Of a DNA stretch of 64,000 nucleotides, positions 1 through 64,000 are shown in pieces (within the stretch, counting starts at the first letter, position 1; each line of letters begins with the position of its first letter). The stretch is taken from the NCBI GenBank assembly GCA_902801845.1, contig CADCJW010000002.1, positions 493,627 to 557,626 on the forward strand, in the 5' to 3' direction. Below the pieces are notes generated by a model. That model was not told the DNA's origin. It did no database searches and saw nothing but the letters and a program-made list of their open reading frames with translations. The position numbers were made by a program, and so were the translations under genes. This stretch comes from an uncultured Eubacteriales bacterium (lineage in GTDB: Bacteria > Bacillota > Clostridia > Christensenellales > CAG-138).

Positions 1-2698
1 TTCGGTTGGGATTCTCCGACAACATGCTGTGGAGCTTTTCCTCAATCAAATCTTCCAGATCCCGCATCACCAAATTCTTGTTCTTCGCCCGAGCAAATTC
101 CCGACGCAGCAAATCAAAGTCGATCGAGCTGATGTCGAACTGCCGCGAAGGCGTGATGCCTGGCGTCGGTTCCTCGATGTGCATATACTGGCTGATGATC
201 CCGCTGATCTCCACCATCAAATCCGTGGTGTCCGCATGCTTGCGTTTCCGTTGCAGGACGCTATAGATAGCGGCGATGGCCTCATATTCCCGACGCGAGT
301 CTCGCTCCATGTCGCCCCGATCGATGTATTTCATCAGCCGGGTCAATTCAGAAGCGTACGTTGTAAAGGCTTTCCGATCCTCCATGCTGCCGCATACGGC
401 ATTCGCGCCGGATTGAAGCAATGCTACCTTCTCAAAGCCCTTCGCGCCGATGAGGGACTGCAGCTCAAACCCGCGCTCCCGCAGAAACGTCTTGGCCTTT
501 TCAATGGTGGCCAGGATACGCTCGATCAGTTTCTGCTTATCCACCGTCGGGTCGTCCCCACCATGGCCGTTGGCGTTGGCAGTATAATCAGCCAGGGCCT
601 TGCGCAGCGCTTTCACGATGCCGATATAGTCGATAATCAGTCCGTTGCTCTTGCCCTCGTTGACTCGGTTGGCTCGAGCAATGGTCTGCATCAGGGTATG
701 AGCTTTCAACGGCTTGTCCAAATACAGGCAGGAGAGGCACTTCACATCAAAGCCGGTCAGCCACATGGCGCAGACGAACACCACCCGCAGCGGATTGGAA
801 TCGTCCTTGAACTCTTCGTCCAGCTCCCGCTTCTCCATCTTGGCCCGGTGGTATCGGATGTCTAAGCCCCATTTCTCGAAGGTCTTGATCTCGTTCTGCT
901 CCTGGCTGATGACCACGGCCATCTCCGTTTCCTGCATCCAGGTGAGCTTTCGGTTCAGCTCCTGAGCCTCCTGCTGGGTGGCCGTCCGCAGCTGGGCCTT
1001 CAGGTCTTCGATCTGCTGCTGCCAATATTCCTGCACATAGTTGTACATCCGCACGCAGGTCACCTTGTTCAGACACACGAACATGGCCTTGCCGCTGGTC
1101 CACAGATCGCTGTAATGGCTGGCAAAGTCCTTGGCGATGGCCCGGAGCCGGGGCTCGGCGGTGAGCAGGTGGATCTCCTTGGCGAACTCCGCCTCCAGCT
1201 TTTCCTGCTGATCGTCGCTTATGTCCGCCCGTTCGATGGCGTCCAAGATCCGGTCCGTGATCTCCGGGTTGTTGAGATCCAAAATCTTCTCGCCCCGGTT
1301 CTCGTAATAGAGGGGCACCGTGGCGCCGTCCTCCACTGCCCGCTTGAAGTCGTACACCGACACATACCCGCCGAAGGTCCGGGCCGTGATGTTGTCGCTG
1401 GACAGCAGCGGCGTCCCGGTAAAACCGATGCGGGCGGCCGTGGGCAGCATCTTCATCATGTTGTCGGCGAAGATGCCGTTCTGGGTCCGGTGGGCCTCGT
1501 CGGACATGAGAATGATATCGTGGTCCGGGTATATGGGGGTGGGATTCGGATCGTTGAATTTCTGGATCAGGGTGAAGATGAAGCTGGGATTCCCCTTCAG
1601 CTTCTGGACCAGGTCCTCACCGCTGGTGGCGATGAACTTGGCCGCCTTGGATTGCCCCAGCAACCCGCAGTTTTCAAAGGTGTCGCTGATCTGCTTGTTC
1701 AGCTCGTTTCGGTCGGTCAACACCACGATGGTGGGCGAGCCGACGAACTTCCGCCGGATCTTCTGGGCGAGAAACGCCATGGAATAGCTCTTGCCGGAGC
1801 CCTGGGTATGCCAGAACACGCCCAGCTTCCCGTCGTTCAGCTTCCGGGCGGCGTAGGCACGGGCGGCCTCATTCACGCCCAGGTATTGGTGATTCCGGGC
1901 CAGTATCTTCACCGTCCGCCCGTCGCTGTGGTCGAAGAGGATGAAGTTTTCCAGCAGGTCCAAAAAATTCTCCTTTTTGCAGATGCCCCGCAGCATGGTC
2001 TCCAGGGCCACGCTCCCCGCTTCCTTCTCCTCCAGCCGCTTCCATTCGTGGAAGAACTCGTATTTGCTGCCCAGGGTGCCCACCTTCGCCTCCACGCCGT
2101 TGGAAAGCATGAGGAAAGCGTTGTAGTAGAACAGGTGGGGAATGGTGTCCAGATAATCCCGGTAGTTGTCCGTGTAGGCGTTCTGCACGTCCACCGAGGC
2201 TCGTTTCAGCTCCACGAACAGCAGCGGTATCCCGTTCACGAAGCCCACGATGTCCGTCCGCCGCCGGTACAGGTCCCCGTGGATCTTCAGCTCCTTCACC
2301 GCCAGGAAATAATTGTTCTCCGGGCGCTGAAAGTCGATCACCAGGGCCGTCTTCGGATCGTCCGTACCGTCCGGCTTCTTACCAGTCACCGGGATGCCGT
2401 CCCGGATGAAACGATACTTCTCCTCGTTCACCTGCATCAGCGACGCCGTGGACAGCCGACTCTCCATCTTCTGCAGGGCCTCCCCGATCTGCGCCTCGGT
2501 GATCCAGGGGTTCAGCCGCCGCAGGGCCTCCCGAAAATACCGAACCAGCAGGATCTCCTTGTAGGATCGCCGACCGAAGGTGCCGTCCTCGCCCAACACC
2601 TCCGTGTTATAGGCGAACTTCACCTCCCAGCCCAGCTCCTCCAGCAGCCGTCCGGCGCTCTCCTGCACCAGTATGTTTTCGGAATAGTCGTAGCTCAT
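1..2698 (-). CDS. hsdR: Type I restriction enzyme subunit R (HsdR), 3' end beyond window
   Basis: Motor and nuclease subunit of a type I RM complex; it translocates and cuts DNA lacking the modification made by HsdM/HsdS. About 899 residues are visible from ATG at 2698 (MSYDYSENILVQ) and the frame is still open at base 1. In order: an N-terminal nuclease domain with the PD-(D/E)xK-type motif LLFVELKRA near residue 150, the helicase P-loop HTQGSGKSYS near residue 300, a DEAH box (SDEAHRTQNG) near residue 400, the motif GFTGTPLL, and a C-terminal RecA half ending in the arginine-finger-like region QTIARANR. It is the last visible gene of a minus-strand operon and begins 11 bases after the 230-residue gene. 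Base composition is GC-rich, like hsdM but unlike the two AT-rich genes before it. Type I HsdR is very likely; the C-terminus cannot be judged. Confidence 0.95.
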   Translation of the reverse strand, partial: MSYDYSENILVQESAGRLLEELGWEVKFAYNTEVLGEDGTFGRRSYKEILLVRYFREALRRLNPWITEAQIGEALQKMESRLSTASLMQVNEEKYRFIRDGIPVTGKKPDGTDDPKTALVIDFQRPENNYFLAVKELKIHGDLYRRRTDIVGFVNGIPLLFVELKRASVDVQNAYTDNYRDYLDTIPHLFYYNAFLMLSNGVEAKVGTLGSKYEFFHEWKRLEEKEAGSVALETMLRGICKKENFLDLLENFILFDHSDGRTVKILARNHQYLGVNEAARAYAARKLNDGKLGVFWHTQGSGKSYSMAFLAQKIRRKFVGSPTIVVLTDRNELNKQISDTFENCGLLGQSKAAKFIATSGEDLVQKLKGNPSFIFTLIQKFNDPNPTPIYPDHDIILMSDEAHRTQNGIFADNMMKMLPTAARIGFTGTPLLSSDNITARTFGGYVSVYDFKRAVEDGATVPLYYENRGEKILDLNNPEITDRILDAIERADISDDQQEKLEAEFAKEIHLLTAEPRLRAIAKDFASHYSDLWTSGKAMFVCLNKVTCVRMYNYVQEYWQQQIEDLKAQLRTATQQEAQELNRKLTWMQETEMAVVISQEQNEIKTFEKWGLDIRYHRAKMEKRELDEEFKDDSNPLRVVFVCAMWLTGFDVKCLSCLYLDKPLKAHTLMQTIARANRVNEGKSNGLIIDYIGIVKALRKALADYTANANGHGGDDPTVDKQKLIERILATIEKAKTFLRERGFELQSLIGAKGFEKVALLQSGANAVCGSMEDRKAFTTYASELTRLMKYIDRGDMERDSRREYEAIAAIYSVLQRKRKHADTTDLMVEISGIISQYMHIEEPTPGITPSRQFDISSIDFDLLRREFARAKNKNLVMRDLEDLIEEKLHSMLSENPNR

Positions 2699-2709
2699 AA
2701 CAGCAACAC

Positions 2710-3402
2710 CTACATATTCTCAGAAATAATTCTCACCAGAGTATTTCCAAACTCTGTTCGAGTGTAATTACGCTCATTCTTCTCGCGTAATTCTGGAGGA
2801 TCAATGTGTACGGTTCCATCTTCTACTTGAGTAACCATTGTCCGAAAACCCTCAATTACTAATCCGAGCGCGATTAACCGCTGAATTGAATCAGTGTATA
2901 AATCTTTTTCGGTTTTATAGGTGCTTGCAGATTTAAGAGTATTATAATCACCGGGCAGAAAACGGTCAATCACTTCAGAATAAATAGTAAATCGCTCCCA
3001 ATCAATAACATCTTGCAAAAACGCCAAATATAGCTTTGCGAGCATTCTTGGCTTATCATAGCCGATATAACGGTCAATGATGACGAGAACATATTCTAAT
3101 TCTTTATCCCGCTTTTTGGGATACTCCCGCAGCTTCCTCAAGTATTCTTCGCGCGTTGCTTCATCTGTCGTGTGTTGCCGAATCTCATCTAAAAAAGATG
3201 CCAGTTTTCTAATGTGCTCCCGTTCATGAATGCTCTTTCCAATACGATAAAGTGAAATTGCCGTTGAAACAAAAGGAACCTCTTTTAGTAGTCCATCTTC
3301 CAAAATGGAATCGAGTGCGATTTCCGCACAATCAGAAAGGATACTTGTCCCTTCCTGAGATATTGTTGTCGCTAAAGAATCTGATAAGGACACTTGACTC
3401 AT
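2710..3402 (-). CDS. Unknown protein in type I RM operon
   Basis: 230 residues, function not recognised. The N-terminus (residues 20-55) has a small-residue-rich, weakly hydrophobic stretch with ILEDGLLKEVPFVSTAISLYRIG. The middle is rich in charged helices with PKKRDKELEYVLVIIDRYIG around residue 95. No transmembrane segment is strong enough to call. The general pattern (an N-terminal two-helix block, then a helical domain ending in FGNTLVRII) recalls uncharacterised proteins that accompany RM or other defence genes in Firmicutes, but that is memory of a pattern, not a search. It is visibly AT-rich compared with hsdR and hsdM and sits between the 647-residue gene and hsdR in the same orientation, so it is probably cotranscribed and may have entered as an accessory defence gene. 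The start is the first ATG; its ribosome binding site is weak (AAAGG about 12 bases upstream). Confidence 0.75.
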   Translation of the reverse strand: MSQVSLSDSLATTISQEGTSILSDCAEIALDSILEDGLLKEVPFVSTAISLYRIGKSIHEREHIRKLASFLDEIRQHTTDEATREEYLRKLREYPKKRDKELEYVLVIIDRYIGYDKPRMLAKLYLAFLQDVIDWERFTIYSEVIDRFLPGDYNTLKSASTYKTEKDLYTDSIQRLIALGLVIEGFRTMVTQVEDGTVHIDPPELREKNERNYTRTEFGNTLVRIISENM

Positions 3403-3445
3403 ATGAAAAAAGCCTTTCGTGTTTTGTTTTTAGAACAGATGTTGC

Positions 3446-5389
3446 TCATGATAATACCTTCTTCTCGGGATATTTAAGACAAAACTCTTCATTAATTTTG
3501 ATTATAATCAAAACCATTATCTTTAGCAACTCCACATAATCTCTTTTGTGCGTTTCAGCGCTGGTTGAAAATGTGCCGTGAACATACTTGTTTCTTAATT
3601 CTGGGCCATTGATGAATTCCTGCGTGTTGAGCATATAGTCTAGGTATTCTTGCTCTCGTCTCGTAAACAAAGAGCTTTCCATTTCAACGTCTCCTTTTTC
3701 AAGCATAGTTCCAATGACTTCCTTCTGTATGTCGTTGCAATAGAAGTATGCAATTGAACCCTCATTGTAAAGCTCATATAGCAAATTGGTTATCGGTTTT
3801 TTTGCGCGCAAATAGTTGGCCTCATCTAAATTGATATAGCCTTTGTCCAGCAACCATTGAATCTTATAATGTTCGAATTCGGGGTAGTCAGATAAACCAA
3901 CATTATGATGTACAAGAATATCTTTAAAAGAAGACGCTTTGCTTCCAGTCTTTTCAGTATAAGTCAATCCGCTTTGATCTGAGAACAATAGAAACTGAGC
4001 TTTTGCGAGCTCCTCGCTTTTTCCGTAGACGTATTTGTCCTTTAGCATGCTTGGAGTGGCAACTATTCTATATGGTAATGAAGATAATTCGAACAGTTCT
4101 CTATCCACCATCTCATCTTCGATAAATAATCTGAATTGTTTTAGCACGGAATCAAATTGTGTAATCATGACCAGGATTCTTTCCAAATCACTAGCAGTCG
4201 ATGTAGGCGTGCAATATGTATATCCCTTTGCTCCAAATTCAGTATCGAGATATTCTTCAAAGAACCATTTAAAAAGGGATTCAACCGCAATGTTATGTTT
4301 GATCAATTCACTGCGATAGGCCATCATTTGCAATTGCGACTGCATATAGGTGATAGAGTAATCTATACCTGTAGGGTAGTCCCTTTTTGCTTTTAGTCCA
4401 ATTTCGGATTCAATAATCCCCATTTTTACAGGATTGGAAAGAAACCGACAACGCATCCTATTGTCTGTAAAACCGAATAGATATATGAAATTGTTCATCA
4501 GGGTCGCATAATCAAGATTCTCGTCAATCCACTCAATGCTGTAGGAAAGTTTTAAAATATTGTTATCTATCTCAAAACTACTAATCGCAGATTGATTCTG
4601 AAATTGAACGTTCACACCATATTCAGTTGGGCTTGTATCATTTCCTTTGAATAGGAGCGCAATTCTTTCCCTGTATCGTCTTATTGCTTTAAGCCTTATT
4701 CTGTCTTTTACAAAAAAGCTGTCTGACTTCTTTAATCCAGCAATAACTTTCAGATAATTTGTGTTTGCATCAGGCCAATCAATATAATTTAATAGGATAC
4801 GCTCAAAATCATTTTGCGTAAGTTCGGTTGGTATATATGTTTCTTTTTTGTTTGAATGGTGCTTAACAAAATAATGATCAATCAGGATTTCAGCAGCCGA
4901 AGGGGCAGTGAGCAAGTAGTCAATTATCTGTCGACCAAAAGTGTTGACTATTTTGCGATGCAGTATTACATGTCTAATTGAAGATGGATTAGTCGAAAAA
5001 AGTAAAGCAATGTCCTCACTTTGCAGTTTTCTATAGATGCCGTAATACTCAATTGCATCAATATAGTCTTCTCTTAATTGGCGCTCTACCGAATTGTAGG
5101 TATCAGTGAAAACGGCGCGATCAATGCTTCCAAACCGTTTGCCAACAATTCTGCGAAGAACATTGACCCGTTCCTTGTATAATTGGATAGTATGATTATC
5201 CCATGTTTTGAGATATATTCCCTTATCAAAATATCGAATCACATTGTAGTACTCAACAGCTTCATTGATGTCGGATACGCTGGTTTGCGGAGTAATGGAA
5301 TTCAGAAGCTCTTCAGCCTTCGATAAATAAAACCCAATCATCATATTAGGCTCACCATAAAACTGTATTCTGATTTGTTTTTCTTCCAT
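3446..5389 (-). CDS. Large AT-rich protein with HEPN-like RX4H motif, inside RM operon
   Basis: 647 residues from ATG at 5389 (MEEKQIRIQFYGEPN). A TTG at 5401 would add four residues and sits closer to the GGAG at 5405-5408, so the start is uncertain. No known enzymatic domain was recognised in the first 550 residues, which are predicted helical and rich in Tyr/Ile/Lys. Near the C-terminus the segment ELRNKYVHGTF contains R599 and H604 in an RX4H arrangement, followed by a long hydrophobic helix. That is the layout of HEPN-type RNase or abortive-infection proteins. This is inference from a short motif; the protein could equally be a structural or regulatory subunit. It lies one base after the stop of hsdS and before the 230-residue gene, and its AT-rich coding contrasts with the flanking hsd genes, suggesting separate acquisition. 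Confidence 0.8.
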   Translation of the reverse strand: MEEKQIRIQFYGEPNMMIGFYLSKAEELLNSITPQTSVSDINEAVEYYNVIRYFDKGIYLKTWDNHTIQLYKERVNVLRRIVGKRFGSIDRAVFTDTYNSVERQLREDYIDAIEYYGIYRKLQSEDIALLFSTNPSSIRHVILHRKIVNTFGRQIIDYLLTAPSAAEILIDHYFVKHHSNKKETYIPTELTQNDFERILLNYIDWPDANTNYLKVIAGLKKSDSFFVKDRIRLKAIRRYRERIALLFKGNDTSPTEYGVNVQFQNQSAISSFEIDNNILKLSYSIEWIDENLDYATLMNNFIYLFGFTDNRMRCRFLSNPVKMGIIESEIGLKAKRDYPTGIDYSITYMQSQLQMMAYRSELIKHNIAVESLFKWFFEEYLDTEFGAKGYTYCTPTSTASDLERILVMITQFDSVLKQFRLFIEDEMVDRELFELSSLPYRIVATPSMLKDKYVYGKSEELAKAQFLLFSDQSGLTYTEKTGSKASSFKDILVHHNVGLSDYPEFEHYKIQWLLDKGYINLDEANYLRAKKPITNLLYELYNEGSIAYFYCNDIQKEVIGTMLEKGDVEMESSLFTRREQEYLDYMLNTQEFINGPELRNKYVHGTFSTSAETHKRDYVELLKIMVLIIIKINEEFCLKYPEKKVLS

Positions 5390-5390
5390 G

Positions 5391-6521
5391 TTATAATACA
5401 ATTTCTCCAGTCATAAGTTTTGACAACAGTGAATCTCTTATATCTCCTGCTGTCTCTATCTGTTTTTTCAACGCTTCTTTTCTTGCAAACAAAGGCGAAA
5501 GATTGCCCTCAAAGAGCGTCAAGACATTTTCGGAAGGCTTTAGCAAACTAATCCCCTCTAGTATCTTAACAGTCATGCTTGGCACAGCAGCACCTATATT
5601 GAATGAGTACATATCTAAATCACGCAAGTACAGATAAGTATATTTGACAATATTGGGCATCCGTGGAACAGAATAAAACATAGTATCGATCGTCCAAAAA
5701 TCACCAGATACATACATGATATTATTCAGAGATCCCTTTCGAGGAATTAAAACAGATTCGCCTGAACGCAAGATGGATGCAACTTTGCGCATGATACCGC
5801 CCGAACCATATGCCGGCACATTCCCGTCTGGTAAGGACTTGTGATCTTTTCCGTATTTGATTTCGAGCAAATCTGTGACTGCAACTTTTTGCCAGCCAAC
5901 GGGAATACCGTCAACAACGGGGGTGGATTCGTGGCCGGGGAAGCGCAGGTCGATGAACCATTCCCTATACAGCCGCTGGGCCGCTTCTTCCAACAGCTTG
6001 ATCTGCTTTTGATTATTGTCAATTAGCGAATCATATTTTTCAAGCACACCAACAATTGTTGACATGAGGCCTCGCGGAGGATTTGGAACGGGAAAATCTC
6101 GCAGATATGTCAGTGAGATAAATGGTTGCCCGGACCCCTGCAAATAATTATAGATTCGTCCTTGACCTTCACTTCCTGAAAGGTAATAATGTAGCCATTT
6201 TGCTTTAATCTCATCCCTAACTTTGAAAAGAGCAATGTTTTTTATCGCATAATTAGGGTTATCATAAACAATCGCTGACCTACCAAGCCCATTGCCTATC
6301 ATGGACATTAAAACATCCCACTGGTCAACGCGGCTCCGCTCGTTTATCTTGTTATAGTCTTTTTCTGAAATGTAATAAGCCTCAGTAGGGTCAACACGAC
6401 CATCGCGGATGTGCTTTCCGGTTACAAGCTTATATCCGTTTTCTGTCGGTTTGGGTGTATCATGTGTTCCATCCCGAACAGAATCACAAAACTGTTCTGC
6501 ACGTATGTACTCATACCTCAT
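5391..6521 (-). CDS. hsdS: Type I RM specificity subunit (HsdS)
   Basis: 376 residues. It recognises the bipartite target sequence and bridges two HsdM subunits. The ATG at 6521 overlaps the hsdM TGA by four bases (ATGA), giving translational coupling; the reading frame extends upstream but only in antisense to hsdM coding. There are two target recognition domains (about residues 1-165 and 200-330), each followed by a conserved helical spacer. The first spacer reads VLEKYDSLIDNNQKQIKLLE and continues into EAAQRLYREWFIDLRFPGHE, a typical HsdS central region. The second is LFARKEALKKQIETAGDIRD. The central spacer DNA (5890-6010) is GC-rich while both recognition domains are AT-rich, as expected when recognition domains are swapped by recombination between conserved spacers. 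The target sequence cannot be predicted. Confidence 0.93.
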   Translation of the reverse strand: MRYEYIRAEQFCDSVRDGTHDTPKPTENGYKLVTGKHIRDGRVDPTEAYYISEKDYNKINERSRVDQWDVLMSMIGNGLGRSAIVYDNPNYAIKNIALFKVRDEIKAKWLHYYLSGSEGQGRIYNYLQGSGQPFISLTYLRDFPVPNPPRGLMSTIVGVLEKYDSLIDNNQKQIKLLEEAAQRLYREWFIDLRFPGHESTPVVDGIPVGWQKVAVTDLLEIKYGKDHKSLPDGNVPAYGSGGIMRKVASILRSGESVLIPRKGSLNNIMYVSGDFWTIDTMFYSVPRMPNIVKYTYLYLRDLDMYSFNIGAAVPSMTVKILEGISLLKPSENVLTLFEGNLSPLFARKEALKKQIETAGDIRDSLLSKLMTGEIVL

Positions 6522-8425
6522 AGTCCCATCTCCTCCATATTTCGGGAAATGGTGTCCATCAAGGCGTTGGACTGGGCCTGGAGGGAGAGGAGCTCGGCAT
6601 GGATCTCCCGCATGCGGGCGGCGAAGTCCACCCCATCGTCCGCCGTGGGAGCCACGCCCACATAGGCGCCGGGGGTCAAGGACCAGCCCTTTTCCTCGAC
6701 GGAGACGCCCTCCGTCTCGCCTTGGGCCTCCCTGGTGGTATAGGCCACCTTGCACAGCCCCGGAACGTCCCGATACTCGCCCTCGCCGAACTTGTCCGTG
6801 AGCCAAATGGCCTCATTCAGCACCGTGAGATAGCGCTGGAGCATTTCAATATACTGATCAGATAACGCCTGGATGTGCTTCCGATCCTTCTTTTCTGCCT
6901 TTTCCAGCTTCTCCTTGCAGCCCCGCTTCTCCTCCTCGATCTCTGAGAGCAGGGCCTCTTTCATATCCTCGAAGTCCTCCACGCCGCCGATAGCGGAAAA
7001 GACCCGTTTGGCATCCTTCCCGATCAACGCCTCAGAGAGGCCCCGGAAGTAGCGCAGATATTCGCGGAGCAACGCCTGATACTTCGCCTTCTCCCCCCGA
7101 TAGAGCCAGACAATGGCGTTCAGGTTCTTCAGCTGCCACTCGCTCCACTCGTTCAGGGTGCGGTCCACCACGGTATAGTAATTGCGGGCGTCGATGAACA
7201 GGACCTTGTTTCGGGTGGCCTCGGTCTTGGCCCGGTCGAAGAACCAGAGGGTGCAGGGCAGGGACTTGGTGTAGAAGAAGTTGTTGGCCACGGAGAGCAT
7301 CACGTCCACATCCCCCGTGCGAACCAGTTTTTCCCGGATGTCCTTATCCCGGTTCTGGCTGTCCGTGGCGGAGGAGGCCATGACGAAGCCGGCCCGACCC
7401 CGCTCGTTCAGGTAAGCATAGAAATAGGAGATCCAGAGATAGTTGGCGTTGCCTACCTCCTTGTTCTTGTTGACGGAGGGCAAACCGAAGGGGAGGCGCC
7501 CGGCGCTGGCACAGGATTCTGATTTGACCTTGTCCACGTTGAAGGGAGGATTGGCCATGACATAGTCGCAGCAGCCCTGGAGGTTGTGGGCGTCATGATA
7601 GAAGGTGTTGGCCTCGTCCCCGGACTTGATGATGCCGGTGAGACCGTGGACCGCCATGTTCATGAGGCAAAGCTGGGCGTTGTATTCCACCTTCTCCTGG
7701 CCGTAGAAGGTCATGGCGCTGTTGGCGTTCATGCCGCTGCTGTTGACGAAGTCGCCGCTTTGGATGAACATGCCGCCGCTGCCGCAGGCCGGGTCCAAAA
7801 GCACGCCGCCCTTGGGCTCCAGCACGTTGACGATCATCTTGACCAGGGATTTGGGTGTGAAGAACACGCCGTCGTCCTGGGCGATGTTCTTAGCAAACTT
7901 GTTGAGGAAGTACTCATAGATGCGGCCGATCACGTCGCCGCCCACCTGGTCGATGGCGCTGTTGTTGAAGATGCGCAACAGCTCGGAAAGGAGCTCGTCG
8001 GAAAAATCGGTGTAGCTCTTGGGCAGGACGCCTTTGAGCTGTTCGCTCTGGGCTTCGATGAGGGTCATGGCGTTGTTGACCACCTCGCCCAGGCTGTTCA
8101 TGGGATGGCCCTCCGTGTTCCGAAGGCCCGCCGAGGGAATGTCCGCCGGAAGGGTCAGCAAGTAGGCATACTGGGCCTCGCGGGGGAGGAACAGGGCGTT
8201 CTTCGCCACAAAGTCGCTGGCCTCCACCGGCAGTACCCGGCCGCCCCGGGAGGGTCGATCCTTCAGGATGGATTCCTCCACCTTTTTGAAGCGGCTGTAG
8301 GCGTAGCGCAGGAATATGAGCCCCAACACGGGCATGCAATACTGATTGGACGTCAGCTTGGAACCCTGTCGAAGCAGATCGGCGGATTCCCACAGTTCAG
8401 CTTCCAGTTTTCGGATATTGACCAT
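6518..8425 (-). CDS. hsdM: Type I RM DNA adenine-N6 methyltransferase (HsdM)
   Basis: 635 residues. It methylates adenine at the HsdS-defined site using S-adenosylmethionine. The N-terminal helical HsdM domain is at residues 1-150 (MVNIRKLEAELWESADLLRQ). The AdoMet-binding motif I DPACGSGG is at 211-218 and the catalytic motif IV NPPF at 292-295, both intact. A long charged coiled-coil-like stretch (about 505-545) precedes the C-terminus, which contacts HsdS in this family. It overlaps hsdS by four bases. Upstream (8426-8491) is an AT-rich spacer with several TTAAC/GTTAA repeats that could be an operator. The promoter at 8733-8761, ahead of the small winged-helix gene, probably drives the whole hsdM-hsdS-accessory-hsdR unit. 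Confidence 0.95.
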   Translation of the reverse strand: MVNIRKLEAELWESADLLRQGSKLTSNQYCMPVLGLIFLRYAYSRFKKVEESILKDRPSRGGRVLPVEASDFVAKNALFLPREAQYAYLLTLPADIPSAGLRNTEGHPMNSLGEVVNNAMTLIEAQSEQLKGVLPKSYTDFSDELLSELLRIFNNSAIDQVGGDVIGRIYEYFLNKFAKNIAQDDGVFFTPKSLVKMIVNVLEPKGGVLLDPACGSGGMFIQSGDFVNSSGMNANSAMTFYGQEKVEYNAQLCLMNMAVHGLTGIIKSGDEANTFYHDAHNLQGCCDYVMANPPFNVDKVKSESCASAGRLPFGLPSVNKNKEVGNANYLWISYFYAYLNERGRAGFVMASSATDSQNRDKDIREKLVRTGDVDVMLSVANNFFYTKSLPCTLWFFDRAKTEATRNKVLFIDARNYYTVVDRTLNEWSEWQLKNLNAIVWLYRGEKAKYQALLREYLRYFRGLSEALIGKDAKRVFSAIGGVEDFEDMKEALLSEIEEEKRGCKEKLEKAEKKDRKHIQALSDQYIEMLQRYLTVLNEAIWLTDKFGEGEYRDVPGLCKVAYTTREAQGETEGVSVEEKGWSLTPGAYVGVAPTADDGVDFAARMREIHAELLSLQAQSNALMDTISRNMEEMGL

Positions 8426-8491
8426 CTGTACCTCTCTTTGCTCGGCTAACGCAACGTTAATTCGTTTAATTGAGTTAAAACGTGAGTTAAA

Positions 8492-8662
8492 TTATTGCTT
8501 CACGACCCTGTACTTGGAATACTTGCCGCCGTATAGAAGCTCGATTTTCCCATCCTTCTGCAGCTGACGGATGATGGCATAGGCCTTGGACGGGGTGATC
8601 TTGAGCAGCTCCACCACATCGTGCTTCGTAAAACGCCGCCTTAGGCCCTCCGCATCCATCAT
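8492..8662 (-). CDS. Small winged-helix DNA-binding protein
   Basis: 56 residues, MMDAEGLRRRFTKHDVVELL at the start. The pattern helix-turn-helix (DVVELLKITPSKAYAIIRQLQKDG) then a beta wing (KIELLYGGKYSKYRVV) is a compact winged helix, as in small regulators and in the C-terminus of some defence regulators. ATG at 8662 follows AAAGGAAAGGG at good spacing and lies about 65 bases after the -10 box at 8733-8738, so it is the first gene of the RM transcription unit. By position it may act as a controller of RM expression, delaying or limiting the restriction genes. That role is inferred from context; type I systems usually lack a C protein. Frames extending further upstream have no ribosome binding site. 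Confidence 0.75.
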   Translation of the reverse strand: MMDAEGLRRRFTKHDVVELLKITPSKAYAIIRQLQKDGKIELLYGGKYSKYRVVKQ

Positions 8663-8732
8663 GGTTCTGCCCTTTCCTTTTTCGATGCATTTTAACGTGC
8701 AAACCGTCTCATGCATATACCAAATCAATAGT

Positions 8733-8761
8733 ATTATAGCGGAAAAGAGGCGTTTTTTCAA
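8733..8761 (-). promoter_or_regulatory. Sigma-A promoter of the left RM operon
   Basis: Read on the minus strand: TTGAAA (8761-8756), 17-base spacer, perfect TATAAT (8738-8733). The predicted start of transcription is near 8726, giving a leader of about 65 bases before the winged-helix gene. This is a near-consensus match. Confidence 0.75.
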
Positions 8762-8821
8762 GGACGGTTCTGACGGCGAACAAAGCTGTTCCGGGAATGA
8801 TGTGGCAGGGGCAGCGTCCCG

Positions 8822-8855
8822 TACTAAAGGGACCCCACGAGAGGTCCCTTTAGTA
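8822..8855. terminator. 13-bp perfect hairpin between mobC and the RM promoter
   Basis: TACTAAAGGGACC at 8822-8834 is exactly complementary to 8843-8855 with an 8-base loop. It lies downstream of mobC and upstream of the RM operon promoter. No run of T follows on either strand, so a rho-independent terminator is only one option; a protein-binding palindrome or recombination remnant is also possible. Confidence 0.45.
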
Positions 8856-8954
8856 TCCAATCAGCACTCTATCTTCTACACAGTATCAGTGGACGAGGTG
8901 GAAAGTCTGCGGTTAGCGAAGCATAGCACGCATATTCACTGCGCAGAACGGAAC

Positions 8955-9278
8955 TTATCGCCAGGTCTTCTCCCACTCACGCAACAGGCGATGCACCTTA
9001 TTATAGACCCGCTGGGCTTCCTTTATATCGCTGTCCGACACGGTGCCAAGGCGGTTCGCTCGTCGCACCAGCTGGTTGAAGTTGTTGCCGATCTGGTAGA
9101 TCTCATTCTCCAACTCAAGAAAGTCCACGTTGGGACGCTCTTTGATGGGTTTGCTCAGAATGAACTTTCGGAGCACATTCGCTTTGGACAGGCCGGATCT
9201 GGCGCTCAGCTCATCCAATGCGTCGCTTTCCTCTTTACTCATCCACAACAGGTATTGTTTATACATGCGTCTACTCAA
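8955..9278 (-). CDS. mobC: MobC-like relaxosome accessory protein
   Basis: 107 residues from TTG at 9278, which is placed 6 bases after GGAG; the next ATG is 9266. The N-terminal ribbon-helix-helix-like part (YLLWMSKEESDALDELSARS then GLSKANVLRKFI) is followed by the family signature EIYQIGNNFNQLVRRAN (here ENEIYQIGNNFNQLVRRANR) and a charged C-terminal helix. MobC proteins bind next to oriT and help the relaxase open the strands. The MobC at 61398 has the matching layout, but there the relaxase follows directly. Here the downstream DNA is the RM operon and no relaxase is visible, so this mobilization module may have lost or displaced its relaxase, or rely on another element. Structured DNA just upstream (9313-9408) is a candidate oriT. 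Confidence 0.85.
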   Translation of the reverse strand: MSRRMYKQYLLWMSKEESDALDELSARSGLSKANVLRKFILSKPIKERPNVDFLELENEIYQIGNNFNQLVRRANRLGTVSDSDIKEAQRVYNKVHRLLREWEKTWR

Positions 9279-9312
9279 AACATTCTCCTTTCCCGCCTTG
9301 CGGCATGGGGTA

Positions 9313-9408
9313 TTAGGGCCTGACCCTAACAAGCGGCCTTTTATATAAAAAGGCGATGCTTGCGAGGACATTTGACGGCTCGCTGTCCGGCCCCTCGGAT
9401 CAGCGAGC
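9313..9408. other. Cluster of inverted repeats upstream of mobC (candidate oriT)
   Basis: Three inverted repeats lie in 96 bases. TTAGGG/CCCTAA is at 9313-9318 and 9324-9329. GCCTTTT/AAAAGGC is at 9336-9342 and 9348-9354. GCTCGCTG/CAGCGAGC is at 9378-9385 and 9401-9408, with an inner TCCG/CGGA extension. Position directly upstream of a mobC gene is typical for an origin of transfer. No nic site can be identified by eye. No convincing gene is present in 9279-9463. Confidence 0.35.
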
Positions 9409-9463
9409 AATGAGAATAAAAAAAGAGACCCGCGTGTTGCAGATCTCCATGCCGGCCCTGAAT

Positions 9464-9480
9464 AGTGGGCGCAGTATTCA
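9464..9480. repeat. 17-bp inverted repeat, left end of the polymerase cassette
   Basis: AGTGGGCGCAGTATTCA on the plus strand; its exact reverse complement is at 13432-13448. It begins immediately after the stop codon of the 285-residue gene. One mismatch further in, TAAA is also shared. No target-site duplication is visible outside. Confidence 0.85.
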
Positions 9481-10338
9481 TTAAATGGATTCCATTACGT
9501 TGACTCTTTCCGCTATGTCGTCGTGGATCATGTAGCGCGCTACGCCGTAGCATTCTTGGGTCTTCTGGCCGAAGAAGTCAAAGAAATCCTTTTGCCACTT
9601 GTGGGTGAAGTTCGTGTTCCCGAAGAAGGCCTCGAAGCTGGTGCTGGGGAACAGGGCCCAGTCCGTGCCCTGCAGCCGGTTGAGCTTGTAGTACGCGATC
9701 AGCTCTATGGCTTCGGACAGGGGCATCTTGCCCGGCAGGTGGCTCTGGAGAAAGGCGGCGTCCTCCTCCGACACCTCCGCCCGGCAGGAGCGCAGGGGAC
9801 CCGCTTCCAGAGCGTTCGCCAGCACATCGTCGAACAGCAGCAGCCATTCGCTCCTGGTGCTCTCTGAAAACAGGGGGATCTGGAACTGGATCACCTTCTT
9901 CCGCCACATGGGCTCGAAGGTCTGTGCCGCCTTCGCGGCGTTTTTCCTGACCGATGCGCTCACCTGATCGGGGGAGCTGGAAGCAAGTGCAACGATGTTC
10001 CGCACATGGCGCACCAGCCAGCCGTTCCCCGCTTCGTCCACCAGCTCCGGGAATTCGTCGTGGAGCTCCGGGAAGCAGGTGTCGAACTGCCAGGCCGCTT
10101 CCTTCTCGGCCGGTATGCTGCACCAGGCGCACAGCGCCCGGCGGGCACAGTCCACGTCAGGGGTATCCTCCTTATACATGTACCCCCTCGCTACGATCGT
10201 CAGCACCCGGCTGAACCCCTTGCCGGTCAGGAGCATAGGAAAGGAGATGCGGTTCAGAAACGCCGTGTCCTTGACGCTGGCCGTTCGGTAGTCGGGGAAC
10301 GCCGTGTAGCATTGAAACTCTGTTCGCTCGTCGATCAT
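9481..10338 (-). CDS. Unknown protein coupled to the two-barrel RNA polymerase
   Basis: 285 residues from ATG at 10338, which overlaps the TGA of the polymerase gene (ATGA) and has GGGAGAGG about 9 bases upstream. An in-frame ATG at 10356 is possible but less well placed. No family was recognised. It is a soluble, mostly helical protein with a CARRALCAWC cysteine pair near residue 67, conserved-looking aromatic stretches (FEAFFGNTNFTHKWQKDFFD near 245) and no catalytic motif that I can name. The overlap with the polymerase gene implies equimolar synthesis, so a partner, processivity or template-recognition role is the simplest guess. Together the two genes fill the space between the 17-bp inverted repeats. 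Codon use resembles the polymerase. Confidence 0.8.
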   Translation of the reverse strand: MIDERTEFQCYTAFPDYRTASVKDTAFLNRISFPMLLTGKGFSRVLTIVARGYMYKEDTPDVDCARRALCAWCSIPAEKEAAWQFDTCFPELHDEFPELVDEAGNGWLVRHVRNIVALASSSPDQVSASVRKNAAKAAQTFEPMWRKKVIQFQIPLFSESTRSEWLLLFDDVLANALEAGPLRSCRAEVSEEDAAFLQSHLPGKMPLSEAIELIAYYKLNRLQGTDWALFPSTSFEAFFGNTNFTHKWQKDFFDFFGQKTQECYGVARYMIHDDIAERVNVMESI

Positions 10339-13300
10339 AGGCTCGTCCTCTCCCATGCGTTCTTATAGACTTCATCGGTCAGGACCTCCAAAGCAAACTT
10401 TCGCTTCCCCAGAGCGATAGCGCACCGCAGAGCGAGGCTTGCATCCATGCGCTCCTGGATGCGGTCCCGGCAGCGGCGGCCGATCTGGGCCTTGTAGCTG
10501 GTCCGATACAGCAGATCCTCCCCGTCCAGCAGTGCCCGCAGGTCCGCGCTGTCATCCTCCCGGCGCAGCCGCGCCTGCCGCACACCCCGCTTGCGGTAGA
10601 AGTCGTCGTAGTCACAGACGATATCCCCCAGTATCCGATACCCGCCGTAGCGAAAGTCCGTCAACACCTCGGACAGGCCTATGAACGACATCCGGCGGAA
10701 CTGCTCATAGAGGAACACCGCCCGCTGGAACTTGCCTTGGATCAGGTGCCACTGCTTCTCTCGCAGGGCGGTCCGGGCCTTCTGGAACTCCTCCGCCGTG
10801 CCGTCCTCGAACGCGCCGTAGAGGGATTCCACGGAAATGTCCGTCTGGGCCCGGGAGAACAGGATCCGCTCCACGTCCTTCTTGCGGGTCATGTAGTTGA
10901 GGTTCAATCGCTCCGTACGGATGCGCCGCAGCGCCGTTTCGTAGTCGGCGATCATGCCGGTCATGTAGGCCAGGGCGTCGGCAGGCAGCCGTTCCTTCCA
11001 TCCGTAGTCCCTGGCAAAGAGGAACAGCTCCTCATCCTGCGCCGGAGCCGCCTTGCGGTTCAGCGTGTTCCGTTTGATCTGCTCAGCCAGGTACGGCAGC
11101 CGCTCGATGTTGGAGGTCACCGCCTCCCACCGTATATCGGTATAGTATTTCTTCAGCTTCCGGCCCTTCTTCTTCGCGCCCCGCTTCCCCTCCACCAGGT
11201 CCTTGTAATCGAGGAAGGTGCTGCGCTCGATGGATTCATCCTTCAGGAACGGCGAGATGTCGGGCTTGACGCCGTTCTTCGCCGCGTCGATCTCCAGCCC
11301 CGTCAGGATGGCCAGCAGTTCCGTATCCTCCCGTGCTTTTATTCGATCTGCTTTCGGCAGAGTTTCGTTGTATGCGACCACCGCCCGGTTGAAGGCGGCG
11401 TTGCAGATCTGCCCGACCCGGGAGGAAAAGGTGTCCCGCACCGTTTCAAAGCGGGCTCGCCAGTCGTTGGCGTCCGATTCCCGAGCGGAAACGGAGGGGA
11501 TCTTCAGCAGGGGCAGGTTCCGCCGGTAGTCCAACAGCGCGGGATCCAAATCTGTATAGTTCCGCCGGACGCACTCGTTCAGCAGGGGATCCGCGATCAG
11601 CTTCACGATGTCGCCGTCGTAATCCGCACCGCCCAGCCGTTCCGGGATCAGGGTTCGGGCGTCCACCATGACCACATAGCTGAGGTGGGAGAGATACTTC
11701 TGCCGCAGGCTGCCCTCCTCCTCCAATAAGCTGACCACCGCCTCCTCGTTACGGGCGATATGGGGATTTCTCAGGAGCGCGATCTGCCCTGAATAGGGGA
11801 ACGCGGTCTTGGGCGCATACGCCACCGTTCCCTGCAAACATTCCGCCTCCAACCGGCGCAGGGCCCGTTTGCAGGCCTTCCGGCTCCGGGCCGTCAGCTC
11901 CGTCAGCCGAAATAGAAAGCGCATCAGGTCCCCGGACAGGTACCGATTCTCCCCCAGGATCAGCATCTGTCCCCGGGCGAAGCTGCGATAGATGCTGTCG
12001 GCTCGCTTTTCCAGCTCCTCGGCAAAGAGGGGTTCCCGGAGAAACAGGGGATTCCGCTTCAACAGTTTCGCCAGGGTCGCCTCCCGGGTGAAGGGGTCCG
12101 TCTCCGGGTCCTCCAGCACGGCAGTGAAATACGCCAGCCGGGAATCAGGGTCCGCCACCAGGCGATAGTATTCCGTCTCGCTTTCCTTGGTGAGCCATGA
12201 CCGTGTATCCTGGGCCGGGTCGTGATCCCATCCTTCCGGCAGGTCCCGGGGACGAAACTCATCTGGTGTCACGGAGACCGTGGCCAGGAACTGATAGTTC
12301 ATATCCACATAGGGCTGGACCTTCACCGGGTTCACCTGGGAGATGTAGAGGGCGTGACCATACCGTTCGCACCGGCCCAGATACTCCGCCCACGTCAGCC
12401 TGTTGTCCGTCATCCAGCCGAAAGCTTTGAACATGCTTTTGGTGAGGATCAGGTTCACTTCGTCCGTCTTGTGACGATCTCCCCACACGTCCACCAGGTA
12501 GGACACGTCCAGTTCCCGGAACAGCCCATGGAAGTCCACCTCGTGTACCACGCCCTTGATGTACGGCATGCGGATCTGGAAGGAGGAATGGATGTGCTGC
12601 CGGCAATAGCGGCGGTCGATCTCTTCGGCCAGCTCTGCGCTGATCAGGCCCTCGCCGTCGAACTCCTTGACATTTACTTCCCCCACGGCCTCCACCCGCC
12701 GGTAGGAGCGGGTCGCGCCGTCGCCGCCTACGTTCTCCACCGTGATCATGGGCACGTCTTCCACGGTGGACTGGAAGTCCTCCACCACGATCACCCGGCG
12801 GGGGTCGAAGAAGGGACCGACGCGGATCCCGTCCGTGAACATGAGCCCGTTATAGGCGTATACCTTGCTCAACACGCAGCGGTCGAACCGCATCCCCAGG
12901 GTGATGCGCTCCTTCAGGCGCTCATATATGTGTTCGGATACGAAGGTCAGGCGTGACGCCCGGCTCATGCTGGCGGAGCGCTCGAAGGCGTAATACCGCC
13001 AGATGGAGTTGGGGAAGGTGAGCTCTATCCCCTCCGGACGGAACATGGACTCCGCTTTCCTCTGCAGCTCGGCGGCTTTCCCCGCCGGCGCACGGTCAAA
13101 GACGCCGGAGAAGTCCACATAGAGGATATGAAACTGTATCTGCGTGGCCCAGCCCAGCCGGTCCCGCATATCGGGCTCCCGGAAGATCTGCTCGATCTGG
13201 TCGAACAGGGCGCACTGGGGCTGTTCCGTCTTGCGAACGCTGTCGCTGTGGATCGCCTTTTCGAAATCGAAGCGGATCTCGTATCGCCCGTCCTCCTGCA

Positions 13301-13364
13301 GCTCCGCGTTGGCAAGGAGCGCCCGGGCGGACACCTGCCATATCTCATACGTCTTTCTGTACAT
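10335..13364 (-). CDS. Two-barrel RNA polymerase of the RdRP (QDE-1/YonO) superfamily
   Basis: 1009 residues from ATG at 13364, preceded by GAGGAGAGG; an upstream ATG at 13397 lacks a good site. Motifs in order match the double-psi beta-barrel polymerases of the eukaryotic RNA-dependent RNA polymerase family. AYNGLMFTDGIRV is at 170-182 (compare the FSDG block), FDGEGLIS at 235-242, QIRMPYIKGVV at 263-273 (compare the QIRY-KGV block), GQIALLRNPHI at 526-536 (compare G-V-RNP), the catalytic GGADYDGDIV with metal-binding Asp 581, 583 and 585, then EIDAAKNGV at 691-699 (compare AVDFPKTG). Bacterial relatives known to me are phage-borne, for example the SP-beta YonO DNA-dependent polymerase, so template type (RNA or DNA) cannot be decided here. 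It lies in a minus-strand cassette with a coupled partner inside an integrative element, next to xis/parB/int. The family call is strong; the function in this element is unknown. Confidence 0.88.
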   Translation of the reverse strand: MYRKTYEIWQVSARALLANAELQEDGRYEIRFDFEKAIHSDSVRKTEQPQCALFDQIEQIFREPDMRDRLGWATQIQFHILYVDFSGVFDRAPAGKAAELQRKAESMFRPEGIELTFPNSIWRYYAFERSASMSRASRLTFVSEHIYERLKERITLGMRFDRCVLSKVYAYNGLMFTDGIRVGPFFDPRRVIVVEDFQSTVEDVPMITVENVGGDGATRSYRRVEAVGEVNVKEFDGEGLISAELAEEIDRRYCRQHIHSSFQIRMPYIKGVVHEVDFHGLFRELDVSYLVDVWGDRHKTDEVNLILTKSMFKAFGWMTDNRLTWAEYLGRCERYGHALYISQVNPVKVQPYVDMNYQFLATVSVTPDEFRPRDLPEGWDHDPAQDTRSWLTKESETEYYRLVADPDSRLAYFTAVLEDPETDPFTREATLAKLLKRNPLFLREPLFAEELEKRADSIYRSFARGQMLILGENRYLSGDLMRFLFRLTELTARSRKACKRALRRLEAECLQGTVAYAPKTAFPYSGQIALLRNPHIARNEEAVVSLLEEEGSLRQKYLSHLSYVVMVDARTLIPERLGGADYDGDIVKLIADPLLNECVRRNYTDLDPALLDYRRNLPLLKIPSVSARESDANDWRARFETVRDTFSSRVGQICNAAFNRAVVAYNETLPKADRIKAREDTELLAILTGLEIDAAKNGVKPDISPFLKDESIERSTFLDYKDLVEGKRGAKKKGRKLKKYYTDIRWEAVTSNIERLPYLAEQIKRNTLNRKAAPAQDEELFLFARDYGWKERLPADALAYMTGMIADYETALRRIRTERLNLNYMTRKKDVERILFSRAQTDISVESLYGAFEDGTAEEFQKARTALREKQWHLIQGKFQRAVFLYEQFRRMSFIGLSEVLTDFRYGGYRILGDIVCDYDDFYRKRGVRQARLRREDDSADLRALLDGEDLLYRTSYKAQIGRRCRDRIQERMDASLALRCAIALGKRKFALEVLTDEVYKNAWERTSL

Positions 13365-13387
13365 CGTTTCCTCTCCTCTGTACTGCC

Positions 13388-13416
13388 AGTGTACCATACT
13401 CAGCCTCCTGATTCAA
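13388..13416 (-). promoter_or_regulatory. Promoter of the polymerase cassette
   Basis: On the minus strand: TTGAAT (13416-13411), 17-base spacer, TACACT (13393-13388) with an extended TGG before it. The leader would be only about 16 bases and contains the ribosome binding site. The promoter lies just inside the right inverted repeat. Confidence 0.5.
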
Positions 13417-13431
13417 TATGTTTCACTTTAT

Positions 13432-13448
13432 TGAATACTGCGCCCACT
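13432..13448. repeat. 17-bp inverted repeat, right end of the polymerase cassette
   Basis: TGAATACTGCGCCCACT, the exact reverse complement of 9464-9480. It lies upstream of the cassette promoter and upstream of xis on the other strand, so it could also act in the divergent xis promoter region. The bounded unit is 3985 bp. Confidence 0.85.
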
Positions 13449-13524
13449 TTTTCAAATCTCAAAGAAAGGAGGATAACCAACGCCGGGGAAGGTGCCGCAG
13501 GATAAAAATTCAAGGAGGAACCGA

Positions 13525-13731
13525 ATGAACAACTTTACCTGCATCGGCGACCTGCCGATGACCCTCTCTGTAGAGGACGTTGCCTCCTACCTGGGGATCT
13601 CCCGGGTAGGAGCCTATAACCTGTGCCACGCCCATGGCTTCCCCTCCATGCGGATCGGAAAGCGGATCCTGATCCCCCGTGACCGCTTCCTGGAGTGGCT
13701 CGACCGGCGGCAGAAGGAGGCGATCGGATGA
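13525..13731 (+). CDS. xis: Excisionase-family helix-turn-helix protein
   Basis: 68 residues from ATG at 13525, 6 bases after AAGGAGG; a longer frame starting 13492 has no such site. MerR-like winged helix of the excisionase type: MTLSVEDVASYLGISRVGAY then NLCHAHGFPSMRIGKRILIP and a C-terminal FLEWLDRRQ helix. Proteins of this type bind attachment sites and direct the integrase toward excision, or act as small regulators. It starts the plus-strand set xis-parB-tnpV-int, overlaps parB by four bases (ATGA at 13728), and is divergent from the polymerase cassette. Excisionase is the favoured role because an integrase follows in the same direction. Confidence 0.85.
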   Translation: MNNFTCIGDLPMTLSVEDVASYLGISRVGAYNLCHAHGFPSMRIGKRILIPRDRFLEWLDRRQKEAIG

Positions 13732-14705
13732 AAAGAAAAATGACCGAACCGACGGAGACCTCTAAATTTGAGATCAGCCCTTCCATGGGCGATGCCATCA
13801 GTCGGGCCGCCGCCCTGGCATTCAACAGGGACATCGACCTGAAGACGACCGTCAAGAACGTATCCCTGTGGGCGCTGAAGCCGTTCAAGAACCATCCCTA
13901 TCGCCTGTATGACGATGCCAAGATGGCGGAACTGGCGGAGAGCATCCGGGAAAACGGAGTCATCTCCCCCATCCTGATCCGGCCGACCGAAGGCCCCAAC
14001 TATGAGATCGTCTCCGGACATAACCGGGTCGAAGCCTGCCGGCGGGCGGGCATAAAGACCATCCCGGCCATCATCCGGGAGATGGACGACGACACGGCGA
14101 CCATGCTGATGGTGGAAGCCAACCAGCAGCGGGAGATCGTCCTGCCCAGCGAAAAGGCCTTCGCCTATAAGATGCGCCTGGACGCCATGAAGCGGCAGGG
14201 CAAGCGCCCCGATCCCACCTGTACCCAAGTTGGGAACAAGTCGGGGGAGAAGTCCGCCGACCGGCTGGCCCAGGAGGTCGGTGAGAGCCGCAACCAGATC
14301 CAGCGCTACATCCGGCTGACCTACCTGATCCCGGAGCTGCGCGATATGGTCGACAGCGGGAAACTGGCCATGAATCCCGCCGTCGAGCTGTCCTACCTGC
14401 CGATGATGGAGCAAACGTATGTGCTGGCCGCTATCCAGTCTGAACAATGCTCGCCCACGCTGGCACAGGCAAAGGAGATGAAGGAGGCATACGCTCACGG
14501 CCCATTCACCTTTGACACTCCGCTTGACATTATGCTGGCTGCCAAAGGAAAACGCAAGGAAGTCCTGTCCCTGCCCATGGACCGCTTCGCCCAATTCTTC
14601 CCGCCCGACAGTACGCCCCGGGAGATCCAGGACGAGCTGTTTCGCATCCTGACGGAATACCAGCGGCGGCAGGAGCGGTGGCGCGCCATGGATATGGAGC
14701 GTTGA
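13728..14705 (+). CDS. ParB-like partition/nuclease-fold protein
   Basis: 325 residues. The ParB N-terminal domain runs from WALKPFKNHPYRLYDDAKMA through ESIRENGVISPILIRP to the signature SGHNRVEACRRAGIKTIPAI at about 101-120. The middle domain is a helix-turn-helix (ADRLAQEVGESRNQIQRYIR). A C-terminal region of about 80 residues may dimerise. ParB proteins bind centromere-like parS sites and, with ParA, segregate plasmids or circular element intermediates. No parA is seen next to it, so it may act as a stand-alone regulator or maintenance factor. The start is the ATGA overlapping the xis stop. Coding contains CCCAAGTTGGG at 14224-14234, which by chance or otherwise matches the hairpin tips at 59.8-61.1 kb. 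Confidence 0.88.
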   Translation: MKRKMTEPTETSKFEISPSMGDAISRAAALAFNRDIDLKTTVKNVSLWALKPFKNHPYRLYDDAKMAELAESIRENGVISPILIRPTEGPNYEIVSGHNRVEACRRAGIKTIPAIIREMDDDTATMLMVEANQQREIVLPSEKAFAYKMRLDAMKRQGKRPDPTCTQVGNKSGEKSADRLAQEVGESRNQIQRYIRLTYLIPELRDMVDSGKLAMNPAVELSYLPMMEQTYVLAAIQSEQCSPTLAQAKEMKEAYAHGPFTFDTPLDIMLAAKGKRKEVLSLPMDRFAQFFPPDSTPREIQDELFRILTEYQRRQERWRAMDMER

Positions 14706-14724
14706 CGGTCTCAGATGGAACTTG

Positions 14725-14754
14725 CTCGCCGCGCTGTTTTCGCAGCGCGGCGAG
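14725..14754. terminator. 12-bp GC-rich hairpin after parB
   Basis: CTCGCCGCGCTG at 14725-14736 pairs perfectly with 14743-14754 around a 6-base loop. There is no T run after it, so it may attenuate rather than end transcription between parB and tnpV, or stabilise the 3' end. Confidence 0.45.
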
Positions 14755-14822
14755 ACATCCTTGTCAACGGATGCGAAACGTACTATTCGTTAAATCGACA
14801 AACCAGCGAAAGGAGAAACACT

Positions 14823-15173
14823 ATGGAACTGACCTACACCCAAGTGGGAGACTACCTGCTCCCGAACCTCGTCATGGACCCCCAGCCGGAAGGAAATGTC
14901 GGCGTATGGGGCCGGCGGCGCAAACGGTATCTGAAGGAGCGCCGCGACGGCACCTATACCGCCATGGTGCTGAAAGGCACCCTGACCCAGCACCTGATCG
15001 ACACCGACGAGGCGGCCCGGGACATGATGGAAACTCTTACACGCCAAATGGCTCAGGCCGAGGGCGTGACCGAGGAGCTGAAACGGCGCGATCAGATGGC
15101 CTGGGTGCAGCGGATGAACAGCATTCGCAACCGCGCCGAGGAGATCGTGCGACATGAACTGATCGAGGTGTAA
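14823..15173 (+). CDS. tnpV: TnpV-family transposon-encoded protein
   Basis: 116 residues from ATG at 14823, preceded by AAAGGAG. It has the family pattern: YTQVGDYLLPNLVMDP, GVWGRRRKRYLKERRDGTY, LTQHLIDTDEAA, then EELKRRDQMAWVQRMNSIRN and a final EEIVRHELI. TnpV proteins accompany mobile elements of Clostridia; no biochemical role is established that I know of. A second copy with the same layout is at 40508 in a transposon remnant. It lies between the post-parB hairpin and the integrase, 1 base from the integrase start, so the two are probably translated from one message. Confidence 0.85.
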   Translation: MELTYTQVGDYLLPNLVMDPQPEGNVGVWGRRRKRYLKERRDGTYTAMVLKGTLTQHLIDTDEAARDMMETLTRQMAQAEGVTEELKRRDQMAWVQRMNSIRNRAEEIVRHELIEV

Positions 15174-15174
15174 T

Positions 15175-16305
15175 ATGGTTACAAAACGAAACGATAAGCG
15201 CTATACCGCCACGCTGGCGATAGGGCGAAACCCGGACGGGTCTTTGAAACGGAAATACTTTTATGGGAAGACGAAGAAGGAAGTCGATCTGAAGATCGCA
15301 AAGGCCAAGCTCGACCTGGAAAACGGAATGTTTACCCCGGACGACGGCGTGACCTTCATCGACATCGCACACAAATGGGTGGATGTGGCCCATCCCGACA
15401 TCATGCCGCACACCAGAAAGACCTATCACACGATGATCGACAAGCACCTGAAATCGCTTCATCACATCGAACTGAAAAAGCTGAAGCCGCTGCATCTGCA
15501 GGCGGTATTGAAAGAAATGTACGACAACGGGCTTTCCGACAACATGATGCGGGACGCCAAAATCATCGCTTCGGCGGTTTTGAATTTCGCCATGGACAAC
15601 GATCTGCTCTTTCGGAACGTGTTCGCGCGTGTCTCCGTTCCGAAGCGGGGCAAGGCGGAGCGGCTTCCGATCACCGAGGAGCAGAAAAACCTGATCCTCC
15701 GCACATGGAGAGGACACCGGATGGGCGTGGCCGTTCTGGTCATGCTGTATTGCGGGCTGCGTCGTGGAGAGATCGTCGCTCTGACCTGGAACGATGTGGA
15801 CTTTGAGGCCATGACGATCTCCGTTACGAAAGCGGCGACCTTCGGGCAGAACCAGGCCAAGATCAAACAGCCGAAGACCGAGGCAGGCAAGCGGATCGTA
15901 CCCTTTCCAGTCCAGCTGCTCCCGATCTTCAAGGAAGCGAAACGGAACAGCTCCATCTATGTTTGCCCGGCGGCTGACGGCAGCATGATGACCAATACGG
16001 CCTGGACCACCTCCTGGAACTCCTACATGCACTATCTGAACATCCAGGCAGGTGGTCGGGACGCCAGCCGCAGCCATCCGAAGGTCGTTGCCATGGACCG
16101 GTTCACTGCCCACCAGCTCCGGCACACCTATGCCACCATGCTCTATGACGCCGGGGTAGACGTAAAAACGGCACAGGACTTCCTCGGTCATGCCGATCCT
16201 ACCGTGACCATGAACATCTACACCCATCTCTCCTCGCAGAAAAAGGAGAAGGCGATCCTTGCTTTGCAGCAGCATTTTACGGATACGATCCCGGAAGCGC
16301 TGTAA
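15175..16305 (+). CDS. int: Tyrosine site-specific integrase
   Basis: 376 residues. It inserts and excises the element at its attachment site by strand exchange through a catalytic tyrosine. An N-terminal arm-binding-like segment (KRKYFYGKTKKEVDLKIAKA) leads to a SAM-like core-binding domain (about 60-160) and the catalytic domain: Arg in YCGLRRGEIVALTW, Lys/beta region, H-x-x-R in TAHQLRHTYATML, LGHADPTVTM and the nucleophile in MNIYTHLS. All conserved residues are present, so it should be active. It is the last gene of the element; a terminator and a region duplicated at 34.2 kb follow, which puts the right attachment site close to 16.43-16.5 kb. The 16 C-terminal codons recur as a remnant at 34104-34151. 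Confidence 0.95.
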   Translation: MVTKRNDKRYTATLAIGRNPDGSLKRKYFYGKTKKEVDLKIAKAKLDLENGMFTPDDGVTFIDIAHKWVDVAHPDIMPHTRKTYHTMIDKHLKSLHHIELKKLKPLHLQAVLKEMYDNGLSDNMMRDAKIIASAVLNFAMDNDLLFRNVFARVSVPKRGKAERLPITEEQKNLILRTWRGHRMGVAVLVMLYCGLRRGEIVALTWNDVDFEAMTISVTKAATFGQNQAKIKQPKTEAGKRIVPFPVQLLPIFKEAKRNSSIYVCPAADGSMMTNTAWTTSWNSYMHYLNIQAGGRDASRSHPKVVAMDRFTAHQLRHTYATMLYDAGVDVKTAQDFLGHADPTVTMNIYTHLSSQKKEKAILALQQHFTDTIPEAL

Positions 16306-16327
16306 ATTTTTATTAATCCCAGCTCAA

Positions 16328-16365
16328 ACAGCCGGCAAAAAAACTTTTTTGTCGGCTGTTTTTTT
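16328..16365 (+). terminator. Rho-independent terminator after the integrase
   Basis: ACAGCCG...CGGCTGT with an A-rich/T-rich inner stem (16328-16359), followed by a run of seven T. It ends the xis-parB-tnpV-int transcript. Confidence 0.8.
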
Positions 16366-16434
16366 GCTGAAAGAAGCTGCCGGCGAGATCGGCTCTGTTG
16401 TCAATTTGTTGTCAAAACCCCAAATGAGTGCAAA
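16348..16434. repeat. 87-bp direct repeat, copy 1 (element right end)
   Basis: Identical over 87 bases to 34196-34282, same orientation, 17.8 kb apart. It starts inside the integrase terminator and runs through GTTGTCAATTTGTTGTCAAA to GAGTGCAAA. Beyond it both copies have a diverged stretch and then a similar hairpin (here 16466-16492). Confidence 0.95.
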
Positions 16435-16465
16435 AAACGGCTCTCCTGATCGAACTCAAGGTATG

Positions 16466-16492
16466 AAAAAAGCTCGATTTCTCGGGCTTTTT
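16466..16492. terminator. Hairpin at the presumed element/chromosome junction
   Basis: AAAAAGCTCG (16467-16476) pairs with CGGGCTTTTT (16483-16492), one G-T pair, loop ATTTCT. It has the same loop and nearly the same stem as the terminator of tRNA-Met at 34315-34340, so it probably marks the chromosomal side or the attachment region of this element. Confidence 0.6.
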
Positions 16493-16572
16493 AGGTGGTA
16501 CGAGTAGTGATAACTGACTCAGCGTCGAACGACCATATTCCATAGGCCCATGGAGAGGAATCCCCTTCGCTA

Positions 16573-16601
16573 TTGTCAAGGGCGCGCGAAGGTAGTATAA
16601 T
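16573..16601 (+). promoter_or_regulatory. Sigma-A promoter of the multidomain gene
   Basis: TTGTCA (16573-16578), 17-base spacer, TATAAT (16596-16601). Transcription would start about 30 bases before the ATG at 16640. Confidence 0.75.
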
Positions 16602-16639
16602 AATATATCTTTTTGCGCCGGAGTTTAGGATAAGGAACG

Positions 16640-19600
16640 ATGGGTATGGAGTACAGATCCTTATACGAGCTGCTCGTTTCGGGCAGGTTCAGCCGTGTGA
16701 AGCTGTCGAAGACAGCCGTCAAACGTCTTCTGAAGGAAACAGGGTTCCTCCAGAGGCTCCCCGGGGAGCTGGGGAGCCGCCGCATCCGCTGCGCCGAGGT
16801 GCTGGATTGGTGTCGGCCCGTCATGGACCGCCTGTGCGAAGAGCCGGAGGGCGGCTGGCTGAAGGAATGCTATCTGGAGCTCGCTCACGGGCTGTATCCG
16901 GACCCGGAGAGAGGGAAGCTGACCGATGGCGCTCGGCAAGCCATGGAATTCTATCTCACGGTGCTCCGGTGGTTCCTGGACACGGAGAAGGGCCGCTGCA
17001 CGCTGGACCCGCTGACGGATATCCCCTTCCTCTCGCCGGAGGAGATCGAAGACAGCCTGATCCCGGACGAGTATCCCGCCTGTCAGAAAGCGGTCGCTGA
17101 GGCGCGTTTCGAGGAGCTGATGCGCCTCGGTCGGGAGATCATGCCCTTCGACCCGGCCTCCCATACCATCGGCGTCCACTATATGGCCCTGCACATGGGC
17201 CGTCAGGCCAAGAAGGCGGGGCTGCCGGTGGACCTCGCCATGGTCAGCGCGGCTTCCCTGTGCCACGATATCGGCAAGTTCGGCTGCCGCGGCACCGACG
17301 CCGCCCGGATCCCGTATCTCCATTACTATTACACATATGAATGGCTCAACCGCATGGGCCTCCCGAAGATCGCCCATATCTCCGCCAACCATTCCACCTG
17401 GGACCTGGAGTTTGAAAACCTGACGCTGGAATCCCTGCTCCTCATCTACGCGGATTTTCGCGTGCGGGGCATCCGGGAGAACGGCCGGGAGGCGGTGCGC
17501 ATCTATACCCTGGCGGAGAGCTATGACATCATCTTCTCCAAGCTCTACAACATGACCCCTGAGAAACAGCGGCGGTATAAGCGGGTGTACCTGAAGCTCA
17601 AGGATTTCGAGACCCTGCTCATGAGCTGCGGCGTCCGCCCGGGTCCTTTGGCGGAGCGCATGGGGCCGGCGAATCGTCCCGATCCCACTTTGCTGGGACA
17701 GCGGGAGTGCCTCGACGCCCTCTCAGGACAGACCATCGAAAACAATATCCGGCTGATGTTCAACCTGGGGAAGGACGTGAGCTTCGGTCAGCTGCTGGAG
17801 CGGGCCCGGGGCGAGAAGAATCTGCACAGGATACGGACGTACCTGCGCATCTTCGAGGAGTTCAGCACCTATATGACGGGCGCCAACAAGCGGCGGATGC
17901 TTGGCCTTCTCTACGAGCTCCTCATGCACCATCAGGGGGACGTGCGGCGGCAGGCTGCCCGGATCATGGGCGCCATTTTAGCCAACAGCGGTCCCAATTA
18001 CCGCAAGGAGCTGCCCCTGTCTGCGCCCCAGAAAGCGGCGGTGCCCGCCACAGCGGCCCTGCTGACGGAGTCCGTGGAGCTGTGGGAGCGGTACATGGAC
18101 ATGTGCCTCCATCCCGACCGCAGGATCGCCGCGAAGCACGCCATCCGCATCTCCAACTCCCTGAAGATCATCGCGTCCAGCCTGTTCGCGAACTGTGAGA
18201 AGGACATGCGCGTCCACTACCTTGAGCCCTTCCTGAAGCGGCTCGAAGAGGCGAAGGGCTCCGCTCAGTTCGCCCTGGTGGACAGCCTGGCCCACGTGCC
18301 GTTGGACATTCTCGAGAAGGACCGGCTGGCGGCGCTGGTGGATCGGCTGCTGGGCCTCTTGGCCGACCCGGACGAGGCCATGGAGGTGCTGGTGCTCCGG
18401 CGCCTTGAGGACATGCTGCCGCTGCTGGACGAGGCAGGCAGGCAAAACGTATACCTTGGCACAGAAGCCCTTTCGGACAGCCCGTCCAGCGCCGTACGAT
18501 ACATGGCCCTGCGGATCCGAAGCCGTTTTGCGCCTACCGATCCGCCGGAGCTCCAAGTGTCCAACCTGTATCTCAGCAATCTCAAGACCGCCGTCCACTG
18601 GATCGTCAAGCTCACCCAGGTGGACGCCCTGGTGGACGACGCGCTCCTCCATCCGGAGAACGCCCTCCACACCACCATGCACCTTTCCAACCTCCTCTCC
18701 GTCAGCGAGCATCTTCCCGTCCGTGAGCGGGCGGGGGAGGGCATGCTGCAGCTCATCGACCTCCTCCCGCTCCACCAGCAGAACGAGGTGATCGTGGACC
18801 TGATCCGCGAGCTGGAGACCGGCGAGGACGAGATATCGGTGTTCATTCCCAAATATCTGGGACCCCTGATGGTCCGCCTGCCCCGAAAGGAGCTTTCGGA
18901 ATGTCTGAATTATCTCAAGGGGCTCATCCGCCCCTCCACGGAGCGGACGGCCACGGCCAGCCTCTACACCCTGAGCCAGCTTCTGGCGGTGCTGCCGGAA
19001 TCGGAGGAGGATACCGCCCATGAGATATTGGGGATCCTCCTCTCCGGGGTATCCCATTACAGCGATACCATCCACGAGACCGCGCTGACGGTCCTGTGCG
19101 AGCAGGTCCTGGCCAATGCCTCCCTGTCCATGGCCAGGCGGCAGAGCTTCTGCGTCTTCGTGGCGAAAAAGCTGCTGTGCCTGCTCAGCGAGCCCCGGCA
19201 GGGGGAGTTCATCTTCTTCACCCGGGCCGCAGTGCTCAACCATCTCTACCGCTTCCTGGTGGAATGCCGGGTGCAGGAGATGCCCTTTAGGTACGACCCC
19301 GTGCGGCCCGTGGCCTTCTTCCCGGGGACCTTCGATCCCTTCACCACGGGGCACAAGCGGATCGTCCGGGAGCTGGAGGACATGGGCTTCGAGGTGTTCC
19401 TGGCCATCGACGAGTTCTCCTGGAGCAAGCATCCCGTCGCCAAGCTCCGCCGCCGGGAGATCGCCTCCATGAGCGTGGCGGACCAGATGAACGTGAGCCT
19501 GTTCCCGGACGAGATCCCCGTGAACATCGCCAATCCCCGGGACCTCAAGCGGCTCAAAGACCTGTTCTCCGGCCGGGAGCTCTATCTCGTAACCGGCAGC

Positions 19601-21286
19601 GATGTGATATTGAATGCCTCCGCCTATCGCTCGGACGCCCCGGGCAGCGCCGGCGATCTCAACCACATCGTGTTCCTGCGCCATGAGAGCGACCGGGAGA
19701 TCATCGCGGCAAAGCTCCGCGGCAAGACTCTGCTCATCTCCCTGCCCGAGTTCTACGAGACCGTCAGCTCCACCCGGATCCGGGAATACGTAGACCGGAA
19801 CATGGATATCTCCATGCTGGTGGAGCCCCTGGTACAGAGCTATATCTTTGACCATAACCTATACCTCCACGCGCCCCAGTACAAGCATCCCCTGCGGCCG
19901 AAGGATCTCAGGATCGACTTTGCCGACGACGGCAGGACCCTGACCGCCTCCGTTTTCGGGCGCGGCGACGGAAAGAGCCTGGGGCGGGTCTCGGGCAGGA
20001 CGGTCACCGGAGCGGATCTGTTCGGCATCCTGGGCGACCTTGGCACAGCCGAGTACCTTCGCCGGAACACCTCCGGGCGCATCCTGTACGTCGAAGCCGT
20101 GGAGGATCGTTTCCCCCAGGGCGTGAACGGGCTGCTCATCGTGTTCAACGAGTTGTTGGCGAGGAGCCTCTCCTCCGAGCATACCTATGCCCTCTGCCGG
20201 ATCGACCTCAGCCCCAAGCTCTCGTCCCTTCTGCCGCAGATGGGCTTCGTGCCGCTGCCCGGGCGGCCGGACCACTGGTTCGTGGACATGCGCACGCCCA
20301 TCGTGCTCATACAGGACGTGATGCGCCGGCTCAAGGAGCCCCATAGAAGCGACCCGTCCGTGCTGAGCGTAGTGGAGCGGACCCGGGAGAAGCTCCGGCT
20401 GTCCCTGGTGGACCTGTTCCCGGGGAAGCTCCTGTTGACCTTCGACGCGCTGCTCCTCGATATCGCGCTGACGCAGATGGTCCGGGAGACGAACGGCGTG
20501 GACACCTGCGGCCCGGACGATCGGCGGCTGGGCCCCAGCATGTGCGTCCCCTACGGCAAGATTCTGGCGGGCGAACTGGTGCCCAACACCGTGACCAAGC
20601 ATCTGTACGCCGACAAGGCGTTCCTGGGGGGCATCGACCAGTTCGAGATCCGCTCTTCCAGCGGCTATTCCGACCTGCACGTCCAGGTGCGGACGTTAGG
20701 CTCCTTCGCGCGTCCGGTCATCCTGGTGGACGACCTTCTGCACAACGGCCATCGGATCGAAAAGCTGAACGCGGTGTTCCGGGATGAAGACCTGGAGATC
20801 AGCTCCATCATGGTGGGCATCCTCTCGGGCCGGGGCCGGGACCTCATGGACAAGGCCCATCGGGAGGTCCATGCGGCCTATTACATCCCCAACCTGCTGT
20901 ACTGGTTCAACGAGGCCCTGCTCTACCCCTTCATCGGCGGGGACAGCTCCAAGGAGCACACCGGGCCCGACGGGATCATGCCCACCGCCAATCTGATTCT
21001 GCCCTACGTGTACCCGGATTATCTCGTGGGCGTGGAGGAGAAGAAGGTGTTCGACCTGTCCCGCTGCGCCCTGGAGAACGCCAGGGACATCCTCAAGCAG
21101 CTGGAGCTCTGCCACCTGGAGAAGTACAGCATCCCGTTGACCATACATAGGCTCGCGGAGGTCTTCGTGCAGCCCTGCGCGCCCTACCGGGGGAAGAACA
21201 TCAGCTATGAGCCCAACGCCCTGCCGTCAGCCTATGTGTCCGACGATATCGAGACCTTCGACCGCATACGGAGGAAGCGCCAATGA
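16640..21286 (+). CDS. Giant HD / HEAT-like / nucleotidyltransferase / GNAT-like / PRTase fusion protein
   Basis: 1548 residues. Segments read from the sequence: an N-terminal HD-phosphohydrolase-like domain with SLCHDIGKFG (H209-D210); a long helical region (about 380-860) with HEAT-like repeats; a nucleotidylyltransferase of the NadD/cytidylyltransferase type starting at AFFPGTFDPFTTGHK (about 891-905, T/HxGH motif as TTGH) and ending with the STRIREYV motif; a GNAT-like segment around 1090-1230 (NELLARSLSSEHTYALCRID, MGFVPL); and a C-terminal phosphoribosyltransferase-like domain with PRPP-loop VILVDDLLHNGHR (about 1360-1372). Together these suggest nucleotide or NAD-type cofactor chemistry and its control, but the substrate is unknown. 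The ATG at 16640 follows AAGGA; ATG 16646 is an alternative. It overlaps the next gene by four bases (ATGA), forming an operon with a dehydrogenase and a flavoprotein. Confidence 0.85.
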   Translation: MGMEYRSLYELLVSGRFSRVKLSKTAVKRLLKETGFLQRLPGELGSRRIRCAEVLDWCRPVMDRLCEEPEGGWLKECYLELAHGLYPDPERGKLTDGARQAMEFYLTVLRWFLDTEKGRCTLDPLTDIPFLSPEEIEDSLIPDEYPACQKAVAEARFEELMRLGREIMPFDPASHTIGVHYMALHMGRQAKKAGLPVDLAMVSAASLCHDIGKFGCRGTDAARIPYLHYYYTYEWLNRMGLPKIAHISANHSTWDLEFENLTLESLLLIYADFRVRGIRENGREAVRIYTLAESYDIIFSKLYNMTPEKQRRYKRVYLKLKDFETLLMSCGVRPGPLAERMGPANRPDPTLLGQRECLDALSGQTIENNIRLMFNLGKDVSFGQLLERARGEKNLHRIRTYLRIFEEFSTYMTGANKRRMLGLLYELLMHHQGDVRRQAARIMGAILANSGPNYRKELPLSAPQKAAVPATAALLTESVELWERYMDMCLHPDRRIAAKHAIRISNSLKIIASSLFANCEKDMRVHYLEPFLKRLEEAKGSAQFALVDSLAHVPLDILEKDRLAALVDRLLGLLADPDEAMEVLVLRRLEDMLPLLDEAGRQNVYLGTEALSDSPSSAVRYMALRIRSRFAPTDPPELQVSNLYLSNLKTAVHWIVKLTQVDALVDDALLHPENALHTTMHLSNLLSVSEHLPVRERAGEGMLQLIDLLPLHQQNEVIVDLIRELETGEDEISVFIPKYLGPLMVRLPRKELSECLNYLKGLIRPSTERTATASLYTLSQLLAVLPESEEDTAHEILGILLSGVSHYSDTIHETALTVLCEQVLANASLSMARRQSFCVFVAKKLLCLLSEPRQGEFIFFTRAAVLNHLYRFLVECRVQEMPFRYDPVRPVAFFPGTFDPFTTGHKRIVRELEDMGFEVFLAIDEFSWSKHPVAKLRRREIASMSVADQMNVSLFPDEIPVNIANPRDLKRLKDLFSGRELYLVTGSDVILNASAYRSDAPGSAGDLNHIVFLRHESDREIIAAKLRGKTLLISLPEFYETVSSTRIREYVDRNMDISMLVEPLVQSYIFDHNLYLHAPQYKHPLRPKDLRIDFADDGRTLTASVFGRGDGKSLGRVSGRTVTGADLFGILGDLGTAEYLRRNTSGRILYVEAVEDRFPQGVNGLLIVFNELLARSLSSEHTYALCRIDLSPKLSSLLPQMGFVPLPGRPDHWFVDMRTPIVLIQDVMRRLKEPHRSDPSVLSVVERTREKLRLSLVDLFPGKLLLTFDALLLDIALTQMVRETNGVDTCGPDDRRLGPSMCVPYGKILAGELVPNTVTKHLYADKAFLGGIDQFEIRSSSGYSDLHVQVRTLGSFARPVILVDDLLHNGHRIEKLNAVFRDEDLEISSIMVGILSGRGRDLMDKAHREVHAAYYIPNLLYWFNEALLYPFIGGDSSKEHTGPDGIMPTANLILPYVYPDYLVGVEEKKVFDLSRCALENARDILKQLELCHLEKYSIPLTIHRLAEVFVQPCAPYRGKNISYEPNALPSAYVSDDIETFDRIRRKRQ

Positions 21287-22395
21287 GCCTCAGAACGTAT
21301 ACGGTTGAGCGGGATCCCTTCACCAGCCGCGCTTTCTTCCCCGTGTTTTCAACGGACGATCTTACCGGGCCTGAGGGCGTGGAACGGCTGTTTGCGATCC
21401 GCAATACGGAAGAGTCCAACGGCGTGGCTCTGAACACCGCTTTTCCGGACGTGGAGGAAAGGTACAGAGCCTTCGTCGGCCACCTGATCAGGCCCGAAAA
21501 ACGCTTGAATGTGGTGGGTCTCGGTGACGTGGGCGGGACGCTGGTCACGGCGCTGAAGCTCCTGGGGGACGGCATACGCGAGATCGGCGTCTACGACCCC
21601 AACGAGGCCCTCTGCCGCCGGTATGAGATGGAGCTCAACCAGGTGCTGGACCGGGAGAAGCCCCTGGTCCGCATCCTCCATGAGGATGAGCTCTTCGACT
21701 GCGACGCCTTTCTGTTCACCGCCTCCCGGGGCGTACCGCCCCTCGGCGCGGCGGGGGACGTGCGGATGCTCCAGTTCGAGAAGAACCGGGACATGCTGAA
21801 AGCCTACACGAAGAAGGCTCGGGAAGCCCATTTCAGCGGTCTGTTCTGCCAGATCTCCGATCCCGTGGATCAGCTCAGTCGCTGCGCCTTCCTGCAGTCC
21901 AACCGGGACGAAGCCGGCGACTACGATTTCAAGGGCCTGCTGCCCGAACAGGTGGCGGGCTTCGGGTTGGGCGTCATGAAAGCCCGGGCCGCCTATATGG
22001 CCCGGCGTTTCGGGGTCGATGAGGGGCCGCTTCGGGCCTACGGCCCCCATGGGGCGGGGCTCGTCATCGCGAATTCACCCGCCGAATATAATAGCGAACT
22101 TTCCAACGAGCTCACCCGGCTGACGGTAAGCGCCAACAGGGAGGTCCGGGCCCTGGGCTTCAAGCCCTACATTGCGCCGGCCATCTCCTCCGCGACCCTG
22201 TCCATCCTGTTCCTGCTGCGGGGTGAAGAATTCCACGGCGCCATCCCCATGGGCGGCGTCTATTTCGGCTGCGTCAGCCGCATGACCCCGGCGGGCAGCG
22301 TGATCCGGGGGGAAGAGCTGCATCCCGATCTGAAGGCTCGTCTCCGGGCCGCTTGGGCTGGCCTGAGAGAAGCGGAGGACCAATGCAGACTTTGA
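21283..22395 (+). CDS. Lactate/malate dehydrogenase-like NAD(P) oxidoreductase
   Basis: 370 residues. The Rossmann fold is not at the N-terminus but near residue 75 (LNVVGLGDVGGTLVTALKLL, dinucleotide loop GLGDVGG 79-85), followed by IGVYDPNEA, the expected acidic end of beta-2. Later segments (FLFTASRGVPPLG, FCQISDPVDQLSR) resemble the NAD-binding and substrate-loop regions of lactate/malate dehydrogenases, and a C-terminal domain of the same superfamily follows. The N-terminal extension of about 70 residues is unusual for classical LDH. It is translationally coupled to the giant protein (ATGA overlap at 21283) and overlaps the following flavoprotein gene by 13 bases. The substrate is not certain; a 2-hydroxyacid is likely from the family. 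Confidence 0.7.
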   Translation: MSLRTYTVERDPFTSRAFFPVFSTDDLTGPEGVERLFAIRNTEESNGVALNTAFPDVEERYRAFVGHLIRPEKRLNVVGLGDVGGTLVTALKLLGDGIREIGVYDPNEALCRRYEMELNQVLDREKPLVRILHEDELFDCDAFLFTASRGVPPLGAAGDVRMLQFEKNRDMLKAYTKKAREAHFSGLFCQISDPVDQLSRCAFLQSNRDEAGDYDFKGLLPEQVAGFGLGVMKARAAYMARRFGVDEGPLRAYGPHGAGLVIANSPAEYNSELSNELTRLTVSANREVRALGFKPYIAPAISSATLSILFLLRGEEFHGAIPMGGVYFGCVSRMTPAGSVIRGEELHPDLKARLRAAWAGLREAEDQCRL

Positions 22396-23459
22396 CCCTC
22401 ATCCCCATTGGCCACGACCCCCGGATGAACCTCGTTAAAAGCTGCATCCGCGGCAAAGCCGTAATACAGGAGCTTTCCCCCGACGTCTTTTTCGAGGACA
22501 TTCCGGCCGCGCCTGAGACCGGCTTTGCGCCCCTCTTGTTCCTGGCCGCCGTGGATGATCTGGGCATGGGGGAGGACTTTGTTCGCATCCTGCGCCGCGT
22601 CCGCGCCCTGGGCGATGGGCTCAGGGGATACGCCGCAGGCGTGATCCTGCTGGGCAGCACGGAGCTCGACACCAAGAACGCCGCCCGGGAGCTGATCTTC
22701 GCTCTCGATATGGCCGGCTGCGCCTTCCCGGAACGGCCTCTGGCGGAGGCCACGGGCTCCATGCGGAACCTTCGGGTCACCCAAAGGACCCATGCCCTGA
22801 ACGATCCGGAGGAAGCCCTGGCCTTTTCCGTGGAGAGCCTCGCGGACAGGCTTCTGTCCTTTGCGCCGCCGCGATTTGCTGCGCCCCGCCTGCTGGTGCT
22901 CCACGCTTCCGACCGGCCCACCTCCAACACCCTGGCCCTGGGGGATCTGGTGCTGGAACGATTGGACAAGCGGTTCTCGATCAGGACCCTGTCCCTCCGA
23001 AACGGCACCATCGAGGATTGCCGGGGCTGCGCCTACACGGTCTGCTCCCACTTCGCCAGCAAGGGCTCCTGCTTCTACGGCGGCAGCATCTCACAGCAGG
23101 TCATCCCCGCCGTCCAGGACTGCGACGGGCTGCTGCTCCTCCTCCCCAATTACAACGACGCGGTGGGCGCCAACATCATGGCCTTCATCAACCGCCTCAC
23201 TAGCCTCCACGTCAGCGGCGGACTGTCGGGCCAGCGGCTCTACGCCGTGGTGGTCTCGGGCTACAGCGGCGGCGATATCGTGGCGAAGCAGGCCATGGGC
23301 GCTCTGTGCCTCAACCGGTCCTTCCTGCTGCCGCCCCGTTTCTGCCTCATGGAAACGGCCAACGATCCCGGCGAGGCGGTGCAGCTTCCCGGCATCCGCC
23401 AGCGGGCGGCCTCCTTCGCTGCTCAAATCAACCGGAATCTCCTGGCGGATCAACTGTAA
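22383..23459 (+). CDS. Iron-sulfur flavoprotein / NADPH-dependent FMN reductase-like protein
   Basis: 358 residues from ATG at 22383 with GCGGAGG just upstream, inside the end of the dehydrogenase gene. Residues 1-160 are a distinct N-terminal domain with no clear family. Residues 168-330 are a flavodoxin-like fold: PRLLVLHASDRPTSNTLALG binds the FMN phosphate, and LLLLLPNYNDAVGANIMAFI is the second flavin loop. Between them is DCRGCAYTVCSHF with Cys 213, 216, 221 and 230, the cysteine cluster position of iron-sulfur flavoproteins, so a 4Fe-4S cluster beside FMN is plausible. It is the third gene of the operon and likely moves electrons for, or from, the dehydrogenase. No terminator is obvious after it. 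Confidence 0.75.
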   Translation: MQTLTLIPIGHDPRMNLVKSCIRGKAVIQELSPDVFFEDIPAAPETGFAPLLFLAAVDDLGMGEDFVRILRRVRALGDGLRGYAAGVILLGSTELDTKNAARELIFALDMAGCAFPERPLAEATGSMRNLRVTQRTHALNDPEEALAFSVESLADRLLSFAPPRFAAPRLLVLHASDRPTSNTLALGDLVLERLDKRFSIRTLSLRNGTIEDCRGCAYTVCSHFASKGSCFYGGSISQQVIPAVQDCDGLLLLLPNYNDAVGANIMAFINRLTSLHVSGGLSGQRLYAVVVSGYSGGDIVAKQAMGALCLNRSFLLPPRFCLMETANDPGEAVQLPGIRQRAASFAAQINRNLLADQL

Positions 23460-23510
23460 ATTACTGCCATATCCCGCCTTCGATCAGCCCATGATCTTTC
23501 CAAAAAAGAA

Positions 23511-23539
23511 TTGACAAAGAACGCGCCGTTTGCTATACT
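23511..23539 (+). promoter_or_regulatory. Sigma-A promoter of the purine operon
   Basis: Perfect TTGACA (23511-23516), 17-base spacer, TATACT (23534-23539). It gives a leader of about 205 bases before purA. Confidence 0.85.
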
Positions 23540-23545
23540 TTTGCT

Positions 23546-23749
23546 CGTGTTTTTTGTATATTATATATTGTTTCAGCCAACGCTGAAACGAACAACTGCA
23601 GAAAGGGCCCGCTCAGGGCGGATGAAGATGAACGACGGCGTTCATTCGTAGGGGATACTCCCCTCGGATGGGCGCCTTCCCCTTTGATACGGGGGATACC
23701 GGACTGAGGACGAGCGCTTCGACGACTTTGGAACCATAAGGAGGACAGC
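23546..23749 (+). promoter_or_regulatory. Long structured leader of the purine operon
   Basis: An untranslated leader of about 200 bases with several hairpins: GTTTCAGC/GCTGAAAC (23570-23577 and 23582-23589), AGGGGA-tact-CCCCT type pairing near 23650, and CCCC...GGGG near 23690. A leader this long ahead of pur genes suggests cis regulation by purine-related ligand or protein. I could not match it to the purine (xpt) aptamer, and I cannot confirm a PRPP/ppGpp aptamer by eye. Confidence 0.5.
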
Positions 23750-25024
23750 ATGCAGTACAGCGCGATCGTAGGGATCAACTGGGGAGATGAGGGAAAAGGC
23801 AGGATGGTGGATCTGCTGACGGCGGAGTACGACTGTGTCGTGCGGTATCAGGGCGGCGGGAACGCCGGCCATACGGTGGTCAACGATCACGGAAAGTTTG
23901 CCCTGCATCTGATCCCGTCAGGTATCTTTCGGGACGGTGTCGTCAACATTCTGGGCAACGGCGTAGCCCTGGACCCGGAGAACCTTTGGCAGGAGATCGA
24001 GACGCTCCGCCTGGCCGGCGTGAAGATCACACCCGACAACCTGATGATTAGCGACAGGGCAAGCCTGCTGATGCCGTGGCACCGTCTGCAGGATGAACTG
24101 GAAGAGCTTCGCCTCCGAGATAAAAAGTATGGATCTACCAAGCAGGGGATCGCGCCGTTTTACGCGGACAAGTATCAGAAGAAGACGCTGCTGGCGGGCG
24201 AGCTGAACTATCCGGACAGTCTGAGGGAACATCTGAAAGAGATCCTGGGATGGAAAAACCTGACGCTGACCGGCGTCTACGGCGCGGAGCCGGTCAGGGA
24301 GGAGCAGATCAAGGCGTGGATCGAGGAATACGGCGAAAAGATCCGGCCCTTCATCCGGGATACAGCGAAGATCCTGCGCCGGCTCAGGGATGAGGGAAAA
24401 AGCATCCTGTTCGAAGCCCAGCTGGGCGCGCTTCGGGATCTTGATTTCGGCATCGTGCCCTACACCACGTCCTCCAACGCCCTGGCTGCCTATGCCCCCG
24501 TGGGCTCGGGGCTGACCGACCTGCGGCTCGACCAGGTGATCGGCGTCGTCAAGGCCTATTCGACCTGCGTGGGGGAAGGCCCCTTCGTTTGCGAAATGTT
24601 CGGCCCCGAGGCGGCGGCCCTTCGCGAGGCAGGCGCGGAATACGGTGCCAAGACCGGCCGTCCCCGGCGGGTCGGACCGGTGGACCTGGTGGCGACCCGA
24701 TATGGCGTTAAGATCCAAGGCGCCACCGCCATCGCGCTGACGAAGCTGGACGTGCTGAGCTATATGGAGAAGATCCCGGTCTGCACGGCCTATGAGATCG
24801 ACGGGGAGCGGACGGAGGAATTCCCCTTCCCAGTGCTGCTGGACAGGGCCAACCCCGTCGTGGAATACGTGGACGGCTGGCATTGCGATATCTCCGGGGC
24901 ACGCATCTGGGCGGATCTGCCGGAGGCGGCCAGGAACTACGTGGAGCGGATCGAAAGGGCAGTGGGCTGCCCAATCCGGTACGTCTCGGTGGGGCCTGAA
25001 CGGGACGCCATCATTCGCCGTTGA
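23750..25024 (+). CDS. purA: Adenylosuccinate synthetase
   Basis: 424 residues. It joins IMP and aspartate with GTP hydrolysis to give adenylosuccinate, the first committed step to AMP. The N-terminus [19 protein letters not shown] carries the GTP-binding glycine loop (GDEGKG) and the catalytic Asp; [12 protein letters not shown] is the IMP-binding block with the conserved His. [19 protein letters not shown] and a C-terminal [10 protein letters not shown] close the fold. Length is normal. It is the first gene of the operon, ATG 7 bases after AAGGAGG. purA is usually separate from other pur genes; here it shares a transcript with purC, purF, purB and fumC, so AMP-branch and de novo genes are controlled together. 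Confidence 0.97.
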
Positions 25025-25047
25025 AAAAAGCTGCAGGGAGGTGTATC

Positions 25048-25764
25048 ATGCAAAAGAAAGAACTGATATATGAAGGTAAAGCCAAGAAGGTGTACGCGAC
25101 AGACGACCCTGAGCTGCTGATCGTGGACTATAAGGATGATGCAACGGCATTCAACGGCCTGAAGAAGGGGACGATCCGCGGCAAAGGCATCATCAACAAC
25201 CGGATGAGCAACCGCCTGATGCAGCGGCTGGAACGCGAAGGCGTCCCGACCCACTTCGTGAAAGAGCTTTCGGAGCGGGAAACGCTCGTCCGGCGTGTCG
25301 AGATCGTTCCGCTGGAAGTGATCGTCCGCAACATCGCCGCCGGTTCCTTCTCCAAGCGGTACGGCGTGCCGGAAGGAACGGCCTTCGACGCGCCGACTAT
25401 CGAGTTTTCCTATAAAAACGACGCCCTTGGGGATCCTCTGACCAATACTTCCCACGCCGTGGCCATGCATCTTGCCCGGGAGGACGAGATAGAGACGATC
25501 AAACGGTCCGCATTGCGCGTCAACGAAGTCCTGCGCACCTTCTGGGCGGACTGTGGCGTGACGCTGGTGGACTTCAAACTGGAGTTCGGACGGCTCCCCG
25601 ACGGAACGATCATACTGGCGGACGAGATCAGCCCGGACACCTGCCGTCTATGGGACAGCCAGACGGGCAAGAAACTGGACAAGGACCGCTTCCGCAGAGA
25701 CCTGGGGGATGTGGAGGACGCCTATGCAGAGGTCATGGGCCGCCTGTGTGAGCACGATGTCTGA
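25048..25764 (+). CDS. purC: SAICAR synthetase (phosphoribosylaminoimidazole-succinocarboxamide synthase)
   Basis: 238 residues from ATG at 25048 after GGGAGG. It couples CAIR and aspartate with ATP to form SAICAR. The N-terminal [15 protein letters not shown] (glycine-rich ATP loop), [37 protein letters not shown] and [13 protein letters not shown] are all diagnostic. Full length. The earlier in-frame codons lack a start with a binding site. It sits 23 bases after purA. Its product is the first substrate of PurB two genes later. Confidence 0.97.
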
Positions 25765-25771
25765 GGGGAAA

Positions 25772-27205
25772 ATGAGGGAGCACGTCCATGAGGAGTGCGG
25801 CGTTTTCGGTGTCTATTCTCCGCGGAACGGAGATCTGGCCACGTTGGCTTACTGCGGCCTTCATGCGCTCCAGCATCGAGGACAGGAAAGCGCCGGGATC
25901 GTGCTGAACTGCGATGGCGTGTTCCGCGCCTGCCGTGACGTGGGCCTGGTCAGCGAAGTGTTCAGCCGGGAGCGGCTGCAGTCCCTTGGATCCGGCAGCA
26001 TCGTGGTCGGACATGTGCGCTATGCAACGACCGGGGCAGACAACGTCCGGAACGTCCAGCCACTGCTGATCAACCATTATAAGGGCAGCATGGCGCTGGC
26101 GCACAACGGGAACCTGACCAATTCCTACGAACTGAGAAGCGCCTTGGAGCAGCAGGGGTCCATCTTTCACACTTCAACAGACTCCGAAGTGATCGCTTAT
26201 GAGATCGTGCGGGAACGGCTCAGACACGGCAGCATCGAATCCGCCGTATCCGCGGCCATGGATACGCTGCTGGGCGCATACTCCTTGATCATCTCCTCAC
26301 CGACCAAGCTCATTGCAGCTCGGGACCCCTACGGCTTCCGTCCCCTATGCATAGGCCAACGGCCGGATGGCTCGACCGTGTTCGCATCCGAGAGCTGTGC
26401 GCTGGACGCAGTCGATGCCACGTTTTTGCGGGATGTGGCGCCTGGCGAAGTGGTGACGGTCGATGGCCAGGGGCTCCATTTTGAGCGGCGGCACTGTGGG
26501 TTGGTCCCGAAAAGGATGTGCGTCTTCGAGTATATCTATTTTGCCCGGCCGGATTCCGTGGTGGATGGAAAAAGCGTATGCATGGCAAGACAACAGGCGG
26601 GCGTGTTCCTGGCCCAGGAGCATCCGGTGGACGCCGACGTGGTCATCGGCGTTCCGGATTCGGGATTGGACGCAGCCGTCGGCTTTGCAAGGGAGTCTGG
26701 CATCCCCTATGCGATCGGGCTTACGAAGAATAAGTACATCGGCCGCACCTTTATCGCGCCCACACAAAGCGAGCGAGAGTCGGGGGTGAACTTGAAGCTG
26801 AACCCGATCAAAAGCGTTGTGAGCGGAAAGCGGATCGTCTTGATCGACGATTCCATCGTGCGCGGCACGACGTGCCGTCGTACGATCGAACTGCTGCGCC
26901 ATGCCGGCGCAAGGCAGATCCATATGCGCGTCAGCGCGCCGCCCTTCGTCGCGCCCTGCTACTATGGGACCGACATCGACAGCGCGGATACGCTGATCGC
27001 TAACCATCATTCCGTTGCTAAGATCGCCAGGATTATCGGCGTAGACTCTCTGGGATATCTCAGTTTGGAGCATGCCCGGATGCTGACCGGAACAGACGAT
27101 GGATTCTGCACTGCCTGCTTCGGCGGCGATTATCCCACGGATGTCCCGAAAAATGCCGCAAAGTCCCGTTTTGAGCGTCCTGTCCAGGCATCCACGGACG
27201 TGTAA
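25772..27205 (+). CDS. purF: Amidophosphoribosyltransferase
   Basis: 477 residues from ATG at 25772, preceded by GAGGGG; an ATG at 25757 overlapping the end of purC is the alternative. It makes phosphoribosylamine from PRPP and glutamine, the first de novo purine step. A short propeptide MREHVHEE ends at the glutaminase nucleophile Cys9 (ECGVFGVYS), as in processed PurF enzymes. LHALQHRGQESAGIV, HVRYATTG and HNGNLTN are glutaminase motifs; GVPDSGLDAAVGFA and the PRPP loop VLIDDSIVRGTT belong to the transferase. C-terminal cysteines (GFCTACFGGDYP) match PurF enzymes that carry a 4Fe-4S cluster. Confidence 0.97.
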   Translation: MREHVHEECGVFGVYSPRNGDLATLAYCGLHALQHRGQESAGIVLNCDGVFRACRDVGLVSEVFSRERLQSLGSGSIVVGHVRYATTGADNVRNVQPLLINHYKGSMALAHNGNLTNSYELRSALEQQGSIFHTSTDSEVIAYEIVRERLRHGSIESAVSAAMDTLLGAYSLIISSPTKLIAARDPYGFRPLCIGQRPDGSTVFASESCALDAVDATFLRDVAPGEVVTVDGQGLHFERRHCGLVPKRMCVFEYIYFARPDSVVDGKSVCMARQQAGVFLAQEHPVDADVVIGVPDSGLDAAVGFARESGIPYAIGLTKNKYIGRTFIAPTQSERESGVNLKLNPIKSVVSGKRIVLIDDSIVRGTTCRRTIELLRHAGARQIHMRVSAPPFVAPCYYGTDIDSADTLIANHHSVAKIARIIGVDSLGYLSLEHARMLTGTDDGFCTACFGGDYPTDVPKNAAKSRFERPVQASTDV

Positions 27206-27237
27206 ACGAGCAGATGAAACATAAGGAGGTGACGACC

Positions 27238-28653
27238 TTGTACGATACATATGAATCTCCCTTGTCCTCCCGATATGCTTCGGAGGAGATGAAGCGCCTG
27301 TTCTCCCAAAGGACCCGTATTGAGACCTGGCGCCGACTGTGGACGGAGCTGGCCCGAGCCGAGCATGCGCTGGGGCTGCCTGTCACAGCCCAGCAGGTGG
27401 CGACCTTGGAAGCCCATGTGGAGGACATTGATTTCGACTTGGCGGCACAACGGGAAAAGGAAGTGCGCCACGACGTGATGGCCCATGTCTATGCCTATGG
27501 CGTCGTTGCACCGGAGGCTGCAGGTATCATCCACCTGGGGGCTACGAGCTGTTATGTGACAGACAACGCCGATCTAATCCTGTACCGGGATGCGCTGCGG
27601 TATCTTCGGAAGGAGCTTTTGAAGCTGGCCGCCAACCTGGCCGCCTTTTCCGAACGCTATCGCGGCTTGCCGACCCTGGGCTATACCCATTATCAGCCCG
27701 CCCAGCCTGTAACGGTGGGCAAGCGAGCGTCCCTCTGGCTCCAGGATGTCCTTGCCGACGTGGAAGAGGTGGATTTCGTGCTTTCCAGCATCCGCTTCCT
27801 GGGCTGTCGCGGCGCTACCGGAACGGAGGCCAGCTTGCTGGATCTGTTCGACGGCGATGGGACGAAAGTGGAGGAGCTGAACCAACGTCTGGCTGCAGCT
27901 TTCGGCTTTGAACGGTGCTTCGATGTCTGCGGCCAGACCTATCCACGAAAGCTGGACAGCCGTATCCTGAACGCCCTATCTGCCATCGCCCAGACCTGTT
28001 GCCGCATGGCCACGGATATCCGCCTGCTGCAGCATGATCGACAGCTGGAGGAGCCTTTTGAAGAGGACCAGATCGGTTCGTCCGCCATGCCCTACAAGCG
28101 CAATCCCATGCGTTCAGAACGCATCTGTTCTCTCAGTCGGTATCTTATGGCGGATGCAGCCAATGCTGCAGCCGTCGCCTCAACACAATGGCTGGAACGG
28201 ACGCTGGACGACTCAGCCAATCGCCGTATCTCCCTGCCGGAGGGATTCCTCTGTGCCGACGCGATCCTGCGCCTCAGTCAGAACGTAAGCGCGCGGCTGC
28301 AGGTCAACGAGGCCATGGTAGAGAAAAGCTTAATGGAATACCTGCCCTTCCTCGCAACGGAAAACCTGTTGATGGAAGCCGTCAAGCGGGGCGGGGATCG
28401 GCAGACCCTTCATGAAGTCATCCGCCGCTGCTCCATGGAAAGTGTGAAAAAGATGCGTGCGGGAAAGCCCTGCGATCTGATTTCACGCCTTGCCGCCACC
28501 GGAGCATTCGGCATGACGGAACAGGAGCTTTCCGCGCTGTTGGTGCCTCAGGAGTATATCGGCCGCTGTGCGCAGCAAGTCGAACAGCTTCTGGAGATCT
28601 ACCGCGCTCGGTACGGAGCGCCATCGGTCCATGATGCGGAGATATCAGTATGA
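27238..28653 (+). CDS. purB: Adenylosuccinate lyase
   Basis: 471 residues from TTG at 27238, chosen because AAGGAGG lies 8 bases before it and the product then begins like the family (YDTYESPLSSRYAS); an ATG at 27214 lies upstream of the binding site. It cleaves SAICAR to AICAR and adenylosuccinate to AMP, releasing fumarate each time. The signature loop GSSAMPYKRNPMRSE, LGATSCYVTDNADL and THYQPAQPVTVGKR are all present. It is followed with an ATGA overlap by a fumarase that can consume the released fumarate. Confidence 0.96.
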   Translation: MYDTYESPLSSRYASEEMKRLFSQRTRIETWRRLWTELARAEHALGLPVTAQQVATLEAHVEDIDFDLAAQREKEVRHDVMAHVYAYGVVAPEAAGIIHLGATSCYVTDNADLILYRDALRYLRKELLKLAANLAAFSERYRGLPTLGYTHYQPAQPVTVGKRASLWLQDVLADVEEVDFVLSSIRFLGCRGATGTEASLLDLFDGDGTKVEELNQRLAAAFGFERCFDVCGQTYPRKLDSRILNALSAIAQTCCRMATDIRLLQHDRQLEEPFEEDQIGSSAMPYKRNPMRSERICSLSRYLMADAANAAAVASTQWLERTLDDSANRRISLPEGFLCADAILRLSQNVSARLQVNEAMVEKSLMEYLPFLATENLLMEAVKRGGDRQTLHEVIRRCSMESVKKMRAGKPCDLISRLAATGAFGMTEQELSALLVPQEYIGRCAQQVEQLLEIYRARYGAPSVHDAEISV

Positions 28654-30029
28654 ACAGCTATCGTATAGAACATGACAGCATGGGCGAAGTCCGTGTCCCG
28701 AACGACAAGCTTTGGGGGGCGCAGACCGAGCGGTCGCGGCAAAACTTTCCCATAGGCGTCGGCATCGAAATCATGCCCCAAGAGATCATCCATGCTTTAG
28801 CCCTTATCAAAAAAGCTTGCGCACTGGCGAATAGAGAACTGGTGCCGGAAAAGATGACGGAGGAGAAGTGCGCTGCCATTTGTACAGCCGCCGAGGAGAT
28901 CATGGACGGCACGCTGGCAGCGCACTTTCCGCTGGTGGTCTTTCAGACCGGCTCTGGGACCCAGACGAACATGAACGTGAACGAGGTCATTGCCAATCGC
29001 GGCAACCAGCTGGCCGGCAGAACACTTCTGCATCCAAACGACGACGTGAACATGTCCCAATCCTCCAATGACACCTTTCCCTCCGCCATGCGGATCGCGG
29101 CCGTGATCGCCCTGGAGGACCGCCTGCTGCCGGCGGTGGACCGGATGATCCTTGCGCTTAAAACGTTGGAAGCGGAAAACGAAGACGTCATCAAGTCCGG
29201 CCGCACCCATCTGCAGGACGCCGTGCCCATCCGCTTTTCACAGGAGATCTCCGGCTGGCGGGAGGGTTTAGAACGGGACGAAGAGATGCTCCGCGCCTTG
29301 ATGGGCTCTCTTGGCGAATTGGCGCTGGGCGGAACGGCGGTGGGCACGGGCCTGAACGCGCCTAAAGGCTTTGACACGAGCGCAGCGCGGGAGGTCTCCG
29401 GCCTCACCGGAAAGGCTTTTATTCCGGCCACCAACAAATTCCATGCGCTCACCAGCTTGGATGAGTTGACGGCTGTTCACGGCGTCGTCAAGGCACTTGC
29501 CTGCGACGGCATGAAGATGGCCAACGACATCCGGCTTCTGGCCTCCGGTCCCCGCTGCGGGTTCAGCGAGATCAGCATACCGGCTCTGGAGCCAGGCTCA
29601 TCCATCATGCCCGGGAAGGTGAATCCGACTCAGTGTGAGCAGTTGAGCATGGTGGCCGTGCAGGTCATGGGCAACGACGCTGCCGTTTCTCTGGCAGCTT
29701 CCCAGGGGCATCTGGAGTTGAACGTCTATCTTCCGGTGTGCATCTACAATTTTTTGCAGTCGGTCAGGCTCCTGTCCGAATCCCTGGATTCCTTTCGGGA
29801 ACGCTGCATCTGTGGTCTGAAGGCGGACAGGACGCGGATGAAGGAATATCTCGATCGGTCGCTCATGCTGGTCACAGCTCTCAACCCTGTGATCGGCTAT
29901 GAGAAGGCCGCCTCCGTAGCGGAACTGGCCTACAGGGAAGGGCTGGATCTGCGGACGGCCTGCTTGCGGCTCGGGTATCTTGGCGAGCAGGAACTGGATG
30001 CGCGGCTCAATGCGGAAAAGATGGTTTGA
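28650..30029 (+). CDS. fumC: Class II fumarate hydratase
   Basis: 459 residues. It interconverts fumarate and malate without an iron-sulfur cluster. Signature GSSIMPGKVNPTQCE, QTGSGTQTNMNVNEVIANRG, SGRTHLQDAVPI and NDTFPSAMRIAA are intact; length is normal. The start ATG overlaps the purB stop. Because PurB releases fumarate twice on the way to AMP, once per SAICAR and once per adenylosuccinate, coupling fumarase to these genes would pull the lyase forward and return carbon as malate toward aspartate, the amino donor for PurA and PurC. That metabolic link is inference from gene order. A strong hairpin at 30107-30149 ends the operon. Confidence 0.96.
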   Translation: MNSYRIEHDSMGEVRVPNDKLWGAQTERSRQNFPIGVGIEIMPQEIIHALALIKKACALANRELVPEKMTEEKCAAICTAAEEIMDGTLAAHFPLVVFQTGSGTQTNMNVNEVIANRGNQLAGRTLLHPNDDVNMSQSSNDTFPSAMRIAAVIALEDRLLPAVDRMILALKTLEAENEDVIKSGRTHLQDAVPIRFSQEISGWREGLERDEEMLRALMGSLGELALGGTAVGTGLNAPKGFDTSAAREVSGLTGKAFIPATNKFHALTSLDELTAVHGVVKALACDGMKMANDIRLLASGPRCGFSEISIPALEPGSSIMPGKVNPTQCEQLSMVAVQVMGNDAAVSLAASQGHLELNVYLPVCIYNFLQSVRLLSESLDSFRERCICGLKADRTRMKEYLDRSLMLVTALNPVIGYEKAASVAELAYREGLDLRTACLRLGYLGEQELDARLNAEKMV

Positions 30030-30106
30030 GATAATCGACATCCCGCATCCTGTCAATTTCCGGAATGAGCAGGCAATGCTCTTTACATATCATGATCCGT
30101 CTCCTG

Positions 30107-30149
30107 AAACCACGAAGCAGGCGCTTAAAAGGCGCCTGCTTCGTGGTTT
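30107..30149. terminator. Bidirectional terminator with 25-bp dispersed repeat
   Basis: 18-bp perfect stem (30107-30124 with 30132-30149), loop TTAAAAG, A run before and T run after. It lies between convergent fumC and the AGCS symporter. The 25 bases 30098-30122 recur exactly at 33746-33770 in another convergent terminator. Confidence 0.85.
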
Positions 30150-30169
30150 TACTGATTATCAGATCTGAT

Positions 30170-31753
30170 TCAGCCTTTCTCCTGCTCCGACTGGACGTCC
30201 GGAAAAGCGGAGTAGAACGGGGGGATGTCCGCACCGCGCAGCTGGCGGTCCAGGTAGTTTTTCGTGATCCGGACCACCACCCCCGATAGGGTGATCACGC
30301 CGATCAGGTTGGGGATCATCATGAGGCCGTTGAAGGTGTCGGCCAGGTCCCAGGCGAGATTATCCCCCATGACAGCGCCGCCGAACACCAGCAGCACGAA
30401 CAGGATCCGGTAGAGGAAGGTCCGCTTCTCGCCCAACAGATACTCGGCCGCCTTGGTGCCGTAATGGGACCAGCCCAGCACCGTGGAAAAGGCGAAAAGC
30501 ATGATGGATATGGCGATGAATACGGAGCCGATCCGGCCGAACTGCATGGCAAAGGCGGTGGAGATGAGGTTGGTCTTGGTCAGCTCCACGCCGTTGTAGG
30601 CCGCGTTCACGAGATGCCCCGTCTCAAGATCGACCAGGCCCGAAGACAGTGCCGTGAAGGCGGTCAGCGTGCATACGATGATGGTATCCGCAAACACCTC
30701 AAATATGCCCCACATGCCCTGCATGACGGGTTCCTTCACGTTGGAATTGGAGTGGACCATGACCGAGGAGCCAAGGCCCGCTTCATTGGAGAACACGCCT
30801 CGCTTGCAGCCCTGTTCGATGGCCAGCTTCATGCCGTAGCCCACGACGCCGCCGCCGGCCGCTTTGGCCGCGAAGGCGCCTTTGAAGATGGCGGAGAAGA
30901 CGGCGCCGATCTTGTCGATGTTGGTGATAAAGATCACCAGGGATCCGATCATGTATGCAATGACCATGAAGGGCACGATCTTCTCCGTGACGGCGGCGAT
31001 GCGCTTGAGACCACCGACCACCACCAGACCTACCATGACCATGATGAAGATCCCCGTGACCCAGGTGGGGATACCGAAGGATGCCTGCATGTTGCCGGAG
31101 ATGGCGTTGACCTGGGTCATGTTGCCGATGCCGAAGGAGGCGAAGAGACAGAACAGCGAGAACAGCGCGGCCAGGATCTTGCCGATCCATTTGCAGCCCC
31201 TGCGGCTGCCCAGGCCGTCCCGCAGATAGTACATGGCGCCGCCGGACCACTCTCCGTCGCTGTTCTTGCGGCGATAGTAGATGCCCAGTACGTTTTCGGA
31301 GTAGTTGGTCATCATGCCGAAGAAGGCGATGACCCACATCCAGAACACCGCCCCGGGGCCCCCCATCAGGATGGCGCCGGCTACGCCCACGATGTTGCCC
31401 GTGCCCACCGTGGCCGCCAGGGCCGTGCACAGGGACTGGAACTGGGAGATGCTTCTGTCGGCGGTGTGGCCCATGACGCCCCGGTCCTTCATGGCGCCGA
31501 TGGTGCGCTTCATCCAATGACCGAAGTGGGTGATCTGGAACACCCGGGTCAGCACCGTCATCAGGATGCCCACGAAGGCCAGCAGCAATATGGCGGGCCA
31601 GCCCCACACCACGCCGTTGACGGCGTCGTTGATCCTGGTGAGGGTGTCAATGAAAGCATTGGAGGCTGCCGCCTCCTCTGTGGCAGCCAACGCCATGTGC
31701 AGGGGGATCACGCACAGCAGCAGAGCGATCAATACCAGCATCAATCGTTTCAT
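30170..31753 (-). CDS. Sodium:alanine/glycine symporter (AGCS family)
   Basis: 527 residues. A membrane carrier that imports alanine or glycine with sodium. It starts with a signal-like first helix (MKRLMLVLIALLLCVIPLHM) and has about ten further hydrophobic segments. Family motifs are present: ALAATVGTGNIVGVAGAILMGGPGAVFWMW and the segment with NEAGLGSSVMVHSNSN. It is a single gene, divergent from the asnB T-box unit and convergent with fumC. A promoter at 31816-31844 gives a leader of about 55 bases with AAGGGAT as binding site. Alanine versus glycine specificity cannot be told. Confidence 0.93.
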   Translation of the reverse strand: MKRLMLVLIALLLCVIPLHMALAATEEAAASNAFIDTLTRINDAVNGVVWGWPAILLLAFVGILMTVLTRVFQITHFGHWMKRTIGAMKDRGVMGHTADRSISQFQSLCTALAATVGTGNIVGVAGAILMGGPGAVFWMWVIAFFGMMTNYSENVLGIYYRRKNSDGEWSGGAMYYLRDGLGSRRGCKWIGKILAALFSLFCLFASFGIGNMTQVNAISGNMQASFGIPTWVTGIFIMVMVGLVVVGGLKRIAAVTEKIVPFMVIAYMIGSLVIFITNIDKIGAVFSAIFKGAFAAKAAGGGVVGYGMKLAIEQGCKRGVFSNEAGLGSSVMVHSNSNVKEPVMQGMWGIFEVFADTIIVCTLTAFTALSSGLVDLETGHLVNAAYNGVELTKTNLISTAFAMQFGRIGSVFIAISIMLFAFSTVLGWSHYGTKAAEYLLGEKRTFLYRILFVLLVFGGAVMGDNLAWDLADTFNGLMMIPNLIGVITLSGVVVRITKNYLDRQLRGADIPPFYSAFPDVQSEQEKG

Positions 31754-31815
31754 GGGATATCCCTTTCTGTCGCAAATATGCGACGCTTCGTTTCCTGAAC
31801 AAAAATGAATGACTG

Positions 31816-31844
31816 ATTATAACACAGGCGGCTCCATAAAACAA
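31816..31844 (-). promoter_or_regulatory. Sigma-A promoter of the AGCS gene
   Basis: Minus strand: TTGTTT (31844-31839), 17-base spacer, perfect TATAAT (31821-31816). It lies back to back with the asnB promoter. Confidence 0.7.
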
Positions 31845-31862
31845 TATATAATATATTATTTC

Positions 31863-31891
31863 TTGACAAACGATACAATTGGTGCTATGAT
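31863..31891 (+). promoter_or_regulatory. Sigma-A promoter of the T-box asnB unit
   Basis: Perfect TTGACA (31863-31868), 17-base spacer, TATGAT (31886-31891). Transcription would start near 31898. Confidence 0.8.
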
Positions 31892-31909
31892 GCATCCATA
31901 TTTTTTATA

Positions 31910-32130
31910 GAGCAAAGCGATGCGGAAGCAAAGTACCCTGATGTGGCGGCATCTAAAGAGAGCGGGCGACGGTGAGAATCCCGTATGGGCCCTCAGGCGA
32001 AGAACCCTTCCAAGCCCTAACCGAAAGCGAGGAGCCAGTAGGAGCGGCGTGAACGCAAATCAGGTGGCACCACGGAGCGGCGGCATTCGTCCTGAAATAG
32101 CAGAACGATTGCCGACCAACCAACGGAGGT
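31910..32130 (+). promoter_or_regulatory. T-box leader, probably tRNA-Asn responsive
   Basis: Features of a T-box in order: stem I with AGAGAGC (31957-31963 region) and GGTGAGAA (31971-31978); a 3' arm with GAAGAACCC near 32000, where AAC in the specifier position would read the Asn anticodon; and the conserved T-box itself, CAGGTGGCACCACGG at about 32061-32075, followed by the partner strand CGTCCTG near 32090. The downstream gene is asparagine synthetase, which fits an Asn specifier. A T-rich intrinsic terminator is not obvious, so control could be at translation. Specifier assignment is moderate, the T-box call strong. Confidence 0.82.
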
Positions 32131-32137
32131 GCTTTTT

Positions 32138-33718
32138 ATGTGTTCCATTTGCGGCTTCATGACCAAATCTATTCCCGTAGAGAAATTGAAGGCGTGCTTT
32201 GACCGCACCGTCTCGAGAGGTCCGGACATGAGCCGGTTCGAGGAGATCCCCTGCGGATACCTGGGCTTTCATCGTCTCGCGATCATGGGCCTCGACGAGC
32301 GGGGCATGCAGCCCTTCCATCTCGATCAGGATGCGGTGGTGTGCAACGGCGAGCTGTACGGCTTCCGTCCCCTGCGGGAACGGCTGCTGGCGAAATATGA
32401 TCTCAAGAGCCAGTCGGATTGCGAGATCCTGCTGCCCCTGTATCACGAATACGGCGTGGAGATGTTTAAGACCTTAGACGCGGAGTTCGCCCTGATCCTG
32501 TGGGACGGGCAGAAGCAACAGCTCATCGCCGCCCGGGACCCCATCGGCATCCGGCCATTATACTATGGAAGACTGCCCGACGGCGCATGGGCCTTTGCCA
32601 GCGAACCCAAGAACCTGCTGGGCCTGTGCGAGACCATTTTGCCCTTCCCGCCCGGACACTATTGGGTGGACGGGCAGTTCATCCAATACGCTGACCCTGC
32701 CTACGTGGGCTATTTCACCATGAAGGAACAGGAGGAGGTCTGCCCGAAACTTCGCCGGCTGCTGATGGACGGTGTCGAGAAGCGGCTGGACGCGGACGCG
32801 CCCATAGGCTTTCTGCTCTCGGGAGGCCTCGATTCCTCCCTGGTCTGCGCCATCGCTCAAAAGATGCTCGACAAGCCCATCCGCACCTTCGCCATCGGCA
32901 TGGATGTGGACGCCATCGATCTCAAATACGCCCGCAAGGTGGCGGACTATATCGGGTCGGACCACACGGAGGTCATCATCAGTGAGAAGGACGTGCTGGA
33001 AGCTTTGCCCACGGTGGTGGAGCTCTTGGGCACCTGGGACATCACCACCATCCGGGCCAGCATCGGCATGTATCTGGTATGCAAGTGGATACATGAGCAC
33101 ACGGACGTCCGGGTGCTGCTGACGGGCGAGATATCCGACGAGCTGTTCGGCTACAAGTATACGGATTTCGCGCCGGACGCAGCGGCCTTCCAGGAAGAGG
33201 CAGAGAAGCGCATCCGTGAGCTCCACGTCTACGACGTGCTCCGGGCCGACCGCTGCATCTCGGTCAACAGCCTGGAGGCCCGGGTGCCCTTCGGCGATCT
33301 CAAATTCGTGCGCTACGCCATGAGCATCGACCCGGAGCTGAAGATGAACCGCCACAACATGGGCAAATACCTGATCCGCAAGGCCTTCGCCGACGATCAT
33401 ATCCTGCCCGATGAGATCCTCTGGCGGCAGAAGGCGGCCTTCTCCGACGCCGTGGGCCATTCCATGGTCAACGACCTGAAGGCCCTCGCAGAGCGGACCT
33501 ACAGCGACAGCGAGTTCAGGGAGCGCGCCGCGGGATATGCGTATCGACCGCCCTTCACCAAGGAGAGCCTGCTGTATCGGGAGCTGTTCGAGCGCTTCTA
33601 TCCCGGCCAGGCGCGTATGATCCCGGACTACTGGATGCCCAATAGGACCTGGCCCGGCTGCGACGTGGACGACCCCTCCGCCCGGGTCCTGTCCAACTAT
33701 GGCGCCAGTGGTCAGTAA
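32138..33718 (+). CDS. asnB: Glutamine-hydrolysing asparagine synthetase
   Basis: 526 residues from ATG at 32138 (GGAGG nearby), which puts the glutaminase nucleophile directly after Met (MCSICGFM); an upstream in-frame ATG would block that. It makes asparagine from aspartate, ATP and glutamine nitrogen. N-terminal class II amidotransferase motifs are SRGPDMS, FHRLAIMG and CNGEL; the C-terminal synthetase has the pyrophosphate loop LLSGGLDSSLV and GEISDELFGYKY. Length matches AsnB. It sits alone behind a T-box, so expression should rise when uncharged tRNA-Asn accumulates, and ends at a palindromic terminator. Confidence 0.96.
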   Translation: MCSICGFMTKSIPVEKLKACFDRTVSRGPDMSRFEEIPCGYLGFHRLAIMGLDERGMQPFHLDQDAVVCNGELYGFRPLRERLLAKYDLKSQSDCEILLPLYHEYGVEMFKTLDAEFALILWDGQKQQLIAARDPIGIRPLYYGRLPDGAWAFASEPKNLLGLCETILPFPPGHYWVDGQFIQYADPAYVGYFTMKEQEEVCPKLRRLLMDGVEKRLDADAPIGFLLSGGLDSSLVCAIAQKMLDKPIRTFAIGMDVDAIDLKYARKVADYIGSDHTEVIISEKDVLEALPTVVELLGTWDITTIRASIGMYLVCKWIHEHTDVRVLLTGEISDELFGYKYTDFAPDAAAFQEEAEKRIRELHVYDVLRADRCISVNSLEARVPFGDLKFVRYAMSIDPELKMNRHNMGKYLIRKAFADDHILPDEILWRQKAAFSDAVGHSMVNDLKALAERTYSDSEFRERAAGYAYRPPFTKESLLYRELFERFYPGQARMIPDYWMPNRTWPGCDVDDPSARVLSNYGASGQ

Positions 33719-33757
33719 TCATCTTATGTTTTCATCTCCATACATCGTCTCCTGAAA

Positions 33758-33794
33758 CCACGAAGCAGGCACTTAATAAGTGCCTGCTTCGTGG
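33758..33794. terminator. Bidirectional terminator, second copy of the dispersed repeat
   Basis: 17-bp perfect stem CCACGAAGCAGGCACTT (33758-33774) with 33778-33794, loop AAT. Its left flank and stem share 25 identical bases (33746-33770) with 30098-30122, while the inner stem differs but remains paired. Confidence 0.85.
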
Positions 33795-33820
33795 CTATCT
33801 CTATATACGAATACTCACTG

Positions 33821-34060
33821 TCAGAGTAGAGCCTCCCTCTCCACGATCTTAGGTTCGCTGAAACCGAAGTCTTCGCCCATGTACCGCTCATAGGCCTTCC
33901 CGATCTTCCGGACGCGCTTGAGAACAGCGCTGTGGGTCTTGAAGCCCAGCCGTTGAGCAATCTCCGCGAAGGGCCGCTTCTGCATCCTGAGGTACAGGAT
34001 CTGCCGGTCCGTTTCAGAAAGCCTCTCCATGAACTGCCTGACTTCACCGGTTATAACCCT
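33821..34060 (-). pseudogene. C-terminal remnant of an element-borne HTH protein
   Basis: About 76 codons: FMERLSETDRQILYLRMQKR, then EIAQRLGFKTHSAVLKRVRK and a GEDFGF tail. The pattern is a sigma-70 region 4-like helix-turn-helix. It aligns closely with the last third of the 325-residue protein at 57514 (LSPLDQKIIYLRGKGWTLEH, VGFATHSAVLKRIRRI, GEDLGF). The upstream frame here is open only through unrelated, non-coding DNA, so this is a truncated copy left by an older mobile element. Confidence 0.75.
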
Positions 34061-34103
34061 CAGAGCACCGGTGCTGCTGCACCCTTTCAAATAATTCAGC
34101 ATC

Positions 34104-34151
34104 CATGCTCTGCAGCAGCATTTTTCGAATATGATCCCGGATGCGCTATAA
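34104..34151 (+). pseudogene. Last 16 codons of a lost tyrosine integrase
   Basis: Encodes HALQQHFSNMIPDAL then stop, against LALQQHFTDTIPEAL at the end of the intact integrase at 15175-16305. The flanking terminator and 87-bp repeat follow in the same order, so the right tip of a related element persists here while the rest was deleted. Confidence 0.8.
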
Positions 34152-34195
34152 AAAAGTTTTTCCAAAAACTCGCTTAAACCGCAGGCAAAAACTTC

Positions 34196-34282
34196 TTTGT
34201 CGGCTGTTTTTTTGCTGAAAGAAGCTGCCGGCGAGATCGGCTCTGTTGTCAATTTGTTGTCAAAACCCCAAATGAGTGCAAA
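34196..34282. repeat. 87-bp direct repeat, copy 2 (element scar beside tRNA-Met)
   Basis: Identical to 16348-16434. It lies between the integrase remnant and the tRNA-Met terminator. Confidence 0.95.
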
Positions 34283-34313
34283 TTTGAGCCGTTTTCTCCG
34301 ATCGCCAAGCACG

Positions 34314-34340
34314 AAAAAAGCCCGATTTCTCGGGCTTTTT
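34314..34340 (-). terminator. Terminator of tRNA-Met
   Basis: AAAAAGCCCG (34315-34324) pairs with CGGGCTTTTT (34331-34340), loop ATTTCT. On the minus strand the stem is followed by a T run, four bases after the tRNA CCA end. Confidence 0.8.
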
Positions 34341-34343
34341 CGA

Positions 34344-34420
34344 TGGTAGCGGCGATTGGATTCGAACCAATGACAGGTCGGGTATGAACCGACTACTCTG
34401 GCCAACTGAGTTACACCGCC
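34344..34420 (-). tRNA. tRNA with CAT anticodon (Met), CCA encoded
   Basis: 77 bases including encoded CCA. Acceptor GGCGGTG pairs with CGCCGCT including G-T pairs; D-arm ACTC/GAGT; anticodon arm GTCGG-TTCATAC-CCGAC with anticodon CAT; T-arm ATTGG-TTCGAAT-CCAAT. Elongator Met is most likely, but a CAT anticodon could also be Ile-type after lysidine modification. Its 3' side abuts the remains of an integrase-bearing element, so it is a plausible insertion target. Confidence 0.93.
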
Positions 34421-34483
34421 ATAGCAGGGTTATTATATCCGGCAAGGTGGCGGCTGTCAAGGGTTTTTCACAAAATTTGCGGG

Positions 34484-35116
34484 TCAGGGCCGAGCCGGGG
34501 CGAGGATGGCCACGCCCGCGGGGAAAGGCTCCGAAAGGGCGTCCAGGCGATGGACCGGCGTCTCGGGATCAAGGGCGGAAAGGAAGGGCTCCTCCGTGGA
34601 GATGACCTGGAAGCTGTGACCGGGGCAGCGATAGTGCATGGGCACGGCCAGCTTGGGGGCAAGGGCCTTGACGGCCCGGGCCGCTTCCTCGCCGGTCAGG
34701 GTGTAGGTGCCGCCCACGGGGACGAGGAGCACGTCCGCGCCGCCGCAGGCCGCGATCAGCGCCGGGGTGGGCGCCTCGCCCAGATCCCCCAGGTGGACGA
34801 TCTTGAGCCCGTCCGCCTCGAAGATATAGGCCCGGTTGCGGCCCCGCTTTTTGCCCTGGACCTCGTCGTGGAAGCAGGGGGCACAGGTGATCTTCACGTC
34901 CAGGAAGGTGGTGGTCCTGGTGTTGTTCACGGCCAGGTAGTCCCCCTTCACCTGACTCAGGTCGCAATGGTCGTGGTGCTCGTGGGACATGGTGACCACC
35001 TGCGCCTTCTCCACGGGATGGGGCAGGATGTCCTGGGCGTAGGGGTCGGTGACGATCCGGGTGCCCGCGCTGGTCTCCAGCAGGAAGCTGGCGTGGCCCA
35101 AATAGGTGATCTTCAT
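34484..35116 (-). CDS. Metallo-beta-lactamase-fold hydrolase (UlaG-like)
   Basis: 210 residues from ATG at 35116 with GAGG 8 bases upstream. It has the zinc-hydrolase signature SHEHHDHCD (H-x-H-x-D-H) near residue 44, a TYLGHASFLLET start typical of the UlaG/YtkL group, HLGDLGEAPT supplying a later metal ligand, and a final VPMHY with the last His. Proteins of this group hydrolyse various phosphoesters, lactones or amides; no substrate can be assigned. It begins 9 bases after the stop of the 190-residue gene, so both form one minus-strand unit. Confidence 0.88.
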   Translation of the reverse strand: MKITYLGHASFLLETSAGTRIVTDPYAQDILPHPVEKAQVVTMSHEHHDHCDLSQVKGDYLAVNNTRTTTFLDVKITCAPCFHDEVQGKKRGRNRAYIFEADGLKIVHLGDLGEAPTPALIAACGGADVLLVPVGGTYTLTGEEAARAVKALAPKLAVPMHYRCPGHSFQVISTEEPFLSALDPETPVHRLDALSEPFPAGVAILAPARP

Positions 35117-35124
35117 AGCAATCC

Positions 35125-35697
35125 TCATTCCTTTTCTATAGTTTTGCCTGTTTTTCTTGTTAAATTGCCTCTCAATTTCAATATGGCAGCCGCCGCTCCG
35201 CCGCAGCGGTTTTCCAGCTCGATCCGGTCCATGCCCCTGGCCCCGTGGGTCATGGTCAGGGCCGCCCGCTCGTCCTCGGCCCGCCAGAAGCCCCGGCGAT
35301 AGGCGAGGTACGCACGCCACAGGGCCCGGCGCACCCCCTCCGCCGCCGGACAGGGGGCGTCCCCCTTCCGGGCGAGGATGGCCATCCGGTTCTCCACATA
35401 GCTGCCCCCGGGCCGGGTGTCCAGCCCCTTGGCCCAGTGGATCAGCCTCTCGAACCATTCGTCCGACAGCCAGAACAGCAGCCAGCCGTTTCGCTCCCGG
35501 ACCTCCCGGACCTGGGGGCACGGGGTCCCGTTCAGCTTTTCGGCCGCCTCCTCCGCCCCGCCCTGGACGAAGGCGCCCAGGGACAGCTGCCCCTCCTGCC
35601 GCGGCACGCGAAAGGCTTCCGGGGCCACGGTCGTCCCCGTGACGGCCCGAACCCAGCCGGCCAGCTCTTCGGTCAATGCAGCGTACAGATCTTCCAT
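35125..35697 (-). CDS. Unknown protein upstream of the MBL hydrolase
   Basis: 190 residues, not securely recognised. The first 85 residues (LSLGAFVQGGAEEAAEKLNG, NGWLLFWLSDEWFERLI) have the rhythm of the N-terminal additional domain of arginyl-tRNA synthetases, and the C-terminal half is helical with LWRAYLAYRR and MDRIELENRCGGAAAAILKL. No catalytic motif of a synthetase is present, so if the resemblance is real this is a stand-alone derivative. It is divergent from spoIIR with about 90 bases between the starts, and cotranscribed with the MBL gene. Confidence 0.7.
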   Translation of the reverse strand: MEDLYAALTEELAGWVRAVTGTTVAPEAFRVPRQEGQLSLGAFVQGGAEEAAEKLNGTPCPQVREVRERNGWLLFWLSDEWFERLIHWAKGLDTRPGGSYVENRMAILARKGDAPCPAAEGVRRALWRAYLAYRRGFWRAEDERAALTMTHGARGMDRIELENRCGGAAAAILKLRGNLTRKTGKTIEKE

Positions 35698-35789
35698 ATA
35701 CCCAGCGTATCCAAAAACCGTTCCCCTGTCAAGAAAAGGTTTGGAACCGCCGCCCGCGGGCTACACTGGAGGGGAAAGGAAGGATCGCC

Positions 35790-36383
35790 ATGAAACCTAT
35801 GAAAACACGGATCGTTTTGTTCCTGCTCGTCGCCCTGCTGACGGCGGCGGCCCTGGTGCCCGCCGCAGAGGCGGCGCCTCCGGTGCTGCGGCTCCACATC
35901 CTGGCCAACAGCGACGACGCGGCGGACCAGGCCGTGAAGCTCCGGGTCCGGGACGCCCTGCTGCCCCTCTTCGAGGCCGCGGACACCTACGAGGACGCCC
36001 GTTCCTTCGTCCTCAGCCACGGGGCGGCCCTGCTGGAAACCTGCCGGGCCGTCCTGACCGCCGCCGGCGTCCCCTACGGAGCCCAGCTCCTGCTGGGCGT
36101 CAGCGACTTCCCCGACCGGACCTATAACGGCGCCCGCTTCCCCGCCGGCCCTTACGACGCCCTCGAGATCGTCCTGGGCGACGGCGCGGGCCACAACTGG
36201 TGGTGCGTCCTGTTCCCACCCCTCTGCGTCGTCACCCGGGACGGCTCCTCCCCCGACGCCGCCCCGGACCCCCAGGCGGGCTTCACCTTCGAAAGCGATA
36301 TTTTAGCATTGTTCCGAAAGTGGTTCGGGAAAAAAACGCCCGCCGTTCCAATGGAATCCGGCGGGCGTATGCGTGCGGGATAA
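35790..36383 (+). CDS. spoIIR: Stage II sporulation protein R
   Basis: 197 residues from ATG at 35790 after AAAGGAAGG. It is a secreted forespore signal that triggers SpoIIGA to process pro-sigma-E in the mother cell. The signal peptide TRIVLFLLVALLTAAALVPA is followed by the family block LRLHILANSDDAADQAVKLR, VRDALLP, and later GHNWWCVLFPPLC. Its presence marks the host as a spore former. The last about 17 codons overlap a minus-strand terminator hairpin (36330-36367), so the natural C-terminus may have been altered when the adjacent RM genes arrived. Confidence 0.93.
   Translation: MKPMKTRIVLFLLVALLTAAALVPAAEAAPPVLRLHILANSDDAADQAVKLRVRDALLPLFEAADTYEDARSFVLSHGAALLETCRAVLTAAGVPYGAQLLLGVSDFPDRTYNGARFPAGPYDALEIVLGDGAGHNWWCVLFPPLCVVTRDGSSPDAAPDPQAGFTFESDILALFRKWFGKKTPAVPMESGGRMRAG
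36330..36367 (-). terminator. Terminator of the BcgI-like operon
   Basis: CGCCCGCCG (36337-36345) pairs with CGGCGGGCG (36359-36367), with TTCC/GGAA continuing inward. On the minus strand seven T follow (36336-36330). It lies inside the 3' end of spoIIR, so the plus-strand gene and the minus-strand operon share it. Confidence 0.75.
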
Positions 36384-36481
36384 AACTTGCATCTACGAAA
36401 GAGGAGCGCTTGAAATAGTATATTGAAAGTGCGTACGATTATGCCAATCCCAGAAACAAAAGTTACCCTTTCTTTAGCTAT

Positions 36482-37549
36482 TTACCCTGCTCGTTCTCCT
36501 ATTGCCAAAAGGTATTGCTTGTATTTTCGCGCGAACATGAGCTTCCCACATAATTCCATAAAAGCATAGTCTGGCATACCATTTTCTGAAACCGGAAGCA
36601 TAATACTGGTATGGGCCATGCGCTCAGCATTGAATTTATAGAGATAACCGAATTTCTTCTTCTGCAAAAGAATGCAAGCTTTCAAAAAGAGCAAAACAAA
36701 TTGATTATCCTCGTAATGTTTCAGATGGAACCGCTTAACATCATCTGAGAAGATGCACTCGTAAGGATGGTAAAAACCTATAACCATACCGTTTCCATTG
36801 TAGTTCACTCCAAGCACATTTTTATCCAGAGACCCGTTCTTGTCACTAACGAAACGTGCCACTCCATTGCTGTTATCAAGAGCACCGATGAACGGTCTGT
36901 CGCCCGGGTTGGAATCAGCAGCGACCAAGCGCTTACCCGGTAGGATATTGAAAATGGTATCAATCTGGAATGGCGCCCACTCATGAGAGTCTATCATGGA
37001 TTTCAAATCCACCTGCTGGCTATCAGAGCCAGCGCATAACTCCGCAATCCGCTGTTTCACATATTCCCGGTACTGCTTTTTCTTCTCAGCCATCAGTTCA
37101 CGGATATAATCTTCCATGAACTGATAATCAGGTTGACCATCATTTGTTACAGGAAGCATTATCTTGAACCGTTTTAACACCTTCTCTCTTACTTGCTTTC
37201 CATAATTGTAAACAGAAGACTGATTAGCAATACAAACTGAAATAAAAGCTCCGGTATATTGATTTATATCAGTCGACTGAATGAAATAAATATTATCATC
37301 CCCGATAACTGAAAATGGCTTATAGAAACTGTTACAAAACATATCAATAGTCACAGCATTATCATAACAGGCCTGATCATTTGAGATAAAATCAGCAACT
37401 CCCTGATTCGCAAATCCTGCCGTTATAAGTGGTGTTTTACCAGATAATCTATATTCTTTCGTTAATCGTTTTCCGTGACTGACTTTAAAAATTGAATATA
37501 ATTCAAATGGCTTCCACTCCCTATCATCAAGCTTCATCATCTTTGTCAC
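36482..37549 (-). CDS. BcgI-like specificity subunit (HsdS/type IIB S)
   Basis: 355 residues with two tandem recognition domains. Each begins with W-x-PF (EWKPFELYSIFKVSHGKRL and EWAPFQIDTIFNILPGKRL), and each ends with a spacer carrying MLPV-x-x-x-G-x-PDY-F-ME (LPVTNDGQPDYQFME, LPVSENGMPDYAFME). This internal duplication is characteristic of BcgI/HaeIV-type S subunits, which define a bipartite site cut on both sides. The ATG at 37549 overlaps the end of the A-subunit gene by 23 bases; ATG 37540 or 37537 are alternatives. It is clearly AT-rich relative to its surroundings. Confidence 0.88.
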   Translation of the reverse strand: MTKMMKLDDREWKPFELYSIFKVSHGKRLTKEYRLSGKTPLITAGFANQGVADFISNDQACYDNAVTIDMFCNSFYKPFSVIGDDNIYFIQSTDINQYTGAFISVCIANQSSVYNYGKQVREKVLKRFKIMLPVTNDGQPDYQFMEDYIRELMAEKKKQYREYVKQRIAELCAGSDSQQVDLKSMIDSHEWAPFQIDTIFNILPGKRLVAADSNPGDRPFIGALDNSNGVARFVSDKNGSLDKNVLGVNYNGNGMVIGFYHPYECIFSDDVKRFHLKHYEDNQFVLLFLKACILLQKKKFGYLYKFNAERMAHTSIMLPVSENGMPDYAFMELCGKLMFARKYKQYLLAIGERAG

Positions 37550-39440
37550 CCTCCGTGAACAGGTACTCTCGGTTCTGCATCACCATAGAGAACTCGAACG
37601 AAAGATAATCACCGATAGCCTTCTCAAAGTCAGCCTCTGTTGGTATCTCATCATTAAAGTAGTAGAAACTATGCAGCCACTCATCATCTGCCTGCGCCGT
37701 TGACTCCACACAAAACTTGCTCGGTGCCTCGGTGCGACCAAACCAGACATCAAGAAGATGCTGCTTCTTATCCTTTGCGGAGTCACCCTCAACAAGTCCA
37801 ACGTGTGCTCTGACCTCGTACCCATCATCCCTGAAGTCGATAAACTTGCAGACCTTATCTGCAGGATGCGGTTCATGAGCAGTGAACACGGCGATAACTG
37901 GGTTCGTGCCAACGCCATAGAAAGTATCGGTGTTACAGGTGATAACACCTTCCAGAGTATGGTGTTTCATGATGTTCTCTTTGTACTTCTGCTCATCCTT
38001 CGTCTTCCCGGTCATGGAAGACTGCGGAACAATAACGGCAGCTTTGGCCCCTTCGACCAAAGAATCAAGAAGATGCTCAACAAAGGAGAGCTCGTACTGG
38101 CTTGGATCGGCCTTTGTTCCCTGCGAATAAGGCGGATTCATCATGCCTATTGTCGCGCCTTTTTGCTGAACCAATGCCGGGTTCTGTTTTAAGAAATCCT
38201 GGCATTGGATATTGCTGTTTCCGTCCTCCCGAAGAATCATATTTGTGCAGGCAATAGCAAACATATTGCTTTGCAGCTCAAAGCCGTGAAGCTGCTTTTT
38301 TCGAATGCTTTTTCTAATAGCTTGGTCGTCGCCAGCTGCATAGTACATTCTATGCATGGCAGCGACTAAGAAACCGGCTGTACCACAACAGGGATCGAGA
38401 ACAATATCCGTTGGCTGGACATCAAGCAGATCGCAGAAAAGTTCGCAGATATGTGCCGGCGTTAGAATAATACCCAAAGATTGTCCATCGCTGCCGCTAT
38501 AGCTCATGAATTCGCCATAGAAACGACCAATGAAATCCTCGGCGGAGGATTTGTATTTAATGCTATCGAATACTCGTTTCTTCAGAAACTCCGTGTAAAA
38601 CTTCAGTGGCGTCTTTCCGAGCTTTTCATCCCTTTCATTCAAGCGTGCGCTTGTGCGGATAATGGCGAATTCGCTCATAAGTTTATCACGTTTTGCGTCC
38701 GGCCCTACATTAGAGGATTTCAGACGGCGCTGTATCGCCTCACATATCAACTGGCCGTCAGTCGTTATTCCATCGCCTTTTAGGTTATCCACAGAAAAGA
38801 ATTGGTCATCTAAAGCAAGAAGTATGCCAGAGACCACAAGAGGCTTGTCCTGATCTTTCAGCGAACCGTATGTGCGCAGATACTCATGCAGCTCCGCAGC
38901 ATCCTTGAGTATTTCTTCTGTCGTCTTTTCAACGTCCGTTTTCTCCTCTAGGACATTCCGAACGTAGTATTCTTGAATATTCTGCTCGGTAAACATCGTG
39001 AAAGACTCAACATCTGGGAGCCATTTGTAGCTCTCCCTGTCATCCACATATAAAGGAGTTATTTTATGGTGCTTGGAATCGCCGGAGACCCCTATCGCAA
39101 ACACTTTTCTAAATGAACTGTTCTGTGCAATGTGTTTTGCATAGAAATATGCTCCATTAACCGCGAAGTCGGTTACTGCTTTTGTAGTAACATCAATGAT
39201 TCCGCCATCTGTCAGCTTGATTTGTTTCCCTAAATCTGACTTATCCTCAATTACGATGACAAAATCATTTACAACAGCAACATATTCTGGGAATCCGGCT
39301 TTTCCAGTTCCTCTTTTAGAAGCAGAAGAAAGAGCTTCGTTGATTTCCTTAACATCACTTCCTTGCGGGGAATAATTGATGCCACACTTATCAAGTTGTT
39401 TAGCTACCCACAAATCAGTTCTTACTTCTTTTTTTGCCAT
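37527..39440 (-). CDS. BcgI-like restriction-methylase A subunit (type IIB)
   Basis: 637 residues, close to my recollection of the length of the BcgI A subunit. An N-terminal nuclease domain with a PD-(D/E)xK-type core (FPE 50-52, VIVIEDKSD 61-69) is fused to an N6-adenine methyltransferase with motif I DPCCGTAGF at 349-357 and motif IV NPPY at 435-438. With the S subunit it should methylate and, on unmodified DNA, excise a short fragment around its site. Both active centres look intact. The operon stands alone between spoIIR and sleB with its own terminator. AT-richness marks it as recently acquired compared with the core genes on either side. Confidence 0.9.
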   Translation of the reverse strand: MAKKEVRTDLWVAKQLDKCGINYSPQGSDVKEINEALSSASKRGTGKAGFPEYVAVVNDFVIVIEDKSDLGKQIKLTDGGIIDVTTKAVTDFAVNGAYFYAKHIAQNSSFRKVFAIGVSGDSKHHKITPLYVDDRESYKWLPDVESFTMFTEQNIQEYYVRNVLEEKTDVEKTTEEILKDAAELHEYLRTYGSLKDQDKPLVVSGILLALDDQFFSVDNLKGDGITTDGQLICEAIQRRLKSSNVGPDAKRDKLMSEFAIIRTSARLNERDEKLGKTPLKFYTEFLKKRVFDSIKYKSSAEDFIGRFYGEFMSYSGSDGQSLGIILTPAHICELFCDLLDVQPTDIVLDPCCGTAGFLVAAMHRMYYAAGDDQAIRKSIRKKQLHGFELQSNMFAIACTNMILREDGNSNIQCQDFLKQNPALVQQKGATIGMMNPPYSQGTKADPSQYELSFVEHLLDSLVEGAKAAVIVPQSSMTGKTKDEQKYKENIMKHHTLEGVITCNTDTFYGVGTNPVIAVFTAHEPHPADKVCKFIDFRDDGYEVRAHVGLVEGDSAKDKKQHLLDVWFGRTEAPSKFCVESTAQADDEWLHSFYYFNDEIPTEADFEKAIGDYLSFEFSMVMQNREYLFTEGDKDDEA

Positions 39441-39687
39441 GTTGGTTACACATCCTTTTTTACACCCATTTAATTGAGTTCGTCTCCATCCAGGAGGCCA
39501 TACCTCTCAATTATAGATATATTATTTTAGCATATTTCGATATTCTTGAAAAGGCTAATTGCACTCACCTTCCCATAATTTAAGTGCAGCGGTTACTTTG
39601 TCGAAAAAGGGGGCATACTGAGGGAACAGAATGAAACAAAAGGATGGGAATACATATGATTCGATATAGAGAAGAAGGAGGCCGGGG

Positions 39688-40164
39688 ATGAGGGCCCGGG
39701 CGCAGCTCAGGCGGCTGGGGACGGTGCTGGTGCTGCTGACGGCGCTGCTGCTGCCCCTCGCGGCGGACGCGGCGTCCCTGCGGCGGGGCTCCCGGGGCGA
39801 CGAGGTGGTGACGCTGCAGAAGAAGCTGAAGCAGTGGGGCTACTACGAGGGGGCCGTGGACGGCATCTTTGGCCCGGGCACGGAGAAGGCGGTCCTGTAC
39901 TTCCAGCGGAAGAACGGCCTCGCCGCCGACGGCGTGGTGGGCACCAAGACCGCCGCGGCCCTGGGCATGACCCTGTCCGGCGGCGGACAGACCGCCCAGG
40001 CGGACAATTCCTCGGACAGGAGCGTGCGCCTTTTGGCCGCCTGCATCTACGGCGAGAGCCGGGGCGAGCCCTACAAGGGCCAGGTGGCCGTGGGCGCGGT
40101 GATCCTGAACCGGGTCAAGTCCAGCAAGTTCCCCAACTCCATCGCCGGCGTCATCTACCAGTAG
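39688..40164 (+). pseudogene. sleB: Spore cortex-lytic enzyme SleB, truncated by an insertion
   Basis: 158 codons remain. The signal peptide (GTVLVLLTALLLPLAADAAS) and the peptidoglycan-binding repeat (GSRGDEVVTLQKKLKQWGYY, GIFGPGTEKAVLYFQRKNGL) are complete, and the hydrolase domain starts normally (LLAACIYGESRGEPYKGQVA, VILNRVKSSKFP) but stops after SIAGVIYQ, where family members continue for about 70-80 more residues. The following DNA is a transposon remnant with a small protein and TnpV. The catalytic Glu (in YGESRG) is kept but most of the fold is missing, so the product should be inactive. No matching 3' part was found in the window. Confidence 0.82.
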
Positions 40165-40326
40165 ATATACTGTGAACGGTGGTTTTCCTAACTGCCAAAT
40201 ACGAAATGGCTGCGGCGGAACGGTTGCGGGACCAGCGCACAGCAGGCAAAAAGAATTGTAACACAGGCACTATACCACAGTGACGGAAAAAAGAAAAGGG
40301 TCTCGATGAAAGAAAGGAGAAATCTT

Positions 40327-40497
40327 ATGAACATGACGCGGATCATTCGGAACACGGTCTATCAGGTGAAGGTCTACAACGACCGACAGAATGACATCTC
40401 CATGGAGGACGCCATCCTCCGCCTGATCTTCAACCAAACCACCTTCCGCCGGGAGCCCCCGGCCCCGGCAACCGCCCTTGAAAAGGCGATCGTCTGA
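40327..40497 (+). CDS. Small transposon-associated protein
   Basis: 56 residues: MNMTRIIRNTVYQVKVYNDR, a segment with SMEDAILRLI, then a Pro/Ala-rich tail. A relative with the same start pattern (MNMTRRIKNTIYQVKV, then MEDRIIHMI) lies directly before the serine recombinase at 63412, so this is a conserved accessory of that transposon type. No function is known to me. AAGGAG lies 7 bases before the ATG. It is the first gene of the remnant inserted in sleB. Confidence 0.75.
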   Translation: MNMTRIIRNTVYQVKVYNDRQNDISMEDAILRLIFNQTTFRREPPAPATALEKAIV

Positions 40498-40507
40498 GGG
40501 CGCGCCT

Positions 40508-40879
40508 ATGGCATCCTATTTTGAACAGCGCGGCGGCACCTACACCCCGGTCAACGGCGTCCTCCTCCCGGACCTAGTTCTGCATGACCAGCCGCCCGGC
40601 CCCATCGGCAAATATGGCCGCATGCGCAAACGCTACCTGGAGCAGCGCCGCGACGGCACCTTCTCCGCCCTGGTCCTCTCCGGCAAACTGACCAAGCACT
40701 TGATGGAAGTGGACCAGGCCGCTCAAGACCAGATGGAAGCCCTGACCCGCCAACTGGCCGCCAACCAGGGCGTGACCGAGGATCTAAAGAACCGTGACCA
40801 AATGGAATGGGTCCGCCGCATGAACTCCATCCGCCACCGTGCGGAGGAGATTGTCAAGAACGAACTTATCTACAACTGA
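40508..40879 (+). CDS. tnpV: TnpV-family protein in transposon remnant
   Basis: 123 residues: GTYTPVNGVLLPDLVLHDQP, YGRMRKRYLEQRRDGTF, KLTKHLMEVDQAAQDQMEAL, MEWVRRMNSIRHRAEEIVKN. It is clearly the same family as the protein at 14823. It starts 10 bases after the small protein. The recombinase and relaxase that accompany such genes at the right edge are absent here, so this insert is a decayed transposon. A 9-bp hairpin at 40890-40910 follows as a likely terminator. Confidence 0.85.
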   Translation: MASYFEQRGGTYTPVNGVLLPDLVLHDQPPGPIGKYGRMRKRYLEQRRDGTFSALVLSGKLTKHLMEVDQAAQDQMEALTRQLAANQGVTEDLKNRDQMEWVRRMNSIRHRAEEIVKNELIYN

Positions 40880-40889
40880 ACAAGCAGGG

Positions 40890-40910
40890 GCCGCTGCATT
40901 TTGCAGCGGC
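40890..40910 (+). terminator. Hairpin after the transposon remnant
   Basis: GCCGCTGCA (40890-40898) pairs with TGCAGCGGC (40902-40910), three-base loop. No strong T run follows, so termination efficiency is uncertain. It lies between the convergent tnpV and Pr6Pr genes. Confidence 0.5.
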
Positions 40911-40936
40911 ACCTCAAACATTCTGCATTAAGGATC

Positions 40937-41626
40937 TCATGAAAAGTTGCGATATATTCGCTTTTTCAAAAGATCCAAAATGGCCAGGTAACCGTACCCG
41001 ATCCCCAGCAGAAAAACCAAGATGGCAAGAATCCACCAAACGGTGCCCATGAACGGAAGACCACGGGTAAATCCGAATGCGCCGGCGGGGCTTCCCCAGT
41101 TCAGGAAGAAATAGGGATAGCGAACGCCTTTCAAAAACTCCCATCCAGCCAGATACCCGATGCCTGCATAGATGGCATAGGCAAGGGGCGGCAGCGTGAC
41201 GAGGGGGATATGACGCTTCTGCAGCGTTCCGTAAACGCCGGTCACAAAGAAATCGGCAACGGTCGCGACCGGGACGACGACGTGGGTCAACACGTTCTGC
41301 ACATTCCACGCATGGGAACCGAGGGTCGGCGCAAGCACAAAGGCGAACACGACGCCCGTCAGCGTGATGGATACGGCTCCGACGAATTGAACGACGTACC
41401 AAACCGTCTTCGGCGGTGTATGCCTTAAAAGCAGCCACAGGCCGACCGCGCAGATCAGCGCGACGGCGATATTCGATTGAATGGTGAAGAACATAAAGAC
41501 CCGGCTGCCGCCCATAAACGAGCCGCGCCCGGCGGTTGCGGTTCGATAGATGCCGACGGCTGCGGAGAGGATGACGATCAGCTTCAGCAGGATGGACAGG
41601 TATTTTGCTTTATCGGATGGTTTCAT
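40937..41626 (-). CDS. Pr6Pr-family integral membrane protein
   Basis: 229 residues with about six hydrophobic helices. Family-type segments: FFTIQSNIAVALICAVGLWL (helix 2), VQFVGAVSITLTGVVFAFVL, and HVVVPVATVADFFV with a conserved His-Val region, then LAYAIYAGIGY and GFTRGLPFMGTVWWILA. Bacterial Pr6Pr proteins are uncharacterised relatives of eukaryotic AIG1/ADTRP-like membrane hydrolases. It begins 40 bases after the radical SAM gene on the same strand and could be cotranscribed. Function in bacteria is unknown. Confidence 0.75.
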   Translation of the reverse strand: MKPSDKAKYLSILLKLIVILSAAVGIYRTATAGRGSFMGGSRVFMFFTIQSNIAVALICAVGLWLLLRHTPPKTVWYVVQFVGAVSITLTGVVFAFVLAPTLGSHAWNVQNVLTHVVVPVATVADFFVTGVYGTLQKRHIPLVTLPPLAYAIYAGIGYLAGWEFLKGVRYPYFFLNWGSPAGAFGFTRGLPFMGTVWWILAILVFLLGIGYGYLAILDLLKKRIYRNFS

Positions 41627-41666
41627 ATGCTCCTCAAAACAGCGCGGTCACAACAGAACGGCAGGT

Positions 41667-42770
41667 TTACCCGACGGATTCTCCCGCCAAAATGCGCTCC
41701 ACCAGATCCCGCTTTTCATACAGGACGCAGCCGCCCGCGTGATCCTCCAGCAGGTGCCCGTTTTCGCGCAGGGTCACAAACAGCCTGGAATTCAAAGCAT
41801 CCTTCAGAGACGTATTTCTCACGTTCACGTCCGAATACGGGGAGAAGGGACACGGCTCCGCGCCGCCGTGGGAATTGATGTGGAAAAAGCCGCGGCCTGC
41901 CGCGACACAGCCGCCGGAGCTCTTTTCGTCGCCGGGGAAGGACAGATAGACCATCTCCGGGTGCTGTTCCCGCAGCCGCGTCAGCTCCGCCTGCAGATAG
42001 TCCCGCTCGGCGTCGCCGGGGGCGAGTTCCCGGCTGTCCTCGGTAACCGGTACAAACTCCACAAAGATGACCACCTTGCAGCCGCGGTCGGACAGCGTCT
42101 TAAGGAACGATTCGGAGGTGACCTCCCGGATGTTCTCGGTCGTCACGGTGACGGACGCGCCGTAGATCAGCCCGCGGCGGTGCAGCTCGTCCATGTTCCG
42201 CACCAGGCGGTCGTAGATCCCCTTGCCGCGGCGCGCGTCGGTCACGGCCTGCTCGCCCTCGATGCTCATGATCGGGACGAGGTTACGGCAGCGGTCGAAC
42301 AGGTCAAAATACCGCGCATCCATGAAGGTGCCGTTGGTGAAGATCGGGAACAGGATGTTGGAGCGCTTGCCCGCCGCCTCGATGATGTCCCGCCGCAGCA
42401 TCGGTTCGCCGCCTGCGAGCAGGATGAAGCTGATGCCGAGCTCGTCGGCCTCGCTGAAGATCTTGAGCCATTCCTCGCTGGTCAGCTGCTGCACGGGCGC
42501 GGCGTCCACGGTCGCGTGGTTGCAGCGGGAATAGCAGCCCGCGCAATGCAGGTTGCACTGGCTCGTGATGCTTGCGATCAGAAACGAGGGAATATGCAGC
42601 CCGTTATCCTCAGCCTTCCGGCGTTTTTTCGACGCGGCGGCGGTGGCGGCGGCAAAGCGCAGCATGAACGCGCTCTCCCGCGGATTCTGCAGCGTCGTCT
42701 TCAAAAGATCCTTCATGAAATCCTCAATGCCCTTGGACAGATACGCCTGTAGATCAAACGATTCGCTCAT
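41667..42770 (-). CDS. Radical SAM protein with C-terminal cysteine-containing extension
   Basis: 367 residues. Radical SAM cluster motif C72-x3-C76-x2-C79 (SQCNLHCAGCYS), AdoMet glycine motif LLAGGEPML, and later barrel strands (IFTNGTFMD, VPIMSIEG, VTVTTENI). The C-terminal region has Cys in GGCVAAGRGFFHINSHGGAEPC and near GGCVLYEKRD, as in SPASM-like auxiliary-cluster domains. These enzymes modify peptides, mature other enzymes or act on small molecules; the target is not known. The ATG overlaps the stop of a 50-codon frame (42767-42919) and lies downstream of a nitroreductase, a neighbourhood also seen in peptide-modifying clusters. Confidence 0.85.
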   Translation of the reverse strand: MSESFDLQAYLSKGIEDFMKDLLKTTLQNPRESAFMLRFAAATAAASKKRRKAEDNGLHIPSFLIASITSQCNLHCAGCYSRCNHATVDAAPVQQLTSEEWLKIFSEADELGISFILLAGGEPMLRRDIIEAAGKRSNILFPIFTNGTFMDARYFDLFDRCRNLVPIMSIEGEQAVTDARRGKGIYDRLVRNMDELHRRGLIYGASVTVTTENIREVTSESFLKTLSDRGCKVVIFVEFVPVTEDSRELAPGDAERDYLQAELTRLREQHPEMVYLSFPGDEKSSGGCVAAGRGFFHINSHGGAEPCPFSPYSDVNVRNTSLKDALNSRLFVTLRENGHLLEDHAGGCVLYEKRDLVERILAGESVG

Positions 42771-42919
42771 AGTTTCTCCTGTTGTAGATATTCGGTCGCC
42801 GGTTTCTCCGCGGCGGAAACCGCAAAGACGCCTGCGCCGCCCGCGATGGCGTCGCCGAGCTTGGAATGGTATCGTACGGCCGTTCTCACGGCGTGGTAAA
42901 CCGTGATCTTCCCTTCCAC
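42767..42919 (-). CDS. Possible 50-residue small protein coupled to the radical SAM gene
   Basis: Starts at GTG 42919 and ends in an ATGA overlap with the radical SAM start. The peptide begins MEGKITVYHAVRTAVRYHSK, continues LGDAIAGGAGVFAVSAAEK and ends PATEYLQQEKL. It is in the same frame as the nitroreductase, three codons after that stop. No good ribosome binding site precedes the GTG, so it could be untranslated spacer, a product of translational re-initiation, or a decayed C-terminal extension. Regular codon use and the tight overlap favour real coding. The Gly/Ala-rich middle would suit a peptide substrate, but this is speculation. Confidence 0.4.
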   Translation of the reverse strand: MEGKITVYHAVRTAVRYHSKLGDAIAGGAGVFAVSAAEKPATEYLQQEKL

Positions 42920-42925
42920 AGCGGC

Positions 42926-43732
42926 TTACACCCGGAAAGACGCGATATGCTCCGTATCCGGCTCGGCGGCAATGCCCGGGTCGGCGATCGTCAGCGCAGG
43001 GGAGAGCCCGCTCTCCTTGGCGGCCAGTTCAAAGTGCGCCAGCGCGATGCCGAGGTCGATCCTTTGGATATCCCATCCGCCCTCGCCGTAGCCCTTGTTG
43101 TGCTTTTCATAAAAATGTACCGTGTCACCGCATACGACGACGCGCCACGGCTGCTTGTTGACCGCGGACGGCCCAAGGCGAACGGCTTCCAGCGCATCGA
43201 AAAGCGTCCCCGCCGCTTCTGAAACAAGAGGCGTATCGAAGCTGCCGGAAAAGAACAGGGTTTCAAACGGGAGCCGCGCATCCGCCTTGACGCCCTTGCG
43301 CATAATGGCCTCCCGCACGGACATCTTCCTGGCCGGGTAGCCGAGGGGGCTGACGCAGGGCATGACCTCGCCGTCCCGCAGGTCCATGGCCCTTTCAAAC
43401 GCGGGGCGGTCCATGGTTCCGGCGATCCACGTCGTGCCGATACCCCGCGATTCGGCGAACAGCACGACCTTTTCAAAGGCGTAGCCGAAGGCCTCCTCTG
43501 CATGGGGAACGCGCGGCATCTTCCCGGCGATAAACGTGTCCGTCCCGACGATGACGGGGCTCTTCAGCCCTTGCCGCTTCGCGTCCAGCAGCTTCCATGT
43601 GATGGGAATATCGTACGGATTCTCAAGCTTTTGGGCAAAATCCAGGATGGCCGCGGCGTCCTCCGGTTGTAGGGACGTTTCATCAAAGGTGCGCACGCTG
43701 CGCCGCGCACGGATACATTCCAAAACGTTCAT
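42926..43732 (-). CDS. Nitroreductase-family oxidoreductase
   Basis: 268 residues. FMN-dependent nitroreductase fold: N-terminal ARRSVRTFDETSLQPEDAAA (FMN-binding Arg/Ser), middle FAESRGIGTTWIAGTM and SPLGYPARKMSVRE, then AVNKQPWRVVV, the second flavin loop, and a DIQRIDLGIALAHFELAAKE helix. It is somewhat long, resembling the duplicated putative-nitroreductase group (TM1586-like) rather than classical NfsB. Substrates vary (nitro compounds, quinones, enone bonds). It heads the minus-strand set nitroreductase-small frame-radical SAM-Pr6Pr. Confidence 0.85.
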   Translation of the reverse strand: MNVLECIRARRSVRTFDETSLQPEDAAAILDFAQKLENPYDIPITWKLLDAKRQGLKSPVIVGTDTFIAGKMPRVPHAEEAFGYAFEKVVLFAESRGIGTTWIAGTMDRPAFERAMDLRDGEVMPCVSPLGYPARKMSVREAIMRKGVKADARLPFETLFFSGSFDTPLVSEAAGTLFDALEAVRLGPSAVNKQPWRVVVCGDTVHFYEKHNKGYGEGGWDIQRIDLGIALAHFELAAKESGLSPALTIADPGIAAEPDTEHIASFRV

Positions 43733-43775
43733 CTGCTTGTCAGTCCTTTCTTTGAGGGCACCTGTGTGTAGGTTT

Positions 43776-44381
43776 TCAGTTTCCGGACGAAGAGGAGGAC
43801 GACGACGAAGAAGCCCTTGCCTCCCGATCCTTGATCATGTGCTGCAGGGTGACCAGAATGGCTACCACGACAGGCTCCGCTTCCGGCCGATAGATGTCTA
43901 CACAGTACTTGTCATGGAGGGAAAGGAGCTTTTGCCCGATCACGGCGATAATGCCGCCGTCCGCATCGTAAAGCTGGAAGTTCAAGCCCAGGATGTTGCC
44001 TCTGAGCTGCCAGCCCAGGCCCTCGATGTTGGTGATGTCCTTGATGATGTGGAAAAACTCGTTGGACAGTTGAAAGGACGTTCCGTCCGCCATGGTGATG
44101 AAATGCCGCTCATGGAGGGAGAAGAACTTGCGCTCGATATGGGCCACCTGTGCGCCGGAAGCGTCGGTAATGTCCGTTTTATCGTGGAGAGAGGGAAACT
44201 TGGTATTCGCCTGATACACGACCTGCTCGTTTTCGTCCACGATGCTGATGCGGTGATGCAGGGTGAAAACCTTCGACGTCGTAAACAGGGAACGGACCGG
44301 CTCCCCAAACTGAGCCACGTTGTTCACGTTGGCCTGCTCCCCCGCCTCGCGAAACCGATGATGCTTGGAAAAGATTCCCAT
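43776..44381 (-). CDS. LURP-one-related (Tubby-like fold) protein
   Basis: 201 residues. It shows repeating beta-strand units of the LOR family: VFTLHHRISIVDENEQVVYQ, KFPSLHDKTDITDASGAQVA, KFFSLHERHFITMADG, then LLSLHDKYCVDIYRPE. Proteins of this fold may bind membrane lipids; bacterial members are uncharacterised. It ends in a run of nine Ser and a GN tail, a low-complexity end that may vary in length. It is a single gene on the minus strand. Confidence 0.85.
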   Translation of the reverse strand: MGIFSKHHRFREAGEQANVNNVAQFGEPVRSLFTTSKVFTLHHRISIVDENEQVVYQANTKFPSLHDKTDITDASGAQVAHIERKFFSLHERHFITMADGTSFQLSNEFFHIIKDITNIEGLGWQLRGNILGLNFQLYDADGGIIAVIGQKLLSLHDKYCVDIYRPEAEPVVVAILVTLQHMIKDREARASSSSSSSSSGN

Positions 44382-44493
44382 GTCGTTGCCTCCTGAATAT
44401 CTCTAAGATGTAATCGAGTTATAAGCTGTTCGCGTGAAAGCATCAAGACGCATCTGCCATCATGACGCTTCCCCCACAATACCACCGACCTGC

Positions 44494-44751
44494 CTAATAC
44501 ACGATTTTTATGCTTCCGGGCTTATCCTCATCGTACGCAAGCTGCACGGTTTCGCCTTCGACAGGCACCGGGCATCCTGCGCCGATCCATTTGTTTTTCA
44601 CGTATTCCGTGCCGTCGATCGTGTATTTGATTTTAGCGATGTACGGAAAAGTCGCTCCGTCTAAAGGCCCTTTCCGAATTGCTTTCGTGTTTACCTTTAA
44701 CCACCATTGCTTCTTTGCGGAGACGATCATCCCAACGGTTCTTTTCTGCAT
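44494..44751 (-). CDS. Small uncharacterised protein
   Basis: 85 residues from ATG at 44751, 5 bases after GGAGG; an ATG 18 bases upstream overlaps that site. Predicted all-beta: VNTKAIRKGPLDGATFPYIA, KIKYTIDGTEYVKNKWIGAG, GETVQLAYDEDKPGSIKIVY. The last part resembles the extracytoplasmic or OB-like strand of DUF3592-type proteins (Y-dg-ey-v......G..v.v.Y.p..p..-i), but no membrane helix is present. Function unknown. Confidence 0.65.
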   Translation of the reverse strand: MQKRTVGMIVSAKKQWWLKVNTKAIRKGPLDGATFPYIAKIKYTIDGTEYVKNKWIGAGCPVPVEGETVQLAYDEDKPGSIKIVY

Positions 44752-44812
44752 CTTTCTTTCCTCCTTCACACACCACGATTTGGATCGAAAAGGAATACCG
44801 GGACCGCCGCTT

Positions 44813-45982
44813 TTACAGGCAGGCGCGGTAGATTTCCACGATGTCGTCCCGGGTCAGGGGCACGAAGGCGTGAGCGAGCCGGTCGTTCCGGTTGGCGTGA
44901 TCGGCCATGACCTCGAAATGCTCCTCGTCGATGTTCAGCTCTTTGAGGGTCATGGGGATGCCGGTGGATTTGAAGTAGGCTTCCAGCCGGTCGATGGCCT
45001 CCTGCGCCAGGGCCTGATCGTCCTTTCCCTCAAGGCCGAACACGTTCTTCGCGAACCGGACGAATCGGGGCAGGGCCGTGGGGTCCTTCTTGAGGATAAA
45101 GCGCATCCAGCGGGGCGTCAGGATGGCGAGGCCCACACCGTGGGTGATGTCGTAGAAGGCGGATAGCTCATGTTCCATGGCGTGGCAGGGCCAGCCGGTG
45201 TCCTCCTTGCCGTATTCCGGGATGCCGGAGCAGGCCACGGAGGAGCAGGACATGAGGTTGGCCCGGGCGCTGTAGTTCTCGGGGTCCCGCAGGGCGATAG
45301 GCGTGTATTGCATCACCGTCTTGAGGATCGTTTCCGCGATGCCGTCGGACAGCTCGCAGTCGTCCTCCCGGGAGAAGTAGCCCTCGAAGATGTGGCTCAT
45401 GATGTCCGCGGACCCGGCTGCCGTCTGGTAGGGGGACACGGTGAAGGTATAGGTGGGGTCGCAGATGGAGACCGCCGGGAAGGTGAGACCGGCGCCCAGC
45501 TTTTCGTTCAGCTTCATGTTGCTGATGACGCCGCCGCCGTCGAACTCCGAGCCCGTGGCGCTGAGGGTCAGCACATCCACCAGGGGCAGGGCCTTGGAGA
45601 AGCCGCCGGAGGTGACGATCATCTGCCAGAGGTCGTCCCCCTCATAGAACACGCCGCAGGCGATGGCCTTGGAGCAGTCGATGGTGCTGCCGCCGCCCAC
45701 CGCCAGGATCACGTCGATATTGTTTTCTTTACACAAGCGAACGCCCTCCGCCACTGATTCGATCCGGGGATTGGGTTCGATGCCGGAAAGCTCCGTCACG
45801 GTAAAGCCGCCGTCATGCAGCAGCGCCATGATCGTGTCGTAGAGGCCGATGCGCTTGATGGACCCGCCGCCGTAGGCAAGCAGGACCCGCTTCCCAAAGG
45901 CTGCGAGGGCTTCCGGGAGGCGCCGTATCTGGCCTTCGCCGAAATAAACTTTTGTGGGGATGGCGTGAACGTAATTGAGCAT
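44813..45982 (-). CDS. Iron-containing alcohol dehydrogenase (butanol dehydrogenase-like)
   Basis: 389 residues. Group III NAD(P)-dependent alcohol dehydrogenase: KVYFGEGQIRRLPEALAAFG, nucleotide loop VLLAYGGGSIKR, AVGGGSTIDCSKAIA, and metal ligands in the region SDIMSHIFEGYF (Asp, His) and MEHELSAFYDITHGVGLAI (two His). Closest by memory to YugJ/BdhA enzymes that reduce aldehydes such as butanal with NADPH. Probably active. Its promoter at 46049-46077 lies in an inverted repeat shared with the divergent gene at 46208. Confidence 0.92.
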   Translation of the reverse strand: MLNYVHAIPTKVYFGEGQIRRLPEALAAFGKRVLLAYGGGSIKRIGLYDTIMALLHDGGFTVTELSGIEPNPRIESVAEGVRLCKENNIDVILAVGGGSTIDCSKAIACGVFYEGDDLWQMIVTSGGFSKALPLVDVLTLSATGSEFDGGGVISNMKLNEKLGAGLTFPAVSICDPTYTFTVSPYQTAAGSADIMSHIFEGYFSREDDCELSDGIAETILKTVMQYTPIALRDPENYSARANLMSCSSVACSGIPEYGKEDTGWPCHAMEHELSAFYDITHGVGLAILTPRWMRFILKKDPTALPRFVRFAKNVFGLEGKDDQALAQEAIDRLEAYFKSTGIPMTLKELNIDEEHFEVMADHANRNDRLAHAFVPLTRDDIVEIYRACL

Positions 45983-46048
45983 GGATGATACCTCCCTGGG
46001 GCTATTCTCCCATCGCTCAGCCGCCGCCGAGCAGGATGGACATAAAAA

Positions 46049-46077
46049 AGTATATCAGCCCACCGGGCCGTTTTCAA
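46049..46077 (-). promoter_or_regulatory. Promoter of the alcohol dehydrogenase, in an inverted repeat
   Basis: Minus strand: TTGAAA (46077-46072), 17-base spacer, TATACT (46054-46049). The -10 lies in GTATATCAGCC (46050-46060), whose exact reverse complement is at 46146-46156 over the opposite -10. Confidence 0.7.
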
Positions 46078-46128
46078 CCAGTTTCGCGGCATGTAGAGTA
46101 TGATTTCTGCGCCAGTGAAGCGCAGCCG

Positions 46129-46157
46129 TTGCGTTTTCCCTCCCCGGCTGATATACT
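46129..46157 (+). promoter_or_regulatory. Divergent promoter of the DUF1801 gene, in the matching repeat
   Basis: TTGCGT (46129-46134), 17-base spacer, TATACT (46152-46157). The -10 overlaps GGCTGATATAC (46146-46156), so both divergent promoters carry the same 11-bp sequence symmetrically. Confidence 0.6.
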
Positions 46158-46207
46158 GAAAACAGCCGGAAACGGGGGGAATTTGTGAGCATAGCAGGGG
46201 GAAAACC

Positions 46208-46546
46208 ATGAACGGCATCGACAGCTACATCGACCAGCAGGACCCGGCCATCCAGCCGCGGCTGCATGCGATCCGCGATACCATCCGTGAGGCCGTCCCG
46301 GAGGCGGAGGAGCGCATCTCCTGGGGCATGCCCACCTATTGGAAGGGGCGCAACATCATCCACTTTGCCGCGGGGAAGCGCCACATCGGCATCTACCCCG
46401 GCCCGGACGCGGTCATAGAGTTTGCGGCGCGGTTGCAGGGGTACAAGACCAGCAAGGGCGCCATCCAGCTGCCCAACGATCGGGAGCTGCCGCTGGGGCT
46501 GGTGGCCGACATCGCCCGGTGGAGCTTTGAACAAAACGCCAGGTAG
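46208..46546 (+). CDS. DUF1801 (YdhG-like) protein
   Basis: 112 residues. Family pattern: IDSYIDQQDPAIQPRLHAIR, AVPEAEERISWGMPTYWKG, IHFAAGKRHIGIYPGP, then GAIQLPNDRELPLGLVADI. The YdhG/Fra-like fold has been linked to intracellular iron handling in Bacillus, but most members are uncharacterised. It is divergent from the alcohol dehydrogenase with shared promoter symmetry. A GGGGG-type binding site precedes the ATG. Confidence 0.85.
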   Translation: MNGIDSYIDQQDPAIQPRLHAIRDTIREAVPEAEERISWGMPTYWKGRNIIHFAAGKRHIGIYPGPDAVIEFAARLQGYKTSKGAIQLPNDRELPLGLVADIARWSFEQNAR

Positions 46547-46636
46547 CGTTTCGGGCCCCGTTTGTCGCCTGACGCGCGACCTCTTTTGCCCAACCTTCGC
46601 CTATACTATGACCATCAATCAAACAAGGAGGTCACC

Positions 46637-47290
46637 ATGAGAACCATTCGAGTCACAGGCAAGGGGCAGCTGCGGGTCAAGCCCGATCAGACCAGGATCA
46701 CCCTGTTGTTGGAGGGGCTTTACCCCGAGTATGGCGAAGCCCTCCGCCGGTCCGCCGAGGACACGGAAAAGATCAAGGATCTGCTGACGGAGCTGGGCTT
46801 TGCGCGGACGGACCTGAAGACCCTGAACTTCAACGTGGACACGGAATATGAGAGCTACCAGGTGAAAAACACCTATAAACAGCGGTTCGTGGGCTATAAG
46901 TATCACCATCAGATGAAGGTGGAGTTCGATTCCGACAACGCCCGGCTGGGGAAGGTGCTGTACGCCCTCGCCAAGTGCCCGCTGCAGCCGGAGTTCCGCC
47001 TCAGCTACACGGTGAAGGACCCGGAGGCCGCCAAGAACCAGCTGCTGGGCAAGGCGGTCGCCGACGCCCAGGCGAAGGCCCAGGTCCTGACCCAGGCGGC
47101 GGGCGTGACGCTGAAGGACATCCAGAGCATCGACTATTCCTGGGACCGGATCGACTTCGAGATCCAGCCCATGAACCGCATGCTTATGGCCAAGGAATGC
47201 GCCGACGAGGCAGCCGGCTTTGATATCGATATCGACCCGGACGACATCGACGTCTCCGATACCGTGACGATCCTGTGGGAGATAGGGTGA
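46637..47290 (+). CDS. SIMPL-domain protein (DUF541)
   Basis: 217 residues from ATG at 46637 after AAGGAGG. MRTIRVTGKGQLRVKPDQTR is the typical SIMPL start, followed by LLTELGFARTDLKTLNFNVD, the dimer-forming helix KNQLLGKAVADAQAKAQVLT and GVTLKDIQSIDYSW. Family members form large ring-like or periplasmic assemblies in Gram-negatives; here there is no signal peptide, so it is probably cytoplasmic. The acidic Asp-Ile repeat near the C-terminus (GFDIDIDPDDIDVSD) is unusual. A -10-like TATACT lies at 46602-46607 without a clear -35. Confidence 0.85.
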   Translation: MRTIRVTGKGQLRVKPDQTRITLLLEGLYPEYGEALRRSAEDTEKIKDLLTELGFARTDLKTLNFNVDTEYESYQVKNTYKQRFVGYKYHHQMKVEFDSDNARLGKVLYALAKCPLQPEFRLSYTVKDPEAAKNQLLGKAVADAQAKAQVLTQAAGVTLKDIQSIDYSWDRIDFEIQPMNRMLMAKECADEAAGFDIDIDPDDIDVSDTVTILWEIG

Positions 47291-47340
47291 TAATCTGATT
47301 ACCTTTAGCGCCCGAATGCCATGCTGGCGCAGACTGTCGT

Positions 47341-47418
47341 TTGAAATGTCATTATTTTTTCATCGTGATTTTATTGAAATGTCATTGAATCTGTGCTATT
47401 ATTTGTTTGAAAAGTCAT
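47341..47418 (+). promoter_or_regulatory. Promoter with three 12-bp repeats at exact 33-bp spacing
   Basis: TTGAAATGTCAT at 47341-47352 and 47374-47385, TTGAAAAGTCAT at 47407-47418; starts are exactly 33 bases apart, about three helical turns. The middle copy supplies the -35 (TTGAAA 47374-47379) of a promoter with TATTAT at 47397-47402, 17-base spacer. Regular phasing on one DNA face suggests an operator array for a dimeric or oligomeric regulator. Confidence 0.65.
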
Positions 47419-47428
47419 CCGGAGGACC

Positions 47429-48748
47429 ATGATGCTATTCAGAAAGATTGAAGCGCAGATAGAAGATCATCTGAAATCGGATTCTCGTGCGATTATGCTG
47501 ATCGACGGTGCACGCCAGGTAGGCAAGACATACATCATTCGCCACGTTGGACAAAAGCTGTTTGAGAACTATATTGAGCTCAATCTGGTGGAGGACTATG
47601 TCGGGGCCCGCTTATTCGCCAACGCAAAAACGGTTGAGGATTTCTACCTGGCCGTCAGCATGTTGGCTGGAGATCGGATGAAGGAGAAGGAAACCACGCT
47701 GATTTTCATTGACGAGATCCAAGCTTATCCTCACCTGCTGACTCTTTTGAAATTCCTGGCCCAGGACGATCGCTTCACCTATATCGCCAGCGGTTCCCTG
47801 CTGGGTGTCACTCTTGCACAAACTACGTCTATTCCCATGGGCAGCATCCGCATGGTTCGTATGTTCCCGCTGGACTTTGAAGAGTTTCTATATGCCAATG
47901 GCATGAATGCGCTGGTGGTCAGCTCCCTTCGGAAGAAGTATGAACGGCAGGAGTCCCTGGACGAAGCCACCCACGCAAAGGTCCTGGATATGTTTCGAAA
48001 GTATCTTCTGGTGGGCGGCATGCCGGATGCCGTCAATGCTTTTGTCGCTGAAAAGAACATCCAACGGGTACGGCAGATCCAGTCAGAGATCTATGCGTAT
48101 TACGCGGCGGACGCGTCTAAGTATGACGATGGACGCAAATTGAAGATTCGCCGCATCTATGATCTGATCCCCTCGAATCTGGAGAACAAGAAAAAGCGTG
48201 TCGTTGCCCAAAGCATCGAAAACAAGCGCGGCAAAACTTTTGCGGATTATCAGGATGAATTTGATTATCTGATCAGCGCCGGTATCGCTTTGAGCGTGCA
48301 GGCGATTTCCACCCCCGTTTTCCCGCTGATCCAGTCATCCGGAAAGAATCTTTTGAAGCTGTATTTGAACGATGTGGGGATTCTTTCCGGCATTCTTTAC
48401 GGCAACAACATTCAAGCGATTTTGAGTGATGAGGAAAGCATCAACCTCGGTTCGGTATATGAATGTGTCGTCGCCAGCGAGTTGATTGCCCACGGACACA
48501 AGCTCTTCTACTATGATAATCGCACAAAAGGAGAGGTCGATTTCCTGATCGATGATTATGACAGCCTTTCCGCCGTTCCCATCGAGGTGAAGTCCGGCAA
48601 AGATTATACCGTTCACAGCGCGCTGAACGCATTCGTCTCCAATGAAGATTACCACGTAAAAAAAGCGATCGTGCTCTCCAACGAGCGTGAGATTACGACG
48701 AAAAACAGGATCACCTATCTGCCGATCTATGACATCATGTTTCTATAA
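47429..48748 (+). CDS. AAA ATPase with DUF4143 domain
   Basis: 439 residues. The N-terminal AAA_14 domain has Walker A GARQVGKTY at 27-35, Walker B LIFIDEIQAY at 91-100, then GSLLGVTL and the RMFPLDFEEFLYAN segment. The C-terminal DUF4143 region holds SVYECVVASELIAHGHKLFY and a nuclease-fold-like core GEVDFLIDDYDSLSAVPIEV followed by K (D...E-x-K). Such proteins are common, variably present and uncharacterised; the D/ExK core suggests DNA contact. It stands at the left edge of the second RM island, 75 bases before hsdM, behind its own repeat-containing promoter. It may be an independent gene that marks the boundary. Confidence 0.85.
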   Translation: MMLFRKIEAQIEDHLKSDSRAIMLIDGARQVGKTYIIRHVGQKLFENYIELNLVEDYVGARLFANAKTVEDFYLAVSMLAGDRMKEKETTLIFIDEIQAYPHLLTLLKFLAQDDRFTYIASGSLLGVTLAQTTSIPMGSIRMVRMFPLDFEEFLYANGMNALVVSSLRKKYERQESLDEATHAKVLDMFRKYLLVGGMPDAVNAFVAEKNIQRVRQIQSEIYAYYAADASKYDDGRKLKIRRIYDLIPSNLENKKKRVVAQSIENKRGKTFADYQDEFDYLISAGIALSVQAISTPVFPLIQSSGKNLLKLYLNDVGILSGILYGNNIQAILSDEESINLGSVYECVVASELIAHGHKLFYYDNRTKGEVDFLIDDYDSLSAVPIEVKSGKDYTVHSALNAFVSNEDYHVKKAIVLSNEREITTKNRITYLPIYDIMFL

Positions 48749-48823
48749 ACATGATGGAAGAGGAATGTGCAGAAATTCTGTACACGCTTATGATGAGAAG
48801 ATAGAAAATAGTGAGGATCGAGT

Positions 48824-50584
48824 ATGCCAAACGAAAAGATCAACATAGTTGGGACGAACATCGCCGAGAAGGCGACGATGATCTGGAACGTGGCGGACAT
48901 GCTGCGCGGGCCGTTCAAACCCCACGAGTACGGACTGGTGATCCTGCCCATGACGGTGGTGAAGCGGTTCCATGACTGCCTGCTGCCCACCTATCAGGCG
49001 GTGCAGGATACCTATGAGAAGGTCAAAAACCTGGCCGTCATCGACGGCTTCCTTTGCCGCGCCTCCAAGTACCAGTTCTACAACATCAGCAAGTTCACCT
49101 TCGACCGACTCCTGGCCGATCCGGACAACATCGAAAGCAACTTCCGCGACTATCTGGCCGGCTTCTCCCCCAACGTGCAGGACGTGCTGGCCAAGTTCGA
49201 GTTCGACAGCGTGATCAAGCGCATGGTGGACAGCAACACGCTCTACCTGGTCATCAAGGAGTTCAACAGCCCCAAGGGCTATTTGGGCCCTGACAAGATC
49301 AGCGCCGTGGACTGCGGCTACATCTTCGAGGACCTGGTGCGGCGCTTCTCTGAAAGCTTCGGCGAGGAGGCGGGAGCCCACTTCACCAGCCGCGACATCA
49401 TCTATCTCATGACGGACCTGCTGCTCTCCGACGCCGATCTGACGAAGGAGGGCAACATCACCGTCTACGACATGACCATGGGCACCAGCCAGATGCTTTC
49501 CTGCATGGAGGAGCGTATCCACGATCTGAACGCCGATATCCAGGTCACCTGCTTCGGCCAGGAGTTCAACCCCTCCACCTTCGCCATTGCCAAGGCCGAC
49601 ATGATGATCCGCGGCGGAGACCCCAACAACATGCGGTTCGGCGACACCCTGTCCGACGACCAGTTCAAGGGCTTCACCTTCCAATATTGCATCTCCAATC
49701 CGCCCTTCGGCATCGACTGGAAGCGGGAGCAGAAGGCGGTGGAGGCCGAAGCCGCCCGGGGCGAGTTGGGCCGGTTCAGCCCGGGCCTGCCGAAGATCTC
49801 CGACGGTCAGCAGCTCTTTGTGCTGAATGGTCTCTCCAAACTGGCTCCCAACGGCAAAATGGCCATCATCCAAAACGGCTCGCCCCTGTTCTCCGGCGAC
49901 GCCGGCAGCGGCCCCAGCGAGATCCGCCGCTATATTCTGGAGAACGACTGGCTGGACGCCATCGTCCAGCTCTCCACGGACCAGTTCATGAACACGGGCA
50001 TCTCCACCTATATCTGGGTCTTGAGCAAGGACAAGCCCCTCCATCGGGCGGGCAAGGTGCAGCTGATCGACGCCAGCCATTGCTTCGAGCCCCGGCGCAA
50101 GTCCATCGGCACCAAGCGGAACGACATCACCGAGCGCTGCCGCGATCTCATCGTCCGGGCCTACGGCGAGTTCCGAAACGACGCCGTCTACGGCGACAAG
50201 GCAGGCGTCTATTGCGAAAGCAAGGTCTTTGATACCGCCGCCTTTGGCTACAGCAAAATCGTTGTCGAGCGCCCCTTGCGCGACGAAGCCGGAAACCCCG
50301 TGCTGAAAAAGGGCAAGCCGGTGGCCGATCCCGCCCTGCGCGACACCGAAAACGTCCCTCTCACCGAGGACATCGACGCCTATTTCGCCCGGGAGGTCCT
50401 GCCCTACGCCCCCGACGCCTGGATCGACAGGACCAAGACCAAGGTGGGCTATGAGATCCCCATGACCCGCTATTTCTATGAGTACCAGGCCCCCGAACCC
50501 TCGGAAGCCATCTTGGAGCGGATTACCAAGCTGGAAGCGGAAATCAGCGACAGCCTGAAGGCGCTGTTCCATAAGGAGGGCTGA
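48824..50584 (+). CDS. hsdM: Type I RM adenine-N6 methyltransferase (HsdM), second system
   Basis: 586 residues. HsdM N-terminal domain (EKATMIWNVADMLRGPFKPH), AdoMet motif I in the variant DMTMGTS at 216-222 (Asp-Pro is replaced by Asp-Met), and an intact catalytic NPPF at 292-295. The Ile/Asn-rich Type I C-terminus ends with a coiled coil (ILERITKLEAEISDSLKALF) that would contact HsdS. Sequence and motif differ clearly from the HsdM at 6518, so the two systems are not recent duplicates. First of a six-gene set; the next frame begins 2 bases after its stop. Confidence 0.94.
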   Translation: MPNEKINIVGTNIAEKATMIWNVADMLRGPFKPHEYGLVILPMTVVKRFHDCLLPTYQAVQDTYEKVKNLAVIDGFLCRASKYQFYNISKFTFDRLLADPDNIESNFRDYLAGFSPNVQDVLAKFEFDSVIKRMVDSNTLYLVIKEFNSPKGYLGPDKISAVDCGYIFEDLVRRFSESFGEEAGAHFTSRDIIYLMTDLLLSDADLTKEGNITVYDMTMGTSQMLSCMEERIHDLNADIQVTCFGQEFNPSTFAIAKADMMIRGGDPNNMRFGDTLSDDQFKGFTFQYCISNPPFGIDWKREQKAVEAEAARGELGRFSPGLPKISDGQQLFVLNGLSKLAPNGKMAIIQNGSPLFSGDAGSGPSEIRRYILENDWLDAIVQLSTDQFMNTGISTYIWVLSKDKPLHRAGKVQLIDASHCFEPRRKSIGTKRNDITERCRDLIVRAYGEFRNDAVYGDKAGVYCESKVFDTAAFGYSKIVVERPLRDEAGNPVLKKGKPVADPALRDTENVPLTEDIDAYFAREVLPYAPDAWIDRTKTKVGYEIPMTRYFYEYQAPEPSEAILERITKLEAEISDSLKALFHKEG

Positions 50585-50586
50585 AG

Positions 50587-51342
50587 ATGTTCGAGTTTCC
50601 GCTTATTCGATTTGATAATCGAAAATGGCTTGAAAAGCTTCAAGAGGGTGATTTCTATATGAGAAATTGCCTGTATTATCAAAGCCTTGAAAACGATGAT
50701 GAGGCAAGAAACGACCCTTATGACGGCAGTTTGCCATTCGCTGATATAAATGGAGTAATGAAGCAATTAAGCGGGAAGGAAACGAAGAACCAGAGGCTAA
50801 TGTTGCTGGATTTGTTCGTGAAATGCTTTTATTGCTGCGACGAGGCGGATTTTGTTAGAATCAGCGAATCAATGCGGAAATTGATGTTTTCAGAAAAAAC
50901 AAAACGTGCTATTCGAGAATTCAATGTCGACAGTGCTATGCTGATATTCTCTCCTACTCAATTCATAAAACAAGTTGAGAGTGTATGCGTTTCAAGAAAA
51001 GAACCAATTGCATATGACAAAGTAGAATACTTGGATGAAAAAGGATATCAATGCAAACGAGAGCGACTAGTCGACCATCCAGGCGAGTGTGTAAGATTTC
51101 CATTTTATAAGGATAGTCGGTTTTCCGACCAAAAAGAGTTTAGAATCTGCGTCAAGCATCCTTTGATTCAAGCAGAAGAGCAAAAGTCATACCTAATGCT
51201 CCCAAAAACAATAGGAAATACTCCTTATTCTTTTGATATAGGGCACATTGATGATACTTGTATTGTTAGTATCGAAAACCTTTTGAGAAATGGGATTATT
51301 TTGGATTATAACAGTCAGCATTATTATGTGTGTGAGGAATAG
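50587..51342 (+). CDS. Unknown AT-rich protein between hsdM and hsdS
   Basis: 251 residues, not recognised. The N-terminus WLEKLQEGDFYMRNCLYYQS, then DEARNDPYDGSLPFADINGV, has the arrangement seen in DUF2971-like proteins of defence islands (short helix, aromatic strand, acidic loop with D-x-x-DG). The middle has VKCFYCCDEADFVRI and the C-terminus is beta-rich with FRICVKHPLI. No catalytic motif can be assigned. Its strongly AT-rich DNA contrasts with hsdM directly before it, and it sits tightly packed (2 bases after hsdM, 3 before hsdS), so it was inserted or replaced as a module inside the operon. Confidence 0.75.
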   Translation: MFEFPLIRFDNRKWLEKLQEGDFYMRNCLYYQSLENDDEARNDPYDGSLPFADINGVMKQLSGKETKNQRLMLLDLFVKCFYCCDEADFVRISESMRKLMFSEKTKRAIREFNVDSAMLIFSPTQFIKQVESVCVSRKEPIAYDKVEYLDEKGYQCKRERLVDHPGECVRFPFYKDSRFSDQKEFRICVKHPLIQAEEQKSYLMLPKTIGNTPYSFDIGHIDDTCIVSIENLLRNGIILDYNSQHYYVCEE

Positions 51343-51345
51343 TAT

Positions 51346-52644
51346 ATGAGAGCAATGAAAGACAGCGGGATTCCGTGGATTGAAGAAATACCAGAGAACT
51401 GGAACGTTTTCAATATACGGCATCTTTTCTCCTTTGGAAAGGGACTGCCTATTACAAAGGAGAATTTAAAAGAAAAAGGCGTTTCTGTAATTAGCTATGG
51501 TCAGATTCATTCAAAATTGAATAAAGGAACATCTATTATTCCAGAATTAATTCGATATGTTGATGATTCATATTTGACAAGCAATCCAGAATCGCTGACG
51601 AAGAAGGGAGATTTCATTTTTGCCGATACTTCAGAAGATGTTTTGGGATGTGGTAATTGTGTATACGTTGATAAAGATATTACCTTGTTTGCAGGATATC
51701 ACACGATTATTTTGCGTAATAAGGCTAAAGAAAGCAGTAAGTACCTGGCATACCTTTTTTCCACTGATGCATGGAGAAAACAGATACGGGAACGAGTAGC
51801 CGGTGTAAAACTATTTAGCGTTTCACAAAAAATACTGCGTGAAACATCAATCATTTTGCCCCCGTTCGTTGAGCAAGAGCGTATAGTAGATTGTCTCGAC
51901 ACCGAATGTGCGCGGATTGATGCAGTGATGGAGCAGACGCGGGCGTCCATTGAAGAATACAAGAAGCTGAAACAGTCCATCATCACCGAAGCCGTTACCA
52001 AAGGCATCCGTAAAGATCGTCCGATGAAAGATAGTGGGATTGATTGGATTGGAAAAATACCTTCTGATTGGACAGTATCAAGTATTGGACAGAAGATAGT
52101 ATTTGAGGGTGGAGGACAACCGCCGCTTACTGAATTTATTCATGAGCCGAGGGAAGGATATGTTAGATTAATTCAAAATCGAGATTATAAAACAGATGCT
52201 TACCTCACATATGTCCCAGCAAATAGCGTGTCCAAGTTTTGTAATTGCGACGATGTTATGATAGGACGTTATGGTCCCCCAACGTTTGTACTTCACAGAG
52301 GGCTAGAGGGGGCATATAATGTTGCACTTATGAAGGCTATTCCGCAAGAAATTGACAGGGAATGGATGTCATTTGTTTTACAGGAATATACTATGCTGAA
52401 ATACATTGAATCCTTCTCAAAAAGGGCGGCAGGGCAAGATGGAGTGAACCCGGTTATTCTAAAGAAATATCCATTACCTCTTCCCAGTATTGAAGAACAA
52501 AAAGAAATTGCTGATTATTTGAATACAACGTGTGCGTCGATAGACGGCATAATTGCGCAGAAAGAAAGATTTGTTTCGGAAATGGAATCCTACAAGAAAT
52601 CCTTGATCTTTGAATATGTCACGGGGAAGAAGGAGATTGTGTGA
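51346..52644 (+). CDS. hsdS: Type I RM specificity subunit (HsdS), second system
   Basis: 432 residues. Two recognition domains each open with an almost identical lead (MKDSGIPWIEEIPENW near residue 4 and MKDSGIDWIGKIPSDW near residue 226). Each is followed by a conserved helical spacer (LPPFVEQERIVDCLDTECAR and LPSIEEQKEIADYLNTTCAS) with EEYKKLKQSIITEAVTKGIR. The GC-richer spacer DNA at 51.93-52.02 kb is flanked by AT-rich recognition domains, evidence of domain exchange. ATG 51346 or 51355 may be the start. Target sequence unknown. Confidence 0.94.
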   Translation: MRAMKDSGIPWIEEIPENWNVFNIRHLFSFGKGLPITKENLKEKGVSVISYGQIHSKLNKGTSIIPELIRYVDDSYLTSNPESLTKKGDFIFADTSEDVLGCGNCVYVDKDITLFAGYHTIILRNKAKESSKYLAYLFSTDAWRKQIRERVAGVKLFSVSQKILRETSIILPPFVEQERIVDCLDTECARIDAVMEQTRASIEEYKKLKQSIITEAVTKGIRKDRPMKDSGIDWIGKIPSDWTVSSIGQKIVFEGGGQPPLTEFIHEPREGYVRLIQNRDYKTDAYLTYVPANSVSKFCNCDDVMIGRYGPPTFVLHRGLEGAYNVALMKAIPQEIDREWMSFVLQEYTMLKYIESFSKRAAGQDGVNPVILKKYPLPLPSIEEQKEIADYLNTTCASIDGIIAQKERFVSEMESYKKSLIFEYVTGKKEIV

Positions 52645-52645
52645 T

Positions 52646-53656
52646 ATGAGAGCGCATACCGTCATTCTTGGCGCAGGAGCAACCATCGCTGCAATTCCAA
52701 ACGGAGATAGACACGGGCGTAAATCTTCTGTAATGAATGGATTGATAGAGAAGCTTAATATACAGGATGTGCTGCGAGGTGTTCATCTTAGTACAACAAG
52801 CGACAATTTGGAAGATATTTATTCCGAGTTATGTTCTAGGCCTGAGTACAAGGAAGCATGCCAGGAACTTGAAAGAAGATTATATGATTATTTCAGTTCG
52901 TTGGAACTGCCTGATGAACCAACAGTCTACGATTTCTTAGTCTTAAGTTTAACAGATAAAGATGCTATAGCTACATTTAATTGGGACCCGCTATTGGTCC
53001 AGGCATACACTAGGTGTCATTATTATACAAGTAATCTACCGCGCATTTTATGCTTACATGGAAATGTGGATGTTGGCTTTTGTCCGAAGCACTATGAATA
53101 TGGAAAAATAGGCACAAGGTGCTTTCAGTGTAATGATGTTTTAACTCCGACTAGTCTATTATATCCAGTTGCAAACAAGGATTATGACAACGATGAATTC
53201 ATTAGACGGACCTGGAATACTGTTGAGTATTGCATTAAAAACTCATATATGTTGACAATTTTTGGTTACAGTGCGCCAACAAGTGATGCTAAAGCTGTTT
53301 CCCTTTTGAAAAAGGCATGGGGCGACAAGGATAGTCGGCAATTTGAGGAGGTGTCGGTAATCGATGTAATTGATGAAGATTCCATGCTGGATAAATGGAA
53401 GGATTTCATTTATTCGCATCATTACAGATACACGAACGACTTCTTTAGTTCCTATCTAGGTATGCTTCCCCGTAGATCATGTGAAGCGACTTTTGCACGG
53501 CTTATGGGAGGAATATGGTTAGATGGTGATAGTGGCTTTAAGAAAGGCATGACTTGGTATGATATTCAGACCTTGCTGGCCGAACTGTTGGAGGAAGAAG
53601 CGGAGACACCGAAAGGGCAGAATTATCCAGTACACTATGTGCCTCATCGAAAGTAA
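52646..53656 (+). CDS. SIR2-like defence-type protein inside the RM operon
   Basis: 336 residues from ATG at 52646, one base after the hsdS stop. MRAHTVILGAGATIAAIPNG gives the Rossmann-type glycine loop GAGAT (9-13) of SIR2-like proteins. FNWDPLL at 111-117 and LHGN with H138 fit the NAD-binding Asn/Asp and catalytic His positions. A zinc-ribbon-like group follows with Cys 146, 159 and 162 (FCPKHYEY, CFQCNDV), and GYSAPTSDAKAV at 207-218 is a typical closing motif. In phage-defence systems SIR2-like domains deplete NAD. Here the domain lies within a type I RM operon, so a back-up abortive response when restriction fails is plausible but inferred. The C-terminal 100 residues are not assigned. 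Confidence 0.75.
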   Translation: MRAHTVILGAGATIAAIPNGDRHGRKSSVMNGLIEKLNIQDVLRGVHLSTTSDNLEDIYSELCSRPEYKEACQELERRLYDYFSSLELPDEPTVYDFLVLSLTDKDAIATFNWDPLLVQAYTRCHYYTSNLPRILCLHGNVDVGFCPKHYEYGKIGTRCFQCNDVLTPTSLLYPVANKDYDNDEFIRRTWNTVEYCIKNSYMLTIFGYSAPTSDAKAVSLLKKAWGDKDSRQFEEVSVIDVIDEDSMLDKWKDFIYSHHYRYTNDFFSSYLGMLPRRSCEATFARLMGGIWLDGDSGFKKGMTWYDIQTLLAELLEEEAETPKGQNYPVHYVPHRK

Positions 53657-53668
53657 GGAGAGCTTGTC

Positions 53669-54277
53669 TTGATAGATAGAATCATATCTGAAATCAAAAC
53701 TTGCCTGGAAAACGGCTGCTACATCGCCGCCCTTACTATGGCGTTGACCTTGCCGGATATTTGTGGTCGAGCCGAATATGGCGATATCGGTAATAGGAAA
53801 CGCTTTATAGATTGGTATACTGAGCATATAGGACAGTATGAGAAAACTCGGGCCACCACCGATGGTGACAAAAGGTGGTATGCCGATGTACCATATCTCA
53901 GCGGGGAAATGCTTTATGCACTAAGATGCAGCTTGCTTCATTCCGGAGATACGGAAATAAACGGACAAAAAATGAAAGAGGAGCAAAACAAGATTGATAG
54001 CTTTACTCTTACCATTCCCATGGATAACGAGCTGCATTCCTATGGCAGCAGCACCTTTATCCAATATGCCCCAGATGGAAGTGTCGCTTATCGCGCATTT
54101 GAGATTGATATTCCCGATATCTGCAACACGCTTTCTTATGTTGCAGGGAAGTACTATACTGAAAACAAAGACAAATTCGACTTTTTCCGGTATAATATCA
54201 TCGACAAGCGCGATGAGGCACCAAGACCATCGAGAGAACCTCAATACGAACTGAATTTTGAGGAGATAGAGGAATGA
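53669..54277 (+). CDS. HEPN-like small protein in the RM operon
   Basis: 202 residues. The N-terminal helical half contains [20 protein letters not shown], then [20 protein letters not shown] with R86 and H91 in an RX4H arrangement, which is the signature of HEPN-fold RNases. The C-terminal half is beta-rich with [21 protein letters not shown] do not recognise a named family. It sits between the SIR2-like gene and hsdR and overlaps the hsdR start by four bases (ATGA), so its translation is coupled to hsdR. With the SIR2-like gene it makes a two-gene insert in an otherwise standard hsdMSR order. It could be a toxin-like effector or an accessory restriction factor. Confidence 0.7.
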
Positions 54278-57200
54278 GCATCACCGACACCACAGAAAAG
54301 CGCTTTGAGGACGATATCACCGCCTTTTGGCTGTCCGCGGCGGGCGGGTACACCCGGAACGAGGACGTGTACGACGCCGGGCTGGGACTGTTCCCCGACA
54401 CGCTGATCCGGTTCGTGCAGAAAACCCAGCCCAAGGCCTGGGCGCGGTTTGCCAACGCCAACGGTGTGAACACGGAGCGGAAGTTCTGTCTGGCCTTCGA
54501 CAGCGCCTGCGAGACCAATGGGCTTGTCCATGTGCTGCGGCACGGGTTCAAGCATCGGGGCATTGGGTTTCGGGTGTGCTATTTCAAGCCGGAGTCGGAG
54601 CTGAACCCCCTGGCCGTGGAGCAATATAGGGAGAACGAGATCACCTGCAACCGGCAGTGGTTTTATTCCGCTGAGACCAACAAGAGCGTGGACGTGATGC
54701 TGGCCGTCAACGGCATCCCCGTGTTCGCCTTTGAGCTGAAGAACCCCTACACGGGGCAGAACGTGGACAACGCCGTGCGGCAATGGATGTACGATCGTGA
54801 CCCCCGGGAGGTCTGCTTCCAGTTCAACAAGCGCATTTTGGGCTTCTTCGCCGTGGACCACGCGGAGGTGCGGATGGCCACGGCCCTGCGGGGCAAGGAC
54901 ACCTTTTTTCTCCCCTTCAACCAGGGCAGCCACGGCGCGGGCCAGGACGGCGGCAAGGGCAACCCACCGAACCCGGACGGGTACCCTACGGCCTACCTCT
55001 GGGAGGAAGTGTTCCAAAAGGACAGCATGATGGACATTCTGCAGAAGTTCATCCATCTGCAGATCGACGAGGAGAAGAAGCTGCTGCCCGACGGCACGGA
55101 GAAGGTGGTGCGGAAGAAGACGCTGATCTTCCCCCGGTATCACCAGTTGGACGTGGTGCGCAAGCTCATCGCCCACGTGTCCGAGAACGGCGCCGGGCAC
55201 AACTACCTCATTCAGCACAGCGCCGGGTCCGGCAAGTCCAACTCCATCGCCTGGACGGCCTATCGGCTGGCGTCGCTGCATGACAAGGACAACAACGCGG
55301 TCTTTTCGAGCGTAATCGTTGTGACCGACCGCACGGTGCTGGACGCGCAGCTGCAAGCCACCATCTCCGGCTTCGACCACACCCTGGGCGCGGTGGAGAC
55401 CATCGGTGAGGAAAAGAGCAGCAAGGACCTGCGGGACGCCATCAACGGCGGCGCGCGGATCATCGTGACCACGCTGCAGAAGTTCCCCGTCATCTATCAG
55501 GAGGTGGACGCCGCCAAGGGCCGCAACTACGCCGTCATCGTGGACGAAGCCCACTCCTCCCAGACGGGTACTTCGGCCCTGAAGCTGAAGGCCGCCCTGG
55601 CCGACACGGAGGACGCGCTCAAGGAGTACGCCGAGATCGAGGGCATGGCGGAGGAGGAAGTGGACCCGGAGGACAAGCTGGTCCGGGAGATGCTGATTCA
55701 CGGTCGGCACAAGAACCTGTCTTTCTTCGCCTTCACCGCCACGCCCAAGGGGACGACCCTGGAGATGTTCGGCACCGAGCAGGCGGATGGACGGTTCCGG
55801 CCGTTCCACGTGTATTCCATGCGGCAGGCCATCGAGGAAGGCTTCATCCTGGACGTGCTACAGAACTACATGACCTATAACACCTGCTTCCGGATCGCCA
55901 AGACGATCCCCGACAACCCGGAGGTCCCCGGCAGCCGCGCGGCGAAGGTCATCAAGAAATTCGAGGAGCTGCACCCCTACAACATCAGCCAGAAGGCGCA
56001 GATCATCGTGGAGACCTACCTCGGCACCACCCGGCACAAGATCGGCGGCCGGGGCAAGATGATGGTGATCACCTCTTCGCGGCTGGCGGCGGTGCGCTAC
56101 TACCACGAGTGCAAGCGATATATCGCCGAGAATGGCTACAACGACATCGGCGTGCTGGTGGCGTTCTCTGGCGCGGTCAGGGACGGCGGCGAGGAATATA
56201 CCGAGCCCAGGCTGAACGTGCGGCCCGACGGCAGCCATATCGGCGAAGCGCAGACCAAGGCGGAGTTCCACGAAAACTTTCATGTGCTCATTGTGGCAGA
56301 GAAGTATCAGACCGGCTTCGACGAGCCGCTGCTGCACACCATGATCGTGGACAAGAAGCTGCGGGGCGTCAAGGCTGTGCAGACACTGTCCCGGCTGAAC
56401 CGCACCTGCCCGGGAAAGATGGACACCTTCGTCCTGGACTTTGTGAACACCGCCGAGGACATCAAGGAGGCGTTTCAGCCCTTTTACCAGGAGACCATTC
56501 TGGAGCAGGAAGTCAACGCCGATTTGCTGTACGAGGTGCAGAAGAAGCTCCGCGGGTACATGGTGTACACCGATGGGGATATTGAAGCGTTCTGCGCGGA
56601 GTATTTCAAGAAGGGCAAGCAGGACAAAAACGCCATGGGCCGCATGACCAGCGTGCTGCTGCCCGTGCGGGACCGCTACAACAAGCTCACGCCGGACAGC
56701 CGGTATCAGTTCCGCCGCCTGTGTCGTAATCTGCGCAAGTGGTACGGGTACATCTCACAGGTGGCGCGGATGTTCGATGCGGATCTGCACAAGGAGTATG
56801 TGTTCGTCAGCTATCTGTTCGACTTGCTGCCCGAGAATCCGGTGGACATGCTGGATCTGGAGGGCAAGCTGAAGCTGGAGTATTATAAGCTGGACAAGAC
56901 CTTTGAGGGCGTGATCGCCTTGGCAGAGGAGGACGGTGTTTATAAACCTGCCAGCGCGAAGGGTGCTGTGAAGCCGGAGGAGAAGCAGCCGCTGGACGAG
57001 ATCATCGAGAGGATCAACGAACTGTACAAGGGCCAGTTCACCGAAGCCGACCGGGTGCTGCTGACGGCTCTCCAGGCGAAACTGATGAAAGATCCGAAGC
57101 TGGCCACTATGGCGCGGACCTCCGATCCGCAGATCTTTGCCGAGTCCATCTTCCCGAAAGCCTTTGGCACTGCGGCGCAGGACAGCTACATGGAATCGCA

Positions 57201-57297
57201 GGAGACCTACTCCTCTCTGTTCGAGGACCAAAGCAAATACAACGCCATCATGAGCGCCCTTTGCACCGTCGTCTACCGCGAGATGCGGAAGAAGTAA
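54274..57297 (+). CDS. hsdR: Type I restriction subunit R (HsdR), second system
   Basis: 1007 residues, full length. The N-terminal nuclease has D140 and E154-x-K156 ([20 protein letters not shown]). The helicase motor has P-loop [10 protein letters not shown] at about 314-323, [16 protein letters not shown] box [10 protein letters not shown] near 424, [10 protein letters not shown], and late motifs [14 protein letters not shown] and [13 protein letters not shown]. The C-terminal helical domain binds HsdM. All motifs look intact. GC-rich like hsdM and unlike the four genes between them. ATG overlaps the stop of the HEPN-like gene. It differs from the HsdR at 1-2698, so the host carries two distinct type I systems. 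Confidence 0.96.
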
Positions 57298-57513
57298 AGA
57301 GATAAAAGGCCTTTGTAGAACTAATCAAATAGTTTGGCAGAAGTATTTTAATCCTGGTTGAAAGTATTGGGGATCTGTCCTGACCTCAATGCGCAATCAG
57401 GATTTTTGTCACGGCATCCTTATAGTCCTGCATATGGGACAATTAGTATGATATGATCAGAGGGTGGAAGAACTTGATTGCTGTAATATACCTGCGGAGA
57501 GGAGGAAAATCGA

Positions 57514-58491
57514 ATGGAAGCAGATGGGAGTCGCCTCGATTTGGTCAGCATCAGAAGTAAGGATGGGAGCACGCATCTGGTGAAGAACAGTTGGACGCTG
57601 CCTGCGTTCTATTGCCTGCCCATGGAAATCCTTATGAACATGCAGACGCCCGTCCGAAACCTGCCGCGCCGTCCCTGCGAGCTGCTGCTCCATCCGGAAT
57701 ACATCGAGGTAATTGAAAGTGATATCTTTCTGGAACATATGAGCGACGCCATTGCCTATCTCGCCTGGCCGGCTTTGGGCATGAAGGGGTGGATGGAATA
57801 CTATTCCGGCTACTCGCCCCAATGGAGGATCGCCCATGCCACCGACCAGTGGGTCTTGGGTATGCAGCAGGCCGGAGCCATTCCCGTCAACCGCCAGCTG
57901 TTCTTCCGCCCCCTCTGTTTTTGCGAGATGCCCATCCCCACCCTGGAGGAAGCTTTTGTCATGGTGGCCACCGCCGCACCATACGTGCTGGACCGCGACA
58001 ACCAAGGGCTGGCGGTTGAGACGGCCAAGGCGTTCCCCTGCGAGGAGGACTTCGACCTGGAGAAGAGCCATAACCGGCGGCTGCAAAACTTTAGGCGGGA
58101 ATGGTATCATAGGCGGACGAAACATCCTGATGTCTACTATGGGGTCATCGTTGAGAACACGAACTTTTCTCATCATGACAAGTTGATGAGCCTGGCGGCG
58201 GAAGACGACACGGAGGAGGAAGTCGTTGCCAGTCAGCATGGCAAAGCATTTTATAACACCCTGTCGCCTCTGGATCAAAAGATCATTTATCTGCGGGGCA
58301 AGGGCTGGACGCTGGAACATATCGCAGAGCAGGTGGGCTTTGCCACTCACAGCGCCGTCCTGAAGCGGATCCGTCGGATCTGCAAGGCCTACGAGCTGTG
58401 GTCCGGGGAGGACCTGGGCTTTCGCCGGAAGCCGGAGAAAAAGCCGTACTTCGACTATGACGCCATCCGGCGGCAGAAGCATGTGGTATGA
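57514..58491 (+). CDS. Mobile-element protein with C-terminal sigma-like HTH
   Basis: 325 residues from ATG at 57514 after GAGGAGG. Residues 1-225 form an unrecognised domain (ATDQWVLGMQQAGAIPVNRQ, FFRPLCFCEMPIPTLEEAFV). The end is a clear helix-turn-helix of sigma-70 region 4 type: LSPLDQKIIYLRGKGWTLEH, IAEQVGFATHSAVLKRIRRI, then YELWSGEDLGF. A truncated relative of the last third remains in the scar at 33821-34060, so this gene type travels with these elements. It may be an element transcription regulator. No gene is seen in the 216-base gap from hsdR, where a few AT-rich stretches could hold its promoter. Confidence 0.8.
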   Translation: MEADGSRLDLVSIRSKDGSTHLVKNSWTLPAFYCLPMEILMNMQTPVRNLPRRPCELLLHPEYIEVIESDIFLEHMSDAIAYLAWPALGMKGWMEYYSGYSPQWRIAHATDQWVLGMQQAGAIPVNRQLFFRPLCFCEMPIPTLEEAFVMVATAAPYVLDRDNQGLAVETAKAFPCEEDFDLEKSHNRRLQNFRREWYHRRTKHPDVYYGVIVENTNFSHHDKLMSLAAEDDTEEEVVASQHGKAFYNTLSPLDQKIIYLRGKGWTLEHIAEQVGFATHSAVLKRIRRICKAYELWSGEDLGFRRKPEKKPYFDYDAIRRQKHVV

Positions 58492-58537
58492 TCCCCTTAA
58501 AACGGGCATACTTTTAAGGAAATATTCCCTCAACGGC

Positions 58538-58566
58538 TTGACGATTCCCTTAAAAACAGCTAAGAT
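58538..58566 (+). promoter_or_regulatory. Promoter of the Fic gene with flanking operator half-sites
   Basis: TTGACG (58538-58543), 17-base spacer, TAAGAT (58561-58566). TTCCCTTA at 58545-58552 and its reverse complement TAAGGGAA at 58568-58575 bracket the -10, and two similar half-sites lie upstream (near 58494 and 58515-58530). This suggests repression by a dimeric protein. Confidence 0.65.
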
Positions 58567-58594
58567 ATAAGGGAATAAAGGATGAGGTAAGGAC

Positions 58595-59596
58595 ATGAGA
58601 GCGTTCAATTACAGCAAATACCGGGAGCAAAAATGGGATTCGGAGGTCCTGGGTCTGGTGGCGGCCATCTACAAGGAGGCCGGAAAGCAGGAACTGTACC
58701 TGAAGCAGCGGCCGGAGGAGCTGGAAAAGCTGGTGGAGATCGCCAAGATCCAGAGCACGGAATCATCCAACGCCATTGAGGGCATCGTGACCACCAGGAA
58801 CCGCAGCGAGCAGGAGATCGCCGGGTATCGGGACGTGCTTTCCGTCATCCATGAGAGCTTCGATGCGATCCCAATCACCCGAAACTACATCCTTCAGCTC
58901 CACAAGATCCTGTACAGCCACACGAACAACCCCATGGCCGGGCAGACCAAGAACGTGCAGAACTACATCAGCGCCACCTGGCCGGACGGACACACGGAGA
59001 TCCTGTTCACGCCCCTCTCGCCCTTCGAAACCCCGCCTGCGCTGGATCAGATCTGCGTGGAATACGATCGCGTGATCGGGAATCTGGAGCTGGAACCGCT
59101 GATCGCCATTCCGGTGTTCATCCATGATTTCCTGTGCATCCACCCTTTCAACGACGGGAACGGCCGCATGAGTCGCCTGCTGACCACGCTGCTCCTTTAC
59201 CGCAGCGGATTCTATGTAGGCAGATACATTTCGCTGGAGGCCAAGATCGCCAAAAACAAGGACCTGTACTATGAGGCCCTTGGCGCTTCCCAGCACGGCT
59301 GGCACGAGGGCTGCGACGATCCGGTGCCCTTTATCAAATATCTGCTGGGCATGATCCTGGCCGCATACAGAGACTTCGCGGATCGCTTCGCCCTGGTCGA
59401 GCAAAAGCTCCCCGCTCTGGAGACGGTTCGGCTGGCGGTACAACAGAAGATCGGCCGCTTCACCAAGCAGGATATCCGGGAGTTGTGCCCGGCGCTGAGC
59501 CTGAGCTCCGTGGAAGGGGCCCTGCGCAAAATGGTGGCGGATGGCGAAATCAAGCGGGAGGGCGCCGGAAAGAATACTCAATATATACGAGTGTAA
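58595..59596 (+). CDS. Fic-domain AMP transferase-like protein
   Basis: 333 residues. Fic proteins transfer AMP (or other groups) from nucleotides to target proteins. The core motif HPFNDGNGR is at 183-191 with the catalytic His, preceded by AIPVFIHDFLCIHPF. An N-terminal inhibitory helix TESSNAIEG at 55-63 fits the S/T-x-x-x-E-G pattern with Glu62, so it is a class II self-inhibited Fic. The C-terminal winged helix (FTKQDIRELCPALSLSSVEG) probably binds DNA and may autoregulate through the operator half-sites ahead of the gene. It ends at a strong terminator. It may act as a maintenance toxin or a general regulator of this element. Confidence 0.92.
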   Translation: MRAFNYSKYREQKWDSEVLGLVAAIYKEAGKQELYLKQRPEELEKLVEIAKIQSTESSNAIEGIVTTRNRSEQEIAGYRDVLSVIHESFDAIPITRNYILQLHKILYSHTNNPMAGQTKNVQNYISATWPDGHTEILFTPLSPFETPPALDQICVEYDRVIGNLELEPLIAIPVFIHDFLCIHPFNDGNGRMSRLLTTLLLYRSGFYVGRYISLEAKIAKNKDLYYEALGASQHGWHEGCDDPVPFIKYLLGMILAAYRDFADRFALVEQKLPALETVRLAVQQKIGRFTKQDIRELCPALSLSSVEGALRKMVADGEIKREGAGKNTQYIRV

Positions 59597-59611
59597 GATC
59601 TTAATCGAGCA

Positions 59612-59645
59612 ATGAGCAGGGTTGCCGGCCCTGCTCATGTTTTTT
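59612..59645 (+). terminator. Rho-independent terminator after the Fic gene
   Basis: ATGAGCAGGG (59612-59621) pairs with CCCTGCTCAT (59629-59638), loop of seven, then GTTTTTT. A strong match. Confidence 0.88.
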
Positions 59646-59714
59646 GTTTTTTCCATCACGAAAGCTATGTGCTGGAGACGTGCCGCAAAAATATATAATA
59701 TTATTTGGAACAAA

Positions 59715-59729
59715 TTGGCGTTCCAAATG
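59715..59729 (+). repeat. 15-bp direct repeat left of the hairpin array
   Basis: TTGGCGTTCCAAATG, repeated exactly at 61329-61343 just before mobC. At this site GGAAC upstream also pairs with GTTCC, making an imperfect hairpin. Confidence 0.8.
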
Positions 59730-59763
59730 GCTTTTTATTATGTAAAGGTTTTTTTATAGGGAA

Positions 59764-61090
59764 AATTCTGGCCATGATGGCCAGAATTATTGCTCTGAAA
59801 AACCATCCCAAGTTGGGATGGATTTTGAAAGACCGATCGACTTTGTCACAAGTTGCGACAAAGTGAGTCAGAAAAGTCTGGCCAAGTTGGCCAGACTTTT
59901 CTACAACAACTTCTGCTAAAGTTGGGTGGAAGTGAGCGAGATAATTATTCCCAATTTGGGAATAATTTTAAGACAGCCACTTCCCGACAACTTGTCGGGA
60001 AGTTGGCGATGACTGTTTTGAAAATGCGTCCCAAGTTGGGACACATTTCGCGAATGTCGTTGTCCCGGAGCAGGGATAGAATTTCCCGACAAGTTGTCGG
60101 GATTTATTACGAGGAAGGACGCGGGCAAAAGTTGGGCCAAGTTGGCCCAACTTTTCTATAACAACTTCCGCCCAAGTTGGGCGGAAGTGAGCGAGATAAT
60201 TCGTTCCATAATAGGACTAATTTCTTGGGCGGCAACTTCGTCCCAACTTGGGACGAAGTTGAAAAGTCTCGCCAAGTTGGCGAGTCTTTTGATGTAGGCG
60301 GAGCTGTTGACTTGTGGCCAAGTTGGCCACAATTTGAAAAATGGTGCTCAAATTGATCACCATTTTAGGTGGCCGAAAGATAATTCAGTTCAATTTGAAC
60401 TGAATTAACTTGTGCTTTAGTTGATCACAAGTTAAGCCGGCGTAACTTCAGGACAACTTGTCCGGAAGTTAATTGTGGCCAAGTTGGCCATAATTTCCGA
60501 TGGTTCATTTATAGTCAACTTCTGGCCATCATGGCCGGAAGTAAAATTGTGTCCAAGCTGGACACCATTTTCAAGTAAACACGAGTTATCAAAAAGGTTC
60601 CCAAGTTGGGGACTTTTTCTGTAATTAACTTCTGGTCAACTTGACCAGAAGTTAATTGTGTCCATGATGGTCACCGTTTTTGCGTCAGGAACTTCGGCCC
60701 AAGTTGGGCAGAAGTGAAAAACTGGACCATGATGGTCCACGTTGTCACTCCCGGAACTTCGGACCAAGTTGGTCCGAAGTAGGAAATTCGTGCCAAGTCG
60801 GCACGAATTCTTTGGCCGGAGCGAAGGCAAAAACATGAGCCAAATTGGCTCACGTTTAATCGAGGACCGCTGCTAAAAAAGAGCGCCAAGTTGGTGCTCT
60901 TTTTATAGAAGCCCGTTGCTGAAAATGTGGGACAAGTTGTCCCACATTTCTAAGGAGAAGGCTAACAACAGAAAATAAGGACAAGTTGTCCTTAATTATT
61001 GGACGAATGCAGATCAACTTCCCGCCAAGTTGGCGGGAAGTTCAAATCAGTAGCCGTGAGCTAACTTCGTGCCAACTTGGCGCGAAGTTA
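59764..61090. repeat. Array of 34 sequence-diverse hairpins with a CA-NNN-TG tip
   Basis: 1.33 kb without genes, made of 34 inverted repeats about 26-71 bases apart. Each is a stem of 7-16 bp capped by C-A, a three-base loop and T-G. Loops: AGT in most; ACT at 59990, 60246, 60456, 60639, 61075; TGA at 59775, 60665, 60730; TCA at 60529; ATT or AAT at 59954, 60393, 60351, 60843. Units begin at 59764, 59803, 59840, 59871, 59909, 59943, 59979, 60022, 60084, 60127, 60164, 60233, 60262, 60312, 60338, 60381, 60406, 60443, 60471, 60518, 60544, 60592, 60623, 60658, 60691, 60723, 60756, 60785, 60831, 60876, 60923, 60976, 61016 and 61062. Stem sequences differ between units but both arms change together. 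The longest stem is 16 perfect bp (60623-60657). ACTTC/GAAGT outer arms recur. It lies between the Fic terminator and the mob genes. Confidence 0.95.
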
Positions 61091-61115
61091 CGGAAAGGAG
61101 GTGAGGCCAAGGGCT

Positions 61116-61168
61116 GATCGTATCGCACCGCTGCGGCGGGAAGGGGACAAATAGGCAGGAAAGGAGGT
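61116..61168 (+). other. Conserved leader segment, copy 1
   Basis: ATCGCACC, then a small hairpin CCGC-TGCG-GCGG, GAAGGGGAC and AAAGGAGG. The same order recurs at 63101-63157 before the small transposon protein, where the hairpin is CCAC-ATGC-GTGG, a compensated change. Probably a translated-leader or regulatory RNA element. Confidence 0.55.
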
Positions 61169-61175
61169 TCAGCAG

Positions 61176-61241
61176 ATGATCATTCGTCATTCTTCCAGTA
61201 CACCCGTTGGCTGGACACAAAAGTTGAGAACAGGTCCGTAG
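61176..61241 (+). CDS. Possible 21-residue leader peptide
   Basis: ATG at 61176 follows AAAGGAGG by 8 bases and encodes MIIRHSSSTPVGWTQKLRTG plus Pro, then TAG. The excellent binding site suggests translation; sequence gives no function. The stop lies in a GGTCC/GGACC hairpin (61234-61247), as in attenuator-type leaders before mobC. Confidence 0.35.
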   Translation: MIIRHSSSTPVGWTQKLRTGP

Positions 61242-61397
61242 GGACCGAACGGGGACGGGTGTAGGTTTCCCGGAAGAGCTTTGCCCGCAGGAAACGGACA
61301 TCCCGCACGGGATGTGCAAGCATAGCATTTGGCGTTCCAAATGCGCTTGCCGGGGCACCCGGACCCGTATGCCGCGCAAGGCGCGGGGAAAGGAGTT
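61242..61397 (+). other. Inverted-repeat region before mobC (candidate oriT)
   Basis: Several hairpins: CATCCCG-CA-CGGGATG near 61298-61313, GCATTTGG/CCAAATGC at 61325-61344, and GCCGCGC/GCGCGG near 61371-61386. It contains the second copy of the 15-bp direct repeat. Position immediately upstream of mobC and relaxase fits an origin of transfer; the nick site cannot be assigned by eye. Confidence 0.45.
61329..61343 (+). repeat. 15-bp direct repeat right of the hairpin array
   Basis: TTGGCGTTCCAAATG, identical to 59715-59729. The two copies bracket the hairpin array at a distance of 1.6 kb. Confidence 0.8.
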
Positions 61398-61712
61398 ATG
61401 GAATACAGATCAAGGAACATTCACGTTGGGACCCGGCTGAATGAAGCCGAGCATAAGAAACTGATGGAGTTGTGTCAGCGCACAGGCCTGGGGACCACCC
61501 GGCTGCTGCGAAAGCTGATCACAGACACGGAGCTGAAGGCAAAGCCCACCCCGGAGCTGCGGGAACTGCTGCGGGCCGTGGACCGGATCGGCAACAACCT
61601 GAACCAGCTGGCCCACCGGGCCAACGCCATCGGCCTCATCGACCAGGCAGAGTGGGACCGGGTGAAGACTCTCCACCGGGAGCTGCGGGAGGAGGTATCG
61701 AGATGGCGGTGA
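61398..61712 (+). CDS. mobC: MobC-like relaxosome accessory protein
   Basis: 104 residues from ATG at 61398 after AAAGGAG. A ribbon-helix-helix-like N-terminus (SRNIHVGTRLNEAEHKKLME, GLGTTRLLRKLITD) is followed by the family block AVDRIGNNLNQLAHRANAIG and a C-terminal helix (DRVKTLHRELREEVSRWR). It helps the relaxase at oriT. It overlaps the relaxase start by ten bases and shares its layout with the orphan MobC at 8955. The region upstream is rich in inverted repeats, fitting oriT. Confidence 0.9.
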   Translation: MEYRSRNIHVGTRLNEAEHKKLMELCQRTGLGTTRLLRKLITDTELKAKPTPELRELLRAVDRIGNNLNQLAHRANAIGLIDQAEWDRVKTLHRELREEVSRWR

Positions 61713-63085
61713 CCAAGATTCTGGCCAAGACCACCCGTCTCGACCACCTGGTCCGGTATGTGGTCAATCCAAAGAAGACGGGCGAACAAGTGTTCGTCTC
61801 CTCCGTGGGTTGCCTGCCGGAGACGGCGGCCCGGACCTGGATGGACACCAAGCGCCGGTTCGGCAGGATGGACGGCGTCCAGGCCTATCACCTGATCCAG
61901 AGCTTCAAGCCCGGGGAGATCACCCCGGAGCTGGCCCACGAGATCGGGAGCCGGTTCGCGGAACGGTATCTGGACGGGTTCGAGGTGATCGTGGGCACCC
62001 ATGTGGACAAGGCCCACGTCCACAACCACATCATTTTCAATTCCGTCTCGGACCGGGACGGGCACAAGTATCACTCCTCGCCCAACTCCTACTTTAAGGA
62101 GGTCCGGGCCCTGTCCGACGCCCTCTGCCGGGAGTACGGCCTGTCGGTCATCGAGGAGCCGGGCAGGCGAGCCCTCACCTATGTGGAGTGGCGGATGCAG
62201 AAGCTGGGCATCCGGACCCAGCGGCAGCTGGTGGACCGGGACGTGGCGGAATGCCTGTCCCTGGCCATGGACGTGGGGCAGTTCTACGCTCTCATGGAGG
62301 ATCGGGGCTACACCATCCTGCACAGGAGCCGCTACCCTACTTTCGTCCCCTACGGAGACGAGCATGGCCATCGGGCCCGGGTGAAGGGCAAGGCCATGAC
62401 GGAGGACGACCTCATCGCCTACATCGACAAGGCCATGACGGACCCCACCTTCGAGGTCATCCTGCCCAAGCAAAAGCGGGTCCGCTTTCCCCGCGGAAAG
62501 GTCACGGGTTTCCGGGCCTGTGTTCTGGCCTGGACATACATCCTGGGGCTGGTGAACGACGGGGTGCAGATGCAGCATGTGGTGCCGCCCAGGGAGCTGA
62601 AGCGATTCGAGCAGCTGAAGAAGGCGGCGGCCTACCTGACCAATAACAAGATCGACACCCTGGAGCAGCTGGAGGCCCGCATGGCCGATCTCACCCGACA
62701 GATCGACTGGCAGACCAAGCACAGGATCATCCTGAACGGGAAGAAGAAGCGGCAGCGGCCCCTCTACGACGCTCTGCAGATAGTGGCCATGTACGAGGGC
62801 CGGGACGAGGCTGCCTTTCCTCTCTCCCCGGAGGAGCAAAATAAACTGCAAAAAGCACAACAAATTCTTTCAAAAACCCCCATCGACATCCTCAAACTTG
62901 AGCGGGAAAGGCTGTATGCTGATCTCGTGGAGGTAAATCGGGCGCTCCGCCATCTGAAAACCGAAGTGTGTCTATGTGAGCAGATCAAGGCAGACAGCAC
63001 CCGCATTCAATCGAACCTCCGCCCCTTCCTGACCGAGGATAGGGAGCTCATCGAAGGGTTCTCGCATTATGACCGGGAACGGTAA
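61703..63085 (+). CDS. Relaxase / mobilization nuclease
   Basis: 460 residues from ATG at 61703 (GGGAGGAGG upstream). It nicks oriT and pilots the strand into the recipient. The N-terminal relaxase domain has a candidate nucleophile Tyr19 in LVRYVVNPKKTGEQV, AYHLIQSFKPGEITPELAHE, and the metal triad GTHVDKAHVHNHIIFNSV with H100, H105, H107 and H109. The C-terminal part has coiled-coil segments (LEQLEARMADLTRQIDWQTK, ILKLERERLYADLVEVNRAL). No type IV secretion genes are seen, so the element is mobilizable by a helper rather than self-transmissible, as far as the window shows. It is translationally coupled to mobC. Confidence 0.93.
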   Translation: MAVTKILAKTTRLDHLVRYVVNPKKTGEQVFVSSVGCLPETAARTWMDTKRRFGRMDGVQAYHLIQSFKPGEITPELAHEIGSRFAERYLDGFEVIVGTHVDKAHVHNHIIFNSVSDRDGHKYHSSPNSYFKEVRALSDALCREYGLSVIEEPGRRALTYVEWRMQKLGIRTQRQLVDRDVAECLSLAMDVGQFYALMEDRGYTILHRSRYPTFVPYGDEHGHRARVKGKAMTEDDLIAYIDKAMTDPTFEVILPKQKRVRFPRGKVTGFRACVLAWTYILGLVNDGVQMQHVVPPRELKRFEQLKKAAAYLTNNKIDTLEQLEARMADLTRQIDWQTKHRIILNGKKKRQRPLYDALQIVAMYEGRDEAAFPLSPEEQNKLQKAQQILSKTPIDILKLERERLYADLVEVNRALRHLKTEVCLCEQIKADSTRIQSNLRPFLTEDRELIEGFSHYDRER

Positions 63086-63100
63086 ACGACAAAACTTGCA

Positions 63101-63157
63101 TCGCACCACATGCGTGGGAAGGGGACCAGGCAGGACAGAATAGAAAGGAGGAAAAAG
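63101..63157 (+). other. Conserved leader segment, copy 2
   Basis: CATCGCACC, hairpin CCAC-ATGC-GTGG, GAAGGGGAC, then AAAGGAGG, the same order as 61116-61168. The hairpin arms differ from copy 1 in a paired way. Confidence 0.5.
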
Positions 63158-63159
63158 CT

Positions 63160-63267
63160 ATGCTGACCAAAGTTCATGGCGTCATCATCCATCAAATCAG
63201 CAAAGGAGGAACGCTTGCCCTGCATGAACATGACCCGAAGGATCAAAAACACCATCTATCAAGTTAA
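63160..63267 (+). CDS. Possible 35-residue leader peptide
   Basis: ATG at 63160 lies 8 bases after AAAGGAGG and the frame encodes MLTKVHGVIIHQISKGGTLA and 15 more residues. It overlaps the start of the 63-residue gene in another frame, so translating it would open or couple that gene. No functional motif. It is the counterpart of the leader peptide at 61176. Confidence 0.35.
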   Translation: MLTKVHGVIIHQISKGGTLALHEHDPKDQKHHLSS

Positions 63268-63415
63268 AGTTACCGTCGTGGACAGCGACGGATCGAATAT
63301 GGAGGATCGGATCATCCACATGATCCAAAATCAACCAGTTGCATTGGCCGGGGAAGGTGGTATACTGGATGTACCGCAACCGTCCTGTCGGCAGCCTGAA
63401 AGGATGAACACATGA
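63224..63415 (+). CDS. Small transposon-associated protein
   Basis: 63 residues, MNMTRRIKNTIYQVKVTVVD, then SNMEDRIIHMIQ and a Pro-rich tail. ATG 63224 is chosen by similarity with the protein at 40327; a TTG at 63214 lies closer to AAAGGAGG and is an alternative. It overlaps the serine recombinase start by four bases (ATGA at 63412). Function unknown; the pairing with the recombinase suggests a role in its expression or activity. Confidence 0.7.
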   Translation: MNMTRRIKNTIYQVKVTVVDSDGSNMEDRIIHMIQNQPVALAGEGGILDVPQPSCRQPERMNT

Positions 63416-64000
63416 GCATCAGGCAGACAGAACAAGAACAGATTACAGCCCTATACGAGCGCCTGTCCCGGGACGACGAGCAGCTGGGGGACAGCAATTC
63501 CATCGTGATGCAAAAGCGCATGTTGGAGGACTATGCCGCGCAGCATGGTTTCTCGAACTGCGCCCACTACACCGACGACGGCTACACCGGCGGCAACTTC
63601 GAGCGCCCGGACTGGAAACGGCTGGTGGCGGACATCGAAAGTGGGAAGGTGGCGGCGGTCCTGGTGAAGGACATGAGCCGGGTGGGCCGAGACTATCTGC
63701 AGACCGGCTTCTACACGGAGGTGTTCTTCCCCCAGCACGGGGTCCGGTTCATCGCCATCACCAACGGCGTGGACAGCGCGGACCGGCAGAGCGGCGAGTT
63801 CGCCCCCTTCCTCAACATCATGAACGAGTGGTATTTGAGGGACGCCAGCCGCAAGCAGAAGCAGTCCTACCTGGCCCGGAGCCGGGCCAACATCCCCTTT
63901 TCCAACAAGGTGCTCTACGGGTACAAAAAGGACCCGGAGCAGAAGCACCACCTGCTGATCGACGAGGAATCCGCCGCCGTGGTGCGGGAGGTCTTCGCCC
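63412..64000 (+). CDS. Large serine recombinase, 5' part (continues beyond window)
   Basis: 196 residues visible, frame open at the right edge. N-terminal resolvase catalytic domain: ALYERLSRDDEQLGDSNSIV with the nucleophile Ser in RLSRDD, YTDDGYTGGNFERPDWKRLV, GKVAAVLVKDMSRVGRDYLQ (conserved Asp/Arg of the family) and RFIAITNGVDSADR. This matches TnpX/TndX-type recombinases of mobilizable transposons in Clostridia, which excise and insert the element. With the relaxase and mobC it defines the transposon occupying the right side of the window. The recombinase and zinc-ribbon domains lie outside. Confidence 0.95.
   Translation, partial: MSIRQTEQEQITALYERLSRDDEQLGDSNSIVMQKRMLEDYAAQHGFSNCAHYTDDGYTGGNFERPDWKRLVADIESGKVAAVLVKDMSRVGRDYLQTGFYTEVFFPQHGVRFIAITNGVDSADRQSGEFAPFLNIMNEWYLRDASRKQKQSYLARSRANIPFSNKVLYGYKKDPEQKHHLLIDEESAAVVREVFA

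Follow-up and report, generated by a model that had tools for sequence, protein, structure and literature searches.

The non-coding array of about 30 to 35 palindromic ParB-type sites at positions 59764-61090 of the window (the whole 64,000-nucleotide stretch of DNA analysed here) is probably a bank of some 30 parS-like sites, at which the ParB proteins of numerous other elements would bind to a mobilizable element without a nearby ParB gene. This element would in that way likely make use of the machinery by which the others are segregated or transferred. An otherwise unexplained non-coding array is in this way tied to a large specificity code which, in gut Clostridia, relates ParB proteins to sites inside the genes that encode them; the association suggests a form of mobile-element parasitism in which many docking sites are copied at once. 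Neither a comparable array nor a parB-embedded code was found in print in the open-access literature.

Form and distribution of the array

An inverted-repeat scan (pair +1, mismatch -2, score at least 8) identified 30 odd-centred palindromes in 59764-61090. Sequences shuffled 200 times with their dinucleotides preserved contained 0.045 on average and never more than 1, ruling out a chance origin; the rest of the 64 kb contains three more inverted repeats at this threshold. At a score of at least 5 the array yields 34 matches, two of which (60146 and 60337) look like overlapping by-products, and three further eroded units are recognizable by eye near 59919, 60210 and 60667. The total is thus about 35, in line with the 34 hairpins counted by a first-pass annotation of this DNA, provided that weak and eroded units are included. 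Each unit begins at its outer edge with an arm of the AAHTT type, followed inwards by four to six variable bases and a central CA-NNN-TG, after which variable bases and arm return in mirror image. The CA-NNN-TG tips that the annotation regarded as invariable are present in 29 of the 30 units, the exception being CAAGTCG at 60797, and its description of fully paired stems holds for 251 of 270 cells, the stems being sometimes imperfect. No strand is assigned to the array. All 30 well-formed units have distinct 25-mers, while CRISPR and tandem repeats require near-identical units; these classes and REP elements were rejected, as they had been by the annotation, because the units are unlike one another. 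Sites conserved in structure are known from the attC sites of integrons.

Searches of plasmid and phage collections with the array DNA gave no match. A pattern of two neighbouring units matches the genome of origin at the array only, and a similar pattern produced 27 matches in 10 of 103 genomes of the family (reversed control, four matches in three genomes). Arrays could be read in nine genomes, that of the window included, while the tenth pattern-positive genome (G050, locus L033) has a site in a parB gene and no array. The first-pass annotation had proposed looking for arrays upstream of mobC in related elements, and these do exist; it had also named decayed pairing in such elements, or an assembly artefact, as grounds for doubt. 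Decay is seen in a few eroded units of the window array, and the orthologous arrays in other, independent genomes speak against an artefact. Elsewhere in the window, two long palindromes at 30128 and 33776, 3.6 kb apart, share the arm CCACGAAGCAGGC and are unlike the array units.

Genomic context

Downstream of the array on the forward strand are a mobC/NikA-type mobilization gene (61398-61712; 104 aa when read from the ATG at 61398), a gene for a MobA/VirD2-type relaxase (61703-63085) and a gene for a large serine recombinase (63412-64000) that continues beyond the window end and encodes 611 aa overall. As far as sequence can tell, this gene content, taken together with the genes upstream, corresponds to that of an integrative mobilizable element. 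On the upstream side, a gene for a Fic-domain protein (58595-59596, forward) lies between the array and a forward-strand gene at 57514-58491, whose 325 aa product has no match in Pfam or NCBIfam; a relative of this product (L036) scores below the cut-off for sigma-70 region 4. The 57514-58491 gene adjoins the array in seven of nine other array loci, at 37-100% identity, and 15 of 29 loci with its relatives are without palindromes in the 1.5 kb flanks. Farther upstream (48824-57297) the type I restriction-modification genes hsdM, hsdS and hsdR are interspersed with genes of unknown function. The sequence TTGGCGTTCCAAATG flanks the array at 59715-59729 and 61329-61343, each copy within a short inverted repeat, and the second copy, upstream of mobC, resembles an oriT stem.

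No ParB gene was found beside the arrays, either in the array loci or in the 1.5 kb flanks of the relaxase loci. Among 30 related relaxase loci, an array is present in six, a ParB gene in 12 (1.5 kb flanks) and both in none, an exclusion that does not reach significance (Fisher p = 0.057) with flanks of 1.5 kb and several contigs ending near the array. The relaxases of array-bearing loci are at least 63% identical to that of the window and those of ParB-bearing loci less than 50%; four further loci in the band of at least 63% are cut by contig ends. The window does encode a mobile-element ParB of its own (13695-14705); the palindrome that its gene has in the customary position is eroded, and its code is absent from the array, which counts against the bank reading.

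Palindromes within parB genes

When 396 genomes of the order were searched with a single-unit pattern, ACTTC-N4-CAASTTG-N4-GAAGT, 24 had a match, and the reversed control matched none. Solitary sites of this kind turned out to be part of coding sequences: in 14 of 18 loci read, the palindrome lies within a ParB-like gene, where it encodes DLTSxQ(V/L)GxK or a variant of it. With a relaxed pattern, twelve genomes have one or two sites each, and the two sites have differing codes in all three two-site genomes; its reversed control gave one match in each of five of the twelve. A scan of named genomes found at least 120 stretches with the motif, mostly from Clostridia. Among the matches listed, 131 CA..TG palindromes in 80 loci fall in ParB-like genes (45), in other open frames (47) or in none (39). 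In 104 of the 154 motif matches from these stretches (at least 120) all four free inner positions are paired, compared with 16.7 (maximum 26) when the right arms are re-dealt, a count made with no filter on palindrome score. The annotation's view that compensated variation is under selection is borne out.

A set of ParB genes collected independently of the motif gives the same picture. A protein-similarity search at 1e-20 matched 93 of 103 genomes of the family, the weaker matches being chromosomal-looking; with these excluded, the set contains 110 loci (L183-L292) among the matches listed. Of the 91 ParB frames in this set that could be read, again among the matches listed, 78 have the palindrome directly before the helix-turn-helix; the remaining 13 lack it there, although several have an eroded version. 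These 91 are what remains of 105 frames examined once 14 were set aside in which the helix motif was not found, several of them with a palindrome. The count is by position and omits palindromes elsewhere in the gene (e.g. L194, L221) and the wrong frame L212. A second class of outer arm, AAAAT..., encodes KN instead of DLTS; arrays contain both this class and a CCANTGG core, the latter being a variant seen in parB sites. The parB sites lie on the element that encodes the ParB, as expected of parS; arrays differ in this respect, having no ParB found around them.

Related palindromes occur in other settings. In another element family (L073, L087, L088, L102, L105, L116, L118, L119 and L140), GGGC-only palindromes are dispersed, often 12-24 bases past a stop codon or in intergenic regions and sometimes in frame within genes; we take them to resemble the dispersed operators of KorB. 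Small clusters of mixed codes were seen in Oscillibacter sp. MSJ-31 (L156), a roe-deer Clostridia MAG (L093) and an IMG/VR contig (L374). The latter is the only one with such a cluster among 24 stretches of viral contigs that have the single-unit motif.

Inner code and the ParB recognition helix

For the parB-embedded sites, the inner bases co-vary with the DNA-reading helix of the protein. Mutual information across 147 non-redundant ParBs (filtered from 174) ranks the palindrome-encoded residues first, as it must, and the best-ranked residues outside the encoded stretch are E176, N164 and R175. Among pairs of ParBs less than 60% identical, the proportion with the same code rises with agreement at five positions of the helix (164, 171, 175, 176 and 179): it is 0.4% when at most one residue is shared, 3% with two shared, 11% with three, 49% with four and 50% with five. 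This contrast is partly circular, as the five were picked after seeing the data. In a split-half test on 141 ParBs (filtered from 162), columns chosen in one half predicted code similarity in the other, and 164, 175 and 176 were among the columns selected in both halves. In one direction r was 0.28, where 200 control sets gave 0.05 +/- 0.07 and at most 0.22; in the other it was 0.54, where control sets gave 0.01 +/- 0.04 and at most 0.13. A scan of 244 eight-residue windows speaks against this: the best four cover 139-149, on the N-terminal side of the encoded loop and next to it, while windows of the recognition helix come fifth and sixth. The signal at 139-149 may reflect ParB subfamilies that go with the two arm classes. 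In an AlphaFold2 model (mean pLDDT 81), residues 163-171 and 175-186 are helical and the palindrome-encoded stretch at 149-161 is disordered; Foldseek matches are Spo0J, ParB, Noc and KorB. By correspondence of the G-x-S-R motif, R175 is equivalent to R173 of Caulobacter ParB, which according to PMC7383237 touches parS and, with three other residues, sets the preference between parS and NBS.

A symmetric double-stranded site read by a ParB dimer of changing specificity would explain the co-varying arms, and the compensated stems are best read as such sites for ParB dimers of evolving specificity; the term "hairpins" in the first-pass annotation is probably a wrong reading of the units, and palindromic binding, which it also listed, gains from the co-variation with the helix. 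Mismatches in the parB sites, counted on the coding strand and drawn from ParB frames holding a palindrome of score at least 7, comprise one G.T and seven A.C, so that no preference for G.U is apparent; in the arrays G.T is somewhat commoner (37 versus 23 A.C), a weak point against the double-stranded reading. The co-variation itself is a property of the parB-embedded sites and is carried over to the array units via sequence identity. With more than 140 non-redundant natural pairs of ParB and site, this protein-DNA recognition code is directly testable, and the pairs could yield mutually independent ParB/parS combinations for imaging or stable vectors. ParBs of differing code are encoded by commensal laboratory strains, among them Flavonifractor sp. 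An82 (CGTCC), Lachnoclostridium sp. An131 (CCGCC), Flavonifractor sp. An306 (CTCGC) and Mordavella massiliensis An420c (CGACA).

Correspondence between array and parB codes

The array of the window has 15 distinct, perfectly symmetric inner 6-mers, and 12 of these are present in parB genes, compared with 4.8 +/- 1.4 under a column-shuffle null that reached this number in 0 of 2000 trials; position-filtered sites give the same result. For all arrays together, 22 of 36 symmetric codes occur in parB genes versus 10.7 under the null. When arm and code are matched jointly to parB half-sites, the agreement over 9 nt is 24 of 56 in the window versus 14.3 re-dealt (0 of 2000), while over 11 nt it is 10 versus 6.6 (148 of 2000) and not clear. 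Across the full 25 bp, 35-36 of 198 array units are identical to a parB site, six of them in the window: the units centred at 59991 (59979-60003; L163), 60176 (60164-60188; L120, L125, L141 and L180), 60247 (60235-60259; ten parB-gene sites, including L039, L055 and L060), 60640 (60628-60652; L264), 60768 (60756-60780; L111, L244 and L278) and 61029 (61017-61041; L271), none with an assigned strand. The inner code of unit 60247 also occurs in L187, a ParB encoded at another place in the genome of origin. Two array units of genome G039, L029:7311 and L029:7834, are identical to the sites within that genome's ParB genes L281 and L207, and unit L031:2871 of G042 is identical to the site within its ParB gene L269.

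Among the matches listed, the codes of family sites are covered to 39 of 92 by the window array and to 49 of 92 by all arrays (36 and 44 of 78 after filtering). When the window array is aligned with that of G042, 29 units share a column; the code is the same in 11 of them, differs in one arm in 12 and differs in both arms in six. Codes of resident ParBs are found in the array of the same genome in only 10 of 20 cases versus 240 of 808 for non-resident ones (p = 0.048; permutation, 0.04; nine array genomes), a difference that no more than suggests that arrays favour the codes of resident ParBs; the figure of 9 of 12 for five of these genomes comes from a subset defined post hoc.

Proposed role and alternatives

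Loading at parS, followed by spreading in the form of clamps, is established for the ParB family. A ParB dimer would recognise its own code in a double-stranded palindrome and hence bind an array unit of matching code, so that the ParB of a co-resident element could load at the unit or units with its code. Once loaded there, it might act in cis on the mobilizable element, beside the mobilization genes. The most likely outcome would be partitioning of the excised circle, as for SGI1 with the ParABS of its helper; alternatively, transfer would be helped. A ParA motif (a crude one) is located within 2.5 kb of 12 of 58 ParB loci with room for it, and with so few neighbouring ParA motifs, partition may not be the job of these ParBs and a role in transfer is possible.

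A decoy pool was already among the options of the first-pass annotation: the array would titrate the ParBs of competitors, destabilising them or freeing ParB-repressed genes, with no part in its own upkeep. The array could indeed compete with many different elements, and the extra parS copies of SGI1 destabilise its helper (PMC10954446); but SGI1 shows that both effects can go together, and with mostly one or two sites per code and 30 of 30 units different, borrowing from many partners fits better than soaking up one protein, which makes titration as the sole purpose unlikely. It is very unlikely that every unit is a site for one and the same protein of the element, for instance MobC or the product of the 57514-58491 gene, with inner bases that drift as long as symmetry is kept. 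The frequent presence of the 57514-58491 gene beside other arrays would suit such a platform, whereas about half of the loci of its relatives are without palindromes in 1.5 kb flanks, the overlap of array and parB codes far exceeds the shuffled null, and arm and code together exceed the re-dealt expectation at 9 nt and, less clearly, at 11 nt.

The remaining alternative, in which pairing is selected by the folding of a long many-hairpin RNA or of single-stranded DNA during transfer, is extremely unlikely. The compensated stems, the adjoining mobilization genes and the slight excess of G.T over A.C in the arrays are compatible with it; yet the varying bases follow the ParB recognition helix, the parB sites lack any such excess on the coding strand, and the only match in an Rfam scan of the window was tRNA. 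Folding as the cause of the compensation, as the annotation had offered, is not supported.

The reading as a bank of parS-like sites may be taken further, although with somewhat less than even confidence: the array could be a universal centromere adaptor, in which, thanks to an evolving library of parS codes, nearly every conjugative element in residence could supply a ParB that segregates or mobilises the satellite. If so, codes in the library would be swapped as the surrounding mobile elements change, ParB elements would diversify their codes in turn, and, with the site inside parB, reader and target sequence would be united in a single gene.

Comparison with known systems

For sites of ParB-family proteins in arrays, the closest layout is sopC of the F plasmid, with a spacing of about 40 bp as in the present array; sopC repeats are alike and serve the SopB of their own element, whereas the array units differ. 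KorB of plasmid RK2, a conjugative element, has the ParB fold and its palindromic sites are likewise odd-centred; as with KorB, some of the relatives described here have sites dispersed between genes. KorB sites, unlike the many codes of the array, have a single sequence and lie on the element that makes KorB. As in the specificity switching between ParB and Noc (PMC7383237), symmetric palindromes appear to be read by the recognition helix of ParB, with R173 as the counterpart of R175; that system has two site types, parS and NBS, two bases apart, while dozens of codes are found here and the site lies inside parB.

The nearest functional parallel is SGI1, which carries two copies of the IncC parS that bind the ParB of the plasmid, with the result that SGI1 is stabilised and the plasmid destabilised (PMC10954446). 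As with SGI1, the array belongs to a mobilizable element, apparently without a Par system, that carries sites matching the parS of other elements; no ParB of its own was found around the arrays. The two differ in that SGI1, as described there, has two copies and one helper family, whereas the array has about 30 codes and apparently addresses many ParBs; binding was demonstrated for SGI1, while the array is known from its sequence. The most likely reading, a polyspecific bank of parS sites, would extend the parS mimicry by mobilizable elements that is known from SGI1.
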